Positions 1 to 64,000 of a stretch of 64,000 nt of DNA are shown piece by piece. The notes under the pieces were generated by a model. The model made no database searches. It saw nothing but the letters and a program-made list of their open reading frames with translations, and was not told the DNA's origin. Made by a program: the position numbers and the translations under genes. Source of the stretch: Dyella dinghuensis (lineage in GTDB: Bacteria > Pseudomonadota > Gammaproteobacteria > Xanthomonadales > Rhodanobacteraceae); the NCBI RefSeq assembly GCF_003977615.1, contig NZ_RYZR01000006.1, positions 186,001 to 250,000 on the forward strand, read 5' to 3'. Each line of letters starts with the position of its first letter. The first letter of the stretch is position 1.

Positions 1-2
1 AG

Positions 3-47
3 TCCAGAGCACAGCAAAGTGATTGCACCTGTGTTGCAAGTACCTAA
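3..47 (+). CDS. 3' end of a preceding cassette gene (partial)
   Basis: An open frame enters from the left window edge and ends with TAA at 45-47, inside the 5' core of the first attC. Stop codons in that position are seen in most of the other cassettes here, which is the only support for this call. Only about 14 codons are visible, so no function can be given. Confidence 0.3.
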   Translation, partial: SRAQQSDCTCVAST

Positions 48-100
48 CTATTCATTCAAGCGGACGCGCTATCCGCGCGCCACTTAACTCAGGCGTTAGG
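43..100 (+). repeat. Integron attC site 1
   Basis: The 5' core is CCTAACTA and the 3' core is GGCGTTAGG. Between them lies the imperfect inverted repeat GCGGACGCGC ... GCGCGCC and the motif TTAACTCAGGCGTTAGG. It is nearly identical to site 2, so the two cassettes share an attC subtype. Confidence 0.85.
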
Positions 101-107
101 AAGGAAT

Positions 108-371
108 ATGAGCAACGATCAGGAAGACCCTTTGTGCCTCGTATTTGTTCCAGCCTTAGTCACATTGCTATATAAGGCTGAGCAAACCAAGGGCTCACCG
201 CTCACCGAACAAGAAGTCGTGGCCATTCGAGACAATGCAAGTTGCATAGCACTACCTTATAGCGTGGCAGCTGAAGGTGAGAAGGCACGCGGCTATCCAG
301 ATATTGTTGCAGAGCGATGCTGGTTGGAATGGCAATCGGCGCGTAAACAACTGTTTGATCAAAGTTCCTAA
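108..371 (+). CDS. Hypothetical cassette protein, 87 aa
   Basis: The ATG is 8 bases after attC 1, with a purine-rich GGAAGGAAT just upstream that can serve as ribosome binding site. The stop TAA (369-371) lies in the 5' core of attC 2, so the gene fills its cassette exactly. The product is a small, mildly acidic soluble protein with no signal peptide or membrane segment (begins MSNDQEDPLCLVF). I do not recognise the family. Its cassette position and intact frame are the main reasons to treat it as a real gene. Confidence 0.7.
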   Translation: MSNDQEDPLCLVFVPALVTLLYKAEQTKGSPLTEQEVVAIRDNASCIALPYSVAAEGEKARGYPDIVAERCWLEWQSARKQLFDQSS

Positions 372-424
372 CAGTTCATCCAAGCGGACGCGCTATCCGC
401 GCGCCGCTCAACTCAGGCGTTATG
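367..424 (+). repeat. Integron attC site 2
   Basis: CCTAACAG at the 5' end and CAGGCGTTATG at the 3' end enclose AAGCGGACGCGC and GCGCGCCGC arms. It differs from attC 1 at only a few bases. It includes the stop codon of the upstream cassette gene. Confidence 0.85.
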
Positions 425-444
425 CACCTCAGATAGGCAATCCC

Positions 445-957
445 ATGACGAATGTTAGGGAACTACAGGCACCACTGAGAGCCCGCTACGAGACCGATCC
501 ATCCGCCGCCCTGGTGGTCGACCGCGCCAGCTCTGCGGGCCATGACTTACAAGATCCATTTCACGTCAGTGTCTCTGCACAAGGTGCAGCAAGTCCCATT
601 TCGGTGGCGACACATCGAGGCCATGGCGGTCCGCATGACGCGGCGACTCCTGGTGACCTGTTATGCGCTGCGCTCTGTTCCTGTCACGAGTTGACCGTGC
701 GAATGGTCGCGAACGCCATGGGCATCGAGATTGCCTCGCTGGACGTGCGGGTTGAGGGTGACGTCGATCTGAGGGGCTCGCTGGGAATGGGCTCTGCACC
801 AGTTGGCTTTCAAGCGTTCCGTGTGCGCACGAAGATCAGCCTGCGCAAGGGTGGTCCGTCCGAAATCACTCGCCTGTTGCGTGCCGCTGAAGGCTATTGC
901 GTCGTCGGCCAAACACTGCGCTCGGGCGTTCAGATCGAATACGCGCAAATCGAATAG
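445..957 (+). CDS. OsmC family protein (cassette gene)
   Basis: A 170-residue protein of OsmC/Ohr-like architecture. OsmC proteins are cytosolic thiol peroxidases that reduce organic hydroperoxides using a reactive cysteine pair. Here the segment PGDLLCAALCSCHELT (about residue 70) gives the first Cys of the family on the long helix, and GYCVVGQTL near the C-terminus gives the second. The ATG at 445 was chosen because it lies about 20 bases after attC 2 and starts the family fold; the frame is open further upstream but would read through the attC. Peroxidase activity is inferred from the family only. Confidence 0.8.
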   Translation: MTNVRELQAPLRARYETDPSAALVVDRASSAGHDLQDPFHVSVSAQGAASPISVATHRGHGGPHDAATPGDLLCAALCSCHELTVRMVANAMGIEIASLDVRVEGDVDLRGSLGMGSAPVGFQAFRVRTKISLRKGGPSEITRLLRAAEGYCVVGQTLRSGVQIEYAQIE

Positions 958-1000
958 CGATGCGTAACTACTCGCTCAAACATCAGGCAGCAAAGGAAGT
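958..1000 (+). repeat. Truncated attC-like sequence
   Basis: GCGTAACTACTCGCTCAAACATCAGGC resembles the 5' half of the neighbouring attC sites (core TAACTA followed by CTCAA), but the inverted 3' half and the GTTAGG core are missing. This suggests that the OsmC and GFA genes are now carried by one fused cassette. Confidence 0.4.
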
Positions 1001-1006
1001 TTCGAT

Positions 1007-1414
1007 ATGACTACTCCATTTTCCGGCGGGTGCGCATGTGGAGCGATTCGTTATGTGTGTTCACGCTCGCCCGTCGCGATGCTCAATTGCCACTGCCTGG
1101 ATTGTCAGCGTTCCAGTGGAGCCCCGTTCGCGTCCGGCTTCATCGTCGCGGACTCAGGCATAGAGATCACTGGTGCGCCTAAAACGTACTCGGTTCATGC
1201 GGGCAGTGGCGCTGTCGCGACTCGCAGCTTCTGCCGTGAATGCGGCTCGCCATTGTTCACGCGCGGAGATGCCAATCCAGGATTCATGTCCGTTCGCTTT
1301 CCCACACTGGATAACGCTTCGGAGTTTCAGCCGTTGCTGGACATTTGGACGGCCAGTGCGCAGCCGTGGGTTTGCCTTAACCAAGCCATTCCACACTATC
1401 CTCAGCTACCCTAA
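1007..1414 (+). CDS. GFA family zinc protein (cassette gene)
   Basis: A 135-residue protein of the GFA family (glutathione-dependent formaldehyde-activating enzyme/centromere protein V fold). The zinc-binding cysteines are visible: GGCACGAIRY near the N-terminus, NCHCLDCQRSSG at about residues 28-39 and FCRECGSPLF at about 75-84. Family members are predicted carbon-sulfur lyases acting on glutathione adducts, but the substrate of this one cannot be told. The stop TAA lies at the start of the following attC. A second, only distantly similar GFA gene is at 3980. Confidence 0.85.
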   Translation: MTTPFSGGCACGAIRYVCSRSPVAMLNCHCLDCQRSSGAPFASGFIVADSGIEITGAPKTYSVHAGSGAVATRSFCRECGSPLFTRGDANPGFMSVRFPTLDNASEFQPLLDIWTASAQPWVCLNQAIPHYPQLP

Positions 1415-1488
1415 TTATTCACTTGCGGCTGCCACCTAATTAGTCGTTCGGGACAGACGGCTACGCCGCTACTTAACTCAGGCGTTAG
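1409..1488 (+). repeat. Integron attC site 3 (long form)
   Basis: The 5' part CCCTAATTATTCACTTGCGGC aligns with the start of the other sites, and the 3' part is GCCGCTACTTAACTCAGGCGTTAGG. At about 80 bp it is longer than sites 1 and 2, with extra sequence in the hairpin loop. It includes the stop codon of the GFA gene. Confidence 0.75.
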
Positions 1489-1502
1489 GTCAAATATTCG
1501 AC

Positions 1503-1946
1503 ATGACCACTGCTGAAAAAATCGAAGTCATACTTATTCCATTGGCAGGGGCTGCCATTTGGCTGATGAGAGAATGGCTGCCCGCCGATATTGGCATTGG
1601 ATCGCTTCTGCTTGCATCGTCCGTACTGTTGCTCCTTCAAGGGTTGTTCCGTGATCTTTGGCTCCTGTTTAAGCGAAAACAGGACACGCAGTCCGGGACA
1701 CGACAAGAAGTCTTGTGTATGTGCGTGGAGTCCACCGTTGGAGTGATGGGTGTAACTGCGGGAATCATCATCTTTGGCAGTGCAATCAACCGGCCAGTGC
1801 AAATGAATCCCTGGATCTGGAGCCTCTTAGCAATTGCCGTCTTGACCGTTGGATTCGCCATTAAGGATTTCATTTTTGAATGGCGACCATTTCGCATACG
1901 TCGAGACAAGAATCACTTGAACATCGTTTTCAGCTGGAGGAACTGA
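1503..1946 (+). CDS. Hypothetical membrane protein (cassette gene), 147 aa
   Basis: The protein has about four hydrophobic segments: near residues 9-22, 29-48, 75-97 and 102-120, with a basic C-terminus (FRIRRDKN). No catalytic motif is visible and I do not recognise the family. The gene starts 15 bases after attC 3 and ends just before attC 4, so it is the only gene of its cassette. Small integral membrane proteins of unknown role are common integron cargo. Confidence 0.7.
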   Translation: MTTAEKIEVILIPLAGAAIWLMREWLPADIGIGSLLLASSVLLLLQGLFRDLWLLFKRKQDTQSGTRQEVLCMCVESTVGVMGVTAGIIIFGSAINRPVQMNPWIWSLLAIAVLTVGFAIKDFIFEWRPFRIRRDKNHLNIVFSWRN

Positions 1947-1956
1947 CCAGGTATTG

Positions 1957-2046
1957 GCCTAACTACGCGATTGAGCGGACGCTGCGGGTCGGCTGCGGTA
2001 AGCTCATGCGCACTGCAGCCGTCGCCGCCTAACTCAGTTGTTAGAC
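1957..2046 (+). repeat. Integron attC site 4
   Basis: GCCTAACTACG at the 5' end and CCTAACTCAGTTGTTAG at the 3' end enclose a long arm pair around GACGCTGCGG and CTGCAGCC. At about 90 bp it is the longest site here. Confidence 0.75.
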
Positions 2047-2076
2047 CTCGCCACGCCACACCTTTCAGGAAAACTT

Positions 2077-2445
2077 ATGTTTGACCATGTCGTATTTGGA
2101 ACCAGCGACTATGCGGCGAGCAAAGCATTCTTCCTCAAGGCGCTCGAACCGATCGGCCTAGTCGTCGTCTCGGAGGGGCCGCTCGGTGTTGAGCTTAGTG
2201 CTGACGGCAAGTCTTCCTTGTGCATCCGCCGAGCTGCGGAAAAGCCTGCGCATCTACACTTGGCATTCGTGGCCGAGAATCGCCAGCAAGTTGACGCTTT
2301 CTATCGTGCGGCCCTGGAGGCAGGCGCCAAGGACAATGGTCCACCTGGTCTGCGTCCGAACTATAGCGGTAGATACTATGCAGCTTTCGTCATTGGTCCG
2401 GACGGGCATAACATCGAAATGGTTTGCCACGAATCCGAGACTTGA
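2077..2445 (+). CDS. VOC superfamily (glyoxalase-like) protein, cassette gene
   Basis: A 122-residue single-module VOC (vicinal oxygen chelate) protein. The start MFDHVVFGTSDYAASKAFF is the usual first beta-alpha unit with a metal-binding His, and the end GPDGHNIEMVCHE carries the usual C-terminal metal-ligand Glu. VOC proteins include glyoxalases, dioxygenases and resistance enzymes such as fosfomycin and bleomycin resistance proteins; the sequence does not say which. The ATG at 2077 follows CAGGA by a suitable distance. The upstream in-frame ATG at 2038 would start inside attC 4, so it was rejected. Confidence 0.8.
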   Translation: MFDHVVFGTSDYAASKAFFLKALEPIGLVVVSEGPLGVELSADGKSSLCIRRAAEKPAHLHLAFVAENRQQVDAFYRAALEAGAKDNGPPGLRPNYSGRYYAAFVIGPDGHNIEMVCHESET

Positions 2446-2497
2446 CCATTCACTCCGGCGGACACGCTACGCGTGCCGCTTTACTCTGACGTTAGCC
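2441..2497 (+). repeat. Integron attC site 5
   Basis: CTTGACCATTCACTCCGGCGGACACGC pairs with GCGTGCCGCTTTACTCTGACGTTAGCC. The arms CGGACACGC and GCGTGCCG are nearly perfect. The 5' core is degenerate (TTGACC for CTAAC). The stop codon of the VOC gene lies inside it. Confidence 0.75.
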
Positions 2498-2513
2498 GAC
2501 AGGTGTGCGTTCA

Positions 2514-3032
2514 ATGGAAATCAGGCAACTCAGCCCTGCGGACGCTCGGGCTTATCAAAGCCTTCGGCTTCTTGCGCTTCAGGAAAGTCCGACTGCTTTT
2601 AGCGCGAGCCACGGTGACGAAGCCGGCCGATCCATCGAAGAGGTGTCTGCCCGATTAGTCCCGGCGAAAGATGGCTCTATCTGCATGTTTGGTGTTTTCG
2701 ACCAGGCAGAACTTGCGGGATTCTTGGCGGTTGTTCACCCTCAGCGGGAGAAACTGCGGCATTGCATTGAACTTGCGGGCATGTATGTAGCCCCTCCCTA
2801 TCGCCGCCGCGGATTTGGCGGCGCCTTGTTAAAGGCCGCCATCGATCACTGCCAATCCGTTAACGGCGTTCGCCAGATCAAGCTGGGTGTGAATGCCACA
2901 AACGTGGCTGCAAAAGCACTCTATGAATCGGTTGGCTTTGAAAGTTATGGTGTGGAGCCAGACGCGATGCATGTTGATGGCATATTTTATGGTGAGGAGC
3001 ACTATATTTTGCGTATTTGCTCTGTCGCCTGA
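2514..3032 (+). CDS. GNAT family N-acetyltransferase (cassette gene)
   Basis: A 172-residue GNAT enzyme that should transfer an acetyl group from acetyl-CoA to an amine. The CoA-binding motif A is clear: MYVAPPYRRRGFGGALLKAA at about residues 86-105 carries the R-x-x-G-x-G/A signature. The following ATNVAAKALYESVGF segment is the usual motif B. The substrate is unknown; cassette GNATs range from aminoglycoside resistance to peptide or small-molecule acetylation. The ATG at 2514 begins the typical MEIRQLSPADA strand; a GTG at 2505 in frame is an alternative start. Confidence 0.85.
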   Translation: MEIRQLSPADARAYQSLRLLALQESPTAFSASHGDEAGRSIEEVSARLVPAKDGSICMFGVFDQAELAGFLAVVHPQREKLRHCIELAGMYVAPPYRRRGFGGALLKAAIDHCQSVNGVRQIKLGVNATNVAAKALYESVGFESYGVEPDAMHVDGIFYGEEHYILRICSVA

Positions 3033-3090
3033 TCATTTATTCGAACGGAAGCTGCGTCGCGGGCCGGTCTAATCTTGCCTGGGCGTTGCG
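3027..3090 (+). repeat. Integron attC-like site 6 (degenerate)
   Basis: CGCCTGATCATTTATTCGAACGG resembles the 5' part of the other sites and TCTAATCTTGCCTGGGCGTTGCG the 3' part, but both cores have drifted. It is the last site I can recognise, so the array probably ends about here or at the next gene. Confidence 0.6.
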
Positions 3091-3132
3091 AACATGGCAC
3101 ACCTCAACTTCACCGAGCTTCGGAGTGCACAC

Positions 3133-3519
3133 ATGAAAAGAGTCACAGGTATCGGAGGAATCTTTTTCAACGCGAAGGATCCCGTCGCATTGCGCGCCTG
3201 GTACAAGCAGCACCTTGGCATCGATGTGCAATCGTGGGGAGGCGCGGCATTTTCGTGGGCGGATGAATCGGGCAATCCAACAAACGGGACGACCGCGTGG
3301 TCCATCGGTGCCGCTGATAACGGGCACTTCGCACCAAGCAAGTCGACCTTCATGGTCAACTATCGTGTCGACAATTTGGATGCGTTGCTTCAGTCGCTTC
3401 GGGACGAAGGTTGTAACGTTCTGGAGAAGACAGACGATTCCGACTACGGGAAGTTCGGTTGGGTGATGGACCCAGAGGACAACAAGGTCGAACTTTGGCA
3501 GCCGCCTCCGGGAATGTGA
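3133..3519 (+). CDS. VOC superfamily (glyoxalase-like) protein
   Basis: A 128-residue VOC protein with the first module MKRVTGIGGIFFNAKDPVAL and a C-terminal module WVMDPEDNKVELWQPP that carries the usual Glu ligand. GGAG eight bases upstream supports the ATG at 3133; an in-frame ATG at 3094 sits directly behind attC 6 and would add 13 residues. It may be the last cassette gene, since it follows an attC, but no attC follows it. Function beyond the fold cannot be given. Confidence 0.8.
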   Translation: MKRVTGIGGIFFNAKDPVALRAWYKQHLGIDVQSWGGAAFSWADESGNPTNGTTAWSIGAADNGHFAPSKSTFMVNYRVDNLDALLQSLRDEGCNVLEKTDDSDYGKFGWVMDPEDNKVELWQPPPGM

Positions 3520-3586
3520 GTTCGATGGCTGCCGTTGAAGGTCGCATGATCGAACTGCAGAAGCCCAACGATGCGGACAAATCGTA

Positions 3587-3949
3587 ATGCCATTCTTGCT
3601 GGCAGCCGACGCCGTACTGGTATTCCACTTTGCCTTTATCTTGTTTTGCACCTGTGGCGCGGTGCTGGCGTTGAAGTGGCGTTGGATTTTGCTGCTTCAG
3701 ATTCCCGCTGCGGCGTGGGGTTTCTACGTCGAGACGAGTGGAAGGCTTTGTCCGCTGACGGCGCTTGAAAACTATCTTCGCCATCGCGCGGGTCAGGCGG
3801 GTTATCCGGGTGATTTCATTCAGCACTATCTTCTGGCGACGATTTATCCGGAAGGGTTGACCCGAAATATTCAGTTTGTGCTGGCTGCCGGGGTGACTGT
3901 GGTGAATGTATCCGTCTATGCATGGTTGCTTGTGCGCCGCCGTATTTAA
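3587..3949 (+). CDS. DUF2784 family membrane protein
   Basis: A 120-residue integral membrane protein with about three or four helices (residues 2-22, 25-45, 78-92 and 97-117). The pattern HFAFILFCTCGAVLA followed by the conserved-looking CPLTALENYLR and GDFIQHYLL matches my memory of the DUF2784 family, whose function is unknown. It is not flanked by attC sites, so it may belong to the chromosomal backbone. The gap to the VOC gene is 67 bases. Confidence 0.7.
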   Translation: MPFLLAADAVLVFHFAFILFCTCGAVLALKWRWILLLQIPAAAWGFYVETSGRLCPLTALENYLRHRAGQAGYPGDFIQHYLLATIYPEGLTRNIQFVLAAGVTVVNVSVYAWLLVRRRI

Positions 3950-3979
3950 TCGTGCAATTGAATCGGGATTTTTGATGTC

Positions 3980-4423
3980 ATGTTGATTTCCGGGCGCTGC
4001 CACTGCGGCAATATTTCTTTTGTGTTGGATTGGAAACCGGAGCCCTCGGAGATTCCGGCGCGTGCTTGTACGTGCACGTTCTGCACGAGACATGGCGCCG
4101 TTTGGACGGCTTGCCCTATGGGCTCATTGAAAGTAGCGGTCAGAGATGTGTCGCACGTTTCCGGCTACGCCTTCGAAACGGAGACAGCGGAGTTTCGGAT
4201 TTGCACGCGATGCGGTGTCGTGCCGTTGGTGACCAGCCTGATTGATGATCGGCTTTATGCGGTGGTGAACGTCAACACGTTTGAAAACGTTGAGGCTTCG
4301 ATGCTTCGGCGGTCGTCTGTGACGCTTGATGGTGAAGCGTGTGATGACCGATTGGCCCGGCGGAAGCGCAATTGGATTGCGGATGTTGTTTTCGTTGAGG
4401 GTGGCGGCGCAATTCACGCTTAG
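3980..4423 (+). CDS. GFA family zinc protein
   Basis: A 147-residue protein of the GFA fold. Zinc ligands are seen as GRCHCGNISF near the start, ACTCTFCTRHGA at about residues 29-40 and FRICTRCGVVPL at about 73-84. It is divergent from the cassette GFA protein at 1007, with more sequence after the last Cys pair. The first strand starts directly at the ATG chosen. Predicted to be a small glutathione- or sulfur-adduct-handling enzyme, by family only. Confidence 0.75.
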   Translation: MLISGRCHCGNISFVLDWKPEPSEIPARACTCTFCTRHGAVWTACPMGSLKVAVRDVSHVSGYAFETETAEFRICTRCGVVPLVTSLIDDRLYAVVNVNTFENVEASMLRRSSVTLDGEACDDRLARRKRNWIADVVFVEGGGAIHA

Positions 4424-4460
4424 GGCGCAGTTTGCGGTTGAGGCAACCTACGTTTTTGTT

Positions 4461-4541
4461 TGTCATTCCAGCAAGGGCTGGAACGTTCGCGCACCTGCTA
4501 TACCGGAGACACTGGATCCCCGCCTTCGCTGGGATGACGGT
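4461..4541. repeat. REP/MITE-like inverted repeat (diverged copy)
   Basis: GTCATTCCAGC...GCTGGAA and TGGATCCCCGCCTTCGCTGGGATGACG form outward arms like those of the elements at 20044 and 26711, but with a shorter and different centre. It lies between the convergent GFA gene and purD, where such an element could act as a transcription stop. Confidence 0.6.
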
Positions 4542-4632
4542 TGGGTGGTATGGGGGGTTGCGTTAGCTTGAATGGCCTGCTGACTTTGCTGGAGCCACCG
4601 AGCAATAAGCGTAGGGTACGTCCGCGTTTTTA

Positions 4633-5916
4633 CTATTTTCGACGCAGAGCACGATGCGCGATATCGCGTCGGCAGAATGCGCCGTCGAAGTGAACTTTCT
4701 TCACGGCGTCATAGGCGTTTTCGCGTGCCGCCGCGATGTCTTTGCCTAGCGCACATACCGTAAGTACGCGGCCGCCTGCCGTCATGGCGCGACCGTGGAC
4801 GTCGAGCGCTGTGCCGGCGTGAAACACTTTCACGTCGCGCCCAAAATCCTGATCCAGGCCGTCGATCAGATCGCCCGTCTTCACCTTGGCCGGATAGCCG
4901 CTTGCTGCGATCACGACGCCGATGGACGGGCGCGCGTCCCACTGTGCATGCGTGTGATGTAGCTCGCCGTCTAGCGCGGCTTCGATCAGTTCCACCAGAT
5001 CGGATTTCAGCCGCATCATGATCGGTTGGGTTTCCGGATCGCCGAAGCGCACGTTGAATTCGATGACCTTGGGCGCACCGTGTTTGTCGATCATCAAACC
5101 CGCGTAGAGGAAGCCGATAAAGGGCGCACCTTCCATCGCCATGCCGTGCAACGTGGGCTCGATCACTTCCTTGAGGATGCGCTTTTCGACTTCCGGCGTG
5201 ACCACCGGCGCGGGTGAGTACGCACCCATGCCCCCGGTGTTGGGCCCGAGGTCGTTTTCGTCGCGGCGTTTGTGATCCTGGCTGCTCGCCATCGGCAATG
5301 CGTGATTGCCATCGCTCATGACGATATAGCTGGCTTCTTCGCCATCGAGAAATTCTTCGATGACGACGCGCGAGGACGCATCGCCGAAGGCGTGCCCGCC
5401 GAGCATGTCGTGCAGGGCAAGCTCGGCGTCGGGCAAGGTCAGCGCTACCACTACACCTTTGCCTGCGGCCAGGCCATCGGCCTTGATGACGATGGGTGCG
5501 CCGTGTTCGCGCACATAGGCCAACGCTTTGCTCAGCTCGGTGAATACGGCGTAGCGCGCGGTCGGAATGTTGTGGCGAAGCAGGAAATCCTTGGCGAAGG
5601 CCTTGGAGCCTTCCAGCTGCGCGGCAATGGCGCGCGGCCCGAAGATGCGCAGGCCGGCGGCGCGGAATTTGTCGACGACGCCCGCCACCAGCGGCACTTC
5701 CGGGCCCACGACGGTGAGATCGACTTTCTCGGCCTTGGCCAGTTTCAGCAGTCCCTCGACATCACCGGCTGCGACATCGACATTGCGCAAGCCGCGTTCG
5801 TGCGCGGTACCGGCGTTGCCGGGCGCGACGATCACTTCGCTGACGCGCGGCGATTGCTTGAGCTTCCACGCCAGCGCGTGCTCGCGACCGCCGTTGCCGA
5901 TAACCATGACTTTCAT
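4633..5916 (-). CDS. purD: Phosphoribosylamine-glycine ligase
   Basis: PurD joins glycine to 5-phosphoribosylamine with ATP to give GAR, the second step of purine synthesis. The 427-residue length is normal. The N-terminal domain opens with MKVMVIGNGGREHALAW; the ATP-grasp domain shows KADGLAAGKGV (about residues 142-152) and later GFLYAGLM and EFNVRFGDPETQ, the typical Mg-binding end. The ATG at 5916 was chosen over the longer frame start at 5961 because the family begins here and GGAG lies eight bases upstream. The usual partner purH is not adjacent in this window; the gene's 3' side faces the integron-associated region. Confidence 0.97.
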   Translation of the reverse strand: MKVMVIGNGGREHALAWKLKQSPRVSEVIVAPGNAGTAHERGLRNVDVAAGDVEGLLKLAKAEKVDLTVVGPEVPLVAGVVDKFRAAGLRIFGPRAIAAQLEGSKAFAKDFLLRHNIPTARYAVFTELSKALAYVREHGAPIVIKADGLAAGKGVVVALTLPDAELALHDMLGGHAFGDASSRVVIEEFLDGEEASYIVMSDGNHALPMASSQDHKRRDENDLGPNTGGMGAYSPAPVVTPEVEKRILKEVIEPTLHGMAMEGAPFIGFLYAGLMIDKHGAPKVIEFNVRFGDPETQPIMMRLKSDLVELIEAALDGELHHTHAQWDARPSIGVVIAASGYPAKVKTGDLIDGLDQDFGRDVKVFHAGTALDVHGRAMTAGGRVLTVCALGKDIAAARENAYDAVKKVHFDGAFCRRDIAHRALRRK

Positions 5917-6009
5917 GCAAGGGACTCCGTGACTGCCTGCGCGGGGGCGCCAGCTCGCCATTGTAACGGGTGCGGGGGCGGCGTTCGGCGCCGCGGCCTG
6001 CCAAAACGC

Positions 6010-7392
6010 TTAAACGGCCGTATGGCGGGCGAGCAGATCGAGCAAGGCGGCGCGCGGCAGCTTGCCGGTTTCATTGCGTGGGAGCGTGTCGACCCGGCGC
6101 AAGGGGCGCGGCAGGAACACCGGATCGATCGATGCGCGCAGCGCGTCCAGAATCGCGTGTTCGCTCAGCGCTGGCGCGACGACGAGCGCCGCGATACGGC
6201 GGATACCGATGGCGTCGGCCTCGTCCAGCTGGAACACCACCCCATCGTTCACACCGGGAATGGCGAGCAGGCGGCGGGTGAGGTCGCCGAGCGACGCGCG
6301 CTTACCGGCAATCTCCAGCAGATCGGCGTGGCGGCCGCGCAACTCGAAGCGGCGGCCATCGTCGTGCAAGGTCACGATGTCGGCGAGCGTGACCGGTGCA
6401 TCCAGCTGCGGCGCTTCGATCTGGGTGCCATCGGGCTGCGGATGCAGATGCACGCCGTGGTAGAGCGACCACTGGCTGTCGATGGTGACGCGTCGCGTTG
6501 CGAAGGCACAGGTTTCGGTGGAACCGAAGACCTCCAGCAGGGGCGCGTCGAAGCACTTTTCGGCCTGCGCCGCCAGCTCTGCCGGCATCGGCGCGGTGGC
6601 CGACAACATCGCGGCGAGTTTCGGCAGGTGAACACGCGATTCCACCAACGCGCGCAGATGTACGGGCGTGGTGACGAGCACGCGCGGCTCGGGCATCTGT
6701 TCGAGCGCGCTGGCGATGTCGGAGGGGAAGAATGGCCGTCCCGAATGAACCTGGACGTCGCCAAGCAGCGGCAACAACACCGACATTTCGATGCCGTAGA
6801 TATGTTGCGGCGGCACGGTCGCCACGACAGCAAAGCGTTCACCGACCACCTGCTGCAGCATGCGCAGATTGCCTGCGGTGCTGGCGTTGAAACTGTGCCA
6901 GCTCTTGGTGTTGGGACGTGGTGTACCGGTGGAGCCGGATGTGTAACCGATTGCCACCGTTTGCATCGCCGGAATGGACGGCCACTCGGTCTGCGTTGCG
7001 GCCGTCGCATCGACCGTCAACGGCGGTAATACGAGATAGCGATGCGGAGCCGGATCCATCGAACGATCACCGACAGCGTGGCAACCCGGATGCGCCGCCA
7101 TCACTTCGTCCACCGCATGCGGCGCACGCGACGGTGGCAGCAGATTGGCTTGCCCACGTAATGCGATGGCGCAAAACGCCACCATGAACGCGTAGCGGTC
7201 TTCGCACAAATTCACCGCAGCGCTGGCATCCGGAAGTTGTGCAGCAATGTGTTGCACGTGCGCCAGAAACTGCGCTGCCGTGATGGCATCGCCATCGTGC
7301 ATGGCTACGACACGCTGCGGATCGTCCACCTTCAACAGAGGCAGCAATCGCTCCGCTTCATCGCGTTGAAAGGTGTCGTAGACAATCGCCAC
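6010..7392 (-). CDS. AMP-dependent ligase, aryl polyene-type
   Basis: A 460-residue member of the acyl/aryl-CoA synthetase (ANL) superfamily, which activates carboxylic acids as acyl-adenylates. Motif A3 is YTSGSTGTPRPNTKSWHSF (about residues 151-169), the EVFGSTET segment (about 290) is A5, and the C-terminal DTLPRNETGKLPR gives the A10 lysine. The wording YTSGSTGTPRPNTKSW is what I associate with the AMP ligases of aryl polyene and xanthomonadin clusters, where they prime 4-hydroxybenzoate-type starters. Here it stands alone between purD and tsaC without ketosynthase or acyl-carrier genes, so that role is only a suggestion. Confidence 0.8.
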   Translation of the reverse strand: MAIVYDTFQRDEAERLLPLLKVDDPQRVVAMHDGDAITAAQFLAHVQHIAAQLPDASAAVNLCEDRYAFMVAFCAIALRGQANLLPPSRAPHAVDEVMAAHPGCHAVGDRSMDPAPHRYLVLPPLTVDATAATQTEWPSIPAMQTVAIGYTSGSTGTPRPNTKSWHSFNASTAGNLRMLQQVVGERFAVVATVPPQHIYGIEMSVLLPLLGDVQVHSGRPFFPSDIASALEQMPEPRVLVTTPVHLRALVESRVHLPKLAAMLSATAPMPAELAAQAEKCFDAPLLEVFGSTETCAFATRRVTIDSQWSLYHGVHLHPQPDGTQIEAPQLDAPVTLADIVTLHDDGRRFELRGRHADLLEIAGKRASLGDLTRRLLAIPGVNDGVVFQLDEADAIGIRRIAALVVAPALSEHAILDALRASIDPVFLPRPLRRVDTLPRNETGKLPRAALLDLLARHTAV

Positions 7393-7548
7393 GCCGTGCT
7401 CCTGATCACTTTACCGATACGACGCATCCCAAGCCGGCCGGTATGGCCGACGGTTTCCATTGGCTGGGATGGCGTCCTGCTCGCCCCCTATCCTCACGGT
7501 CTGGGCTGAATCGGCCCCCACCGCACCCCCGGATATGTACTGCAGGAT

Positions 7549-8121
7549 TCAGGTTCGGATAATAGCGCCAGTCAGTGCGTCGCGGATCGTCGTCGGCTGG
7601 GCTGCGCCGCCGAGTGGCGCATCGACAATCCCATCCAGTCCATCGCCGAAATAATCGGCCACGGTTACCAGGTCGCGGGCCGGTGGTTCGCCGTGTGGAT
7701 TGGCGCTGGTGGAAACCAGCGCACCGCCAAAAGCACGGCATAAACCAGCGGCGGGTGCGTGCGCAGTCACGCGCAGGGCGATGCCGGCGTGCGCGCCCGC
7801 CACCCAATCCGGTACGTCTGCGCTGCGCGGAAAGATCCATGTAAAGGGCCCCGGCCAGCTGGCTCGTACTTGAGCCAATACACCGGCAGGCAACTTTGTC
7901 ATGTCGATGTAGCGTTGTGCCTGGGTGAAGTCCGCAGCGATCAGCAAGACGCCTTGCGTCGGCGGCCGCTGCTTGAGCGTGAAGATGCGATCAAACGCTT
8001 GCCGATTGTGCGGGTCGCAGCCCAGACCGAACACGGCCTCGGTGGGATAGGCGATCACGCCGCCACTTCGAAGTGAAGCAGCGGCGGCGTCGAGTTCGGC
8101 GAGCGTGTAGTGCCGCGGCAC
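7549..8121 (-). CDS. tsaC: Threonylcarbamoyl-AMP synthase
   Basis: A 190-residue Sua5/YciO/YrdC protein. TsaC makes threonylcarbamoyl-AMP from Thr, bicarbonate and ATP for the t6A37 modification of ANN-decoding tRNAs. The signature GGVIAYPTEAVFGLGCD lies at about residues 19-35, followed by KQRP and, later, the conserved STSANPHGEPP. The start is a GTG directly abutting the topA stop codon, so translation is probably coupled to topA. Single-domain length fits the TsaC form rather than the longer Sua5. Confidence 0.93.
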   Translation of the reverse strand: MPRHYTLAELDAAAASLRSGGVIAYPTEAVFGLGCDPHNRQAFDRIFTLKQRPPTQGVLLIAADFTQAQRYIDMTKLPAGVLAQVRASWPGPFTWIFPRSADVPDWVAGAHAGIALRVTAHAPAAGLCRAFGGALVSTSANPHGEPPARDLVTVADYFGDGLDGIVDAPLGGAAQPTTIRDALTGAIIRT

Positions 8122-10620
<2,499 letters not shown>

Positions 10621-10670
10621 GTGGCTTGGGGTTCCAGGGGTCCATCCGCAGCCGTATGGACACGACTGCC

Positions 10671-10714
10671 TATATATAGTTGGAAGCACGCCGGCTTGAC
10701 GGCTGTCAAGCTGG
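10671..10714 (-). promoter_or_regulatory. topA upstream region: hairpin and AT-rich element
   Basis: CCGGCTTGAC-GGCT-GTCAAGCTGG (10691-10714) is a 10-bp hairpin, and TATATATA lies at 10671-10678 between it and topA. On the minus strand this could be a -10 region for topA preceded by a stem that ends dprA transcription. Read strictly, TTGACA and TATATA are about 25 bases apart, which is too far for a normal sigma-70 promoter, so the exact elements are uncertain. Confidence 0.35.
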
Positions 10715-10755
10715 CGCGCGTGAAACCGCGGTCTGGAGCGCCTTTCGCGCTTGGC

Positions 10756-11901
10756 TCAACCCCCGGGAAGACGCTGGTAGCGCCCGCCAGGGAGACCCTC
10801 GACGCGGCCTTCCAGCTCCAGCATGAGCAGCATGGATGACAGAACGGCGGCGGTCTGCCCGGTTCGTGCTGCCAGCTCGTCCAGCGCCACCTGCTCGTGT
10901 CCGAGCACGTCCAGCAGGCGCTGATACTCCGGATCGACTCGCCAGCCGCCTATCGCCGTCTGGCCGCGTTCCTGGCGATCTGCGGGCGACTGCTCCAGCC
11001 GCTGGGCCAGTTCAACACCGAGCGCCCTTGCAGCAGGAATGAGGGATTCGACGATCTCCGACGCGCTTTCCACCAGCCGCGCACCTTCCCGAATGAGCCG
11101 GTGGCAACCGCGAGCGAGGGGATTATGGATGGAACCGGGCACGGCGAATACCTCCCGTCCCTGCTCGCCGGCCAATCGGGCGGTAATCAGCGAGCCCGAT
11201 TGCAGGCCTGCCTCGACCACCAGCGTACCCAGCGACAACCCCGAAATGATGCGATTGCGCCGCGGAAAGTGGTCGGTACGGGCGGCCGTACCGGGTGGAA
11301 ATTCGCTGACCAGTGCGCCGTGCGATTCAACCCGCGAGGACAAGTCGCGATGTTTGCGCGGATAGACCAGATCGGGGCCCGTGCCGATCACGGCAACGGT
11401 CGGTTGCCCGGCTTCGAGCGCAGCCTCGTGTGCAGCACCGTCGATGCCGTCAGCCAGGCCGCTGGTAACGACGAAGCCAGCCGTCGCAAGCGTTCGCGCA
11501 AACGCACGCGCATTTGCCTTGCCCGCTACGCTCGCACTGCGCGCGCCCACCATGGCGACCTGCGGCCGTAGCAAAAGGCTGGCATCGCCGCTCACGAATA
11601 GCGCGGCGGGTGGTTGCGCGATGGTTTCCAGCTGCGGCGGGAAGTCGACGTCGGTAAAACGAAGCAAGCGATGGCCCGGCTCCGCCAGCCATGCAAGATC
11701 GGCGGCGATGCGCGCTTCGTCCGGCTGCTCAAGCCACGCTGGCGCTCGCGCATCGAGCGCGGACGCATGGCGCCGCAAGTGCGCAAGTGCTTCGCCGATG
11801 CTGCCCTGCGTCGCGGCAAGCCGCTCGCGCAGGCCAACCGATCCCAATCCTGGTGTGCGCAAGGCTATCAACCAGTCGCGCAATAAAGCGTGCTCGTTCA
11901 T
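10756..11901 (-). CDS. dprA: DNA processing protein DprA
   Basis: DprA (Smf) binds incoming single-stranded DNA during natural transformation and loads RecA. The 381-residue protein has an N-terminal helical SAM-like domain (residues 1-80), the central Rossmann-like domain with VAMVGARSAS, SGLADGIDGAAH, VIGTGPDLVYPRKH and FPRRNRIISGLS, and a C-terminal winged-helix domain (DLA_WH3-like) from about residue 315. It lies 78 bases downstream of the LysM gene. The order dprA-topA-tsaC resembles E. coli dprA-smg-yrdD-tsaC without the smg gene. Confidence 0.95.
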   Translation of the reverse strand: MNEHALLRDWLIALRTPGLGSVGLRERLAATQGSIGEALAHLRRHASALDARAPAWLEQPDEARIAADLAWLAEPGHRLLRFTDVDFPPQLETIAQPPAALFVSGDASLLLRPQVAMVGARSASVAGKANARAFARTLATAGFVVTSGLADGIDGAAHEAALEAGQPTVAVIGTGPDLVYPRKHRDLSSRVESHGALVSEFPPGTAARTDHFPRRNRIISGLSLGTLVVEAGLQSGSLITARLAGEQGREVFAVPGSIHNPLARGCHRLIREGARLVESASEIVESLIPAARALGVELAQRLEQSPADRQERGQTAIGGWRVDPEYQRLLDVLGHEQVALDELAARTGQTAAVLSSMLLMLELEGRVEGLPGGRYQRLPGG

Positions 11902-11934
11902 GCCGCGAGTCTACGCGAGGCCCGGAAACAACAA

Positions 11935-11955
11935 CGGCGCGGGATCACCGCGCCG
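11935..11955 (-). terminator. Possible hairpin terminator after the LysM gene
   Basis: GGCGCGG-GATCA-CCGCGCC forms a 7-bp GC-rich stem. On the minus strand it is followed by GTTGTTGTTT, a weak U-rich run. It sits between the LysM gene and dprA and could separate or attenuate them. Confidence 0.4.
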
Positions 11956-11980
11956 TGCTGTGGGTGAATCACGCCGGAAA

Positions 11981-13129
11981 TTATTCCGGCATCTTCATCC
12001 TTGCACCGATCTTCACGGGCTTGAGGCCATCCATCACCAGGCCGTAGCTCACGTGATCAAACGTGCGGAAGATCATCATGTGTCCGACGAATTCATCGGG
12101 CAGCGTCACGAACTTGTGGTTGTAACGGCTGAAGCTGTCATGTGCGACGTCATCAGGCACTTCTTCGCCCGGCTGCCACAGCGAGAAGGTCATGCCGTTG
12201 TCGACGCCATCCTTCGAACCCACCGAGAGGACGACGACGTCGTTCGGACCGACCTGAGTGAGACGCTCCTGCGAATAGGCGATTACGCGCCCATCGGCCG
12301 GCAATGTCTTCGGCGGATGCGGGTAGTAGTAGGGATCGTACGGGTGGTCGTCGATGGGCATCAGACGATCGCCAGCGCGAATTTCGAGGGTCGAGCTCAG
12401 CAGTAGCAGCGTCGCGGGATCGCCGCCACGCAGCACTTCGGCGGTGCCGATGACCGTTACTTCCATGCCCAGCGTATGGCCACGGAAAGCATGGTTGGGA
12501 GTGCTGCGACCCAGATCCGTCGCCCACTCTTCTGACCACGGCGTGTGCGTCGTGGCGACGTCGCTGTCCACCAGGTTGGCGGCCATCTCGTCACTTTCCT
12601 GCTCTTCCGAACCGCCATAGGTGCGGAAAACGTGCGTCGGACGCACGACCGCCCAACGCTGGCCCGGCTGCGCCTGGATGTTGCGCACATAGAGGTTGCG
12701 GCCCGACGTGCCGGTGATGTCGCCTTCTTCGAAGCCCATCACGTACGGGGCGTTCTTCACCTCATCCGGATCCACGACACGCGAATCCTTGAGGTATGGC
12801 AACAGCTGGTCGACCGGAATGGCCGGGATCGCATCGCCTTCGCGATGAATCGCGGGCTCGAGACGCAGCCCCGGACCACCGTTGATAAAGGAAAGATCGA
12901 GCACGTCACCCGGATAAATCAGGTGCGGGTTGTGAATCTGAGGGTTGGCCTGCCAGATCTCCGGCCATAGCCAGGGCTTGGACAGGAAGCGGGCAGAGAT
13001 GCCCCACAAAGTGTCGCCGCGGCGCACGGTATAGCTGTCGGGATGGTCGGCGCGCAGCTGAGTGCCTGCAGCGTAGACGGCCACCGTGACCAGCATGCCG
13101 GCCAGCAGCCCAATGGACTTTCTAATCAT
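11981..13129 (-). CDS. LysM domain envelope protein
   Basis: A 382-residue exported protein. The N-terminus MIRKSIGLLAGMLVTVAVYA is a signal peptide, followed at once by a LysM peptidoglycan-binding domain (YTVRRGDTLWGISARFL ... YPGDVL, about residues 33-80). The remaining 300 residues are an unnamed conserved region with no catalytic motif I recognise. The gene precedes dprA, an order I recall from xanthomonads, and diverges from def. A role at the cell wall is inferred from the LysM domain. Confidence 0.85.
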   Translation of the reverse strand: MIRKSIGLLAGMLVTVAVYAAGTQLRADHPDSYTVRRGDTLWGISARFLSKPWLWPEIWQANPQIHNPHLIYPGDVLDLSFINGGPGLRLEPAIHREGDAIPAIPVDQLLPYLKDSRVVDPDEVKNAPYVMGFEEGDITGTSGRNLYVRNIQAQPGQRWAVVRPTHVFRTYGGSEEQESDEMAANLVDSDVATTHTPWSEEWATDLGRSTPNHAFRGHTLGMEVTVIGTAEVLRGGDPATLLLLSSTLEIRAGDRLMPIDDHPYDPYYYPHPPKTLPADGRVIAYSQERLTQVGPNDVVVLSVGSKDGVDNGMTFSLWQPGEEVPDDVAHDSFSRYNHKFVTLPDEFVGHMMIFRTFDHVSYGLVMDGLKPVKIGARMKMPE

Positions 13130-13318
13130 AACCGGGATTCCCCCTCCCCCAACGCTTGGGCGAGTGTAACCGAACCGTTAACCCAAGCAACACGTGCCAG
13201 TTGGCAAATTCGTCTGCCGACAATACGTTGAAACACGTACAATAACCATATTCTAGGGGGCGCAAGGGCAGGCTTTTACCAATTCGCCCGCAATTTCAGC
13301 GCCCAAGGCAGGTCCTTC

Positions 13319-13828
13319 ATGTCCATTTTGACCATTCTTGAGTTTCCCGACCCCCGGCTTCGCACCAAGGCCGAACCCGTCACCGTATTCGACGCTTCAT
13401 TGAAGCAGTTCGTCGATGACATGTTCGAGACGATGTACGAAGCCAACGGTGTAGGCCTGGCCGCCACGCAGGTCAACGTGCACCAGCGCGTGCTGGTCGC
13501 GGACATGAGCGAAGGCCGCAACGAGCCGCTCGCCTTGATCAATGCCGAGATCCTGGAGAAGGACGGATCGCAGGTCTATCAAGAAGGTTGCCTGTCCTTC
13601 CCCGGCATCTATGCCGACGTTACGCGTGCATTGAAAGTCAAAGTGCGCGCGCAGGATGTCGACGGCAAAACCTTCGAGCTGGAAGTGGAAGGGCCGTTGG
13701 CCGTGTGCATCCAGCACGAAATGGATCACCTCGCCGGCAAAGTCTTCGTCGACTATCTGTCGCCGCTGAAGCGCTCGATTCTGCTCAAGCGCATGGAAAA
13801 GCAGCGCAAGCAGGCGGCAAACGGTTGA
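13319..13828 (+). CDS. def: Peptide deformylase
   Basis: Def removes the formyl group from the N-terminal Met of new proteins. All three family motifs are present in the 169-residue protein: GVGLAATQV (about residues 45-53), EGCLSFPG (about 89-96; Cys is a metal ligand) and [12 protein letters not shown] (about 132-143; two His ligands and the catalytic Glu). The C-terminus is basic. It is the first gene of a def-fmt-rsmB operon, 32 bases ahead of fmt, and diverges from the LysM gene across a 189-base promoter region. Confidence 0.97.
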
Positions 13829-13860
13829 GCTTTCCTCGCTCCTCACATCCGAGTCCATCC

Positions 13861-14802
13861 ATGGACTCTCCCCGCGTTCGTATCGTTTTTGCCGGTACAC
13901 CGGAGTTTTCCGTCCCATGCCTTGAAGCCTGTCGCGCAAGTGGCGCAGAGGTTGTCGCGGTCTACACACAACCGGATCGTCCCGCTGGCCGCGGACGCAA
14001 GCTCACGCCAAGTCCGGTCAAGCAGGCTGCTCTCGCCGCCAACATTCCGGTCGAGCAACCTGAAACGCTAAAGACCGTCGAAGCGCGCGAAACGCTCGCC
14101 GCCTACCAGCCTGACTTAATGGTGGTGGTTGCCTACGGATTGATCCTCTCGCGCAAAGTGCTGGCGATTCCGCGGCTGGGTTGCTGGAACGTCCATGCAA
14201 GCCTGCTGCCGCGCTGGCGCGGTGCTGCACCGATTCAGCGCGCCATTCTTGCAGGCGACAACGAAAGCGGCGTCGATCTCATGCAAATGGAAGCCGGTCT
14301 CGACACCGGCCCCGTTTTGCTCGAACGCCGCACACCCATCACTCGCGACGACACTGGCGGCTCGTTGCACGATCGGCTTTCCTTGCTCGGCGCCGATGTG
14401 CTTACGGAGGGTTTGCGTCGCGTGATCGTCGGCGAAATGCTGCAAGCACATCCACAATCCGACGACGGCGTGATGTACGCGCACAAACTCGACAAGGCCG
14501 AAGCACGACTCGATTTCACGCGCGCAGCCATGGCGCTGGAACTTCAAGTGCGCGCCTTCGATCCATGGCCCGTCGCGGAAGGCGAGATCGCTGGTGAAAA
14601 CGTGCGTATCTGGGCAGCACGCGCCACGGAACAGACGCATCAACACACGCCAGGCAGCGTGATCGCAGCCCAACGCGACGGCATCGACATCGCCTGCGGC
14701 GAAGGCGTGTTGCGCGTTACAGCGCTGCAGCGCGCAGGTGGCAAGCGCATCACGGCGGCTGATTATCTCAACGCACGCCCCGAACTGCGCAGCGCACGAT
14801 GA
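13861..14802 (+). CDS. fmt: Methionyl-tRNA formyltransferase
   Basis: Fmt formylates Met-tRNA(fMet) with 10-formyl-THF. The 313-residue length is normal. N-terminal hydrolase-type domain: [12 protein letters not shown], then [18 protein letters not shown] (about residues 110-127) with the folate-binding SLLPRWRG signature and a downstream D-T-G ([10 protein letters not shown]). The C-terminal OB-like domain starts near residue 205. The ATG at 13861 was chosen because it opens the family fold; the frame continues upstream through def. Its stop overlaps the rsmB start (ATGA). Confidence 0.97.
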
Positions 14803-16094
14803 ACGACACCCGCGCCCTCGCAGCGCAGGCGCTGGCCGATATCGCCTTGCGCGGCGCCTCGTTGCGCGATGCCATGGAGCAGCGCGCACCCAAGTTGCAC
14901 GATCCGCGCGATCGCGCACTGCTTATGGCGTTGCTCAGTGACGGCGCACGCTGGTGGCTGCGTTTCGATGCAGCGCTGGATCATTTGCTCGATAAGCCCC
15001 TGCGCCGCAAAGAACCCGAAATTCACGCATTGCTGGTGCTTGGGCTGGTGCAGCTGGAAGTCCTGCAGTTGCAGGATTACGCCGCTGTCGCCGCTACGGT
15101 AGAAGCAAGCCGTGCACTCAATCGCCCGCGCTTGTCCGGATTGGTTAACGCGGTACTTCGCCGCTGGCAACGCGAACGCGAAACCTTGCTGACGCAGCTC
15201 GATGCGCAACCGCAAACCCGTTACGCGATGCCGCCATGGCTGGTCGCGGCGATAAGTGCCGATTGGCCGGCACATGCCGACGATATCTTTGCCGACAGCA
15301 ATCGCGAACCGCCACTAATGTTGCGCGCGAATAGCCGCCGCATTGCACGCGATGCGCTCCTTGAAAAACTGCGCGCCGACGGTTACGACGTTCAGGCGCA
15401 CGCATGGTTGCGCGATGGCATCGTGTTGCCCCACAGCACCGATGTCACACGCATGCCGGGCTTTTCGGAAGGGCTCTTCGCCGTGCAGGATGGCGCTGCG
15501 CAAGTTGCTGCCGATCTTGCCGATGTGCGCAACGGCCAGCGTGTGCTCGACGCGTGTGCGGCCCCGGGTGGCAAAGCCTGCCATCTGCTTGAACGCGCCG
15601 ACATCGCGCTGACCGCGCTCGAATTCGATGCCGGGCGCACCAAGCGCATCCGCCAGAATCTGGATCGCCTTGGACTGCAGGCCGATGTGCAAATCGGCGA
15701 TGCGGGCAACCCTCAAAGCTGGTGGGATGGCAAACCGTTCGACCGGATTCTTATCGATGCGCCATGTTCCGCCACGGGCGTCATGCGCCGGCGCCCGGAC
15801 GTTCGCCTGCATCGGCGAGCAAGCGATATCGACGCGCTGGCCGCACAACAGCAGCGCATTCTCGCTGCGCTATGGCCGTTGCTCGCACCAGGCGGCCGGC
15901 TCATTTACATCACATGCTCGTTGTTGCGCGCGGAAAATGACGTTGTTGTCAGAAATTTTCTGGCTGATCGCAACGACGTCGATGTTGTGCCGTCGACGCT
16001 GCCTGCTGGACAAGCCGCCGCAACCGGCTGGCAGATCCTGCCCGGCGATGGCGATCTCGATGGCATGTACTATGCCGTGCTTGAGCGCCGCTAG
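14799..16094 (+). CDS. rsmB: 16S rRNA m5C967 methyltransferase
   Basis: RsmB (Sun/Fmu) methylates C967 of 16S rRNA with SAM. The 431-residue protein has an N-terminal NusB-like RNA-binding domain (residues 1-140), then a Rossmann methyltransferase domain with [17 protein letters not shown] (about 248-264), the first catalytic motif [15 protein letters not shown] (about 322-336) and [11 protein letters not shown] (about 373-383), holding the two cysteines of this family. It overlaps fmt by four bases. A CCGGGGTGAGGGG repeat follows directly after its stop. Confidence 0.96.
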
Positions 16095-16101
16095 CTCCAC
16101 T

Positions 16102-16256
16102 CCCTCTTCCCTCCGGGGAGAGGGCCGGGGTGAGGGGTCAATCTTGCGATGAGCCTCATCGCCTTCAATCAGCTTTTTTAAAACACCGTCGCGAAGTAAT
16201 GGTATTTATGGCTAGCACGGCCCCTCACCCCAACCCTCTCCCCAAAGCGGAGAGGG
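16102..16256. repeat. Inverted pair of CCGGGGTGAGGGG-type repeats
   Basis: A 36-bp element at 16102-16137 and its inverted, slightly diverged copy at 16221-16256 face each other across about 83 bases. The first follows the rsmB stop and the second lies inside the predicted 5' end of the next coding region. A third copy is at 30510-30546. The two could fold into a long stem in RNA. Confidence 0.75.
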
Positions 16257-17959
16257 AGTTAGTCTCCGAACGCCGCCAGTTCTGGCTGTTGATGCTGTTC
16301 GCGATCGTGATGCTCGGCATTGGCATCGGCCTGCGCGATCCGTGGCCGTCGGACGAACCGCGTTTCACGCTTGCGGCCAAGCAGATGGTCGAAAGCGGCG
16401 ATTGGCTGTTCCTGCATCGCGGAACCGAACTCTACGCCGACAAACCGCCGATGCTGATGTGGTTGGAAGCGGCGAGCTTCGAAATCGTACGTAACTGGCG
16501 CGTCGCGTTTTTACTGCCATCGCTGTTATCCGCACTCGGCACGCTGTTGCTGGTGTATGACCTGGGACGACGGTTGTGGAATCGCAAAACGGGCATGTAC
16601 GCGGCGATGGCCGTGCTGATGTGCATCCAGTTCGTGTTCCAGGCCAAGCGTGCACAGATCGATCCACTGGTGGTGTTTTTCATCACCGCTGCCAATTGGG
16701 GCCTGCTGCGACATCTGCTTTGCGGACCAAACTGGAAACTGTTCTGGTTCGGATGTTTCTGCGCGGGTCTCGGCGTTATCACGAAAGGCGTGGGTTTTCT
16801 CGCGCTATTCATGCTGCTGCCGTACGTATGGGCAACGCTTCGCGGCTGGAACGGCGTTGCAACCATGGGAGCAGGCGCATGGTGGCGCTGGCCGCTGGGT
16901 CTTGTTGCCACGTTGATCGCGATCGCTTTGTGGCTGGTGCCGATGTTGCTGATCGCTCATGCTCACGCCGATAACCCGATCTACGCCGCGTACGTCAACA
17001 ACATCCTCTTCCATCAGACGGCGGGACGTTACGCGCACGCATGGCATCACATCCAATCGCCGGTTTACTACCTGCCGATTATGGTCTACGCGTGGCTGCC
17101 GCTGTCGCTGACGTATCCGGGCAGCCTTCCGAGCTGGTGGCGCGCGCTGAAGGCAAAGGACGCACGCATTTTCCTGCCGTTGGGCTGGATGGTACTAGTG
17201 CTCGTTTTCTTCAGTGCATCGGCCGGCAAGCGCGATGTTTACATTCTTCCGATCGTGCCGATGCTTGCGCTGATCACGGCGCCTTATCTTGAAGAGATGC
17301 TCAACGCGCGTTGGCTGCGCCTGCTTTGTGCGCTGTTCGTTGCCGCGATGGGTACCGCACTGCTGGCGCTTGGTATGTATGCGTTGACGACGCATCCGGC
17401 GTTTGCGGCAAAACTTGCCTACACCCGCGGATTCGACGGCCCCCAAAACTGTCTTTGGTGGATGTGCATCGTCATCGGCGCCGCGCAATGGATCTTGCTC
17501 GCATTCTTCCGCTTGCGCCGCGCGCATTGGGCGCTGGCTGGCGGCATGCTGGCCTTGTGGGTGGTGTGGGGCCTTTGGGCTTATCCCTTGCTCAATGACA
17601 GCAGTTCGTCGGCGGGCTTGATGGCCAACGTGCGTGCGCACCTGGGCGATCACGACGAAATCGGGCTGGTCGACTGGAAAGAGCAGAACCTGCTGATGCT
17701 CGATCGGCCAGCTATCGATTTCGGTTTCAGCGCACCGACATCGCAGCAGTTTACGCAGGCGACGCAATGGCAAGTTGCGGCACCCGCGACGCGCTGGCTG
17801 TTCGTGCAGGAACCCGCGATGGGTCATTGCGTCGACCGCAGCAAGGCCATCGATGTGGGTCATGCCAACCGGCGCAATTGGTGGCTGTTCAAGGCCGATG
17901 CCGTCATACCCGGTTGCGTCCCGGCGGCAAATGCCGATGATGACGAGACCGGTGATTGA
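16208..17959 (+). CDS. ArnT-like membrane glycosyltransferase
   Basis: A 583-residue GT-C fold protein of the ArnT/PMT (GT39/GT83) superfamily. Such enzymes transfer a sugar from an undecaprenyl-phosphate donor to lipid A or other envelope acceptors on the periplasmic side. The first helix (RRQFWLLMLFAIVMLG) is followed by DPWPSDEPRF, where the family has its acidic catalytic loop, then about 11 further membrane segments and a ~100-residue soluble C-terminus. The start is uncertain: ATG 16208 gives an N-terminus (STAPHPNPLPK...) encoded by an intergenic repeat, so translation may really begin a little later. It opens the surface-glycan cluster; a second ArnT-like gene is at 24584. Confidence 0.82.
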   Translation: MASTAPHPNPLPKAERELVSERRQFWLLMLFAIVMLGIGIGLRDPWPSDEPRFTLAAKQMVESGDWLFLHRGTELYADKPPMLMWLEAASFEIVRNWRVAFLLPSLLSALGTLLLVYDLGRRLWNRKTGMYAAMAVLMCIQFVFQAKRAQIDPLVVFFITAANWGLLRHLLCGPNWKLFWFGCFCAGLGVITKGVGFLALFMLLPYVWATLRGWNGVATMGAGAWWRWPLGLVATLIAIALWLVPMLLIAHAHADNPIYAAYVNNILFHQTAGRYAHAWHHIQSPVYYLPIMVYAWLPLSLTYPGSLPSWWRALKAKDARIFLPLGWMVLVLVFFSASAGKRDVYILPIVPMLALITAPYLEEMLNARWLRLLCALFVAAMGTALLALGMYALTTHPAFAAKLAYTRGFDGPQNCLWWMCIVIGAAQWILLAFFRLRRAHWALAGGMLALWVVWGLWAYPLLNDSSSSAGLMANVRAHLGDHDEIGLVDWKEQNLLMLDRPAIDFGFSAPTSQQFTQATQWQVAAPATRWLFVQEPAMGHCVDRSKAIDVGHANRRNWWLFKADAVIPGCVPAANADDDETGD

Positions 17960-17987
17960 TCCATTCACAGAACGCACACGGCAGACC

Positions 17988-19010
17988 ATGAGCAACATCA
18001 ACCTCATTGCACGCGACAACGGTGCCGGCCTCAGCCGCGACATGCACCTGCTCGCCACGTTGCTGCGTGAGGGCGGCCACGACGTCACGATTACCGGCCT
18101 GGGTCATCGCAGCCGTCTCAGCAATCGCCTGCGGCGCCTGTATGCACGGATTCGTCGTCTGGTGCGCGGCTGGTTCAGCGGAACGTTCAATGCACGCTAC
18201 GACATCAACATCATGCTTGAACATGTGCGGCCGGAATCGTTCGATCAGGCGCACGTCAACATACTGATTCCCAATCCGGAATGGTTCCGCGAAGAATGGC
18301 TGCGCGAGTTGACGCAGATCGACCTGATCTTTGCGAAAACCCGGCACGCGGAGCGCATCTTCAGCTCGCTTGGATGCCGCACCGTGTTTATCGGTTTTAC
18401 CGGCAACGACTATCTGGACCCGGATGTCGTGCGGCAACCGACGTTCTTCCATGGGCCTGGTCGCAGTGGCAACAAAGGCACGATGCCCTTGCTTGAGCTT
18501 TGGGCGCAGCATCCGGAATGGCCGTCGTTGACGGCGGTATGGCGGCGCAAACATATCGAACTGCCCGCGATGCCTGCGAACGTGAATCTGATTCGCGACT
18601 ATTTGCCCGAGGAAGAATTGCGCCGGCTGCACAACGCCAGCACGTTCCATCTTTGCCCATCGCAGACCGAAGGTTTCGGTCATTCGCTGATTGAGAGCCT
18701 GAGCACGGGTTGCGTAACCATCACTACCGACGCCGAGCCGATGAATGAATTGGTTACGCCTGCCCGCGGTGTCGTCGTGCATGCGCATGACGCAGGCACG
18801 CAGGAACTGGCGACACTTTACGACTTCGATCTCGATGCCATGCGCGGCGCGATCGAGCGCTGCATAAGCATGTCGCGAGAGGAGCAGGCATCGCTCGGTC
18901 ATGCTGCGCGTGAATGGTATGAAGCGAACGATCGATCGTTCCGCCAGCACTTTCTCGAAGCGATCGCCGCCGCTGCGGCATCGGCATCCACCAAGCGCGA
19001 TGCTGCATGA
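17988..19010 (+). CDS. Glycosyltransferase, GT1/GT4-like (paralog A)
   Basis: A 340-residue soluble glycosyltransferase. It has a GT-B appearance: N-terminal NLIARDNGAGLSRDMHLLA, and a C-terminal nucleotide-sugar-binding region FHLCPSQTEGFGHSLIES (about residues 221-238) with the E-x7-E type arrangement, followed by CVTITTDAEPMNEL. It is a paralog of the next gene; the two share the RDNG-x-GL-x-RD opening and the FHLCPS-x-EG-G-H motif. The ATG at 17988 begins the family fold. It overlaps its neighbour by four bases (ATGA), so they are co-translated. The sugar and acceptor are unknown. Confidence 0.8.
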   Translation: MSNINLIARDNGAGLSRDMHLLATLLREGGHDVTITGLGHRSRLSNRLRRLYARIRRLVRGWFSGTFNARYDINIMLEHVRPESFDQAHVNILIPNPEWFREEWLRELTQIDLIFAKTRHAERIFSSLGCRTVFIGFTGNDYLDPDVVRQPTFFHGPGRSGNKGTMPLLELWAQHPEWPSLTAVWRRKHIELPAMPANVNLIRDYLPEEELRRLHNASTFHLCPSQTEGFGHSLIESLSTGCVTITTDAEPMNELVTPARGVVVHAHDAGTQELATLYDFDLDAMRGAIERCISMSREEQASLGHAAREWYEANDRSFRQHFLEAIAAAAASASTKRDAA

Positions 19011-20044
19011 CGAATACTCGCGCGCCGCTTCGCGTCAATCTGGTCGTCCGTGACAACGGACTTGGATTGACACGCGACGCCCAATTGCTGACCGATGCAC
19101 TGAAAGCAAACGGTTGCGACGTGCATGTCACTTCGCTTGGTGAAAAAGACGAACAACTGCGCTGGCGTTATGGGCGCGGACGGCGCGTCTTTTTCAGTCA
19201 CTGGCGACATGCATGGGCGCGGATGCGCGGGCGGGCGCCGTACGACGTCAACATCATGTTCGAACACCTGTGGCCGCTGCATCTTCCCTTGGCGCGCTAC
19301 AACATTGCGTTGCCGAATCCGGAATGGTTCGATTCCAAGGATGCTCGCCACTTGCGCCGCATGGATCATGTCTGGGCCAAGACGCGCTACGCGCAAAAGC
19401 TTTTTGAGGACATGGGATGCACAACATCGTTTGTCGGTTTCGACAGCGATGACAACTATGACCCGCAGGTGCCACGTACGCGCCGTTTCTTTCATCTGGC
19501 AGGTGGCAGCCGCATCAAGGGCACTGAGCGATTGCTGGCGTTATGGCGCAAACATCCGGAGTGGCCGCAGCTGACCGTTCTGCAAAATCCGGTGTGCGCG
19601 ACGCCAGGACCTGCGCAAGCCAATATCCGTCATTGCGTCGAATACATTGCGCCCGAGGCATTACGGGAATTTCAGAATGCACATGCTTTCCACCTGTGCC
19701 CCTCGGAAGCGGAAGGTTGGGGGCATTACGTCGTAGAAGGCATGGGCGTAGGCGCTGTTGTGATCACCGTCGATGCGCCGCCGATGAATGAGCTTGTTTC
19801 GGCTGAACGCGGCCTGCTCGTCGCGTGTCGTGAAGCTGGCACGATGGGGCATACCGTTACGTGGCATTTCGATGAAGCGGCGATGGAACGCGCGATCGAA
19901 GACGCTATGCAGATGAGTGACGAAGAGCTGCGCGACAGAGGTCATCGTGCACGCGATTGGTTCGCGCGAAACCACGCTGAGTTTGCTCGGCGCGTAGGCA
20001 ACGCCCTGACTGAGATCTTGCCCATACATAACAAAGTCTTGTGA
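19007..20044 (+). CDS. Glycosyltransferase, GT1/GT4-like (paralog B)
   Basis: A 345-residue paralog of the preceding protein, with NLVVRDNGLGLTRDAQLL at the start and FHLCPSEAEGWGHYVVEGM at about residues 226-244. Both also carry the I-x-LPNPEWF / ILIPNPEWF segment in the middle, which marks them as one subfamily. Tandem duplication followed by divergence is likely, with the two adding different sugars or linkages to the same glycan. A long inverted repeat follows the stop and may end the transcript. Confidence 0.8.
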   Translation: MTNTRAPLRVNLVVRDNGLGLTRDAQLLTDALKANGCDVHVTSLGEKDEQLRWRYGRGRRVFFSHWRHAWARMRGRAPYDVNIMFEHLWPLHLPLARYNIALPNPEWFDSKDARHLRRMDHVWAKTRYAQKLFEDMGCTTSFVGFDSDDNYDPQVPRTRRFFHLAGGSRIKGTERLLALWRKHPEWPQLTVLQNPVCATPGPAQANIRHCVEYIAPEALREFQNAHAFHLCPSEAEGWGHYVVEGMGVGAVVITVDAPPMNELVSAERGLLVACREAGTMGHTVTWHFDEAAMERAIEDAMQMSDEELRDRGHRARDWFARNHAEFARRVGNALTEILPIHNKVL

Positions 20045-20170
20045 CGTCATTCCGGCGCAGGCCGGAATCCAGTGGCGTTACGCTGCAAGAAGTGCCGGAC
20101 ATCATCAATCAATGATGTGTGCTCCGCACGACGTATTTAGACTGGATTCCGGCCTGCGCCGGAATGACGT
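20044..20170. repeat. REP/MITE-like element with 29-bp perfect arms
   Basis: Arms at 20044-20072 and 20142-20170 are perfect inverted copies built on ACGTCATTCCGGCGCAGG, each itself containing CCGGCGCAGGCCGG. The centre holds GTGCTCCGCACGACGTATTTA, which recurs in similar form in the element at 26711 (GTGCTTCGCACGATTTATTA). It sits between convergent genes and could end both transcripts. Confidence 0.85.
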
Positions 20171-20275
20171 TTCTGGGCTTTATCCCGGTCGGATAGCGTC
20201 TGGCTGCCCGCACCCCAACAAGCAAAACGCGTGATGTCTTGAAGAACAGGCGGATTTAAACCACACCGATTTAAA

Positions 20276-21130
20276 TCAAGACGCAATCACCGGATCAGAC
20301 AAATGCTTGTCGATACCGAGTTCGCAACGTGTAATTTTCTGCTCGATCGTCGCGTGATAAATCCGATTGTTCGGCAAGCTCAGGTCGTTGACATCGACTT
20401 GCGCGCGCGTCTTATGCTCCAAATGCGCCGCCAACGCGCACCATTTCAATTGACGGCGACGCAGCCCGGCATTTTCCAAACGCGCGACCAGCTCGCGATC
20501 TTCAGCGCCATATCCTTCCATGCGCTCATCGAAGCCGTTGACGCGTAGCAGATCGCTGCGCCAGAAGCTCATGTTGCAGCTCATCACTCGGCCGCCGTTC
20601 TTGCCCTTCGCCTTCCATCGAGCAAGGGCAGGCGCGCGGAAGGAATAGATGCGCCGAATACCGTCGAAAACGTGAAAGTCGACATCGGCCCACGGCGCAA
20701 ACACAGGACGGCCACCCGCGAGCAAGCGCGCTGTTTCACGGGGCGTGGTCTTGAATCGCCCGCCCTGCAGGAAATAGCCGGGCTCGGCGAGCATCAGATG
20801 ATCGGCGATGAAAGACGGGTGCAGGATCATGTCGCCATCGATCAGCACGATGTAATCGCCCCTGCTCGCAGCGATACCCAGATTGCGGCACCGCGCAGCA
20901 CGAAAACCGAGGTCTTCCTGCCAGATGTGCCGAATCGGTACCGGGAACACTGCCGCCATCGATTTGACCAGCTGCCGCGTGTCATCGGCGGAACCGTCGT
21001 CGGCCACGATCACTTCATCCGGCAATCGCGTTTGCCGGGCAACACTGTTCAACACCTGCGCCAGCGCGGCCGGCCAGTTATAGGTGATGACGATCAACGT
21101 TACCTTTTGCGGTTTCGCCGCAACGGTCAT
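20276..21130 (-). CDS. Family 2 glycosyltransferase
   Basis: A 284-residue GT-A enzyme. VTLIVITYNWPAALAQVL and VIVADDGSADDT (about residues 38-49) form the nucleotide-binding part, and IVLIDGDMILHP (about 92-103) gives the D-x-D metal site. A galactosyltransferase-like C-terminal segment, NMSFWRSDLLRVNGFDE followed by GAEDRELVARL (about residues 200-230), carries the usual ED motif. It overlaps the O-antigen ligase-like gene upstream of it by four bases. A role in lipopolysaccharide core or O-antigen assembly is inferred from the cluster. Confidence 0.87.
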   Translation of the reverse strand: MTVAAKPQKVTLIVITYNWPAALAQVLNSVARQTRLPDEVIVADDGSADDTRQLVKSMAAVFPVPIRHIWQEDLGFRAARCRNLGIAASRGDYIVLIDGDMILHPSFIADHLMLAEPGYFLQGGRFKTTPRETARLLAGGRPVFAPWADVDFHVFDGIRRIYSFRAPALARWKAKGKNGGRVMSCNMSFWRSDLLRVNGFDERMEGYGAEDRELVARLENAGLRRRQLKWCALAAHLEHKTRAQVDVNDLSLPNNRIYHATIEQKITRCELGIDKHLSDPVIAS

Positions 21131-22404
21131 GCAGGCATCTCCGTTCTGCCGCGGCGCTGGCTATCGCGACACTTGCTATCACGAACGCGCCACGCCAAAC
21201 CCATGCTCATCGCCAACGGCAACCAGCCAAGAAACCATTCCACGCTCGGCTTTTGCATCAACTCCGGCGCATCGAACTGGAACGCTACAGTGGCAAACAC
21301 CCACACCGCCAACAAACAGCGGCCGGTGGAGATATGCCGAAACAGCCATGCGCGCCAGCCTACGATCAACCACAGCGCCACAAACACCAACATACCCGGA
21401 ATGCCCACCATTATCGCGGTGTGCGTGAAAACATTGTGGCTGTGCGTCCAGAGCTGATCGGCGACTTGAATCGTGTAGTGACTGCCTTCACCAAGCCCGC
21501 GCCACGGATGCTGCTCGATCCAGCCCCAGGCTTGCTTGAAGATTTGTGGGCGGTAGGACATGCCGCGCTCTTTCACGTACTGCCAGCCGCCAAACGCCAC
21601 GGCAATAAGCGATAGCGCAAGAATAACGAGGGCTCGCAGCTTCACGTGCCCATGCCGCGCCGCCAGCAACATGCAACCTTGCGCCACCAAAATGGCCAGC
21701 CATGCCGAGCGGCAGTCGGTCATGATGACGAAGATGACCATCACCACCAGCGCGAGGGTTTGCAGCACGTGCATCCACCGTGTGCGCACAGCGATCTGCG
21801 TCAGCCACATGATCGCCGCGCCATAAGCAAACGCGGCGAGATTGGGATTGTCCAGCGCACCAAACGCAACGACGCGACCTTCCGTTTGCCAGCTGAGCGT
21901 GTGCAGCACGCGCGACGGAAAAATCGTCATCGCGCCAAGCGCCACGATTGACAAACCTATCGCCGCCCAGAAAAGCAGCCGCCGGAACCAGAGTGGATTG
22001 CCCGCCACCACCGCGGCCCAGACGATGACGAACAGCACGATGTAGACGGCATTGAAAAACATGTCGCCGACGTGACCGTAATTGGCCCAGATCGACGAGA
22101 GGCTGGCCCACGCGAGAAATACCAGCAGCAGCCGTCCATCGATGTCGCCGAGCAGACGCCGCCCGAATTCACCACGCCGCTTCCACACCCACCACAGCGC
22201 AGGCGCGATGAACAGCACGATCAGGCTGTCGTGATAGGGCTTTCCGGGATTCCAGACTTTGTCGCCGACCGGGCTTGCGGCCAGACCCACCAGCAACCAC
22301 CACATACCCAGCAGCAGCCAGCCGTAGACCCATCTGGGCAAATCGGCCTGCAGATGGAAACGCTGCCCGGGAGTAACGGAATTGTTGGCCTTTGTCATTG
22401 GCAT
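21127..22404 (-). CDS. O-antigen ligase family membrane protein
   Basis: A 425-residue protein with 10-12 membrane segments. The large periplasmic loop holds IFKQAWGWIEQHPWRGLGEGSHYTIQ..., with the conserved pattern R-x-x-x-W-x3-x-P-x-x-G-x-G and a following His (HSHNVFTH) that are typical of the Wzy_C/WaaL domain. Such proteins transfer O-antigen from undecaprenyl diphosphate to lipid A-core or polymerise O-units. Ligase and polymerase cannot be separated from sequence alone. It is co-translated with the GT2 gene downstream. Confidence 0.82.
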   Translation of the reverse strand: MPMTKANNSVTPGQRFHLQADLPRWVYGWLLLGMWWLLVGLAASPVGDKVWNPGKPYHDSLIVLFIAPALWWVWKRRGEFGRRLLGDIDGRLLLVFLAWASLSSIWANYGHVGDMFFNAVYIVLFVIVWAAVVAGNPLWFRRLLFWAAIGLSIVALGAMTIFPSRVLHTLSWQTEGRVVAFGALDNPNLAAFAYGAAIMWLTQIAVRTRWMHVLQTLALVVMVIFVIMTDCRSAWLAILVAQGCMLLAARHGHVKLRALVILALSLIAVAFGGWQYVKERGMSYRPQIFKQAWGWIEQHPWRGLGEGSHYTIQVADQLWTHSHNVFTHTAIMVGIPGMLVFVALWLIVGWRAWLFRHISTGRCLLAVWVFATVAFQFDAPELMQKPSVEWFLGWLPLAMSMGLAWRVRDSKCRDSQRRGRTEMPA

Positions 22405-22659
22405 GCTGGTACAAAACTTCCTGATAGCAACGGCACCACGTCATCGCGCCTTGTGTACGGCAGACAAGGCGATCCCGTTTCGTGCGGCATCCATTGGCCC
22501 AGCCCGAAATTTCCCGCGCATCTTGCCCAAACACACCTGAAACGCAATGAACCGGCGCTCGTGCACCTGCGCGGTGATTCCGTCGTCCACTTTACCCCGA
22601 CTACCATGCAAGAGGTTGCGATCCACGGCGTTAAACGGGCATTCCGCTAGAATGCGGTC

Positions 22660-23478
22660 ATGGCCCCCACTCTCCCGCTCACCCTTGTCGTGATCACGCG
22701 CAATGAGGCGCAGAAAATCGCGCGCTGCCTCGACAGCGTGCCGTTTGCGGCTGAAAAGCTGGTGGTCGACAGCGGCAGCACGGACGACACCGTCGCCATC
22801 GCCCAGGCACATGGTGCGCGCGTGGTGCATCAGACCTGGCTGGGTTTCGGTCCGCAACGTAACTTCGCTGCAACACAGTGCAGTCATCCGTGGATTCTCG
22901 CCCTGGATGCGGACGAATTCCTCACCGACGCATTGATCGACGAACTGCAACAGCGGCTTCCCGCGCTGATGGAAGGCGATGCCGCGGCGGCGATTCTGCG
23001 CCGGCATCTCATCTACATGGGCAAGCCGATGCGCTGGTATCGCCCGGCGGTTGGCGAAAAGATGGCGCGCTTCTATCACCGTGACCGCGCGCGCTGGAGC
23101 GACGTGCGCGTGCACGAGTCGCTGCAGTTTCAGGGTGCGTCCGTCACGTTCAACGCGCCGTTCCTGCACGACAACAACCCCAGCCTGGTCGAGAAGCAGC
23201 TCAAGGTGTTGCTGTATTCGGAACTGAAGTGCCGTGACTGGCTGGAGAAGAAAAAGTCCGCGCGCATGTGGCAGACGCCCTTCGTCTTCATGCTCGCGTT
23301 TATCAAGGATTATCTGTTGCGGCTGGGCTTTCTCGACGGCTGGCGAGGTTACGCCATCTCGCAGACGGCCGCGAACTATGCTGTTTACAAGCGCATGCGT
23401 TACTACGAAATGCTGCAAAATCCTGCTTCTCGCGAGACGGCCGCGGAAGCTTTGACCCGTAGCGGACTCGATCACTGA
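22660..23478 (+). CDS. Family 2 glycosyltransferase, WaaE/KdtX-like
   Basis: A 272-residue GT-A enzyme: LTLVVITRNEAQKIARCLDS at the N-terminus, VVDSGSTDDTVAIA (about residues 36-49), and ILALDADEFL (about 82-91) as D-x-D. The ARFYHRDRARWSDVRVHESL stretch (about 136-155) is what I associate with the lipopolysaccharide core beta-1,4-glucosyltransferase WaaE and relatives. It lies divergent from the ligase gene and its TGA overlaps the next ATG by one base, so it is translationally coupled to the CDP-glycerol transferase-like gene. Confidence 0.85.
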   Translation: MAPTLPLTLVVITRNEAQKIARCLDSVPFAAEKLVVDSGSTDDTVAIAQAHGARVVHQTWLGFGPQRNFAATQCSHPWILALDADEFLTDALIDELQQRLPALMEGDAAAAILRRHLIYMGKPMRWYRPAVGEKMARFYHRDRARWSDVRVHESLQFQGASVTFNAPFLHDNNPSLVEKQLKVLLYSELKCRDWLEKKKSARMWQTPFVFMLAFIKDYLLRLGFLDGWRGYAISQTAANYAVYKRMRYYEMLQNPASRETAAEALTRSGLDH

Positions 23479-24518
23479 TGCCAAAGCCCGCGCTAAAAAA
23501 ACACTATCTTCTGTACGGCTCCGAACGCTACGCGCTCGCCATCCTGCGCCCGATCCAGGAAGCGATCCGCGCACGCGGCGACGAAACCGCGTGGTTCTTC
23601 GACGGCCCCGGTGCAGAAGATCTGGTCGAGGGCGAGCGTTTGTTGACGGTGGCTGAAGTGCGCCGCTGGAATCCAATCGCGGTCATTACGTCAAGCAATC
23701 ACTTGCCGCACTTTTTCCCCGGCGTGAAAGTGGAAACGTTCCACGGCTTCAACGCAGGAAAACCGCGACATATCTATATCCGCGGCTTCTTCGATCTGTA
23801 CTGCACTACCGGACCGCGCGATACCGAACAGTTCAGCGCGCTGGCAAAAAAACTCGGCCATTTCTCGGTGATCGAAACGGGTTGGCCCAAGCTCGATCCG
23901 TTCCTGAAAGAAATCGCCGGTCCGCTTCCGCCCGTGCGCAAACCGCCGGTCATTCTTTACCACTCCACGTTCTCGCCTTCATGGAGTGCCGCGGAAACAC
24001 TGTACGAGGAAGTAAAGCGCCTCTCGCGCGACGGCCGTTGGCACTGGATCGTTTCGTTTCACCCAAAGATGAATCCGGAAACGCGCGCGAAGTTCAAGGC
24101 GCTGCAGAACGAATACCTCACCTTCGCCGAGAACGACAACATCCTCGAACTGTTCCCGCAGGTCGACATGATGTGCTCGGACACCTCGTCCGCGTTGAGC
24201 GAATTTCTGCTTACGGGCAAGCCGGTGGTGACCTTCAAGAATCGCGCGCCCGGTCCGCAGCTGATCGACATCGACGATCCCTCCCAATTCGAACCGGCGA
24301 TTGAACGCGCGTTGTCGCGCCCGCCGGAGCTGATGCAGGCGATCAAGGCCTTTGGCGAGGCCATTCACCCCTATCACGATGGCCATTCCAGCGAACGCGT
24401 GCTGGAGGCGATCGATGCGTTTATTGCTGCGGGCGGCCGCAATCGCAAATCCAAGCCTTTGAATTTTTGGCGTAAGCTCAAATTGCGCCGGCGCATTGGC
24501 TACTGGGGACCGGCTTAG
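23478..24518 (+). CDS. CDP-glycerol glycerophosphotransferase-like protein
   Basis: A 346-residue protein resembling the CDP-glycerol:poly(glycerophosphate) transferase (Tag/Tar) family, which has a GT-B fold. Typical elements are VETFHGFNAGKPRHIY (about residues 87-102), WIVSFHPKMNPET (about 190-202), and MCSDTSSALSEFLLTGKPVVTFKN (about 231-254), with the HG, HP and SDxSS motifs of the family. In Gram-negative bacteria such proteins add phosphoglycerol or related groups to surface glycans or lipid A-core. Its coupling to a WaaE-like enzyme suggests it decorates the LPS core. Confidence 0.8.
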   Translation: MPKPALKKHYLLYGSERYALAILRPIQEAIRARGDETAWFFDGPGAEDLVEGERLLTVAEVRRWNPIAVITSSNHLPHFFPGVKVETFHGFNAGKPRHIYIRGFFDLYCTTGPRDTEQFSALAKKLGHFSVIETGWPKLDPFLKEIAGPLPPVRKPPVILYHSTFSPSWSAAETLYEEVKRLSRDGRWHWIVSFHPKMNPETRAKFKALQNEYLTFAENDNILELFPQVDMMCSDTSSALSEFLLTGKPVVTFKNRAPGPQLIDIDDPSQFEPAIERALSRPPELMQAIKAFGEAIHPYHDGHSSERVLEAIDAFIAAGGRNRKSKPLNFWRKLKLRRRIGYWGPA

Positions 24519-24583
24519 ACAGCCAGTTCACGCTCGTAGCTCGTTAGAATCACGACCACCACAGACGGATGGCCTGACAACTC

Positions 24584-26314
24584 GTGTCGACCAATAACAT
24601 TCGCCGTTCCAAAGATTTGCGCGGACTGTGGCCATGGCTGCCGCTATGGACTGTCGTCGTTTTGCTGGCGATCTTCTCTCACGGTCCGATGCCGCTGTAC
24701 TCCACCCGCACGCTCGCCGTGGCGTGGGAGATGTGGCAAGGGCATCACTGGCTGGTGCCGTACATCAACGGCGAGCCCTATAGCGAAAAAGTGCCGCTGC
24801 TGTTCTGGCTGATTCACGCGGGCTGGTTCGTGTTCGGCGTCGGCGATGGTTGGCCGCGCATGCTGGAAGTGATGTTCGGCGTGGTGCAGATGGTATTGCT
24901 GTGGGTGCTGGCACGACGCCTGTTCCCGGGGCGCCCGTGGGCCGCCGGCGTGGTGCCGTGGATGGCGATGGCGCTGGCGTATGCGTTCTTCTTCGGCTTG
25001 CAGATCATGTACGAGGTGTTGCTCGTCGACTGCGTGCTGGGCGCGCTGCTTTGCCTGACACCGAAAACCGGTCGCGCCGAACCGCGCTGGCTGCTGTTCG
25101 GATTGCTGATAGGTGCGGGCCTGCTGACGAAGGGCCCGGTGATGCTGTTGCACATCGTGTTCCCGTGGCTGCTGGGCCCGTTGTGGAACGAGTGGGCGCG
25201 CGATAACCGCAGCCGCTGGTACACGCGTGGCGGTTTGTCGATTCTGCTTGGCTTGGCCATGCTGCTGGCGTGGGCGATTCCCGCGGGTTTCAGCGGCGGC
25301 GATGCGTATCGTCATCGCTTGTTCTTCACGCAGACCGCTGGGCGCGTGGTGAATGGCGTGCAGACCGATCAGAAGCTGCAGAGTCATCCGCGTTGGTTCG
25401 GCTGGTACTTCATTTCGCTGCCACTGCTGCTATTTCCATTCAGCGCATGGCCGCGTGCGTGGGTTGCGCTGGCGACGCTGCGCAAGCCACTAGATGCGGG
25501 TGTGCGCTTCGCACTGTGCTGGCTGGTGCCGACGTTTATCGTGTTTTCGATCGTCAGCGGCAAGCAGTGGTACTACCTGCTGCCGGAAATGAGCGGCGCG
25601 ATGTTGCTCCTGGCCGGCGCCATGGCGGTGCTACGCGAGCGCAACAATGCGTTTGCTGAAAATTACTGGCTCGGCACATGGCTGATCGGCCTGGGCAGCA
25701 TCGCGTTCGCGGGCTTTTTGTTTGCGATGCCGTATCTGGTTGCGGACCGTCATCTACACGGTTTGTGGTTCGATGGCGTCTCCGCTTACAGCCGCACTTT
25801 CAGTATTGCGTTCCTGTTGATGGGCTGCTTGCTGCTGCTTCCGATGCGCGGCGAGACGCGTCGATTGTCGATTGCCGGTTTGTTCGGCGTGCTGGCGCTC
25901 AATACGTTGTTCACGCTGACGGTGTGGCATCGCTACGATTTGAGCCCCACTTCGGCGCTACTTGCGAATGCGGAATCGACGCACCATCCGATTGCCATCG
26001 AAGGCAATTACGAAGGCGAATTTCATTTTGCGGGACGACTGACGCAGCCCATTACGGAGCTTCGCGACGGTCACGCGCTGCAGGCATTCGCCGAAGCGCA
26101 TCCGGATGGCCTGGTCGTGACGCATCCCGAAAAAGTGGAAGCCTCGGCACAGCGTTATGCGCTGCTGATCCAGCCGTTCCGTTCGTCGTGGGTCGTGGTG
26201 TGGTCGGCGCAGACGCTGGCGAATTTACGCACGGGCCACACGCCCACCGAACCACCGCAACCGCCGCAGGTTTTCCCCGCGGCTACCGACTCCCAGTACG
26301 GCTCACAACCGTGA
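24584..26314 (+). CDS. ArnT-like membrane glycosyltransferase
   Basis: A 576-residue GT-C protein with about 12 membrane segments. The first periplasmic loop includes PMPLYSTRTLAVAWEMW, then YINGEPYSEKVPLLFW, the usual substrate-facing pattern of the family (compare ELYADKPPMLMWL in the paralog at 16208). The C-terminal ~110 residues are soluble. The start is a GTG. Its stop TGA overlaps the GTG of the following TPR gene. The two ArnT-like proteins differ enough to have separate substrates. Confidence 0.8.
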   Translation: MSTNNIRRSKDLRGLWPWLPLWTVVVLLAIFSHGPMPLYSTRTLAVAWEMWQGHHWLVPYINGEPYSEKVPLLFWLIHAGWFVFGVGDGWPRMLEVMFGVVQMVLLWVLARRLFPGRPWAAGVVPWMAMALAYAFFFGLQIMYEVLLVDCVLGALLCLTPKTGRAEPRWLLFGLLIGAGLLTKGPVMLLHIVFPWLLGPLWNEWARDNRSRWYTRGGLSILLGLAMLLAWAIPAGFSGGDAYRHRLFFTQTAGRVVNGVQTDQKLQSHPRWFGWYFISLPLLLFPFSAWPRAWVALATLRKPLDAGVRFALCWLVPTFIVFSIVSGKQWYYLLPEMSGAMLLLAGAMAVLRERNNAFAENYWLGTWLIGLGSIAFAGFLFAMPYLVADRHLHGLWFDGVSAYSRTFSIAFLLMGCLLLLPMRGETRRLSIAGLFGVLALNTLFTLTVWHRYDLSPTSALLANAESTHHPIAIEGNYEGEFHFAGRLTQPITELRDGHALQAFAEAHPDGLVVTHPEKVEASAQRYALLIQPFRSSWVVVWSAQTLANLRTGHTPTEPPQPPQVFPAATDSQYGSQP

Positions 26315-26640
26315 ATGACGCACTGATCGCCGGCCTGCGCGCGCAATGCGGCGGCCCGCGCGATGGTGCGTTGTTGCGGTTTTCGTTGGGGAATGCGTTG
26401 CTGGAGCGCGGCGATCATGTTGCTGCGGCGGATGAATTTCGCCGTGCGGTGCAGTTTGATTCGAACTATTCGGCTGCCTGGAAGTTGCTGGGCAAAGCGT
26501 GTCTTGCGGGGAATGATGCGGCGGGTGCTGCCGAGGCTTGGCGGCAAGGTGTTGCTGTTGCGCGAGAGCGTGGTGATAAGCAGGCGGAGAAAGAGATGAC
26601 GGTGTTTTTGCGCAGGGTTGAGTCGAAAGGTGAAGGTTGA
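26311..26640 (+). CDS. Small TPR protein
   Basis: A 109-residue protein starting at GTG 26311, overlapping the stop of the ArnT-like gene. It consists of two or three helical hairpins of tetratricopeptide type: RFSLGNALLERGDHVAAADEF and AAWKLLGKACLAGNDAAGAAEAW show the usual W/L-G-A-A spacing. It has no signal peptide and so should be cytosolic. A scaffold role beside the membrane glycosyltransferase is possible but is only suggested by the coupling. Confidence 0.7.
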   Translation: MNDALIAGLRAQCGGPRDGALLRFSLGNALLERGDHVAAADEFRRAVQFDSNYSAAWKLLGKACLAGNDAAGAAEAWRQGVAVARERGDKQAEKEMTVFLRRVESKGEG

Positions 26641-26710
26641 TGTAGGGCTTACCCGCCGCTTGAGGGTTAGGCATTCACATACATTCCCAAAAACGCAAAA
26701 CCCTCCCTAA

Positions 26711-26829
26711 ACGTCATCCCGGCGCAGGCCGGGATCCAGTGTCGACGTGCATCTGAAAGGCCCGAAAATCAATTTCGAGTGCTTCGCACGATTTATTAAG
26801 CCTGGATTCCGGCCTACGCCGGAATGACG
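26711..26829. repeat. REP/MITE-like element
   Basis: Arms at 26711-26739 (ACGTCATCCCGGCGCAGG...) and 26801-26829 are inverted with a few mismatches, and the centre shares GTGC(T)TCGCACGA..TTATTA with the element at 20044. It fills most of the 262-base gap between the TPR gene and the convergent acyltransferase gene; nothing else is visible there. Confidence 0.8.
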
Positions 26830-26902
26830 GCGAGGTGCTGTAGCGCTCCTCGGGTCTGCGCGGCCGTTCAACAACAAGGCACAGCTCAAATAGAGACCCG
26901 AC

Positions 26903-27781
26903 TCAATACGGACTAGGCCTGTTATCCGCCGAATACCGCTTGTAATGCCACTGATACTGCGCAAAAGCGATATTCACGCAGTTCTCCACACCACGATTCA
27001 GCGCCGTACATGCGACCGGCAAATCGGCATCAGCCAAACCTTCCGGCGCCGGCAAAAAGTGAATGCGATACCCCTCGCCACGCGGCAACCGTTCGGCAAA
27101 CGAAAACAACACCGTGGCACCCGTGCGCGCCGCCAAGCGCGGCAACAACACCATCGTCATCGCTTCACGACCGAAGAATGGTGCGAACTCACCCTCGCCT
27201 TCGCGCGGTTTCTGATCCGGCAAAATGCCCACTGTCCCGCCGCCAGCCAGCCGCTTGTACAGCGTGCGCACACCCGCACCTTCGGCGCGCACCTGTTCCG
27301 GCGCCAGCTTGCCGCGCACTTTCCGTAGCAACGCTTCCACCGCAGCAATGCGCGGCGGACGATAAAGAATCGCCATCGGCGTCTTGCGGCACAGCCAATA
27401 GTTGAGCAGCTCCCAACAGCCCAAATGCGGCGCGGCGATGATGACGCCCTTGCCCGACGCCAACGCCGCGTCGAACAACGCTTCGCCACGAACCTCGCGT
27501 ATCAAACCCAGCGCACGCTCGGCGCCAGCGCCCCAGATCTTCACGATCTCGGTAATCGACTTGCCGCCTTCGGCCATCGCCTCGCGCAACAACGCCGCGC
27601 GTGCCGACGCATCGAGTTCGGGCCGCGTAATCTGCAGATTGACCGCCGTATAGCGCGCCATCCGTCCACCACGCCGCAGCGCCAGCAATCCAAACCCTGC
27701 ACCGACGCCTTGCAGCACACGCAGTGGCAACAGGCCAAACAGGCGCAGCAGCAGATAGACGATGTAGATATCAGGACGCAT
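26903..27781 (-). CDS. LpxL/HtrB-type lipid A acyltransferase
   Basis: A 292-residue inner-membrane enzyme of the lysophospholipid acyltransferase superfamily that adds secondary acyl chains to lipid A. The catalytic H-x4-E motif is HLGCWE (about residue 121), preceded by an N-terminal hydrophobic helix (YIVYLLLRLFGLLPL). GILPDQKPREGEG (about residues 185-197) is the usual second conserved block. The ATG at 27781 was preferred to a longer frame that adds 34 unrelated residues. It lies at the end of the surface-glycan cluster. Confidence 0.9.
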   Translation of the reverse strand: MRPDIYIVYLLLRLFGLLPLRVLQGVGAGFGLLALRRGGRMARYTAVNLQITRPELDASARAALLREAMAEGGKSITEIVKIWGAGAERALGLIREVRGEALFDAALASGKGVIIAAPHLGCWELLNYWLCRKTPMAILYRPPRIAAVEALLRKVRGKLAPEQVRAEGAGVRTLYKRLAGGGTVGILPDQKPREGEGEFAPFFGREAMTMVLLPRLAARTGATVLFSFAERLPRGEGYRIHFLPAPEGLADADLPVACTALNRGVENCVNIAFAQYQWHYKRYSADNRPSPY

Positions 27782-27989
27782 GAACGATGGCGCGGCCGGT
27801 TGAGGAAGGACGCGTAAGGGTAAAGGGGCCGCCCCGGACTGGCGAGCATCTTCTGTGCGCCGGACAACCCGCCCACCACTCAAGCGTTGCCCGCTTCTGC
27901 CGTTGTCTAACGTAAGACTTCACGCCAGCCTCTTTACCCGTCGTCCGTTCCCTTGCACAGTTGCCTCAGCTCCACCACGCGAACCCTGC

Positions 27990-28430
27990 ATGATCGCCCT
28001 GATCCAGCGCGTTCTCTCCGCGCGCGTCGATGTCGAGAACGAAACCGTGGGCGCCATCGGCCCGGGCCTGTTGGCCTTGGTTGCGGTGCAGCCCGACGAC
28101 GGCGAGACGCAAACCAAACGGATGCTGGAACGCCTGCTCGGTTACCGCGTCTTCAGCGACGACGCCGGAAAGATGAACCGTTCCCTCACGGATACCGGCG
28201 GTGGCCTGCTGCTGGTCAGCCAATTCACCCTGGCGGCGGACACACGTTCAGGCATGCGCCCCAGCTTCACCAGCGCGGCGCCGCCCGAGCACGGCCGACA
28301 ATGGTTCGAACGCTTGGTCGAGCTCGCAAAAAAATCGCATCCAACAGTGGAAATCGGACGCTTCGGAGCCCATATGGAAGTACATCTGGTCAACGATGGC
28401 CCTGTAACGTTCTGGCTCGAAACGCGTTAA
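27990..28430 (+). CDS. dtd: D-aminoacyl-tRNA deacylase
   Basis: Dtd hydrolyses D-Tyr and other D-amino acids (and Gly mischarged on tRNA-Ala) from tRNAs. The 146-residue protein starts [13 protein letters not shown] and carries the family motifs [17 protein letters not shown] (about residues 78-94) and [10 protein letters not shown] at the C-terminus, which includes the Gly-Pro of the chiral proofreading site. The ATG at 27990 matches the family start. It lies 165 bases ahead of rpoD on the same strand. Confidence 0.96.
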
Positions 28431-28538
28431 GCCAGCAGCGTGCGAATGAATCGCTCGAACTCATCAGAAAATACGCCGAAACCCGTGTTTTGGCGCGATT
28501 TTTGCGTGTTCGTGCCCCTGAATTTTTTCACTTGAAAC

Positions 28539-28567
28539 TGGTCAAAAAAGCAGCATCTAGCTATACT
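28539..28567 (+). promoter_or_regulatory. Likely rpoD promoter
   Basis: TGGTCA (28539-28544) and TATACT (28562-28567) are separated by 17 bases, with a T/A-rich stretch upstream. The -10 is good and the -35 weak. The distance to the rpoD ATG is 28 bases. Confidence 0.45.
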
Positions 28568-28595
28568 GGTCAGTTCCACTCCCGCGGCGGACGGT

Positions 28596-30452
28596 ATGAA
28601 TAGCAAAGCCCACGAGCAACAGTCGGAAATTAAAGCGCTCATCTCCAAGGGTTTGGAGCAGGGCTATCTGACGTACGCCGAAATCAACGATCACCTCCCC
28701 GACGACATCGTCGATCCGGAGCAGATCGAAGACATTATGGCGGTGCTCAAGGGTGTCGGCATTGACGTGCACGACGCTGCCCCCGATGCCGACCCACTGG
28801 CCGACAACGCCCCCGGTGCCGCCTCGGACGATGAAACCGCCGCCGAAGAAGCCGTCGCGCTGCTTTCCGCCGTCGACGCCGAAGTGGGCCGCACCACCGA
28901 CCCCGTGCGCATGTACATGCGCGAAATGGGTACGGTCGAACTGCTGACCCGCGAAGGCGAAATCGCCATCGCCAAGCGCATCGAAGAAGGCCTCACCCAG
29001 GTGCAGACCGCGCTGGCCAGCTTCCCGCTGACCATCGAGCTGCTGCTGGAAGAGTACGACCAGCATCTGGACGGCAAGCGCCGCCTCAGCGAAATCCTGG
29101 CCGGCTTCGCCGACCTCGAGCAGGCTGCCGACGCCGCCCTGGCCGAAGCCGAAGTGATGGCTGCCGATGCCGATGTCGAAGACGAAGAAGACGACGTCGA
29201 AGCCTCCGGCGACGATGAAGAAGCCGGCCCCACCGGCCCCGATCCGGAAGAAGTGAAGCGCCGCATGGAACTGCTGCGCGACTACTACGGCAAATTCCAG
29301 AAGGCCGCCCCCAAGGCGACCGACATCAACGACAAGAAAGTCACCAAGCTGCGCGACCAGATGGCGGAGGAATTCCTCAAGCTCAAGCTGCCGTCCGCGC
29401 TGATCGACAGCTTCGTGCGCAAGCTGCGCGAAGTTGTGGGCGACATCCGTCATCACGAGCGCGTGCTGATGGAAATCTTCGTCAAGCACGTGAAGATGCC
29501 CAAGGCCGAATTCCTCAAAGCCTTCCCCAGCAACGAGGGCAACCTCGAGTGGGCCGAAGAGCTGGGCCGCAAGCGCCAGAAGTGGTCGCCGAACATCAAG
29601 ACCCACCGCGAGCACATCGACGCCGAGCAGGAAAAGCTCGCCTCGATCGAAAAGAAACTGTTCCTGCCGCTGACCGACATCAAGGAAATCAACCGCAGCA
29701 TGTCGGTCGGTGAGGCGAAAGCACGCCGCGCCAAGAAAGAAATGGTGGAGGCCAACCTGCGTCTGGTGATCTCCATCGCCAAGAAGTACACCAACCGCGG
29801 CCTGCAATTCCTCGATCTCATCCAGGAAGGCAACATCGGCTTGATGAAAGCCGTGGACAAGTTCGAATACCGTCGCGGCTACAAGTTCTCCACGTACGCC
29901 ACGTGGTGGATTCGTCAGGCCATCACGCGTTCGATCGCCGACCAGGCACGCACCATCCGTATTCCGGTGCACATGATCGAAACGATCAACAAGCTCAACC
30001 GCATCTCCCGTCAGATGCTGCAGCAGTTTGGCCGCGAGCCGACGCCGGAAGAACTGTCCAAAGAAATGGACATGCCGGAAGACAAGATCCGCAAAGTGCT
30101 GAAGATCGCCAAAGAGCCGATCTCGATGGAAACCCCAATCGGCGACGACGAAGATTCGCACTTGGGCGATTTCATCGAAGACACCAACGCCAGCTCGCCG
30201 ATCGATTCGGCGACGGAAACAGGTCTGGTCGAAACCGTGCGCGACGTTCTCGCCGGCCTCACGCCGCGCGAAGCGAAAGTACTGCGCATGCGCTTCGGCA
30301 TCGACATGAACACCGATCACACGTTGGAAGAAGTCGGTAAGCAGTTCGACGTCACCCGCGAACGCATCCGCCAGATCGAAGCCAAGGCATTGCGCAAACT
30401 GCGCCACCCCAGCCGCTCCGAACAACTGCGCTCGTTCCTGGACATCGACTGA
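28596..30452 (+). CDS. rpoD: RNA polymerase sigma-70 factor
   Basis: The housekeeping sigma factor, 618 residues. Region 1.1 is residues 1-80; region 1.2 starts at [16 protein letters not shown] (about 103); a long acidic non-conserved region (about 180-215, rich in D/E) follows. Region 2 shows [11 protein letters not shown] and the [17 protein letters not shown] block for -10 recognition (about 430-450). Region 4 has [20 protein letters not shown] (about 574-593) for -35 recognition. A strong terminator follows at 30481. dnaG is not next to it in this window. Confidence 0.98.
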
Positions 30453-30473
30453 TCGAACGCACATCGCACCACA

Positions 30474-30503
30474 AAAAAAGCCCCGCCAACGCGGGGCTTT
30501 TTT
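30474..30503 (+). terminator. rpoD rho-independent terminator
   Basis: GCCCCGC-CAAC-GCGGGGC is followed by six T (30499-30504) and preceded by seven A, so it may work in both directions. It lies 22 bases after the rpoD stop. Confidence 0.9.
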
Positions 30504-30509
30504 ATTTAC

Positions 30510-30624
30510 CCCTCTCCCCTCCGGGGAGAGGGCCGGGGTGAGGGGCCAACCTCGCGACAAACCATGCAGAGAGCACCCCGACCCTCGTCTCTAACCCCCT
30601 CCCCTACTGCACGTAGGGGAGGGA
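30510..30624. repeat. CCGGGGTGAGGGG repeat and adjacent palindromic repeat
   Basis: 30510-30546 is a third copy of the repeat found at 16102 and 16221. 30598-30624 is a separate perfect hairpin, CCCTCCCCTAC-TGCAC-GTAGGGGAGGG. Together they fill the gap between the rpoD terminator and the next gene; I see no coding region here. Confidence 0.7.
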
Positions 30625-30681
30625 GCAAAAATCAGCGCGCACGAAAATCACTGTTCAACACGCGCGAACTCCTCGACGCAC

Positions 30682-31053
30682 TCAATGCACATCGTAAAAA
30701 AACTGCTCCCGATCCACCTTCCCATCCTTCACGTGATAAACGCAGATTTCCGTCATCACCCTACGCCCAACACCCTTCATCGTCAGATCCAGCGTCATCT
30801 CGCAACTAAACCAATTACCCGCCACCACCGGATCACTCACGTGATTCGCGTGAAGCTCCTCGATCGTCCCTTGGAAGTGGCGCGTCTTCTCATAGATCGC
30901 CTCCAGCCCCTTCACGCTGGGCGCCATGCCCGGCGGCAAACCCTCCGGCTCGATACTCACCGCATCATTCGCATACAACTCGCGCTGCGCCTGCTCGTAC
31001 TTACCCTCGCGACACAACTCAACCAAGCGCTTGGCAATCGCTTCAGTGCTCAT
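30682..31053 (-). CDS. SnoaL-like/NTF2-fold protein
   Basis: A 123-residue cytosolic protein of the NTF2/SnoaL-like fold. The helix-strand pattern AIAKRLVELCREGKYEQAQREL, then YANDAVSIEPEGLPPG, and later WFSCEMTLDLTMKG and ICVYHVKDGKVDREQFFYD are typical of this superfamily. Members range from polyketide cyclases to binding proteins; no catalytic set can be assigned. The ATG at 31053 begins MSTEAIAK; a frame start five codons upstream is less likely. The gene converges on rpoD. Confidence 0.75.
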   Translation of the reverse strand: MSTEAIAKRLVELCREGKYEQAQRELYANDAVSIEPEGLPPGMAPSVKGLEAIYEKTRHFQGTIEELHANHVSDPVVAGNWFSCEMTLDLTMKGVGRRVMTEICVYHVKDGKVDREQFFYDVH

Positions 31054-31342
31054 GCAAATACTCCACATATGGGGATGGGGATCTCGAGCCTAGTCCCAGA
31101 ACCATGACGAAAGAATGTGCCGCCAGACACAGCCAATTCGCCTCGACGCTAGACACCCTGCGCCGCACCGCTTCGATGCTGTAAATCGCCCAACGTGTTT
31201 ACGTAAGCGGGAACAAAATTACGCTGCCTGCCTCCCCGTGCGCCCCCGCACCTCACGCAGCACAAATTCGAATTCATTGCTTTATCATAGGCGTTGCTCG
31301 GATATCGCCCATTCGGTCGAGGCCTGAGCAAAACGTACAAAA

Positions 31343-31663
31343 GGGCCTATAGCTCAACGGTTAGAGCAGGGGACTCATCAAAAAGGTGCCGTCATGCAGT
31401 AATGCGTGAACGGGAACGGGATGAATTCAGGGAAACCTTAGCGACGCGTTCGCGCGGATCGATGGCAACCCTGAGCCAAGCCAGTGGTACACCGCTGGAA
31501 GGTGCAGAGACTACCTGAGGACTTCAGCGTCCTTCATAACAGGCTCGAGCGTCCCGCACCCCACCCGACACGTCGGAGGGTGAAGAGATAGTCCGCGCTG
31601 AAGGGAAACCTTCGGAACACGCGAATCCCTTGGTTCCAGGTTCGAATCCTGGTGGGCCCACCA
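31343..31663 (+). tRNA. tRNA-Ile2(CAU), interrupted by a group I intron
   Basis: Exon 1 is 31343-31378 (36 nt, ends with the anticodon CAT) and exon 2 is 31624-31663 (40 nt, begins AATCCCT and ends with encoded CCA). Joined, they give a 76-nt cloverleaf: acceptor GGGCCTA/TGGGCCC, D stem GCTC/GAGC, anticodon stem GGGGA/TCCCT with loop CTCATAA, T arm CCAGG-TTCGAAT-CCTGG, discriminator A. The short D-loop AACGGTTA and the loop sequence match the minor Ile tRNA read with lysidine at C34 rather than elongator Met. The split is invisible to a search that ignores introns. Confidence 0.93.
31379..31623 (+). ncRNA. Group I self-splicing intron in the tRNA anticodon loop
   Basis: The 245-nt intron follows U36 of the tRNA and ends in the expected terminal G before A37. 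The internal guide GTG (31386-31388) can pair with exon CAT to form P1, with the splice-site U-G wobble. Conserved core elements are present in order: P near 31436 (CCTTAGCGACG), Q at 31471-31482 (CTGAGCCAAGCC), R at 31499-31514 (AAGGTGCAGAGACTAC) and S at 31587-31594 (GATAGTCC), which pairs with R to make P7. GAAGG-GAAA-CCTTC (31610 region) is a GNRA-capped P9. It resembles the Azoarcus tRNA-Ile intron in position, guide and core. No ORF for a homing endonuclease fits inside. Confidence 0.92.
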
Positions 31664-31696
31664 CAACAACGCTTTCTGATGCTCTTCAAAAGAGGT

Positions 31697-31736
31697 CAGA
31701 GTGAATTTCCAATTTGGGAAAGCACTCTGCCCTTTT
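31697..31736 (+). terminator. Rho-independent terminator of the tRNA gene
   Basis: CAGAGTG and CACTCTG arms (31697-31703 and 31723-31729), with an inner TTCC/GGAA pair, are followed by CCCTTTTTCCTT. It lies 34 bases after the tRNA end. Confidence 0.7.
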
Positions 31737-31792
31737 TCCTTAATGGCGCGTTCAAAGCTCCCAGTGCGCGTTTGAGTTAACCTTTTCGCGCC

Positions 31793-32362
31793 ATGCCCGC
31801 ACATCCTAAAACCACCGAAGCGCAAATCGTCAAGGCCGCACGCCGTCTGATTGAACGCGAAGGGCGAGACGGATTTTCAATGAATGATGTCGCCGAATCG
31901 GTGGGTATCCGCGCGCCGTCGCTCTACGGACGTTTCAAAGATCGCGCTAGCCTCCTAAGTGCCGTGGAGCTTCATTTGTGCGCGGAACTTACCCGAAAGC
32001 TCAGTAAATTGGTGATCGATGACGACCCCAAGGCGACTTTGACAGGTCAAGCGCACGCGATTCGACGCTTCGCGAGGAGCAACCCGAACGGCTATTCGCT
32101 GCTCTTTGATATTCGTTCCGTTCCCACTGAAGAGGGTACGTTGGCACGGGCTGCAGCTGTGGCTCCGTTGCTGCCATCGCTCGCGGCGTTGGCCGGCAAG
32201 GATCATGCGTTCGCTGCGGCGCGGGTGCTTGTGCCGTTCGTAAATGGGTTCATCGCGATGGAAAACGCGAATGCGTTTCGCCTCGGCGGTGGACTGGACG
32301 CTGCGTTCGAGAACGGCGTGTCGGTCATATTGCGCGGCGTAACCCGGTCTTCTAAGGTTTGA
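31793..32362 (+). CDS. TetR family regulator
   Basis: A 189-residue TetR-type repressor. The N-terminal HTH (about residues 10-55) reads IVKAARRLIEREGRDGFSMNDVAESVGIRAPSLYGRFKDR in overlapping parts, ending with the typical SLYGRFKDRASLL. The C-terminal ligand domain is unassigned. It is followed by small membrane genes on the same strand (32421-33475), which it may control, although no palindrome is obvious in front of them. Confidence 0.88.
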   Translation: MPAHPKTTEAQIVKAARRLIEREGRDGFSMNDVAESVGIRAPSLYGRFKDRASLLSAVELHLCAELTRKLSKLVIDDDPKATLTGQAHAIRRFARSNPNGYSLLFDIRSVPTEEGTLARAAAVAPLLPSLAALAGKDHAFAAARVLVPFVNGFIAMENANAFRLGGGLDAAFENGVSVILRGVTRSSKV

Positions 32363-32420
32363 CGTCGAAGGCTAACGCTATTAGGCTTCAAGCACGTTGA
32401 TACGGCATGAGGAGACCGAC

Positions 32421-32522
32421 GTGCAGTTCATCCTGGGCGTACTGTTGTTCGTGGTCGTCGTTGGTTTGGTCGACGCGCGCGTGCCGTGGTCGAAGCCGCG
32501 GAAACGCGGAGGCCGGTCATGA
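32421..32522 (+). CDS. Small membrane peptide, 33 aa
   Basis: A GTG start with GAGGAG six bases upstream opens a 33-residue frame: a hydrophobic helix (QFILGVLLFVVVVGLV) followed by a basic tail (PWSKPRKRGGRS). Its TGA overlaps the ATG of the next gene (ATGA), which indicates translational coupling. It could be a small membrane protein or simply a leader that couples translation; size prevents a family call. Confidence 0.5.
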   Translation: MQFILGVLLFVVVVGLVDARVPWSKPRKRGGRS

Positions 32523-33100
32523 TCGCCGGTCATTTTGGCTTTGCTGCCGCCGTCAAAAGTCGCGAGACCACAACGCCTCTTTGGGCGCTGATGCTGGCAA
32601 CCGTTTGGCTGGATATCGTGTTCGTGCCGCTCTTTATGGCAGGCATCGAGACGGTACAAAAGGCCGACGATGCACATGGCGGATACGGAGCGTTGATCAT
32701 CCACGCCGACTACACCCATTCGTTCGCCGGCATGGCGATATTGTCGATAGTGCTGGGTTGCCTCTGCGGCCTATTCTGGGGACGACGCTCGGGCATCGTC
32801 ATTGGACTCGTTGCCGCATCGCATTGGTTCTTGGACTTATTCGTTCACCGCGCAGACCTTCCTATCCTGCCCGGCAATATCGGCAACTTTCCGACGTTTG
32901 GCTTTGGGCTGTGGCGACACCCGTCGGTATCGGCCGTTATAGAACTTGCGTTGGTTCTTGGAGGAGCCTGGCTGTATTGGCGTGCAGCGAATCGCGCGGC
33001 GACAGCAGCAGGAAAAGGACAGCGTGCCGCCTCGATATCTGCCGCTCTCATCGCCATCTTCGGCGTGCTAATCCTGTGGATGGATTTCACGGCAGCTTAG
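32519..33100 (+). CDS. Integral membrane protein, 193 aa
   Basis: A 193-residue protein with about five membrane helices (for example LWALMLATVWLDIVFVPLF, MAILSIVLGCLCGLFW, AVIELALVLGGAWLYW, ISAALIAIFGVLILW). Conserved-looking polar residues inside the membrane region are HADYTHSFAGM (about residues 61-71) and SHWFLDLFVHRAD (about 99-111). The H-x3-D/H spacing reminds me of DUF457-type membrane-bound metal hydrolase-like proteins, but this is not firm. It overlaps the small peptide gene upstream and is 9 bases ahead of the DUF4260 gene. Confidence 0.7.
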   Translation: MIAGHFGFAAAVKSRETTTPLWALMLATVWLDIVFVPLFMAGIETVQKADDAHGGYGALIIHADYTHSFAGMAILSIVLGCLCGLFWGRRSGIVIGLVAASHWFLDLFVHRADLPILPGNIGNFPTFGFGLWRHPSVSAVIELALVLGGAWLYWRAANRAATAAGKGQRAASISAALIAIFGVLILWMDFTAA

Positions 33101-33109
33101 CGAGCGCTC

Positions 33110-33475
33110 ATGAACGCCACGACTCAGACATTGAATGCGATGACACCGCTTCGCGTCGGCGCCACCACAGGCAAAGTCAAAACCCTTTTGCGATGGGAAG
33201 CACTTCTCATCATGGTTGGCGCGATCGTTGTTTACGCGAAGCTCTCTGGTCACTGGGGAATGTTCGCATTGCTGTTCTTGGTTCCCGATCTCAGCATGCT
33301 GGGCTACCTGATTAATCGTTCGGTAGGTGCTGCCGTCTATAACATCGGCCACAGTTACGTTTCACCTGGTGTGTTGGCGCTATGTGGATTAGCCATGGCA
33401 TCGCCGCTGCCTTGCAGCTTCGCGCTTATCTGGGTCGCGCATATCGGGTTTGACCGAATGCTTGGCTTGGCCTGA
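33110..33475 (+). CDS. DUF4260 family membrane protein
   Basis: A 121-residue protein with about four membrane segments. LLRWEALLIMVGAIVVYAK, LFLVPDLSMLGYLINRSVG, then YNIGHSYVSPG and WVAHIGFDRMLG match the DUF4260 family as I remember it, including the invariant-looking D-x-x-M-x-GY, NxxH and H-x-GxDR motifs. Function unknown. It ends an apparent operon with the preceding membrane gene. Confidence 0.8.
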   Translation: MNATTQTLNAMTPLRVGATTGKVKTLLRWEALLIMVGAIVVYAKLSGHWGMFALLFLVPDLSMLGYLINRSVGAAVYNIGHSYVSPGVLALCGLAMASPLPCSFALIWVAHIGFDRMLGLA

Positions 33476-33633
33476 AGTATTCGTCGGGTTTCGGCGATAC
33501 CCATCTGGGCTTTAAAGAGTAGGTGCTGTGACCGTCCCATCTTGATTCGTTCGCGAGTTCGTCTCGGCGTAACAGCACGCCATGCACCGCATCACTCGTC
33601 TGATCGATCCCAATTACGTCGGGCACTACTCCT

Positions 33634-34428
33634 ATGAGCGAATTCATCTCCGCAAAACACGTGAATATGATCCGGACCGGCCCTCGGAGCACAAGGCCGG
33701 TGATCCTGATCCATCCGGTTGGGCTGGATCTCACCTTTTGGGATCGCCAAATCGAGGCGTTGCAAGATCGCCACGACGTGATCGCGTACGACCTTCCAGG
33801 TCACGGCGACACCCCAGGAGCGATCCACGATTGGACATTTGATCGCTCCGCGGGCCTGCTCGCCGACATCGTCCGATCCAGCGGCGCCGAGCGCGCGCAA
33901 ATCGTCGGCATTTCGGTGGGCGGCATGATCGCGCAGACATTCGCACTGGCTTATCCCGAACTACTCCACACCCTCGTTCTAGTCAGTACGGCTTCCGCCT
34001 TTCCGGACGTGGTCCGCGAGGCTATGCGTGATCGCGCCGAGACCGCACGACGCGAGGGCATGACGGGCGTATTGAAAGCCAACACCGAGCGTTGGTTTAC
34101 GCCTGAAACGATCAAGACCCGGCCTGACATCCTCGATCGGGTTCGCAAAGCCCTGTTTGCTCGCGATCCACAAGTCCACGCCGCCATGTGGGAGATGATT
34201 TCCGGTATGAACTTGACCGATCGGCTGCGCGAGATCAGCTGCCCCACGCAAATCCTGGTCGGCGAGCTCGATCCGAGTTGTCCACCGGCCAGCGCCCGCG
34301 TGATGCACGAGCAGATCGCCGGATCGCGCATGACCGTGCTGCCGGACACCTCGCATATGACGATCCTCGAAAGACCCCAACTTATCGCTGAGCATCTTGC
34401 GAATTTCCTCGAGCCGTCGTCCCCCTGA
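33634..34428 (+). CDS. Alpha/beta hydrolase, PcaD-like
   Basis: A 264-residue alpha/beta hydrolase. RPVILIHPVGLDLTFW gives the oxyanion-hole region, VIAYDLPGHGDTP the second strand, and VGISVGGMIAQTFAL (about residues 90-104) the nucleophile elbow with Ser in G-x-S-x-G. The catalytic Asp is probably in VGELDPSCPP (about 209-218), and the His in LPDTSHMTILERP (about 242-254). It resembles 3-oxoadipate enol-lactonase (PcaD), but no other protocatechuate-pathway gene is nearby, so the substrate is open. Confidence 0.85.
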   Translation: MSEFISAKHVNMIRTGPRSTRPVILIHPVGLDLTFWDRQIEALQDRHDVIAYDLPGHGDTPGAIHDWTFDRSAGLLADIVRSSGAERAQIVGISVGGMIAQTFALAYPELLHTLVLVSTASAFPDVVREAMRDRAETARREGMTGVLKANTERWFTPETIKTRPDILDRVRKALFARDPQVHAAMWEMISGMNLTDRLREISCPTQILVGELDPSCPPASARVMHEQIAGSRMTVLPDTSHMTILERPQLIAEHLANFLEPSSP

Positions 34429-34473
34429 CGTCTGCGGATTGCACACCGAATCTGCGTATTCAAAAGACGAGCA

Positions 34474-35013
34474 TCACGACACAGCGTGTGCCGCGCGTCT
34501 TTTTTTGAAGGTCAGCCACAAAGCTGCAGCCAAGAAGTAAAAGGCGCCAAACCCTGCATAGCCAGTCAACTGAACAAGACCGGGCGCGACACGGAAGGAT
34601 TGGTAGATAAAGATGACACCCGCGAGCGCCGACTGCGCACCACTGATCATCATGAAGGCCTGCCCGCCGAGTTTTCGGCGCGAGATGCCCACGGCCAACT
34701 GAAAGATACCGGCGAGAAGCGCCCAGCTGCCAAACACCAGAACGCCACCCGCATTGCCGTGCAGACCCACAGCAACGCCCATACAAATGGCGGTGATGGC
34801 ACTGACGATCAGGTTGAACGTTTGGCCTTTGTTGAGCGCAAGGCCGCCGCTTTTCTGTGCATCCAGCCAGTTCGCGAAGGCGTCCCACGCCGGATAGAGC
34901 ACCAGCAATGCGCCTGCGAGCGGCAATGACGCGGGCGCCGTGATGACGACCAGCGAGATCCATGCTGCGGCTACGCCGGCCCGAAGAAAATAGAACTGCT
35001 GTAACCACGTCAT
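34474..35013 (-). CDS. DUF308/HdeD-like membrane protein
   Basis: A 179-residue protein with six predicted membrane helices, including AAWISLVVITAPASLPLAGALLVL in parts, LIVSAITAICMGVAVGL, GSWALLAGIFQLAVGISRR and FGAFYFLAAALWLTF. The GSWALLAGIFQLAVG-type repeat is typical of the DUF308/HdeD acid-resistance family. It diverges from a TetR gene, and a perfect palindrome lies at its promoter, so it is the probable target of that regulator. Confidence 0.72.
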   Translation of the reverse strand: MTWLQQFYFLRAGVAAAWISLVVITAPASLPLAGALLVLYPAWDAFANWLDAQKSGGLALNKGQTFNLIVSAITAICMGVAVGLHGNAGGVLVFGSWALLAGIFQLAVGISRRKLGGQAFMMISGAQSALAGVIFIYQSFRVAPGLVQLTGYAGFGAFYFLAAALWLTFKKRRAAHAVS

Positions 35014-35044
35014 GATGAGCGCTCCTAGTCGAATGAAGCGCCAT

Positions 35045-35056
35045 CCTACTAGTAGG
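35045..35056. promoter_or_regulatory. Palindromic operator next to the membrane gene
   Basis: CCTACTAGTAGG is a perfect 12-bp palindrome 32 bases upstream of the membrane protein start. It shares its sequence core with the site at 35119. Confidence 0.6.
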
Positions 35057-35118
35057 TAGATAATACGTCAACGCTGAATTTGAGCCGTCAGCCTGACTCG
35101 CTGGGCGTCTCCGATATG

Positions 35119-35134
35119 CCTACCTAGTGGTAGG
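35119..35134. promoter_or_regulatory. Palindromic operator next to the TetR gene
   Basis: CCTACCTAGTGGTAGG is a near-perfect 16-bp palindrome ending 8 bases before the tetR ATG. Binding here would block translation start or transcription, so autoregulation is likely. Confidence 0.6.
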
Positions 35135-35142
35135 ATGGCCGC

Positions 35143-35712
35143 ATGACGACACAGCAGAAGCTCATCGATTCAGCCCGTTACCTCATCCAGACGCGGGGCT
35201 ACAACGGATTCAGCTATGCCGACGTCGCCGATCAGGTCCAGGTGCGCAAGGCGAGCATTCACCACCACTTTCCGGCCAAGGCCGACCTGGCGCGGGCCGT
35301 CGTGGACGAGTCACGCGCGCAAATCGAACAACACGCACGAGCGCTCGCTGACGCGGGCGTCGATCCCCAGCAACAACTTCTCACCTACACCGGCTATTGG
35401 GAAAAATGCATCGCTGACGCGTCGGCGCCTTTTTGTGTCGCGGGGATGCTCGCGGCCGAGATGCCGACACTACCCAGCGAGTTGGCCGACGCCGTGCGCG
35501 CACATTTTCGCGCGCTGACCAATTGGCTTGAGACCGTCTTGAGCACCGGCTCGCAGCTCGGCGTCTTTCAATTGCGCCATTCCGTTCGACAAGAAGCCGA
35601 AGCCTTCATGGCGATGGTCTACGGATCGATGCTAGTTGCTCGCGCCTACGCGACACCTACGACGTTCGCCGATATCGTGGACTTGGAGTTCAAGCGGCTC
35701 TTGGCGAGGTAG
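35143..35712 (+). CDS. TetR/AcrR family regulator
   Basis: A 189-residue TetR-type protein. The HTH reads LIDSARYLIQTRGYNGFSYADVADQVQ, then KASIHHHFPAKADLARAVV (about residues 6-55). The C-terminal domain with a Cys (FCVAGMLAAEMPTL) fits the TetR_C group of AcrR/NemR-like regulators. It is divergent from the DUF308-like gene with two matching palindromes between, so it most likely represses both. Confidence 0.9.
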   Translation: MTTQQKLIDSARYLIQTRGYNGFSYADVADQVQVRKASIHHHFPAKADLARAVVDESRAQIEQHARALADAGVDPQQQLLTYTGYWEKCIADASAPFCVAGMLAAEMPTLPSELADAVRAHFRALTNWLETVLSTGSQLGVFQLRHSVRQEAEAFMAMVYGSMLVARAYATPTTFADIVDLEFKRLLAR

Positions 35713-35757
35713 CTGCACAATCTCGTCGTGCTTTGCATGAATTGGCCAATCTATGGT

Positions 35758-36507
35758 TCAAAGCGCAATTTTTTCAGCTAATCCATCCAGCCGATGCTTA
35801 ATACGCTGCCAGCTTGGAACATAAGCATCCAGCAGGCGGTAGAAGTGGCGGCTATGGTCGTGTCGCTTGAGGTGGCAAAGCTCGTGTATGAGCACATAGT
35901 CGATGCACTCACGGGGTGCGCGAACCAAGGCAGGATTCAGGGTCAAGCGACCTTGCGGTGAGCAACTGCCCCAGCGCGCGTACATCGTGCGCAGTGCAGT
36001 GGATGGGAGCTGCTTTCTGACCCACGGCAATTGCTGGCACACCTCCAGCAGACGTTCGCCAAGGACACGTCGAGCCTGTTCCCGATACCAGTCTTCTAGC
36101 GCAAAACGCACGGCATCCGGGTTGCGGCTGCCAACGGCCACTTGTAGGTAGCCACCGCGGAGACGAACGGCCGGCTCTTCTGTGTTCGGAAGTACTTTTA
36201 ACCGGTAACGGCGACCAAGGTAATACACCGATTCTCCGCTGACGTATTCACGTACCAACACGTGCTTGCGGCGTTCATGGATTTCCTGAAGCCTATCGTG
36301 GACCCAACGCAATCGCTTACTCAAGGCCGTCCGAATTTCTGCATCATTGGCAGTAACAGGAGCATCAACAAGTACGCACCCATTCGGCTCAACGTGCACA
36401 GCTACGCTTTGGCGACGGCGACCTGGCTGCCTGCGCACGTCGAAGGCAATGCGAGTATCGCCATAGGGCAAGACCATCCGCTGGATGGCGACGGGAACAG
36501 CACTCAA
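35758..36507 (-). CDS. YgjP-like (DUF45) zinc metallopeptidase
   Basis: A 249-residue protein with the zincin motif HELCHLKRHDHSRHFY (about residues 206-221, H-E-x-x-H), preceded by RWGSCSPQGRLTLNPALV (about 177-194), both typical of the YgjP/M48-like DUF45 family. The start is a TTG overlapping the hsdR stop (TTGA), which couples its translation to hsdR; an ATG ten codons inside is the alternative. Such proteases are often found at the end of type I RM operons; the role there is not settled. Confidence 0.87.
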   Translation of the reverse strand: MSAVPVAIQRMVLPYGDTRIAFDVRRQPGRRRQSVAVHVEPNGCVLVDAPVTANDAEIRTALSKRLRWVHDRLQEIHERRKHVLVREYVSGESVYYLGRRYRLKVLPNTEEPAVRLRGGYLQVAVGSRNPDAVRFALEDWYREQARRVLGERLLEVCQQLPWVRKQLPSTALRTMYARWGSCSPQGRLTLNPALVRAPRECIDYVLIHELCHLKRHDHSRHFYRLLDAYVPSWQRIKHRLDGLAEKIAL

Positions 36508-39500
36508 GAGCGACTCATCCCGGTGCGAACCACCTGCACCACTTGTTCTACCGCTTCGCGTGCTTTGTCGAGGCCAAGTACATTAAACAGCGTTGGCAGT
36601 AATTGCTTGCGGATGGCGGCTTCGATGCTCTGCGGATTGAGCGAGTTCTCGGCAATGGCATCGCGTACGACATGATCGATTTTCCTAGCCAGTTGGACGT
36701 ATTGATCGCGCTGCTCCAGCGCCAGGGAATCAAAAGCCTCGTCGCCGATGTTCAAACGCAGAATGCCGTAGTAAGCCTTAGCTTGACGGTTATCGTCGAA
36801 GTCTTCGGGTATTCCCGGCGTGTCGCCAGAGGCTAGCTTGTCCTCGAAGTCCTTAAACAGCGCGTACTGCTTGACTGGGTGGTCAAACATCGCCTCGGCC
36901 TCGGCGATGGCCTGACGCAATAACTCGCCAAACACCTTTTGCGCATACGGGTCGTCGGCTAAGTCCTGCTCGATGGTCTTGCGGATGCGCGTACGGATAA
37001 TGTCCGCCTCATTGCGCGCTTTTTCTTCTGACCAAGTTTCTGGATCTTCTGGCTGCCCGAGCTTATCCACCTGATACAAGCCAGCTGGGTCGCGCACTTG
37101 GCTTCCAATCACCTGCTTGTCCACTAGCTTGCGGATTTGCTCCTCGTAAGTGGAGTAGTCCACCGTCTCCAACGCCGCCAGCCGAGCTTCATGACGCAGC
37201 TCTGAGAAAAACTTTAGATCACGCTTATAACCGGCAATGGTCGCCTCGGAAAAACTCTTGTCCTCAAAAAAGCTACGCGAGGACAGCGCGGTTTGCAGGC
37301 ACAAGCCGAATTCGGTAAGTGCCGCATAGAAGTCGTCGCGTAGCTTCTGTCGCTGATCGTACTCATTGCCTTCTTCATCGGCCGCGAAGCGCGGCGTCAA
37401 TACCTGACGGAACTGTTCGCGGTCGTGCTTGTTGACTACGTCCTTGAAGAACGACCATAGTTTTTTGTGAAGCCCGGGTAAGCGTTTGTATTCAGTGCTG
37501 AAGCTGGCGTACAAGCCGTCGAGGTCATTCACATCGAAGCCGCCCAACGTGCGTTGGGCTAGATCCTGATAATCGCGGATGGCGGTATCGAGCTTTTCCA
37601 GAATGCCGCGATAGTCCACCAATAGTCCGAAGCGCTTGGCATCATGCAGTCGGTTCACACGAGCCACCGCCTGGATGAGGTTGTGTCCCTCCAGCGGCTT
37701 GTCGATGTAAAGCACCGCGTTGCGCGGCTCGTCGAAACCGGTGAGCAGCTTGTCCACCACGATCAGTAAGTCCGGTTCACCGTCGCCACCAAAATCATCG
37801 ATGGTGTCCTTTTCGTACTGCTCTGGATCCACCTTCTTGTCAATGATGTTCTGCTTCCACCACTTCTGCACCTCCGGAAGCGTGTCTTCATCGACGTCGC
37901 TGTTACCTTCTCGAGTATCCGGCGGCGACATGATGACGGCACTGCTCACCAAATGGGTTTCGTCCAACGCGAGTTTGTAGCGAATCGCGTCCAGCTTGCT
38001 GCTGGTGGCTAATTGCCCCTTCAAGCCGGCGTCCAGCTGCTTGAAGTTGCGATCGAAGTGATTAGCAATGTCCCAGGCAATCAGCTCGATACGGTTAGCT
38101 GCGTCATAAACGGCCTGTCGGCTGGCGTACTTCTTTTTCAGATCGCTGGCCTGGCGCTCGGTCAGGCCAGCGGTAATCTTGTCGAACCAACGATTCACCG
38201 CGGCCTGGTTGATATCCAATTCCGGCACACGCTGCTCATACAACAAGGGCGCGACAGTGCCGTCTTCCACTGCGCGCTGCATCGTGTAGGCGTGAACGAT
38301 CGGACCGAATTTGTTGGCGGTCTTTTCCGCCTTCAACAACGGTGTACCAGTGAAAGCAATATATGATGCCTTCGGCAACGCCTTGCGCATGCGCTCGTGC
38401 GTTTCGCCGCCGTGGCTGCGGTGACCTTCATCCACCAGTACGATCAAATCCGCCGAATCGTTGCGGCATTCTGGCAAGCGCGACGCTGTGGTGAACTTTT
38501 GCACCAGCGAGAAGGTAATGCGCTCCGTGCCGCTGCCGATGCGTTTCGCCAGGTCACGACCGGTGGTGGCCTTGCTGCGCTCGCCTTCCTTCTTGGTCGC
38601 GATAGCCGAGCCGAATGCCCCGCTAGTGGCGAAGTTACGCGACAACTGCTTTTCCAAGTCCACGCGATCGGTAACCACCAGAACGCGACATTCTTTCACG
38701 GAATCGTCCAGCAACAACGCCTTGGTCAGAAACACCATCGTGAAACTTTTGCCCGAGCCAGTGGTATGCCAGAGCACGCCACCTTCACGCCCACCATCTG
38801 AGCGCTTGAGGCGGATGCGCGCCAACAACGCGCGGATGCCGAAGAATTGCTGGTAGCGCGCCACCAGCTTGCCGGCCTTGCGGTCGAACAAAACAAAACC
38901 ACGCAAAAATTCAAGCAGCCGCGCGGGAGTTAGCAAGCCAGTAAGCAAATCATCCTGCCCACTGGGCAGCATCGGTTTGGACCACAGCTCGATGCAGGCG
39001 TTGCGCACATCGTTGGGCTTGTCGCGCAGCAGGGCATCACGCGATGTAACACTAAGCTTTTTGTTCTTCAGCGCAGCGATATCTTCCGAAGTGAACTGCT
39101 CTTCGCGCCAGCGTGCCCAGAACTTGGCTGGCGTATTGATAGTGCCGTAGCGGCCATCGGTGTGGCTGATGGATAGCAGTAGTTGCGCATAAGCAAACAG
39201 CTGCGGGATTTCATCTTGCCGCTGATTGCGCAAGTGCTGACTGATGCCCTCGGCCACCATCGGGTTTAGGCCGTGAGTGTTACCGGCCGCATGGGATACC
39301 GGACGCTTCGCCTCGATCACCACAAGCGGCAGGCCGTTGACGTAGCACACGATGTCCGGCCGGCGCGTGTGGGTGCCGTGGGCGGACAACACTTCCAGCT
39401 CGTCAGTGACGTCCCACAGGTTGTTGGCTGGTTCGCGCCAATCAATGATTGGAATGGTGGCCTGATGCTTCTTACCGTCGGGCATGAATTCCGTAACGGT

Positions 39501-39815
39501 GATGCCGAAAGCCAGTTTGGTGTAGAGCTTTTCGTTAGCAGCCAGCAGCCCCTCACCCAGCGGCAACGCGGTGAGTTCGCGGATGATCTGGTCGATGGCA
39601 CTGGGCGAGAGCAGATGGTTTTCACCCTTATAGTCGAAGCGGCGTGTTTTTAACGCTTCGATCAAGCGTGGGCGCAACAGTACTTCGCGATTGCCATCGC
39701 GCCATGCCTGGGCATCGATAGGGTTGATGTAATTCCAACCGAGTTGGTGAAGCAAGTGCAGAGCCGGAATGTGGGCACTGAACTGTTCTCGGGTATCGGG
39801 GGCGTGGTGGTCCAT
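36504..39815 (-). CDS. hsdR: Type I restriction enzyme R subunit
   Basis: The 1103-residue motor/nuclease subunit. The N-terminal PD-(D/E)xK nuclease shows DIVCYVNGLPLVVIEAKRP (about residues 155-173). The SF2 translocase follows: Walker A in WHTTGSGKSFTMVFLTKA (about 350-367), the DEGHRSHGGETHERM Walker B equivalent (about 466-480), FTGTPL, and later VARVNRLHDAKRFGLLVDYRG. The C-terminal 300 residues are the helical region that binds HsdM. It begins 2 bases after the hsdS stop. Intact and full length for the family. Confidence 0.97.
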   Translation of the reverse strand: MDHHAPDTREQFSAHIPALHLLHQLGWNYINPIDAQAWRDGNREVLLRPRLIEALKTRRFDYKGENHLLSPSAIDQIIRELTALPLGEGLLAANEKLYTKLAFGITVTEFMPDGKKHQATIPIIDWREPANNLWDVTDELEVLSAHGTHTRRPDIVCYVNGLPLVVIEAKRPVSHAAGNTHGLNPMVAEGISQHLRNQRQDEIPQLFAYAQLLLSISHTDGRYGTINTPAKFWARWREEQFTSEDIAALKNKKLSVTSRDALLRDKPNDVRNACIELWSKPMLPSGQDDLLTGLLTPARLLEFLRGFVLFDRKAGKLVARYQQFFGIRALLARIRLKRSDGGREGGVLWHTTGSGKSFTMVFLTKALLLDDSVKECRVLVVTDRVDLEKQLSRNFATSGAFGSAIATKKEGERSKATTGRDLAKRIGSGTERITFSLVQKFTTASRLPECRNDSADLIVLVDEGHRSHGGETHERMRKALPKASYIAFTGTPLLKAEKTANKFGPIVHAYTMQRAVEDGTVAPLLYEQRVPELDINQAAVNRWFDKITAGLTERQASDLKKKYASRQAVYDAANRIELIAWDIANHFDRNFKQLDAGLKGQLATSSKLDAIRYKLALDETHLVSSAVIMSPPDTREGNSDVDEDTLPEVQKWWKQNIIDKKVDPEQYEKDTIDDFGGDGEPDLLIVVDKLLTGFDEPRNAVLYIDKPLEGHNLIQAVARVNRLHDAKRFGLLVDYRGILEKLDTAIRDYQDLAQRTLGGFDVNDLDGLYASFSTEYKRLPGLHKKLWSFFKDVVNKHDREQFRQVLTPRFAADEEGNEYDQRQKLRDDFYAALTEFGLCLQTALSSRSFFEDKSFSEATIAGYKRDLKFFSELRHEARLAALETVDYSTYEEQIRKLVDKQVIGSQVRDPAGLYQVDKLGQPEDPETWSEEKARNEADIIRTRIRKTIEQDLADDPYAQKVFGELLRQAIAEAEAMFDHPVKQYALFKDFEDKLASGDTPGIPEDFDDNRQAKAYYGILRLNIGDEAFDSLALEQRDQYVQLARKIDHVVRDAIAENSLNPQSIEAAIRKQLLPTLFNVLGLDKAREAVEQVVQVVRTGMSRS

Positions 39816-39817
39816 GC

Positions 39818-41002
39818 TTACTCCGAATCCAGCTTGACTCGGCGCTTGCCGGTCAGCAGTTGCTGCATTAGCGCTGCTTTTTCGGTGCGAAGCTTTTCTA
39901 GTTCTGCAGCATGCTTGATGATGACATCTTCGGCAAGATTCAGTGCCTTTGCGATGCGCCTCTGCACATTGATGTCCGGTGCAGGGAGGCGCAGGAAGGC
40001 GAAGTCATCATAACTAATCTGCTTACCATCGCGGATGCCAATCACAGCTACAGCAAGTCGACCGATGAAATCGCGTGATTTGAAGTAATGCCTGTAGAAG
40101 TCATCATCGACTATCTTCCTAGGCTTGAGTACGGTGTACGCTGGACTGACCAATCCAGTGTATTTCGAGTACTCTAGACCGCCCTCGAACGAGCGCAGGC
40201 TGATGACGAAATCACCCGGCTCGACAAGCTTGTAGCTGTCAGTGGAACCGTCCGGCATCACAACTTTGCGATCTAGGGAGCTGCGCGGAACAATGCCTTC
40301 GCCCTGCATCACGGACAGGAGTTCCAAGCCATCATTGCGACGCACGGAATTGGGGGCAAACATCTCGGAAGCATGTTCACGGGGCAGCGGCGGCAAACCT
40401 TGCTTCTTTCGGTGCGAATCTGAAAACAGACTTCGCATAAGTGCCTGTTTCTGTTTGCGGCTGTTAGCTAGCAGACGGTCGATGGTGGCGATAGCAAAGT
40501 CCCATACCATCATCATCTCCACAATTTTTTCTTGCTCATAAACTGTGGGAACTATCACCGGAATCGCGGCAATAAGTTCTGTATTCAAGTTTGGCTGGCC
40601 ATTGCCAGGAGCGACTACCTCACGCAAGTAGTCAGTCTTGCTTTGAAGGAAGTAGTAAAGAAATTCCTTAGATGCACCTCGTAAGTTGAGCAACATAGCA
40701 ATTCCGTCGTTTGCGCCTGCTCGAATTTTGGTGATCTTCGGCACGCCTAACGTGGCCCCACTATTTGTAAGGATTAGAGTTCCTGCCTCGACTATTCGCG
40801 TATATTTGGAGCCAGCTTCAGTTAGCTTGGCCTTCGTTCCGGTTAAGCACATCTGCGTATTAGCAGTGACTTCGGCAACGGTTATCCAAGGAAGATAGTC
40901 GCCATCGAAATAGCGAGGATCGCCTGCTGGCCGTGGGGATGCGCCACGTACAACTTCAGCTAGCTCACTGATCCGCGTAGCGCGCCAGCCTTTAGGAAGC
41001 AT
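39818..41002 (-). CDS. hsdS: Type I restriction specificity subunit
   Basis: A 394-residue HsdS with two target recognition domains. TRD1 runs from LPKGWRATRISELAEVVRGASPRPAG to about residue 165, followed by the conserved spacer IPVIVPTVYEQEKIVEMM...; TRD2 runs to about 355, with the second spacer LRLPAPDINVQRRIAKALN and a closing helix (LEKLRTEKAALMQQLLTG). The ATG at 41002 was chosen because MLPKGW is the usual opening; it overlaps the rhuM stop by 11 bases. The bipartite DNA target cannot be predicted from sequence alone. Confidence 0.94.
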   Translation of the reverse strand: MLPKGWRATRISELAEVVRGASPRPAGDPRYFDGDYLPWITVAEVTANTQMCLTGTKAKLTEAGSKYTRIVEAGTLILTNSGATLGVPKITKIRAGANDGIAMLLNLRGASKEFLYYFLQSKTDYLREVVAPGNGQPNLNTELIAAIPVIVPTVYEQEKIVEMMMVWDFAIATIDRLLANSRKQKQALMRSLFSDSHRKKQGLPPLPREHASEMFAPNSVRRNDGLELLSVMQGEGIVPRSSLDRKVVMPDGSTDSYKLVEPGDFVISLRSFEGGLEYSKYTGLVSPAYTVLKPRKIVDDDFYRHYFKSRDFIGRLAVAVIGIRDGKQISYDDFAFLRLPAPDINVQRRIAKALNLAEDVIIKHAAELEKLRTEKAALMQQLLTGKRRVKLDSE

Positions 41003-42107
41003 GTTTGCCTCTCTTACGCCCTTTCTTCTCCAAATCCTCCAGCGCAGCATGGAAATCACGTTCCACCGTGCCGGGCTGGGCATCGATCACTTTGCGGAAC
41101 CTATCGAATTCAGTCTGTGCGACATGTTGCGCAAGCTCCGCGCTTACCTTGCCTGCATGGTTCAAAATGTCGTAGTCGGAAATACGCAAGAAGTCATCCA
41201 ATTTGGCTACCCAATCGTGCATGGTCATTGGACGACGGCGCTCGGCTTGCACTTCGGCAAATTCCAGATACAGCGTGACAATGCGATTGAGCGCATTCAG
41301 CTCTTGGGTGTTCAAGTAATTCTTGGCGACGCCCACATCCGTCTTGCGAGGATGTTCGCCTGTCCAACTCGTAAGGCCCATGTTTGGCTTGTCGGCATCA
41401 GCACGGGATGCGATGAGTTCGGCTGCCGTTTGCCCATGGACCGCCCAATGCATTTTGTTCTGCACGATGGCGAAAAACTGTTTTGAGACATCGGTGCGCG
41501 GGTCGTAGTCGATACTCGTGGCGTAAATGTCGAGCACTTTGCGCCAGAACACTTTCTCCGAGCTGCGAATGTCGCGGATGCGCGCGAGCAGCCGATCGAA
41601 ATACACGCTGCCGCCGTTGGCTTTGAAGCGCTCATCGTCCAGGGTGAAGCCTTGGACGAGATAGTCCCTTAACTGCGCGGTGGCCCAGCGCCGGAATTGC
41701 GTGCCGCGCGTGGATTTCACCCGGTAGCCAACGGCGAGGATGGCATCGAGGTTGTAGTGGTCAATGTGGCGGCGAACCTCGCGCTCGCCTTCCTGTTGAA
41801 CTATCCGGAATTTCCGGATAGTTCGTTCAGGTTCTAATTCGGCCTCGTCATAGATGTTTTGGAGATGTTCGTTGACCGTTTTCACGGTGACCTGAAACAA
41901 CTCCGCCATGCGCGTCTGGGCCATCCAGACCGTTTCGTCGACTATGCGCACTTCAATGCGGGTCTGGCCGTCTTCGGTCTGGTAAAGCAGAAATTCTGGG
42001 CCTGCTTGGGGCGAGGGATTGGACGGTCCGAAGGCAGCTGACGCATCCACGTTTGCCAACGCCTTCTTCTGGTCAACGGACGTGCCTTTGGCGCTGCGCT
42101 TATTCAT
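40992..42107 (-). CDS. rhuM: RhuM family protein
   Basis: A 371-residue RhuM-type protein. RhuM was named from a Salmonella pathogenicity island and is often encoded within type I RM operons; its function is unclear. Characteristic parts are EVRIVDETVWMAQTRMAELFQV (HTH-like, about residues 52-73), TVNEHLQNIYDEAEL, HYNLDAILAVGYRVKSTRGTQFRRWA (about 137-162) and LNALNRIVTLYLEFAE. The first block suggests DNA binding. It overlaps hsdM by 8 bases and hsdS by 11, so it is fully embedded in the operon. Confidence 0.92.
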   Translation of the reverse strand: MNKRSAKGTSVDQKKALANVDASAAFGPSNPSPQAGPEFLLYQTEDGQTRIEVRIVDETVWMAQTRMAELFQVTVKTVNEHLQNIYDEAELEPERTIRKFRIVQQEGEREVRRHIDHYNLDAILAVGYRVKSTRGTQFRRWATAQLRDYLVQGFTLDDERFKANGGSVYFDRLLARIRDIRSSEKVFWRKVLDIYATSIDYDPRTDVSKQFFAIVQNKMHWAVHGQTAAELIASRADADKPNMGLTSWTGEHPRKTDVGVAKNYLNTQELNALNRIVTLYLEFAEVQAERRRPMTMHDWVAKLDDFLRISDYDILNHAGKVSAELAQHVAQTEFDRFRKVIDAQPGTVERDFHAALEDLEKKGRKRGKHAS

Positions 42108-43608
42108 AGCCCAGCTCCTTAAGATACGCCGACATCTGGGTTTCCAGCTTGGCCAATTCCTTTTTCAATTCCTCGCGTTCTTTGCGCACGGCCACGAGAT
42201 CGATTTCTGCCTCCTCTTCGAAGGTGTCGACATAACGCGGAATGTTGAGGTTGTAGTCGTTTTCGGCGATCTGCTCGCGCGTGGCGAGGAAGGCGTACTT
42301 GTCCACCGACTTGCGCGCCGCCACAGTGTCAAGAATGCGCTGCAGATCGGATTCGCGCAGGAAGTTCTGGTTCTTGCCATCTTGGTAGTCACGGCTGGCG
42401 TCGATGAACAACACCTTTTCGTCAGCCTTCTTCTTGCGGAACACCAAGATCGCTGCCGGGATACCAGTGCCGTAAAACAGTTTTTCCGGCAAACCGATCA
42501 CCACGTCCAACAGATTCTCGTCGATCAGGTGCTTACGTATGCGCCCTTCCGCTGCACCACGAAACAACACACCATGCGGCACCACGACCGCCATGCGGCC
42601 ACTCTTGGGCTTCATGGTTTCGACCATGTGCAGGATGAAAGCGTAATCGCCCTTGGTGCGCGGCGGCACGCCGCGGCGATAGCGCGCATGAGGGTCGTTA
42701 TCCGCATTTTCATGACCCCACTTTTCAAGCGAGAACGGCGGATTAGCGACAACGATGTCGAAATGCTTAAGGCCAGCACCCTCCAACAGTTTCGGATTGC
42801 GCAGCGTATCGCCCCACTCGATCCGGTGGTTGTCCTCACCGTGCAGAAACATGTTCATCTTTGCCAGCGCCCACGTGCTGCCGATGGCTTCCTGACCAAA
42901 CAATGCGTATTTGCGCGCACCGGTTTGCTCGCGAATCAGGCGACCGCATTTCATCAACAGTGAACCGGAACCACAGGTGGGATCGCAGATGTCATCCCCC
43001 GCTTTGGGCGCCATCAGTCGCGCCATTAACGAAGAGACTTCGGGTGGGGTATAGAACTCGCCGGCCTTTTTGCCGCTGGTCGAAGCGAAGTTTTTGATCA
43101 GAAATTCGTAGGCGTTGCCGATGATGTCCAACTGACCGATGCGACTAGGGCGCAGATTGAGTTCGGGCTTCGCGAAGTCTTCCAGTAAGTGGCGCAGGAT
43201 GTCGTTCTTCTGCTGCTCATCACCCAGTTTGTTGGAGTTGAAGCTGATGTCCTGGAACACGTCGCGCAACTTGCCGAGGTTGGCATCTTCGATCGCGTGC
43301 AACGCCTTATCGATGCGTTCGCCATTGCCGGGCTGATGACGCGCTTCATATAGGGCGTAGAAGTTGGCTTTGGGCGGCAGCACGAAGCGCTCGTTCTTGA
43401 GCATGTCTTCGATCAATTCCGGATGGTCGCCGTATTGTTTCTTGTAGTCATCGTAGTGGTCCTGCCATACGTCAGAAACGTATTTCAGGAATAGCATGGT
43501 CAAGACGTAGTCCTTATAGATGCTCGGGTCTACAGTGCCACGAAAGGTGTCGCAGGCGCTCCAGATGGCGCCGTTGATGGTGTCCTGGGAAATGTCGGTC
43601 TTGCTCAT
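42100..43608 (-). CDS. hsdM: Type I restriction methylase subunit
   Basis: HsdM is the N6-adenine methylase of the complex. The 502-residue protein has the N-terminal helical HsdM domain (residues 1-150), then the SAM motif DPTCGSGSLLMK (about 203-214) and the catalytic NPPFSLEKW (about 288-296). It overlaps the upstream single-TRD gene by 4 bases and rhuM by 8. Full length and intact. Confidence 0.97.
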   Translation of the reverse strand: MSKTDISQDTINGAIWSACDTFRGTVDPSIYKDYVLTMLFLKYVSDVWQDHYDDYKKQYGDHPELIEDMLKNERFVLPPKANFYALYEARHQPGNGERIDKALHAIEDANLGKLRDVFQDISFNSNKLGDEQQKNDILRHLLEDFAKPELNLRPSRIGQLDIIGNAYEFLIKNFASTSGKKAGEFYTPPEVSSLMARLMAPKAGDDICDPTCGSGSLLMKCGRLIREQTGARKYALFGQEAIGSTWALAKMNMFLHGEDNHRIEWGDTLRNPKLLEGAGLKHFDIVVANPPFSLEKWGHENADNDPHARYRRGVPPRTKGDYAFILHMVETMKPKSGRMAVVVPHGVLFRGAAEGRIRKHLIDENLLDVVIGLPEKLFYGTGIPAAILVFRKKKADEKVLFIDASRDYQDGKNQNFLRESDLQRILDTVAARKSVDKYAFLATREQIAENDYNLNIPRYVDTFEEEAEIDLVAVRKEREELKKELAKLETQMSAYLKELGYE

Positions 43609-44213
43609 GGATGGCTTCCGTAGTTATTGGCGAGCAGGTGCTCAGCGAGCATCGCCAGCTCCATTTCTCTGTTCGTAATAAGGGCTTGCAGGGCGTCGCG
43701 TTCGGCCAAAGCCGCGCGCTGCAGTTTGATCGCAGTACGTTGTTGTTCGAGCGGTGGAATTCGGACGAGTGCTCCCTCGAGCACCGTGCGACGAATGCTC
43801 AGTTGGTGACTGCCTTCGGCCCATTGGCGTAGGTAACGCTGTATGGGTGCCTGATTTAGCTGCCAGGCCAAAAACGCCGGCAGCAGCTGTTGCGGAGCTC
43901 TAACCCGGATGACGTAAAGGTGGGGGGAGCACACCGTTTGTGCCGGCGGCAAGGTCACCAATGCGGCATACGTATGGGTGCCGCGGGCGGCGAAAAGCAC
44001 GTCTTGGTCAAGCAGCCAATCGGGCTGCTTGCGCCCCTCCATCTGCGTGGTTAGCCAGTCACTCTGCGGCTTTAGGCCGTCCCGACTCAGGTCTCGCGTT
44101 TGGATGACCCGGACGGCTCCACCCGGGACTTCCGAAATGCCACCCCGGAACGGGTATCCGAGCCGGATATCTGCCAGTTCACCCAAGGGCTTTATTGGTG
44201 CATCATTTCTCAT
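43605..44213 (-). CDS. Single-TRD specificity protein (half HsdS)
   Basis: A 202-residue protein shaped like half of an HsdS: one target recognition domain (PIKPLGELADIRLGYPFRGG ... SIRRTVLEGALVRIPPLEQQ, about residues 7-158) followed by a long helix (RTAIKLQRAALAERDALQALI). It is the first gene of the operon, overlaps hsdM by four bases, and its start codon lies about 3 bases from the predicted transcription start with no Shine-Dalgarno, suggesting leaderless translation. The operon also has a complete hsdS, so this copy may give a second specificity as a dimer, or have a regulatory role. Confidence 0.82.
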   Translation of the reverse strand: MRNDAPIKPLGELADIRLGYPFRGGISEVPGGAVRVIQTRDLSRDGLKPQSDWLTTQMEGRKQPDWLLDQDVLFAARGTHTYAALVTLPPAQTVCSPHLYVIRVRAPQQLLPAFLAWQLNQAPIQRYLRQWAEGSHQLSIRRTVLEGALVRIPPLEQQRTAIKLQRAALAERDALQALITNREMELAMLAEHLLANNYGSHP

Positions 44214-44279
44214 GATGCAACATATATAGGATGAGTACGAATTCTGTCAATGCCTTTTTTGCATCATTTCAAATGATGC
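44200..44279 (-). promoter_or_regulatory. RM operon promoter with paired 19-bp operators
   Basis: On the minus strand TTGACA (44250-44245) and TATATA (44228-44223) are 16 bases apart and make a strong sigma-70 promoter. Palindrome 1, GCATCATTTCTCATGATGC (44200-44218), covers the expected start site near 44216 and the ATG at 44213. Palindrome 2, GCATCATTTCAAATGATGC (44261-44279), lies just upstream of the -35. Their centres are 61 bp apart, about six helical turns. A dimeric repressor could bind both and shut the promoter; the protein that binds is not identified. Confidence 0.8.
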
Positions 44280-44370
44280 TTACCGTCCTGATCACTCAGG
44301 GTTCCGATAATCCATCATTGCCACCCTAACTGGCTGGAAAGAGGTCATCTCAACAAATGAGGGCATTGCG

Positions 44371-45291
44371 ATGGGAACGATAAGACAACACGTCCAGTCG
44401 ACCATCTCTTCCGCCGAGACGACATTTGAGCTCCCCTGGTGGAGGCCACGTCTGAGCGATGAAGACACGGTCAACTGCATGCACTGCGGCGCCTGGACTG
44501 ACGATCACTATGATCCCAACTTATGGGAAATTCCTTTTCCTGAGTTCGCGGCCACACAGCAGCAGCAGATAATTGATCCCGAGATTTACGGATTCCCGCC
44601 GGATGATCCCGATGCGATCCTCTGCGGGAACATTTCCGATAGAAAAGTTTGCTTGCACATTTGTCCAGAATGCGGCTGGTGGATTGCGGAAGACAGAGCA
44701 GTGCTACCAGCGACGGGAGGTCAGCTATGGGTGGTAACGCTTACGTCAATGTCTGTTCTGCAAGAGTTAGATCTCAGCAACATAGATACGCCTCTTCAAG
44801 AAGTGCGCCGTTACTTGCGACGAAAGTTTGATGCGAGAGCCTCAATGCACCCGAGACTCTTTGAATTGACTGTCGCCAGTGTTTTCCGTGATTTTGGATG
44901 CCAGGCCGTCGCCACGGCCTATTCAAACGATGGCGGCATCGACGCTGTACTACAGGACAGCGCCGGGCGCCGCATAGGTGTGCAAGTCAAAAGACAGAAA
45001 GGCGCAGTACAAGTTGAACAGATACGAGCCTTTCTAGGGGCATTGACGTTAGAAGGCTATACGTGTGGGGTATTCGTTTCATCGTCGAGCTTCAGTAGAG
45101 GCGCAATCCGCGCCGCTAAACGCAGCACTGAAATACGTACGCCCATCAGCCTTGTCGATGCCAATCGCTTTTTCGACATGCTTCGCTATGCCCAGTTGAG
45201 TGACATATCAGGGCCAGAAGATTGTGGCATCAGTCTATCCAATCCACCAAAATTCCATTTGCACTCTTTCTACTACCTAAACTCGCTGTAA
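44371..45291 (+). CDS. Mrr-like restriction endonuclease with zinc-ribbon-like N-terminus
   Basis: A 306-residue protein. The N-terminal part has CMHC (about residue 36) and CLHICPEC (about 92-99), a possible zinc ribbon. The C-terminal part is an Mrr_cat-type PD-(D/E)xK domain: HPRLFELTVASVFRDFG (about 168-184), then DGGIDAVLQD with the metal Asp and GVQVKRQKG with the Q-x-K end (about 190-215). Mrr-type enzymes cut methylated or foreign DNA. It diverges from the type I RM operon and has GAGGG at a good distance ahead of its ATG. The effect of the neighbouring palindromes on it is open. Confidence 0.82.
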   Translation: MGTIRQHVQSTISSAETTFELPWWRPRLSDEDTVNCMHCGAWTDDHYDPNLWEIPFPEFAATQQQQIIDPEIYGFPPDDPDAILCGNISDRKVCLHICPECGWWIAEDRAVLPATGGQLWVVTLTSMSVLQELDLSNIDTPLQEVRRYLRRKFDARASMHPRLFELTVASVFRDFGCQAVATAYSNDGGIDAVLQDSAGRRIGVQVKRQKGAVQVEQIRAFLGALTLEGYTCGVFVSSSSFSRGAIRAAKRSTEIRTPISLVDANRFFDMLRYAQLSDISGPEDCGISLSNPPKFHLHSFYYLNSL

Positions 45292-45375
45292 TGGGTTGAT
45301 AGAAGGATCGAGGTAGTTGAGACCGACAAAGAAGAGGTTCTAGAAACCGTCCTTTGTCACGACAATCAACATGGA

Positions 45376-45645
45376 TCAATGCGCTTGTGCATGGTCCACG
45401 CACGTTACGGCTTGAGCAACATCTTCCAACACATCATCGATCTGAAAGCTCAGATCACCAAACAGTTGTCCGATCAAACTGCGGCGGATGAAAAGTATGG
45501 TGTCGTGGTCACCGTTGGATGTGGCGGTGCCGGCGAGTTGTGCCATTAGCAGCAGCTTATCGCGGATGGTGCATAGTTCATCGTAATGATCACGCGACAA
45601 GACGTAACTTGCCGGGCTGAAAAGCTCGTGGGGTTTCTGATTCAT
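45376..45645 (-). CDS. XAC0095-like small protein
   Basis: An 89-residue cytosolic protein. The pattern SPASYVLSRDHYDELCTIRDKLLLMAQLA in its first half resembles the XAC0095 family, small proteins of unknown function confined to Xanthomonadales as far as I know. The C-terminal half is amphipathic and acidic. Two hairpins lie in its upstream region (45668-45716). Confidence 0.6.
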   Translation of the reverse strand: MNQKPHELFSPASYVLSRDHYDELCTIRDKLLLMAQLAGTATSNGDHDTILFIRRSLIGQLFGDLSFQIDDVLEDVAQAVTCVDHAQAH

Positions 45646-45667
45646 GGGCGTATTCCATGGCTTTAGG

Positions 45668-45716
45668 TCACGCCACGTATTGCGCGTGGCGTGAAGGGCT
45701 GCAGGAAAAATCCTGC
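45668..45716 (-). other. Two tandem hairpins upstream of the XAC0095-like gene
   Basis: TCACGCCACG-TATTGCG-CGTGGCGTGA (10-bp stem) and GCAGGA-AAAA-TCCTGC (6-bp stem) follow each other within 50 bases. No U run follows the first on either strand. They could shape the 5' untranslated region of the small gene on the minus strand or end transcription arriving from the right. Confidence 0.5.
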
Positions 45717-46346
45717 ACGTGTTAGCGGAAATAACTGATTCCGTTTTTACGTTTGCCCGCTGTGGCCCGACGCCGTCCAGTATGAGCGGCGGTGAAGCAG
45801 GGTGAAAATCGGCTTGGCGGGGACACGCGTTGGCGTGTGTGCCGTATGATCGAGCGTAACCATGATCAACTCTCTATTAGTTGGTTGTGGCCAGCGGATC
45901 GTTTGGGCTCCTAACCCCACGCGATCCGCGCTACTTCACTCATGTCGGGCGTGTCGTGTTCATCAAACGGGGATGGGCACGCCCGACGACAACACCATGG
46001 CATACATGCGGTGCCGTCATCTGTCAGGGGACGCGGATTGGTGTTGACGATAAAGCTGATGTGCTTTGGCTACGCGCACTCGCGTGATCGTTTTCTGTTC
46101 GCACGGAGTTGTCGAAAACGAACGGTGTGCGTGTCACGCATTTTTGTTGACGCTTACATCGCACGCGCGATGACTGCGTCGCGCCACCCAATAAAAGCAC
46201 GGCCTTCCAGGCAGAACGAACCACGAAAAACCGGGTGGCATAACCGCCGGTTATGGCCGTATAGCAAAACAGTATTTTCTTTCCGACCCGGACACGACCA
46301 GACTCTGTTGCAACGCACAAAACAGCGTTCCGAACAGGAGAAAATC
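45717..46346. other. 630-base gap with possible structured RNA
   Basis: No convincing protein gene is seen. Two stems stand out: GCGGATCG (45894-45901) with CGATCCGC (45922-45929), which enclose GGG-CTCCTAA-CCC, and GTCGGGCGTG (45944-45953) with CACGCCCGAC (45978-45987). Such consecutive perfect stems in a non-coding gap fit a small structured RNA or a long leader of the gene at 46347. Short open frames here lack ribosome binding sites. Confidence 0.45.
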
Positions 46347-46640
46347 ATGTCCAAGCTACGTTTTGCATCGAAGGCTGCCGCCGTGGCAGTGGGTCTTTTG
46401 GTAACGGTGTCCGCTTACGCGGCCCAAGGCTGCGGCCCGGGCCGGTGGCGCGACGGGTGGGGTTTCTGCCGCGGGCCGGCTGTGGTCGTGGTGCGCCCGA
46501 TTGGCTATCCCGTCGGTTACCCCGTTGTTGCGGTCGGTCCGGCCCGCGTGTGCCCTCCGGGTTACTGGATCGGACCGCATGGTCATTGCCGCGACACACC
46601 CGTTCACCCGCACTGGGGTTATCGCGCATGGGTTTATTGA
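46347..46640 (+). CDS. Small secreted Gly/Cys/Pro-rich protein (GCG_CRPN-like)
   Basis: A 97-residue exported protein. The signal peptide is MSKLRFASKAAAVAVGLLVTVSAYA, followed directly by QGCGPGRWRDGWGFCR, the G-C-G...R-x-G-x-C pattern of the GCG_CRPN prefix domain. The rest has V/Y/P repeats (VVVVRPIGYPVGYPV) and CPPGYWIGPHGHCRD. The ATG at 46347 has CAGGAG seven bases upstream, which fixes the start. Function unknown; the four cysteines suggest two disulfides in the periplasm or outside. Confidence 0.75.
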   Translation: MSKLRFASKAAAVAVGLLVTVSAYAAQGCGPGRWRDGWGFCRGPAVVVVRPIGYPVGYPVVAVGPARVCPPGYWIGPHGHCRDTPVHPHWGYRAWVY

Positions 46641-46941
46641 TACGTCGGTAGGCACGGCGAGAGGTTGATCGCGTCGTGCCTGTCGGTTGAACGGTTTCGT
46701 TCTCGTCAGCACGCGAACTTCAATCCGATGTGGATCTACGACAGGGATCAGAGCGAGCTCGTCAGGGATTGGCAGTTGCCCTTCCTTCGCAGAGCTGCGA
46801 GAAAAGCATTGCATAAAGATGCGGAATAATCCGGTTCCATTTCTATCAGTCGATTGCGTAAAAAGACATTGAACAGACTCGGCGAATACGCAGCTGAGAG
46901 AGTCGATTTCGATGGGGCATAGACAATAGGAAGCAGCTGGC
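46641..46941. other. 301-base gap
   Basis: A 7-bp stem AGGCACG...CGTGCCT (about 46650-46681) follows the secreted protein gene, without a U run. No gene with a ribosome binding site is visible. The gap presumably holds the promoter of the LprI-like gene. Confidence 0.5.
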
Positions 46942-47370
46942 ATGCACAAACAGATTGGATTGTTCGTTGGGCTTTTGATCGCCGCGCCGATTGCATGTGC
47001 GCAAGGCACCAAGCCGCCGCCTAATATCGATGCGGTATTGTCCTATCTCTACCATTACCGGCCGTCCTACGACGAATGCATTCGTAAAGCCGGTACTTCC
47101 ATGTACGCCATGGTGGCTTGCACGAATGCCGAGTTGGCTTATCAGGATAGGCGCTTAAACAAGGCATACGTCGCACTGATAGCAAAGCTATCACCCGAGG
47201 GTCAAGCGAAGCTTAAGGCCGATGAAAATATCTGGATGAAATACCGGGACACGAATTGTTCCGCGGGGCCGGATGGGCTGGATAGGCCCGTTGGTGATGC
47301 CGAATCTTGCAAGCTTATGAAGACCGCTGAGCAAGCCACAGACCTGGAGGCGATGCTGGACATCCTTTGA
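46942..47370 (+). CDS. LprI/DUF1311-like secreted protein
   Basis: A 142-residue exported protein. Residues 1-21 (MHKQIGLFVGLLIAAPIACA) are a signal peptide. The mature part follows the LprI N-terminal/DUF1311 pattern: MVACTNAELAYQDRRLNKAYVALIAKL (about residues 56-82), later KADENIWMKYRDTNCS, with cysteines at similar places. Mycobacterial LprI of this family inhibits lysozyme. Lying beside a muramidase-like effector gene, it could protect the producer's wall from that enzyme. Confidence 0.75.
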   Translation: MHKQIGLFVGLLIAAPIACAQGTKPPPNIDAVLSYLYHYRPSYDECIRKAGTSMYAMVACTNAELAYQDRRLNKAYVALIAKLSPEGQAKLKADENIWMKYRDTNCSAGPDGLDRPVGDAESCKLMKTAEQATDLEAMLDIL

Positions 47371-47598
47371 ATTCGTAGCTCCAACCCGCGCATCAGCGGG
47401 CTTCTACACAGTGGAAGTGAGGAACGCGGCGATTTTTAAAGCTCCATACCCATCGAACTCGCACGAACTTCGCCGACCGTTGGAGTCGGCAGAACCGTAC
47501 GAGCCGAGCCAGTGCCGCACCCAACAAATGAGCGGTAGAGCATTCAAAATGCATCCTATGCCGCAAGGGCCCAGAGATTTTTATAAGGAGCATGCATC

Positions 47599-48111
47599 GT
47601 GAAGTCGTGGTCGATTTTTCTGAGCTTCCTATTTTGCACGACGCTTGCGTGTGCCGCTTGCGCAGCACTTGCCCCTCAAAGTGATGATAGCCCGTCCTCT
47701 CAACCAGCGAGCGAAAAACCCGTATATAACGGCTCTGTTCCAATCGCATCACTATCGCCAGATGAAGCCGATCTGATAAAGAACCTACAAGCGAAAAATA
47801 ACGCGTATCAGGATGTCAAAGGACTCGTCACGGCAAAAGGTTGGCGCCCCTTGGTTTGCGATCAATGCAAAGAGAATGTCGTAGGTGGCGACTATGAAGA
47901 AGTGTGTTCAACGAATCCGAATAGTCCAGCGTGCAAGATATGCGACTCATTGCCTGAATTGAATTCATGTAGCGGGGACGGATATTGCCTGATGCAGTTC
48001 CACAGCGGGAATTCGAAATTGATTCTGAAAGTCGGCACTTACGGTGATTACCGTGACGCCCCTAATCTCATGGTGACGGGATGGGGTTTTTATACAAAAG
48101 CGTCCGACTAA
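47599..48111 (+). CDS. Secreted Cys-rich protein, candidate immunity protein
   Basis: A 170-residue exported protein. The N-terminus MKSWSIFLSFLFCTTLACAAC is a signal peptide; TLAC or CAAC could be a loose lipobox, so lipoprotein attachment is possible. The mature part has eight cysteines in C-x-x-C pairs (CDQC, CKIC) and ends with a beta-rich segment (KLILKVGTYGDY). I do not recognise the family. It stops 32 bases before the muramidase-like effector gene on the same strand, the position expected of an effector-specific periplasmic inhibitor. Confidence 0.6.
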   Translation: MKSWSIFLSFLFCTTLACAACAALAPQSDDSPSSQPASEKPVYNGSVPIASLSPDEADLIKNLQAKNNAYQDVKGLVTAKGWRPLVCDQCKENVVGGDYEEVCSTNPNSPACKICDSLPELNSCSGDGYCLMQFHSGNSKLILKVGTYGDYRDAPNLMVTGWGFYTKASD

Positions 48112-48143
48112 GCGACTCGCAATAGCGACAAAAGGAGAGTGTC

Positions 48144-49397
48144 GTGAGTAGAAATCCACTGTATGACTTGGTGCATCAAGGTGAGTCTGCGAAAGACGGC
48201 TACGATTCATGGAATCGCGGCACCTGGAAGGATGATTCAGGGCACGCGCACATGAATGCACAGGGCAATGACCCCGGCATTTCATCGCTTACAGTTGGTG
48301 AGATTCAAGCACTACAATCCCTAAAGGCTGACGACCCAAAACGGCTATTTGCGGTTGGCTATTATCAAGCCACCCCTGACGTCGTAAATGAGGCAGTGAA
48401 CAATCTCGGAATTGATCCGAATGAGAAATTTTCACAAGCTGTTCAAGACAAAATATTCAGTGAATACCTAATCACTGGTAAAAGACCTCAAATCAAGGGT
48501 TATATAACCGGCGCGCAGGGATCTACGCTGGAAAAGGCGCAGACCGCCCTCGCCAAAGAATGGGCGTCATTCGGTGACCCAGGAAACGTTGGGCAAAGCC
48601 ATTACCCGCCTCCGAACCATTCGAGCATCACACTGGCGCAGCAAGAGGAAGCATTGAACCAAATGCGGGCCTCTTATCAGGCCAACATCAAAAGTGGTCT
48701 GGCCCCGGAGGATGCTTGGAAAGCCGTCGCAGCGGTCGATCCGAACGCGATTGAGCAATCAGTCGCGCATCATGAAAGGCGCACTCGTCGTGTCGGGGAC
48801 GCCTATGCTGAAGGAGTTTTACAGCACGATAATCGTGCCGAAGTAGTCGGTGAACTGAGGCCTTTGACAAAGAGCGATAGACTGCTGCGCGAAGGCCAAC
48901 ATGGCGATACCGTGAGTGTCGTGCAACAAGAACTGCACGATCTTGGCTACAAAGACACCGAGGGCAATCCTTTGGCGGTAGACAGGGATTTCGGCCCATC
49001 TACGACCGCGGCCATTAAATCCTTTCAGCATGACCATGGATTGAGGGTGGATGGCGTTGTCGGCAAAGAGACAGCCAGCGCGCTGAGCTCCGAAACGAGT
49101 CTCTTGGAAAAGAGCCAAGTCCCGAATGCCGTCAATGCACCCGATGCATGGAGCATTACCAAAGAAAGCTCTCTGCACGACATGTTCGAGGCCATCTGCA
49201 GCGCAGCAGGAAAAGGCGACATAGCCGGTATGAACGCCGTCGGCCAGGCGTATGCGCAGTCGCCCGAGGGGCAAGCTTCTTTGCTGATGGGCGCACAGGC
49301 AAACCAGATGCAGACGCAGATGGAGGCTTTCGCACAAATGCAGATGCAGATGCAGATGCAGGCACAGCCACAGGTGCAACACGGGCCAGTTCGGTAA
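48144..49397 (+). CDS. Muramidase-like candidate T4SS effector (X-Tfe type)
   Basis: A 417-residue protein without signal peptide, starting at GTG with AAGGAG upstream. Residues 1-150 look like a lysozyme-type glycosidase: GES...YDSWNRGTW with the likely catalytic Glu14, then SLTVGEIQALQ, RLFAVGYYQATPDVV and FSEYLITGKRP-type blocks. Residues 248-312 are a peptidoglycan-binding (PG_binding_1) domain (LREGQHGDTVSVVQQELHDLGY ... DFGPSTTAAIKSFQ). Residues 318-417 are helical and end in a Gln/Met-rich tail, as in the XVIPCD signal of Xanthomonadales antibacterial type IV effectors. The tail is shorter than the usual XVIPCD, so this part is less sure. No T4SS genes are in the window. Confidence 0.7.
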   Translation: MSRNPLYDLVHQGESAKDGYDSWNRGTWKDDSGHAHMNAQGNDPGISSLTVGEIQALQSLKADDPKRLFAVGYYQATPDVVNEAVNNLGIDPNEKFSQAVQDKIFSEYLITGKRPQIKGYITGAQGSTLEKAQTALAKEWASFGDPGNVGQSHYPPPNHSSITLAQQEEALNQMRASYQANIKSGLAPEDAWKAVAAVDPNAIEQSVAHHERRTRRVGDAYAEGVLQHDNRAEVVGELRPLTKSDRLLREGQHGDTVSVVQQELHDLGYKDTEGNPLAVDRDFGPSTTAAIKSFQHDHGLRVDGVVGKETASALSSETSLLEKSQVPNAVNAPDAWSITKESSLHDMFEAICSAAGKGDIAGMNAVGQAYAQSPEGQASLLMGAQANQMQTQMEAFAQMQMQMQMQAQPQVQHGPVR

Positions 49398-49411
49398 CGA
49401 GGGAGAAGACA

Positions 49412-49972
49412 GTGGCAATGGATCGGCAGGAATTTGAAGCCCTGATCGTGAAGATCAATATGTTCGCCGCGGGCCTGAACCAGATGGGCGATCGGCTGAT
49501 CAAAGAGTCGAATCTGTCAACGCAACACATGAACCACGCGGCGTCGAGTCTAGCTAACATCGCGGATCAAACAGCAACGCGAGTCAGTGACCAGTTGCAA
49601 CAGACTGCGTCGCGAACGATCGCTGCAGGCGCGAACGCGGTGGTTGAGGTGCTTTTGAAACAGCTAGGCAACGGCGTTGGTCAACTCAACAGATCTATCG
49701 ACCAATTGGAACGGCGCGTTGCTGCGGCCGATCGCGCGCATATCGCGACGGCTTGGAAGGGGTTTGTCGGTCTGCTGACGGGTGGCTTGGCAGTCATTGC
49801 ACTCACCGCTTACTTTTCCTGGAGCGCACATCAAACTGCGCAGCGGGCTAATCAGCAAATCCAATGGGTAAGCCTGATCAATGCCGCCGAAACCAACGGC
49901 AAACTCGCACCATGCCCTGATGCGGATGGCCTATGTGCGCTAATCGGGAAAAAATGGGTAAAGCTCGACTAG
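49412..49972 (+). CDS. Coiled-coil protein with one membrane segment
   Basis: A 186-residue protein from GTG 49412 (or 184 from ATG 49418; the GTG sits better behind GGGAGA). Residues 1-105 are helical with heptad-like spacing (LNRSIDQLERRVAAADRAH); one membrane segment lies at about 113-133 (FVGLLTGGLAVIALTAYFSW); the C-terminus has a Cys pair (CPDADGLC). It starts 15 bases after the effector gene and is probably co-transcribed with it. It recalls small 'relaxation' or mobilisation-type proteins but I cannot name a family. Confidence 0.6.
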   Translation: MAMDRQEFEALIVKINMFAAGLNQMGDRLIKESNLSTQHMNHAASSLANIADQTATRVSDQLQQTASRTIAAGANAVVEVLLKQLGNGVGQLNRSIDQLERRVAAADRAHIATAWKGFVGLLTGGLAVIALTAYFSWSAHQTAQRANQQIQWVSLINAAETNGKLAPCPDADGLCALIGKKWVKLD

Positions 49973-50146
49973 CCTTGATCGCCGAACAGCATTCGCCGTA
50001 GATCGATACGCCTGCGAGTGATCGGTTAGCGCAAGTGCCGTCATGCAAATGCATTTGCGAAGCCCAGCCTGGACTCCGCAAATGTATGGACTCATCGAAT
50101 TGACAACAATCTCGCCGCTAGACCACTTGGCCACACTGACATGAGT

Positions 50147-50920
50147 TCACGCCGCGTGTCGTTCTTCATGACTATCTTTCGCGGTATTGCGTATGGCGTC
50201 CATGGCCAGCAAGTAAGGACCAGGTCCATGACTGATACGCGCGACGCCTGCATCTGCGAGTTCGCGAGTATTGGGAAGTCCCTGCATTGCCATGACGTTC
50301 AAGGGTAGCGTGATGCTGGCGCACAATTCCCGAATGGCTGCAAAGTCGACCAGACCAGGGATGAAGAATCCGGATGCGCCCGCCTTTGCATATGCAGCTG
50401 CGCGTGCTTTCGTTTCGTCGATCCCTTCCGGTGGTTTGACGCCAGTGCCGAGGTATACGTCGGTGCGTGCATTGATGAACAGCGGCACGCCGCGCGCATC
50501 GGCCATGGCTCGGATCGCCGCGATGCGTGCGCTCTGTGCGTCAATGCTGTGCAAGCCATTGCCGTGTACGACGCGATCTTCGAAGTTGATGCCGACTACG
50601 CCGAGATCGATGAGTCGCGCAACATTGGCAGCGCATACGTTCGGATCGTCGCTATAACCGCCTTCGACATCCACACTCACTGGAATGTCGACGGTTGCAG
50701 TGATGCGCGCGACGATCTGTTCGACGAATGCAAAAGGTATCGCCTCGCCATCACCATAACCTTGCGCCGCGGCGACAGCCCAACTGCTCGTGCCGATGAC
50801 GGGTGCGCCTGCGTCCTGAATGGTCTTGGCGCTGCCTGCATCCCATGCGTTGTACAGCACGAAGGGGTTGCCTTTTACATGGATAGAGGCGAATAGCGCT
50901 GCGCGTTCTTTCTGTTGCAT
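50147..50920 (-). CDS. Isocitrate lyase/PEP mutase family protein
   Basis: A 257-residue TIM-barrel enzyme of the ICL/PEPM superfamily, which makes or breaks C-C, C-P or similar bonds in alpha-oxo acids. Seen: VLYNAWDAGSAKTI, GTSSWAVAAAQGYGDG (about residues 43-58), SVDVEGGYSDDP with the Mg-binding Asp (about 82-93), GINFED (about 110-115) and PLFINARTDVYL (about 147-158). The K-K-C-G-H loop of true isocitrate lyases is absent. The substrate is unknown. It follows the saccharopine dehydrogenase-like gene on the same strand. Confidence 0.88.
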   Translation of the reverse strand: MQQKERAALFASIHVKGNPFVLYNAWDAGSAKTIQDAGAPVIGTSSWAVAAAQGYGDGEAIPFAFVEQIVARITATVDIPVSVDVEGGYSDDPNVCAANVARLIDLGVVGINFEDRVVHGNGLHSIDAQSARIAAIRAMADARGVPLFINARTDVYLGTGVKPPEGIDETKARAAAYAKAGASGFFIPGLVDFAAIRELCASITLPLNVMAMQGLPNTRELADAGVARISHGPGPYLLAMDAIRNTAKDSHEERHAA

Positions 50921-50957
50921 GACATGTCTCCTTGAGGAATGTATTGAGTTTGCTGCA

Positions 50958-51962
50958 TCAGATGATGTTGAGCCCGAATGTCATGTGTTCGGGCTTGAAG
51001 GAACGGAGGAAATTTTCCGGATCGAATGCTTCGCCCAGGGCAAGTGCGCCGCTTCGATGGAAAGAGGGTTGCAGTATGCGCGCAGCAGCTTCGACGACAA
51101 GCGGGGCTGTCACGGCGTAGATGTCTTGTCCACGTGCAACCGCGCGACTCGAATGCGCACCATCGCGTGCGACGACTTCCATGACGAATTGCTGTGCGGA
51201 TCGTCCATCGATATCGATTGCCGCAGGTACGGGTGTCGCGTCGTCACGCAGTTCGTCGAGAGACGCAATGTTGAGATAGGCGCTTACGTTGCATACGTGC
51301 AAATGGCGCGAGATGGTGATGATTTCGCTTAGCGGCGTTTCTTCCATGGCTTGCACGCCGTGCGGCGATTCGAAGGTCCAATCGGTTTTCGTCGCGGGTG
51401 TTGCCATAGGCACAAGATTCCCATTCTTGATGACAACGCGCGGTGCACGATTGCGTTCGCCGGTGTTTCGGGTTCCTTTGGTCGGCCACCAATGATCGAG
51501 TGCGACGGCAATGGTTACCTCATCCACGGAACGCGAACCGATCAACGCACTGGCGAGTAGATCGGCAAGGCCACCATAAAAACCGGCAGCGGGAATGACG
51601 GCGACGCCTGCGGCGCGGGCTCGCTCGTCAAACTGTTCGAATGTCGAAAGTGCGCTGGCTTGTTCCGCGGTGACATCAAGATAGGCACATCCTGCGCGCA
51701 GGGCAGCCTCCACGATGGGTGCGGCCGTATCCAGAAATGGGCCGGCGCAGTTGATCACCACGGCGCAATCGGCGAACGCCCGATCCAGTGCTGCGGGGTC
51801 ATCGATCGCTGCGGTTCGGGCGGTCACGCCCGCCGGAACGCTCGATATATCGCGGCCCACCGCGACGACCGGCAATCTACGGCGCCGCGCCTCGGCGACA
51901 ACGAAAGCCCCCGTATGTCCCGTCGCGCCGTACACCGCTAATGGCTTGCTGCTGCTGGTCAT
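50958..51962 (-). CDS. Saccharopine dehydrogenase-like oxidoreductase
   Basis: A 334-residue protein with an N-terminal NAD(P)-binding Rossmann domain (AVYGATGHTGAFVVAEARRR, G-x-x-G-x-x-G, residues 8-27) and the VVINCAGPFLDTAAPIVEAAL block (about 68-88) typical of the saccharopine dehydrogenase/trans-acting enoyl reductase family. The C-terminal half is unassigned. It is divergent from a TetR gene with two palindromes between them, so it is probably the main target of that repressor. The reaction cannot be told from sequence. Confidence 0.85.
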   Translation of the reverse strand: MTSSSKPLAVYGATGHTGAFVVAEARRRRLPVVAVGRDISSVPAGVTARTAAIDDPAALDRAFADCAVVINCAGPFLDTAAPIVEAALRAGCAYLDVTAEQASALSTFEQFDERARAAGVAVIPAAGFYGGLADLLASALIGSRSVDEVTIAVALDHWWPTKGTRNTGERNRAPRVVIKNGNLVPMATPATKTDWTFESPHGVQAMEETPLSEIITISRHLHVCNVSAYLNIASLDELRDDATPVPAAIDIDGRSAQQFVMEVVARDGAHSSRAVARGQDIYAVTAPLVVEAAARILQPSFHRSGALALGEAFDPENFLRSFKPEHMTFGLNII

Positions 51963-51983
51963 TTTGACTCTCCCTAAGACGCT

Positions 51984-52024
51984 ACAGACCTGTCTGTTCT
52001 TGTAACGCTACAGAAAGGTCTGTA
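51984..52024. promoter_or_regulatory. Paired TetR-type operators
   Basis: ACAGAC-CT-GTCTGT (51984-51997) and TACAGA-AAGG-TCTGTA (52009-52024) are perfect inverted repeats sharing the half-site ACAGA, with centres 26 bp apart, in the gap between the divergent oxidoreductase and tetR genes. Confidence 0.7.
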
Positions 52025-52060
52025 CCGTGTCAACACCCAGGTTGATCCGCGCCCATCACC

Positions 52061-52675
52061 ATGACGACCCAACTGCCCACCCAAAAACGAAAGGCCCACG
52101 GCCCCGAATCGACGGACGTACGCGAGCGGATCCTTGAATGCGCATCGACCCTCTTCTATCGGCAAGGCGTGCGCGCCGTAGGTGTCGACCTGGTGGTTGA
52201 GCAAGCGGGTGTGGCGAAGACCAGCCTGTATCGACACTTCCGCACAAAGGACGATCTCATCGTCGCGTTCCTGGAGCGCGAGGACGTCGATTTCTGGACG
52301 ACGTGGGACGACGTTGCAGCCAAGCACGCCGATGATCCGGCCGGCGAATTGACGGCGCACATGCGCTGGATCGGTGCGCGGCTGTCGCGTTCGAACTATC
52401 GCGGTTGTCCGCAAATCAACGTCGCTGCGGAATTCCCCGAACAGGATCATCCTGCAAGACAAGTCGCCCGCTCGCACATGCATGGGCTTCGCTCACGCTT
52501 GAGTGCGATCGCGAAACGCTTGGATGTAAAACACCCCGAGATACTCGCCGCGCAACTCGCTTTGTTGATCAACGGCGCGTTCGTCAGCTCGGAGCTGCTG
52601 GCAACCGATGATGCGACTCAGATTCTGCTGAGCGCGAAAGATGCGTTGGTCACGGCTGCGCGTTCAATCGCGTAA
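52061..52675 (+). CDS. TetR family regulator
   Basis: A 204-residue TetR-type repressor. The HTH spans about residues 18-65: RERILECASTLFYRQGVRAVGVD, then AGVAKTSLYRHFRTKDDL. The C-terminal domain (CPQINVAAEFPEQDHPARQV) fits the common AcrR-like group that senses small organic molecules. It most likely controls itself and the divergent oxidoreductase/PEP mutase-like genes through the palindromes at 51984-52024. Confidence 0.92.
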   Translation: MTTQLPTQKRKAHGPESTDVRERILECASTLFYRQGVRAVGVDLVVEQAGVAKTSLYRHFRTKDDLIVAFLEREDVDFWTTWDDVAAKHADDPAGELTAHMRWIGARLSRSNYRGCPQINVAAEFPEQDHPARQVARSHMHGLRSRLSAIAKRLDVKHPEILAAQLALLINGAFVSSELLATDDATQILLSAKDALVTAARSIA

Positions 52676-52942
52676 ATGTGCATTCGCATGCACGACCGCA
52701 TCGGGCCGATCCACTTGAATGAAATACGCGCAGCCTTCGCGTCCTCCGTATAGCCTTCTAAAGTCCGCGGCAGGTCGAAAATGGACGTTATTCGTCGCTC
52801 GGCAGATAGGGCGGCATAGTTTGAAACAAGGCCCCGCTATCTTTGTTATTGGTTTACATGCCCTTTTTTAGGCGACGCCCTCTGTTTCGCCGGTCAAATC
52901 TTCAGCATGGTCCGGGCACGGAACTTGCCTTACGATTCTTCG

Positions 52943-53770
52943 ATGAATACGACCTCTTTATCGCCACAAGACAATCCCCGCCGCGGCAGCCTGGCCTGTG
53001 TCGGCCTGGGTATGACCCTGGGTTCTCACCTTACGCCGCTGGCGCGTAGCCATATCGAACAAGCGGACGTGGTATTCGCGGCGCTTTCCGATGGCATCGT
53101 GGAACTGTGGTTGAAACGCATGCACCCGGATGTGCGCAGCCTTCAGCCCTACTACGCCGAAGGCAAGTCGCGGATGAAGACCTATCGGGAATGGGTCGAG
53201 CTGATGATGACCGAGGTGCGGGCCGGCAAGCGTGTCTGCGGCGTGTTTTACGGCCACCCGGGCATCTTTGCCTGGTCGCCGCGCAACGCCATCGAAACGG
53301 CGCGCGCAGAGGGCTTCGACGCACATATGGAGCCGGGCATTTCGGCCGAAGATTGCCTTTATGCGGACGTGGGTATCGACCCCGGCCGATTCGGCTGCCA
53401 GCACTTCGAGGCCAGCCAGCTACTTTTCTACGAACGGCGCATCGATAACACCGGCTACCTTGTGTTGTGGCAAGTCGGTCTGGTTGGCGATTGGTCGCTG
53501 ACGCGCTTTCGGACCGGGCCGGCATGCCGGCAGCTGCTGGTGGATGTGCTTAGCCAGGACTACCCGCTGGATCATGAAGTCATCATCTATCGCGGTGCGA
53601 CGCTGCCGATCGAACAGCCGCGGATCCGTCGCATTGCCTTGCGAGATTTACCCGAGGCCGTATTGACGCCCGAGGAAACGGTGGTGCTGCCGCCCGCTTC
53701 ACCGCTGAAGCCGAATCTCGCCATGCGTGCGCAATTGGAAGAACTGGACAAGGCGGGCGCTATCGTATGA
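52943..53770 (+). CDS. Borosin-type alpha-N-methyltransferase (SonM-like)
   Basis: A 275-residue member of the tetrapyrrole (corrin/porphyrin) methylase fold. It matches the split-borosin methyltransferase of Shewanella (SonM) as I remember it, nearly block by block: GSLACVGLGMTLG at the N-terminus, YGHPGIFAWSPRNAIETARAE (about residues 104-124), MEPGISAEDCLYADVGIDPG (about 131-150), HFEASQLLFY and YPLDHEVIIYRGATLPIEQPRI (about 205-226). Such enzymes methylate backbone amides of a separate precursor peptide with SAM. The next gene encodes a fitting precursor. Ordinary cobalamin or siroheme methylases are the alternative, but no such pathway genes are near. Confidence 0.85.
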   Translation: MNTTSLSPQDNPRRGSLACVGLGMTLGSHLTPLARSHIEQADVVFAALSDGIVELWLKRMHPDVRSLQPYYAEGKSRMKTYREWVELMMTEVRAGKRVCGVFYGHPGIFAWSPRNAIETARAEGFDAHMEPGISAEDCLYADVGIDPGRFGCQHFEASQLLFYERRIDNTGYLVLWQVGLVGDWSLTRFRTGPACRQLLVDVLSQDYPLDHEVIIYRGATLPIEQPRIRRIALRDLPEAVLTPEETVVLPPASPLKPNLAMRAQLEELDKAGAIV

Positions 53771-53806
53771 AGGTAAAGACAAGGCATTAACACTGGCTTT
53801 TAAACT

Positions 53807-53821
53807 GCATCAGCCTGATGC
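53807..53821 (+). other. Small hairpin between methyltransferase and precursor genes
   Basis: GCATCA-GCC-TGATGC is a perfect 6-bp stem in the 82-base gap. It might protect the precursor part of a shared mRNA or tune read-through so that more precursor than enzyme is made. Confidence 0.35.
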
Positions 53822-53852
53822 TTGAACGTGATAGGGAATCTAGGGGAAGCCC

Positions 53853-54152
53853 ATGACAGACACGATTGAATGGCTGGAAACGATTGGCAAGAACGCCAAC
53901 CTGCGTCACGCGCCGGCAGAAGAGCTTGCGCATACCTTGGAAGAAGCCGGCGCATCGGAGGCCTTGAAGGCCGCCGTCAAGTTCGAAGATAGCTCCCGGC
54001 TATCGACCGAGCTTGGTAATAAGCCCATGAAGGTCGACCACAATCCTCACACCGGTGGGCATGAGGAAGAAGGTCCGGATCACGACGATGGCCAGGACGC
54101 TCCGTCCCAGCCACCGAAGCCGACGCCAAGCGAACCGTCGCCCGGTAAATAG
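53853..54152 (+). CDS. Borosin-type precursor peptide (SonA-like leader)
   Basis: A 99-residue protein behind a strong ribosome binding site (AGGGGAAG). Residues 3-56 look like the borosin-binding domain of split borosin precursors: IEWLETIGKNANLRHA, EELAHTLEEAGASEALKAAV and a D...L..ELG close match the SonA pattern (F-x-x-x-G-x-D-A-x-L ... A-x-x-x-x-D-x-x-x-L-x-x-L-x-G). Residues 57-99 would be the core/follower and are unusual: few hydrophobic residues (PMKV), then an acidic His/Glu/Asp run and a Pro/Ser/Lys tail. If this is a core, it is unlike the hydrophobic cores known to me. No protease or exporter gene is adjacent. Confidence 0.75.
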   Translation: MTDTIEWLETIGKNANLRHAPAEELAHTLEEAGASEALKAAVKFEDSSRLSTELGNKPMKVDHNPHTGGHEEEGPDHDDGQDAPSQPPKPTPSEPSPGK

Positions 54153-54164
54153 GCACAGCTCGTT

Positions 54165-55958
54165 ATGCCGCGGTGTTGGAACCGCTTTCGGCCATGGTCT
54201 GCTTTCGCGGCCATGGCCTTTTGCGTTTTCATTTGGCCCGCCGTTGGTGTCGCACAACCATTGCCTTTCGCAGCGCTGCTTGAACAAACCGAAAGCGTCC
54301 GCACCACCGATCACTCGCTATTTCTGACCCTTCTCAAGCGACTTCACCAGCAAGCGTCCGGCATGTCTGCGCGCGAGCGCTGGTATTTGCGCTACCTGGA
54401 TGCATGGCAGGCCTCCTTCCAGAACGATTACGCCAACGCCGATCCCATGCTGCGGGACGTCATCGATCACTCCGGTGATCCCGCTCTCGCAGCGAAAGCG
54501 TCCGCCGTACTCGTGGGCGATCTGGGTGAGAGCAAGCACTACGTCGAAGCATTTGAGTTAGCCAACCGGCTGATGACCCATGTTCCAGACATGCAGGACA
54601 AACTGGCGCGCTTTATGGTGCTGTCGTATGTCTCGCAATTGCTTGGCTCTGCCGGGCAGTACGATCTCGCGGCCCATTACATCCGTGACATTGCGCAGTC
54701 GCTTCCGCCTGGACAAAGCGTATGCCAGCCCGCGACCCGACTTCTGAATGTTCTCTATGCCAGCCACAAGCTGACATCTTCCAGCGCAGAACTCCAAAGC
54801 GGCATCGATGCGTGCCAGACGGCGCGCGAACCGATATTTACCGACACCATCTTGCTGGTGAAGGGAAGCCTTTATCTGGACGAAGATCAACCGGACAAAG
54901 CGCTAGCGTTGCTTCAGCGGATAGCCCCGGATATTCACGCCGATCAGTATTACTCCAACACGCTTGCGTCCCAAGTGGAGCTGGCCCAGGCCTATTGGAA
55001 ATTGGGCGACAGCGACAACGCACGCAAAGCCGCGCTCGCCGCGTTGGCAGCCAGCGATCCAGACGACGTTAGCGAAACGCTGAGAGATGCCTATCAGGTG
55101 CTCTACAGCATCGAGAAAAAGCAAGGCAATTCCGCGGCAGCGCTGAACTATTACGAACACTACGCCGCGCAAAACATCGGTTACCTCAACGACGTCAGCG
55201 CCAGGACATTGGCCTACGACGTCGCTCAGCAACACATGCTCGCCCAAAATCTCGAAACGGAAAAGCTGAGCAGGCAAAACAATATCCTGCAGTTAAAACA
55301 AGCATTGGCGACCAAAGCGGTCGAGACGGGACGGCTCTATATCACGCTACTGCTCGTAGCCCTGGCGTCGATTATCTTCTGGCTGTTCCGGCTCAAGCGT
55401 TCGCAGCTTCGCTTCAAAGAACTCTCTTGCCTGGATGGGCTCACCGGCGTTTTCAATCATCAGCACTTCATCGGCGAAGCCAATCGGGCCCTGTCCCTGC
55501 TGGAGAAAAAGCGCGGCGCTGCCTGCCTGATATCCATCGACCTGGATCACTTCAAACAAATCAACGATACGCATGGGCATGCTATCGGCGACGCCGTACT
55601 GAAACATACGGTCGCTATCTGCAAGCAACAGCTGCGCCCCACCGACTTGTTCGGTCGATTGGGTGGCGAAGAGTTTGGCATTTTGCTGCAGGAGTGCTCA
55701 CGCGATGATGGTTCGTTGATCGCTCATCGCATCCGCAAGGCCATCGACGCATCACCGATTGACGTTGACGGGCGCGTCGTATCGTATTCCGCCAGCATTG
55801 GCCTCGTCTCCACGGAGACCTGCGGTTATGAACTGCAGCAGTTATGCGCCGAAGCCGATGCGGCGCTCTATCGAGCCAAGCGCGCGGGGCGCAACCGCGT
55901 CTTCGTCGATACGGGCAGCAATAATTTAGTCGGCGCGCAAGACACTTACGCGCCGTAG
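54165..55958 (+). CDS. Diguanylate cyclase with periplasmic TPR-like sensor
   Basis: A 597-residue protein. A signal-anchor or signal peptide (residues 10-30) is followed by ~350 residues of helical TPR-like repeats, one membrane segment at about 385-408 (YITLLLVALASIIFWLF) and a C-terminal GGDEF domain (about 425-590). The active site is GGEEF (about 501), which is functional in the family, and an RPTD inhibitory I-site lies five residues before it. It should make c-di-GMP in response to a periplasmic signal. It starts only 12 bases after the precursor gene and may be co-transcribed. Confidence 0.92.
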   Translation: MPRCWNRFRPWSAFAAMAFCVFIWPAVGVAQPLPFAALLEQTESVRTTDHSLFLTLLKRLHQQASGMSARERWYLRYLDAWQASFQNDYANADPMLRDVIDHSGDPALAAKASAVLVGDLGESKHYVEAFELANRLMTHVPDMQDKLARFMVLSYVSQLLGSAGQYDLAAHYIRDIAQSLPPGQSVCQPATRLLNVLYASHKLTSSSAELQSGIDACQTAREPIFTDTILLVKGSLYLDEDQPDKALALLQRIAPDIHADQYYSNTLASQVELAQAYWKLGDSDNARKAALAALAASDPDDVSETLRDAYQVLYSIEKKQGNSAAALNYYEHYAAQNIGYLNDVSARTLAYDVAQQHMLAQNLETEKLSRQNNILQLKQALATKAVETGRLYITLLLVALASIIFWLFRLKRSQLRFKELSCLDGLTGVFNHQHFIGEANRALSLLEKKRGAACLISIDLDHFKQINDTHGHAIGDAVLKHTVAICKQQLRPTDLFGRLGGEEFGILLQECSRDDGSLIAHRIRKAIDASPIDVDGRVVSYSASIGLVSTETCGYELQQLCAEADAALYRAKRAGRNRVFVDTGSNNLVGAQDTYAP

Positions 55959-56183
55959 CTGCTCGTGAAGGCAGCGGGACTTGATCATGAAAAGCCTTCC
56001 GGATCGAAAGTTACGCTTCGTCGTTGTGAATGAAGCGGAATGGCAAATGGTTGGATGTGTTCTATCAGGCGACTGCTGAGACGGATCATTGATCGCGCAG
56101 CGTCGTGAGATCTGAATGTCGAGAAGATTATGACGCGCTTGTGTCCATTCGATAGCGTCCAATTTGGGGCGGAAGCGAACACT
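55959..56183. other. Intergenic gap between convergent genes
   Basis: I see no gene, long repeat or clear terminator in these 225 bases. Short frames on the minus strand lack ribosome binding sites. Confidence 0.4.
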
Positions 56184-56612
56184 TCACTTCCGCGACAGTA
56201 GAAACCTGCTTATCTCTCGCCGCAGCTCCAAATCGTCGAGATCCCGCGCCTCGTCGTCTGCCGCAATCGCGTATTGAGTAGCCGCCTCTTCCTGACCCGT
56301 CCGTCTATAACGCTCGGCCAATGCGAATCGTATCGAGACACGATATTCACGCGCGTCGTCAGCGTTCGCTGCATCCAAAGCTCGTAGATACAGTGGTATT
56401 GCCGCGTTATCGTCTGTCGTGAAGTCCCCAAGACTCTCCCACAAGAAGGGATGATCATGACCACCGAGACTCTGTGTTTCGCAGTAGTCCTTAAGCGCAT
56501 TGTAATGAGCCCAGTATTTTTCGATCTGATCTTCGTTCGCGAGGAGCGATGCGAACTCCATAACGCGCTCCCAGACTTCCGCCTTCAACTCCATTCGATC
56601 CCACCTTCTCAT
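56184..56612 (-). CDS. Small helical (TPR-like) protein, 142 aa
   Basis: A cytosolic, acidic protein of helical repeats: MEFASLLANEDQIEKYWAHYNAL, then DNAAIPLYLRALDAANADDAREY and FALAERYRRTGQEEAATQY carry the A-x-x-x-Y/L...G spacing of TPR units. An alternative start lies six codons in (MELKAEVW). I do not recognise a family. It resembles in size and composition immunity or adaptor proteins, but no toxin gene is beside it. Confidence 0.6.
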   Translation of the reverse strand: MRRWDRMELKAEVWERVMEFASLLANEDQIEKYWAHYNALKDYCETQSLGGHDHPFLWESLGDFTTDDNAAIPLYLRALDAANADDAREYRVSIRFALAERYRRTGQEEAATQYAIAADDEARDLDDLELRREISRFLLSRK

Positions 56613-56711
56613 TGACTTCGTATGGCATGCTCGTTCTGAGGCGAAAGTAGACAGCCCAAGCGCATCGATGACACAAGCCAGCGGTGAACGTAATCTCTCA
56701 CTGCCCCTAAA

Positions 56712-58961
56712 TCACTCGCCGGGATGATAGAAGCGTTCGACGTGTCCCTTCAGCTCTTCCGGCCAGAAATAAACCTCACGCAAGTTGCCAGTCGTGTAAC
56801 GCTCGGCTTCGTCGTTAAAGTGCGCAGAATCGGGATGGCCGCTTTCGCCGCCGGCGGTGATGGCGCGTGCGTGAACTTTATTGCCGAACTCCACCACGGC
56901 GACAAAGCTGTTGCCGCTGGTTCCGTAGTACTTGCTGGTACCGGGCCAGCGATGTGCGCCGAACGATGCAAGCGAACCCCAGCGCGATGAGGTGAATGGC
57001 ACGGGGATGCTCGGCTTGGTGTCGTCGAAGCGTTGCACGATGTCGCCGTTAATGCGCTGATAGCGATTGACATCGCCCCAGGGCACGCCCCAGTTGCCGA
57101 AATCTTTCACCAGTCGATCGGATGCTTCGGACAAGGCATCCAGCCGCACTTTCGCACCGGCTTTCTGCGCCATGAGATCGTAAACCGACACGCCTTCGGC
57201 GTTATCGGCCTTGTCCATTTCGTTCCACAGAATATCGCCCCAGAACACCGCCAGTGTGGTGGGCATGGAGGTGATGCCCCAGCGGTAATTCCAATGGCGC
57301 AGCATGGCAATCTGACCCGCGAGTTTTTGCTTGAGCGGATCAGCCGCAGGCAACGCATCGTAGTCGGCAACCAGAATCGGAATCTGACGCGCGAACTCCG
57401 GCAGATACGAGTCGAATGCGTTGGTGATCAGCGATGCAAGCGTGAAGTCGCGCTGATTGGTCAGCAGCATGGTGGCGTGAATGCCGCGCGGATTTTCGCC
57501 GACGGTATCCATGTAGCGCGGATAATCCTCACGCTTGGGACTATAAGGACCCGCCGCCGAGTAGGGCCAGTTGTTCGTGTTCATGATCCAGCCGTTGGGT
57601 GGATTGAGCAGATGCGGCAGTTCGTTGAGCGGAGTCAGACCTTTCCAATCGGTCGCCGGATCGCTGCCATCAACGGGCTTGGTGTAATCGAAACGATTGT
57701 CACGGCGCGGAATGAATTGCGGATGCAGATAAGCGATCTCGCCTTTATCGTCCGCGAAGATCGTGTTGTTCGATGAATTGGCCTGCAGCGCGGCCACCTT
57801 CATGTAGCTGGCATAGTCGCTGGCTTTGGTGCGCAGCCAGCTTTGTTCCAGGGCTTGCAGTGGCTTGTTCATCAGCGCCATCGCGATCCACTTGCCATCC
57901 TGCTCGCGCACGATCGGACCATGATGGGTCGCATAAGCGGTGAACCGACGTTCGGCCATCGTGCCATCGGCTTTGCGATACAGAACGCTGATCTGGCGCA
58001 CGCTCACCGGCCGCAACGCGCCGCCGTAGCGATAGAACAGCTTACCGTCCTTGTGCACGATGGTTTCGGCAAATTCGTCCACGGCATCGGCGGTGGTTGA
58101 TGTATGCATCCACCCGATGTGCGGATTGAAACCCTGGTAGACAAAGAACTGCCCCCAGGTCACCGCGCCATACGCGTCGAGACCGGCGTCGCTCGACATC
58201 TGCAGTTCCGAGCGAAAGTAGAAGGATGTGTGCGGGTTGATCAGCAGCAACGCGTGACCGTCTACCGTGAGCTTAGGCGCGATAGCGATGCCATTGGAAC
58301 CCGACGGCTCGGCCCAGCTTGATGGCGTCGTTACGCTCACTGCGGTTTCGGCGTCATGCCCATAAAACGCGGCCAAAGGATCGAGTGCCGCACGCTCGAT
58401 ATCGCCACCGATGCTGCCTTCGCTGAAACTCAGTGCCATCCACGGTTCGAAGTGTTTGATCACGCGTGGATGGACATCCGGATGCGTGGCGAGGTAATCG
58501 TTCAAACCGTCGGCCCATGCATTCATCAGCGCTTGCAGCCAACCCGGACTGGCGGCGTACTGTCGCTGCAGCTCGGCGGGATCGATAAACAATTTCATGC
58601 GCAGATCGCGCCAGATCGCCGATTCGCCTTCGGCTTCCGCGAGACGGCCCATGGCGTTGAGATAGTTCGTCTCGACACGATTGAAGTCGTCTTCGGCTTG
58701 CGCGTAGGCCATGCCGAACACCGCATCGGCATCGGTCTTGCCGTGCACATGGGCAATGCCCCAATCGTCGCGTGTAATGGTGACGGCCTGCGCTTCACGC
58801 TGCCAACGTGCCGACTCGGGTGTCTCCGCCCACGCTGTTGCAACCAGGCCGAATGCCAACAACATAGCGATGAGAAGTACGCGTTTCAGCGGACGACATC
58901 GTGATGCAGCATGCATGACGCCGTTTCGCAAAGAGCGTTCGCCAACCGGGAAATATCGCAT
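56712..58961 (-). CDS. Penicillin acylase family protein (AHL acylase-like)
   Basis: A 749-residue exported Ntn-hydrolase. A signal peptide spans about residues 22-45 (KRVLLIAMLLAFGLVATAWA). After an alpha-chain with RDDWGIAHVHGKTDADAVFG, the nucleophile Ser is in EPSGSNGIAIAP (about residue 220), where self-cleavage should occur. The beta-chain carries HTSFYFRSELQ and the conserved Asn block NSSNNTIFADDKGEI (about 393-407). Family members cleave penicillins, cyclic lipopeptides or acyl-homoserine lactones; several related proteins are quorum-quenching acylases. An ATG 15 codons inside (58916) would give a more typical signal peptide. Confidence 0.9.
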   Translation of the reverse strand: MRYFPVGERSLRNGVMHAASRCRPLKRVLLIAMLLAFGLVATAWAETPESARWQREAQAVTITRDDWGIAHVHGKTDADAVFGMAYAQAEDDFNRVETNYLNAMGRLAEAEGESAIWRDLRMKLFIDPAELQRQYAASPGWLQALMNAWADGLNDYLATHPDVHPRVIKHFEPWMALSFSEGSIGGDIERAALDPLAAFYGHDAETAVSVTTPSSWAEPSGSNGIAIAPKLTVDGHALLLINPHTSFYFRSELQMSSDAGLDAYGAVTWGQFFVYQGFNPHIGWMHTSTTADAVDEFAETIVHKDGKLFYRYGGALRPVSVRQISVLYRKADGTMAERRFTAYATHHGPIVREQDGKWIAMALMNKPLQALEQSWLRTKASDYASYMKVAALQANSSNNTIFADDKGEIAYLHPQFIPRRDNRFDYTKPVDGSDPATDWKGLTPLNELPHLLNPPNGWIMNTNNWPYSAAGPYSPKREDYPRYMDTVGENPRGIHATMLLTNQRDFTLASLITNAFDSYLPEFARQIPILVADYDALPAADPLKQKLAGQIAMLRHWNYRWGITSMPTTLAVFWGDILWNEMDKADNAEGVSVYDLMAQKAGAKVRLDALSEASDRLVKDFGNWGVPWGDVNRYQRINGDIVQRFDDTKPSIPVPFTSSRWGSLASFGAHRWPGTSKYYGTSGNSFVAVVEFGNKVHARAITAGGESGHPDSAHFNDEAERYTTGNLREVYFWPEELKGHVERFYHPGE

Positions 58962-59140
58962 CGCTTCACCGCCGTCCGATTATTAGCGGTTGATGCTAGC
59001 GAATGTTCCCGGCGCAGGTAAGCTGACAACCGGCCTACGCAACCGGCATAAGGCCCTGCTTGGGCCGAGGCGGAGACCTCAGCTGGAATGCGCAAACCTC
59101 ACTGCATGCCGATAAGCGCCGTCTCAGTGCACGCTTCGCA

Positions 59141-59662
59141 TTAGCCTCGCTGAGAAGTGTGTTGCGAATACATGGCATGCCACTGCCCGTCGAGATAGAC
59201 GAAGATATCTGAGGATTTGACACCTTTCTGCGGTCCAAGCGTTGGGTCGTAGAACGTGATGATGGCGGTGTCGCCATGCAACGCAACGGCGGTGCCAGAT
59301 GGATGCTGCTTCTGATAGTCCGCAAAATCCTGCTTGGCTTTGGCTACGTCGGTACCCTTGCGCTTGGCCGCGCCGGCGAGGATCGCTGCCTTCGCGTGAA
59401 CGGTGCCATCGTTATTCACCGAGCGATATTCGGGCAATAGCATCTGATCCAGCCAATGGGTGTCGCCGGACATCTCGGCCACGCTCCAATGTTCGTCCAC
59501 CGCGATGACGCCGGCTTCGGTGTGCTGCGTTTCATCCGCCGTTGCGCCGGTTCCCTGTGCACGCAGATCGCTGGCAGCCGGGGTGAAAACAAGGCATGCC
59601 AGCGTAGCTGCCACCGCGATGGTGAGGGACAACAACGAGCGACGATGGGCGAGGATAGTCAT
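59141..59662 (-). CDS. Secreted NTF2-like (DUF4440) protein
   Basis: A 173-residue exported protein. The start at 59662 follows GGAAGGA by six bases; a longer open frame upstream has no such signal. The signal peptide is MTILAHRRSLLSLTIAVAATLACLVF. The mature part has the DUF4440/SnoaL-like pattern VIAVDEHWSVAEMSGDTHWLDQMLLPEYRSVNNDG in parts, then HGDTAIITFYDPTLG and DIFVYLDGQWHAMYSQHT. Role unknown; probably binds a small ligand in the periplasm. Confidence 0.75.
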   Translation of the reverse strand: MTILAHRRSLLSLTIAVAATLACLVFTPAASDLRAQGTGATADETQHTEAGVIAVDEHWSVAEMSGDTHWLDQMLLPEYRSVNNDGTVHAKAAILAGAAKRKGTDVAKAKQDFADYQKQHPSGTAVALHGDTAIITFYDPTLGPQKGVKSSDIFVYLDGQWHAMYSQHTSQRG

Positions 59663-59836
59663 GTGCATTCCTTCCGACGTGGATGATGTGTGCGAGCGTC
59701 CCGCATTCATCAAAGGGCGGCACGCAGTTTGTGACGGGCGCCGCAAGCGTGGGGCAAGCGGTCGAATTGCGAGGGCGGGCGGCAAGGAGGCCATGGAGAG
59801 CCCTGTGTGGCGTCACCGTGAACTAAGTCGTGCTTC

Positions 59837-59865
59837 CCTAGTGCATGAATTGTTCGCACACTAGG
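59837..59865. promoter_or_regulatory. Inverted repeat upstream of the LytS-like gene
   Basis: CCTAGTG (59837-59843) and CACTAGG (59859-59865) are perfect arms 15 bases apart, located 78 bases before the histidine kinase ATG. The spacing would fit a dimeric regulator, possibly the LytTR regulator of the same operon. Confidence 0.4.
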
Positions 59866-59942
59866 TGCGAATATCGAATCCACACGGCGATTGGCAAGCA
59901 GCGATCCCGCATCCATCGAACGCTGCGCACCGCGAGACGAAA

Positions 59943-61028
59943 ATGGCGAATGCAACCGGCATGCATCGACTGAAAGTAGCGAGCCTCGCGCTCGCGTTCT
60001 GGACCGTGATCGCCTTGTCGTATACCGCCAGCAACGTGCTGGGCGGCCTCAGCGAGGGACATCCGATTGCATGGCAGCGCGCGTTGTCGTGGAACCTGAT
60101 CGACTTCTACCTGTGGATGGCACTGACCCCGCTGGTGAGCTGGCTTGGGCGCGCGGCGGCACAAAGCTGGCGCCGGTTCTGGAGCGTGCACATCACATGC
60201 AGCATCATCGTTGCCGCATTCCAGAGCACGATGCTGTTGCAGGTGTTCTTCTGGCTGTGCGGACCCAATCCGAAGGGGCATGTCTACACACTTACCGATC
60301 TGTACCGTAACGAGGCCGTCTACAATTTTCATCTCGCACTGCTGACGTATTGGCTGATGCTGGTCGTGTTGCGTGGTATCGCCTCGTGGCGTTCGCTGCA
60401 GGACGAGCGAGTGCGCAACGCGCAACTGGAAAATCAACTTGCGCAATCGCAGTTGCAGGCGCTGCGCATGCAGCTTCAGCCGCATTTTCTGTTCAACACG
60501 CTCAATGCGATTTCCGCACTCACCATTGCTGACCCGCCTCAAGCTAAATTGATGATTGCCCGGCTGAGCGATTTTCTGCGGTTGACGCTGGAAGAGCGTC
60601 ATGCCCAACAGATTCCGCTGTCACGCGAAATGCAGTTTCTGGAGTCCTACCTCGGTATCCAGCAAGTGCGTTTCCAGGATCGATTGGTGACACATGTCGA
60701 CATGGGCGATACCGGCCGCGCCATGGTCCCCAGCCTTGTGCTGCAGCCGCTGGTGGAGAATGCCTTACGCCACGGCTTGCTCGCCAAAACCGACGGTGGC
60801 GAACTGCGTATTTCGGCGCGGCGTGTAGACGATCAGCTGCACCTGCGCGTGGAGGACGATGGGCTCGGGCTTCCGGCCGACGGTGCAGTAGAAGGCGTCG
60901 GCCTCAGCAACACGCGCGAGCGCCTCAAGGCCATGTTCGGCGATAAAGCGACGATGAATCTTTCGCAGCGTGAACATGGCGGTACACGCGTTGAACTTCG
61001 GCTGCCGTTCGTGGAGTGCCGGTCATGA
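59943..61028 (+). CDS. LytS-type sensor histidine kinase
   Basis: A 361-residue membrane kinase. Four membrane helices lie in residues 10-150 (ASLALAFWTVIALSY, LIDFYLWMALTPLVSWL, ITCSIIVAAFQSTMLL, ALLTYWLMLVVLRGI), then a coiled linker and the His_kinase domain with LQPHFLFNTLNAISAL (about residues 180-195; His is the phosphorylated one). The ATPase end shows VLQPLVENALRHG (N box, about 266-278), VEDDGLGL and GVGLSNTRERL. The ATG at 59943 was chosen because the first helix starts here. It overlaps the regulator gene by four bases. Confidence 0.93.
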   Translation: MANATGMHRLKVASLALAFWTVIALSYTASNVLGGLSEGHPIAWQRALSWNLIDFYLWMALTPLVSWLGRAAAQSWRRFWSVHITCSIIVAAFQSTMLLQVFFWLCGPNPKGHVYTLTDLYRNEAVYNFHLALLTYWLMLVVLRGIASWRSLQDERVRNAQLENQLAQSQLQALRMQLQPHFLFNTLNAISALTIADPPQAKLMIARLSDFLRLTLEERHAQQIPLSREMQFLESYLGIQQVRFQDRLVTHVDMGDTGRAMVPSLVLQPLVENALRHGLLAKTDGGELRISARRVDDQLHLRVEDDGLGLPADGAVEGVGLSNTRERLKAMFGDKATMNLSQREHGGTRVELRLPFVECRS

Positions 61029-61777
61029 CATGGCGCCTGCGCACCATGCTGATCGACGACGAAGTGCTTGCACGCGTCGCATTGCGTCAGGCGTTGGCAT
61101 CGCATTCGGATGTCGACGTGGTGGGCGAATGTGGCAACGTGCGCGAGGCCGCCCTGGCTATTACAGCGTTATCGCCGGACCTGGTGTTTCTCGATATCCA
61201 GATGCCTGGCGGCGATGGCTTCAGCCTGCTGCGTGAAGACCGTGCCGCCGAATCGTTGCCCATGGTGGTATTCACCACGGCGTTCGCCGAGCATGCGCTG
61301 GAAGCGTTCGATGCCAATGCCATCGACTATGTGTTGAAACCCATCGACCAGGCGCGGTTCGATCAGGCCATGGATCGCGTGAAGAAACACTGGCGCGGCT
61401 TGCAAAGCGATCGTGGCCGTTCGTCTGTCGAGGGCAATCATGGGTATGCGCGGCGCATCAGCGTGCAAGCGGCGGAAAAGAGCATGGTGATTCCGGTCGC
61501 CGATATCGACTGGATTCGTGCGGACGACAACTATGTCCGCATTCACGTCGGCGGCAATACGTACTTGCATCGCGAAACGCTGCGTCATCTCTACGAATCG
61601 TTGGATCCCAATCATTTCCTGCGCATCCATCGCAGCATCGTGGTGAATATGGACCGCATCCGCGAAGTGCACACGATGTTCCAGGGGCACGCGGAAGTGG
61701 TGTTGCATGATGGAACGCGGCTCGATCTGAGTCGTCGTTTCCGGCAGGCCGCGCGTCTCGCCCTGGGTTTGCGCTGA
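61025..61777 (+). CDS. LytTR family response regulator
   Basis: A 250-residue regulator. The receiver domain (residues 5-120) has MLIDDEVLARVAL with the acidic pair, LVFLDIQMPGGDGF with the phospho-acceptor Asp (about 58), VVFTTAFAEHALEAF and VLKPID with the conserved Lys. The DNA-binding LytTR domain is C-terminal (about 145-250): VADIDWIRADDNYVRIHV and FLRIHRSIVVNMDRIREV. Partner of the kinase it overlaps. Probable targets are the ABC permease genes directly downstream. Confidence 0.95.
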   Translation: MTWRLRTMLIDDEVLARVALRQALASHSDVDVVGECGNVREAALAITALSPDLVFLDIQMPGGDGFSLLREDRAAESLPMVVFTTAFAEHALEAFDANAIDYVLKPIDQARFDQAMDRVKKHWRGLQSDRGRSSVEGNHGYARRISVQAAEKSMVIPVADIDWIRADDNYVRIHVGGNTYLHRETLRHLYESLDPNHFLRIHRSIVVNMDRIREVHTMFQGHAEVVLHDGTRLDLSRRFRQAARLALGLR

Positions 61778-61925
61778 CCGCTTACCCTGCATCAACAGCC
61801 GCTCGCCACAGATTGGCGCGGCATCGTCACAAAACGCATGCGAAGGCATTCGTGCATCGGCAGCCTGTGTCGCAACGGCCGCGTGCTTTCGATGGCATCC
61901 GGCCCCACCAGGAGCGGTCGGTGCC

Positions 61926-63245
61926 ATGTTCGCTTATTACATGCAGCTCGCGTTGCGCAGTTTTCGGCGCAGTCCGGGACTCACGATGTTGATGGTCGTG
62001 ATCATGGGTGTCGGCGTGGCCGCATCGATGACGACGTATGCCGTGTTTCGCGCTGTGTCGGGCAATCCCCTGCCGGACAAGTCGGCGCAATTGTTTGTGC
62101 CGCAGATCGACAATCTCGGACCGCAGAACGGTTCGACGCACAATCATCTGCCCGATGCGCTGACCTATCGCGACGCGATGGCGCTGATGCATGCGCGCGT
62201 GGCGAAGCGTCAGACAGCGATTTATCCGGTGCTGGAAAATGTTATTCCTCAGGATGGCACGCATCGCCCCTTTGCCGCCAACGGCTACGCAGCGTATGCC
62301 GACTTCTTTCCAATGTTCGAGGCAACGTTTCTGTATGGCAACGGTTGGTCCGACGATGACGACCAATCGCAAGCCAATGTCATCGTGATCAGCCAGCGTC
62401 TCAATCAGCAGGTGTATGGCGGCGTCAACAGTGTCGGACGTGCGCTGAATGTGGACGGGCACGACTATCGTGTTGTTGGTGTCATCGACGATTGGAACCC
62501 GCAACCGCGCTTCTACGACGTCAACAACAGTACGGGCTTCGGCGACGCGCCGGATTTCTACCTGTCGTTTACGCGCGCTATAGCGACGCAGACCGGAAGC
62601 AACGGCAACAACAGCTGCGCCGGCTCCATCCACTCTTTGGCGCCCGGATGGGATGGTTGGTTGAGATCGGAATGCGTGTGGGCGTCGTTCTGGGTTGAAT
62701 TGCCGGACGCGTCCGCCGTACAGCGATACAACCAGTTTCTGAGCGGCTACGTAGCGGAACAACAACGTAGCGGGCGCTTTCATTGGCGCGCCGATACAAA
62801 GCTTTTCACGTTGACGGACTGGCTCGATCACGAAGGCGCAGTACCACCAGAGACCAAGGTTTCATTATTGGTGGCAGCTGGCTTTCTGCTGGTTTGCCTG
62901 GTCAACACCGTTGGGCTGTTGCTGGCCAAGATCATGCGTCGTGCGGGCGAAATCGGCGTGCGTCGCGCATTGGGTGCGTCGCGCGGTGCGATCTATCGGC
63001 AATTCGTTGCCGAAGCTGCAGCCGTGGGGATGGCGGGTGGCCTGCTCGGATTGTCGCTTACCGCATTGGGCATGCTGGGCACCGATCTGTTGTTCGATCC
63101 GGCGATTGCGAAGCTCGCCCGTCTTACGCCCGCTTTGGTTTTGTTGACGGTCTTCGTCGCCATGCTTGCAACCGTGATTGCGGCGCTTTATCCGGCGTGG
63201 CGCGCGGCACACGTACAGCCATCGCTGCAGCTGAAATCCCAATAA
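61926..63245 (+). CDS. MacB/FtsX-type ABC transporter permease
   Basis: A 439-residue permease. One N-terminal helix (LTMLMVVIMGVGVAASMTTYAVF, about residues 19-41) is followed by a MacB periplasmic core domain of about 260 residues and three C-terminal helices in the FtsX domain, starting LLVAAGFLLVCLVNTVGLLLAKI (about 315-337), with the RRAGEIGVRRALGASRGAI coupling segment typical of this family. Such permeases power tripartite export of peptides or antibiotics, or transmit force, rather than moving substrates through the membrane themselves. No ATPase gene is in the window; it may lie beyond the right edge. Confidence 0.9.
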   Translation: MFAYYMQLALRSFRRSPGLTMLMVVIMGVGVAASMTTYAVFRAVSGNPLPDKSAQLFVPQIDNLGPQNGSTHNHLPDALTYRDAMALMHARVAKRQTAIYPVLENVIPQDGTHRPFAANGYAAYADFFPMFEATFLYGNGWSDDDDQSQANVIVISQRLNQQVYGGVNSVGRALNVDGHDYRVVGVIDDWNPQPRFYDVNNSTGFGDAPDFYLSFTRAIATQTGSNGNNSCAGSIHSLAPGWDGWLRSECVWASFWVELPDASAVQRYNQFLSGYVAEQQRSGRFHWRADTKLFTLTDWLDHEGAVPPETKVSLLVAAGFLLVCLVNTVGLLLAKIMRRAGEIGVRRALGASRGAIYRQFVAEAAAVGMAGGLLGLSLTALGMLGTDLLFDPAIAKLARLTPALVLLTVFVAMLATVIAALYPAWRAAHVQPSLQLKSQ

Positions 63246-63255
63246 GGTGCACGAC

Positions 63256-64000
63256 ATGCAGATCAGGCCGATTCTCTCCGCGCTGCGTCATCACAAGGCT
63301 GGCACGATTTTGATCGTGTTGCAGATCGCGTTGACGCTCGCCATCGTCTGCAATGCACTGTCGATCATTCATCAGCGCGTAACGCGCCTGTCGCGACCCA
63401 GTGGCTTGGACGAAGCCGACGTATTGGTCATTCAGAATCAATGGATCGGCCGACCTTCGATGCAACAGGTACAGGCCTTGATGGCATCCGACCTTGAAAC
63501 ATTGCGTCGCGTGCCCGGCTTGATGGACGCGTATGCAACCAATGGTTATCCGCTGGGAGTGGACGGTTGGTCCAAAGGCGTACGCTATACGATGGATCAG
63601 CAAACCGCGACGTCGCCGTCTGCGATTTATTTTGCCGATGATCATGCGCTGGCGACGCTCGGTTTGAAGCTGATAGCCGGGCGCAATTTCCGCGCCGACG
63701 AAATCGCTGCGATGGCCGCGCGCGATACTTTGCTGCCACGCGTGGTGATCGTCACCAAGGCGTTGGCAGACAAGTTATTTCCGGATGGCACAGCGGTAGG
63801 CCGACAGATCTGCGTCGGTAGCGCGCCACCCAGCACCATCGTGGGCGTCGTGGAACATATGCAGACGTCCACCGGCACGTTCTCGCAAGCCTGGGACGAG
63901 CGTTCCTTGCTGGTTCCATTCCGCTTGCTCGATGGCAGCACTTCGTACGTAGTGCGTGCACGACCGGGCGAATTGACATCGGTGCTGCGTGATGCGCCAC
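63256..64000 (+). CDS. MacB/FtsX-type ABC permease (5' part, cut by window edge)
   Basis: The frame starts at ATG 63256, 10 bases after the previous permease, and stays open to the end of the window (about 248 codons). The start MQIRPILSALRHHKAGTILI with a following helix (LIVLQIALTLAIVCNALSII) and a MacB periplasmic-like domain (LKLIAGRNFRADEI, VVIVTKALADKLFPDGTAVGRQI) match the same architecture as its neighbour. The two probably form a heterodimeric complex under the LytS/LytTR pair. The C-terminal helices are not visible. Confidence 0.88.
   Translation, partial: MQIRPILSALRHHKAGTILIVLQIALTLAIVCNALSIIHQRVTRLSRPSGLDEADVLVIQNQWIGRPSMQQVQALMASDLETLRRVPGLMDAYATNGYPLGVDGWSKGVRYTMDQQTATSPSAIYFADDHALATLGLKLIAGRNFRADEIAAMAARDTLLPRVVIVTKALADKLFPDGTAVGRQICVGSAPPSTIVGVVEHMQTSTGTFSQAWDERSLLVPFRLLDGSTSYVVRARPGELTSVLRDAP

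Follow-up and report, generated by a model that had tools for sequence, protein, structure and literature searches.

The tRNA-Ile2 Gene and Its Intron

In the analyzed window, a stretch of 64,000 nucleotides from Dyella dinghuensis, the tRNA-Ile2(CAU) gene at positions 31343-31663 was interrupted directly behind the anticodon (36/37) by a group I intron of 245 nt (31379-31623; table 1). The first exon runs from GGGCCTA to ACTCAT (31343-31378) and the second from AATCCC to CCACCA (31624-31663), with 245 bases between them. The region 31366-31615 matched RF00028 with 73.2 bits (E 1.2e-16), above the gathering score of 50 bits; this was the sole gathering match in the window and covered the core of P3-P8 with P4-P6 and P7. 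Compared with 100 dinucleotide shuffles, the fold of the 321-nt stretch was better by 3.65 sd, and no shuffle equaled it. When joined, the exons gave a 76-nt tRNA with anticodon CAT that was identical at 76/76 positions to the uninterrupted gene of four congeners (L193, L194, L195, and L196), three of which carry this intact gene at the same rpoD locus. These results bore out the preliminary description, which had claimed a group I intron of 245 bases inside tRNA-Ile2(CAU), with a GTG guide, the core elements, and a terminal G, and had proposed a group I covariance search as a check.

In normal mode, ARAGORN found no tRNA in the window; in intron mode it found the 321-nt gene and misplaced the intron, and its splice sites were rejected. 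The boundaries thus rest on the empty sites and on group I rules. The internal guide forms a U.G pair at the 5' splice site (T31378 with G31386), and G31623, fixed by the empty sites, is the terminal G at the 3' splice site; the relatives described below are no independent test of this terminal G because the search pattern required it. ARAGORN labeled the joined exons tRNA-Met(cat). We used the name Ile2 because the other two CAT tRNAs of the genome read, by our own reading, as the elongator Met and the initiator, and because the best E. coli matches to the intact gene (81.6%) were annotated as tRNA-Ile in all four listed cases, one of which was inspected and has the anticodon CAT. The initiator tRNA of this genome (L030) carries T at position 1, where the usual base is C.

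Table 1. Features of the tRNA-Ile2 locus and predicted elements of the intron (window coordinates)
Feature	Position	Strand	Basis or remark
rpoD, conserved neighbor	28596..30452	+	RpoD match in 9/10 other intron-bearing and 3/4 intron-less Dyella loci
SnoaL-like gene (Pfam), adjoins tRNA	30682..31068	-	11/11 intron-bearing and 3/4 intron-less Dyella loci
tRNA-Ile2(CAU) 5' exon	31343..31378	+	Ends in anticodon CAT, U36 at splice site; same as intact genes L193-L196
Group I intron, 245 nt	31379..31623	+	RF00028 73.2 bits; exact empty sites in 4 congeners; no room for an endonuclease gene
Internal guide GTG	31386..31388	+	Pairs with exon CAT 31376-31378 (P1); U.G at 5' splice site; read from sequence
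P2 hairpin, one bulge	31389..31413 (31389-31397/31404-31413)	+	Read from sequence; hairpin here in MFE fold too
P3, encloses P4-P6 and P7.1	31417..31556 (31417-31423/31550-31556)	+	100% paired in 28 chosen sequences; 6/7 pairs invariant
P4-P6 domain	31427..31503	+	
P4	31427-31432/31469-31474	+	28-sequence pair count
P5	31436-31437/31464-31465	+	28-sequence pair count
P5a	31442-31444/31459-31461	+	90.5% paired; two-sided changes at 3 pairs
P6	31475-31477/31501-31503	+	28-sequence pair count
P6a	31481-31487/31492-31498	+	Two-sided changes at 4 pairs
P7, G-binding helix	31509..31593 (31509-31513/31589-31593)	+	Invariant in 28 sequences; drawn from group I rules
P7.1 extension	31514..31543 (outer 31514-31517/31540-31543, inner 31518-31522/31529-31533)	+	Absent from Rfam consensus
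P8	31557..31582 (31557-31561/31578-31582)	+	97.9% paired
P9.0	31595-31597/31620-31622	+	Read from sequence and RF00028 match
P9	31598-31604/31609-31615	+	Read from sequence and RF00028 match
Terminal G	31623	+	Read from sequence; P9.0-P9-G stretch is 31595..31623
tRNA-Ile2 3' exon, CCA encoded	31624..31663	+	Single copy in window at <=3 mismatches

Predicted Structure of the Intron

The predicted structure was counted in 28 relatives chosen for length, difference, exact GATGAATTCAGGG, and exact GACTACCTG. Over 47 pairs in ten helices, 99.1% of the 1316 cells were paired, compared with 31-46% when the structure was slid; the structure had been drawn on the window sequence before counting, which gives it an edge over the slid controls. 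Two-sided cells numbered 63 versus 16.9 in shuffles. Two of the five covariation measures were weaker, namely the pairs with two-sided change (9 vs. 6.5; 8 of 500 shuffles as high) and the pair types (25 vs. 22.5; 48 of 500 shuffles as high). Covariation was silent on P7 because this helix was invariant, and the selection criteria account in part for the lack of variation in P3/P4 and in the 5' strand of the outer P7.1 helix. P7.1 falls within a 34-nt insert of the RF00028 match, between P7 and the 3' strand of P3, and forms one nested stem. Two pairs of its inner helix, which was 99.3% paired, contributed 20 two-sided cells; its outer helix did not vary among the 28 sequences.

P1 is lengthened by the pair C31379-G31385. 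Of the 116 tRNA-Ile2 introns that were parsed, 115 had a GTG within bases 4-34 (86 of the 87 long and all 29 short ones, the miss being a misparse), compared with a chance expectation of about a third by our own estimate. No P10 pairing was seen beside the guide of the window intron; a TT before the guide, which could form P10, was present in 19 of the 29 short introns and is not found in the window intron.

A Sole tRNA-Ile2 Copy and the Decoding of AUA

The genome comprises 12 contigs and is 99.99% complete, and the tRNA family search yielded 48 places with 44 distinct sequences (ARAGORN). Among these 48 places there was no further CAT tRNA, no Ile(UAU), and no intact Ile2 gene. The argument made earlier from a sole Ile2 copy therefore holds, and a second intact tRNA-Ile2, which the same description had named as evidence against its reading, was looked for genome-wide and not found. 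The TilS C-terminal domain is encoded (77.8 bits), indicating that tilS is present. A pattern for intact Ile2 genes matched 37 of 61 genomes and none of the 14 genomes bearing a tRNA-Ile2 intron; 10 of the 61 relatives had neither the intron nor the intact pattern, so the pattern overlooks some Ile2 genes. AUA is rare, with three ATA codons in the eight ORFs that have above-cut-off Pfam matches and none in rpoD. This Pfam-supported count replaced an ATA count in 41 mechanical ORFs (68 in 30), which was discarded because longest-first choice picks antisense ORFs, such as one over rpoD. TilS converts the anticodon loop to lysidine to read AUA, and it would act after ligation. Because only the joined tRNA gives TilS its anticodon loop, splicing should be essential for growth.

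Presence and Absence of the Intron in Dyella

Among 16 genomes of the genus, 11 carried the intron, four carried the intact gene, and one (86% complete) had neither. The compared loci extend only about 1.5 kb, and an RpoD match lay in 10 of the 11 intron-bearing loci. The shared SnoaL-like and RpoD neighbors indicate that, in those loci, a single orthologous tRNA has gained or lost the intron. We propose that the intron, which lacks an endonuclease, is occasionally acquired or lost with precision. A search of plasmids for the intron gave no match.

Two Structural Types of tRNA-Ile2 Introns

A pattern scan that excluded intact tRNAs yielded at least 119 stretches, plus 10 viral contigs, and 145 places were read in 143 of 144 loci (L045 had none). 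Apart from the 116 parsed introns (87 long and 29 short; L156 was misparsed yet still counted among the long), 29 places had no parsed first exon, the causes being contig or locus ends, Isosphaeraceae with another D arm, partial att-like copies, and two seemingly unrelated matches (L061 and L175). Among the stretches listed, the spacing between the R and S elements was bimodal, being 34-45 in short introns and at least 62 in introns with P7.1; the values of L142, L177, and L186 look mismeasured. Short introns had mostly betaproteobacterial record titles, with one Akkermansia MAG and some viral records, and the long P7.1-bearing introns were found in Gammaproteobacteria, some Burkholderiales, and an Opitutia. 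Four introns printed from Isosphaeraceae/planctomycetes were long as well.

Two models were built, R1 (P7.1 type) from 28 of the 87 long cores and R2 (short, Azoarcus type) from 18 of the 29 short cores. The window intron scored 186.5 bits with R1 and 41.9 with R2, its core being among the 28 training sequences of R1. Three phage introns outside the R1 training also scored far higher with R1 than with R2: those of the crAss-like phages cr6_1 (139.5 vs. 45.4 bits) and cr55_1 (132.8 vs. 39.9) and one psbA intron of Synechococcus phage S-SRM01 (138.9 vs. 34.0). They share with the window intron the same kind of P7.1 stem and core; they differ in having endonuclease ORFs annotated beside or over them and, per the annotation, in lying outside a tRNA anticodon loop. 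The other two S-SRM01 introns gave R1/R2 scores of 82.8/28.0 and 38.8/none, so that one of the three scores high with R1. A tRNA-Leu(UAA) intron showed the reverse preference (65.0 vs. 97.3), and the long viral intron L187 scored 113.9 versus 52.8. The Opitutia tRNA-Ile2 intron L108 has P7.1 and scored 128.7 with R1 and 51.3 with R2, and its tree position was with the short type; it may be a hybrid. In two crAss-like phages (L219, 2100-2702; L220, 2072-2581), an opposite-strand endonuclease ORF (HNH in one) is annotated over the 3' part of the intron core.

Known phage introns were tried as relatives. The introns of Twort (54.5, 41.2, and 21.8 R1 bits), SPbeta (50.4), and SPO1 (26.5), which we take to be IA2, scored low, as did T4 outside td (23.0), and Pf-WMP3 gave no R1 match; these known IA2 phage introns were rejected as relatives. 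The T4 stretch with td and nrdB matched neither R1 nor R2, perhaps owing to ORFs in the loops, and so carries no weight either way.

Range in Gammaproteobacteria and Viral Carriers

A search of 369 genomes of the class with R1 matched 58 at E <=0.001. The 25 places with at least 150 bits comprised 24 tRNA-Ile2 introns, including that of D. dinghuensis, and one tRNA-Lys(CUU) intron; a P7.1-type tRNA-Ile2 intron was thus found in 24 of the 369 genomes, among the loci read. Judged from these sequences, a tRNA-Ile2 intron in a gammaproteobacterium is not rare. At 109-119 bits, four places (L264, L265, L266, and L267, around 1501-1700) held P7.1-type introns after the anticodon of tRNA-Thr(UGU), as identified by rejoining the exons to tRNA-Thr(tgt) in three and by eye in L266; in one of these four genomes, an intact Thr(UGU) was matched as well. 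The tRNA-Lys(CUU) intron (L261) is of the P7.1 type, 237 nt long, and likewise lies after the anticodon. The P7.1 lineage was seen with three anticodons, each ending in U, in line with the U.G rule. The one weaker R1 match that was typed (L268) was, by eye, in tRNA-Arg(CCU). In the same 369 genomes, the best R2 score was 108.1 bits, and 17 of the 29 R2 loci (L273-L301) were named Leu(UAA) by the ARAGORN intron mode, which misplaces introns; L298, named Tyr by this mode, reads by eye as Thr(UGU).

Seven viral contigs (L178, L179, L181, L183, L185, L186, and L187) gave a parsed tRNA-Ile2-like gene holding a group I intron, of the long type in L187 and of the short type in the rest; such contigs are possible transfer vehicles, or may contain host DNA. 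In Polynucleobacter (L138, 3191 and 4910), an intron-bearing tRNA-Ile2 is followed 1.7 kb on by an identical copy of 45 intron bases and the 40 following bases, which looks like the att repeat of an integrated element for which the intron-bearing tRNA served as target. An uninterrupted tRNA occurs in tailed phages of Acinetobacter and Stenotrophomonas and is 88-90% identical to the intact Dyella tRNA-Ile2; it is called tRNA-Met in most of the listed records that have annotation.

Lineage of the Intron and Comparison with Known Systems

The tRNA-Ile intron of Azoarcus sp. BH72, of group IC3, shares its host tRNA with the window intron. It is near 205 nt in size, is inserted after the anticodon, has the natural pair GUG/CAU, and self-splices in vitro. 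Its three-base guide and tag can take the forms GMG and CNU, as given in an excerpt of PMC6274277. The two introns differ in P7.1: PMC4498298 gives the Azoarcus intron none between P7 and P3, and uses the P7.1/7.2 found there to separate the IA2 td ribozyme from IC3 Azoarcus. In our comparison, the short betaproteobacterial tRNA-Ile2 introns stand for Azoarcus. The 34-nt insert with its counted P7.1 does not fit the IC3 form, in which P7 and P3 are not separated by such an extension.

Like the window intron, group IA2 introns (T4 td and Pf-WMP3, with those of Twort, SPbeta, and SPO1 taken as IA2 above) have an extension between P7 and P3 (PMC4498298, in part). According to the relevant passage of PMC3428280, the mark of IA2 is P7.1 and P7.2 linked by GUA; the window intron has instead one nested hairpin, and IA2 introns scored at most 54.5 bits with R1. 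IA2 accounts for more than half of the group I introns of viruses and is otherwise notable only in bacteria, as summarized in an extract of PMC11835236.

We constructed a tree of 54 matches from 51 chosen sources on 118 columns aligned to R1, from which the P7.1 columns were removed because P7.1 adds to the R1 lead. It has many weak branches. A tree joining the P7.1-bearing bacterial and phage introns, with L108 left free, was as likely as the best tree. A single clade of all sampled tRNA-Ile2 introns cost 53.9 log-likelihood units and was rejected (AU p 1.5e-5), as was a clade of the gammaproteobacterial and short Ile2 introns (0.006, P7.1 columns removed), although an alignment fitted to R1 may favor rejection of one Ile2 origin. 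An ancestry shared first with the short tRNA-Ile2 introns was thus disfavored, and two ribozyme lineages seem to have colonized one tRNA site independently. The resemblance to Azoarcus noted in the preliminary description therefore stands for the position and the GUG guide and fails for the lineage, given the P7.1 stem, the two model scores, and the rejected clade. The window intron probably does not belong to the Azoarcus lineage; its source appears to be a P7.1-bearing lineage to which phage introns also belong.

Group I introns have been described in tRNA-Ile2 before. Passages of the tRNAscan-SE 2.0 paper report such introns in fMet or Ile2 for 36 genomes, and name for Ile2 Acidovorax and Burkholderia, which are likewise cases of group I introns in tRNA-Ile2 and differ in being Betaproteobacteria (PMC8450103). 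A 2014 review, as excerpted, places tRNA group I introns in cyanobacteria and in alpha- and betaproteobacteria (PMC4033280). In the open-licence literature, we found nothing on a group I intron in the tRNA-Ile2 of Dyella or in its family, and nothing plainly on tRNA-Thr group I introns, tRNA introns of Gammaproteobacteria, or P7.1-type tRNA introns.

Discussion

The tRNA-Ile2 precursor very probably carries a group I ribozyme of a P7.1-bearing, phage-related lineage, at a site that suits group I introns, and would be spliced; from its family, we infer self-splicing. In the proposed mechanism, the GUG guide would pair with the CAU anticodon in P1, a guanosine bound in P7 would attack after U36, and the freed 3'-OH of CAU would attack after the terminal G31623, joining CAU to AAUC. 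As no P10 was seen beside the guide, the tRNA anticodon stem may bring in the second exon in its place, and the nested P7.1 stem may stabilize the core by packing on P7-P3-P8. Group I introns are well served by this site, which follows U36 and lies inside a stem that forms in any case; this would account for the intron lying at the same place as that of Azoarcus.

The three-base guide pairing and the lack of a visible P10 could also fit a catalytic intron that splices poorly alone and depends on a host protein, as some group I introns do according to part of PMC3984707; however, the stretch folds better than its own shuffles, and an IA2 intron of a cyanophage self-splices in vitro as stated in an excerpt of PMC3428280, although this intron gave no R1 match and is therefore not close kin. 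We consider such dependence unlikely. That the insertion is dead and the gene a relic, with another tRNA reading AUA, scarcely deserves credence: ARAGORN in normal mode reports no tRNA here and AUA is rare, but the exons are identical to the intact orthologues, the core is conserved, tilS is kept, and no other Ile2 or Ile(UAU) gene exists among the tRNA places. On the exon identity and sole-copy status, we rejected the pseudogene reading. Its presence in 11 of 16 genus members, without an endonuclease, might suggest that the intron is retained as a switch limiting the tRNA-Ile2 supply in some conditions, but four of the 16 have the intact gene instead, and we regard this role as very improbable.

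As to its history, the chances seem about even that a P7.1-bearing, phage-related lineage specialized on the 36/37 junction of tRNAs with a U-ending anticodon (Ile2 CAU, Thr UGU, and Lys CUU) across Gammaproteobacteria, with the short guide retuned each time, and colonized tRNA-Ile2 independently of IC3, perhaps carried by phage-borne intron-containing tRNA genes. A single origin of all tRNA-Ile2 introns would fit the same site, the same GUG guide, and the likeness of the long and short types in their P4 and P7 letters, but the likelihood cost and the two rejected clades, a result that the R1-fitted alignment may favor, make this improbable.

If two origins are true, two structurally different ribozyme lineages took one junction of one essential tRNA, and the site (U36, a short guide, and a stem pairing anyway), not common descent, would explain the recurrent group I introns. 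The intron would also provide a compact P7.1 ribozyme in a natural tRNA context that is comparable with Azoarcus, and Dyella would offer, within one genus, exact presence/absence pairs in which the cost or benefit of such an intron could be measured.
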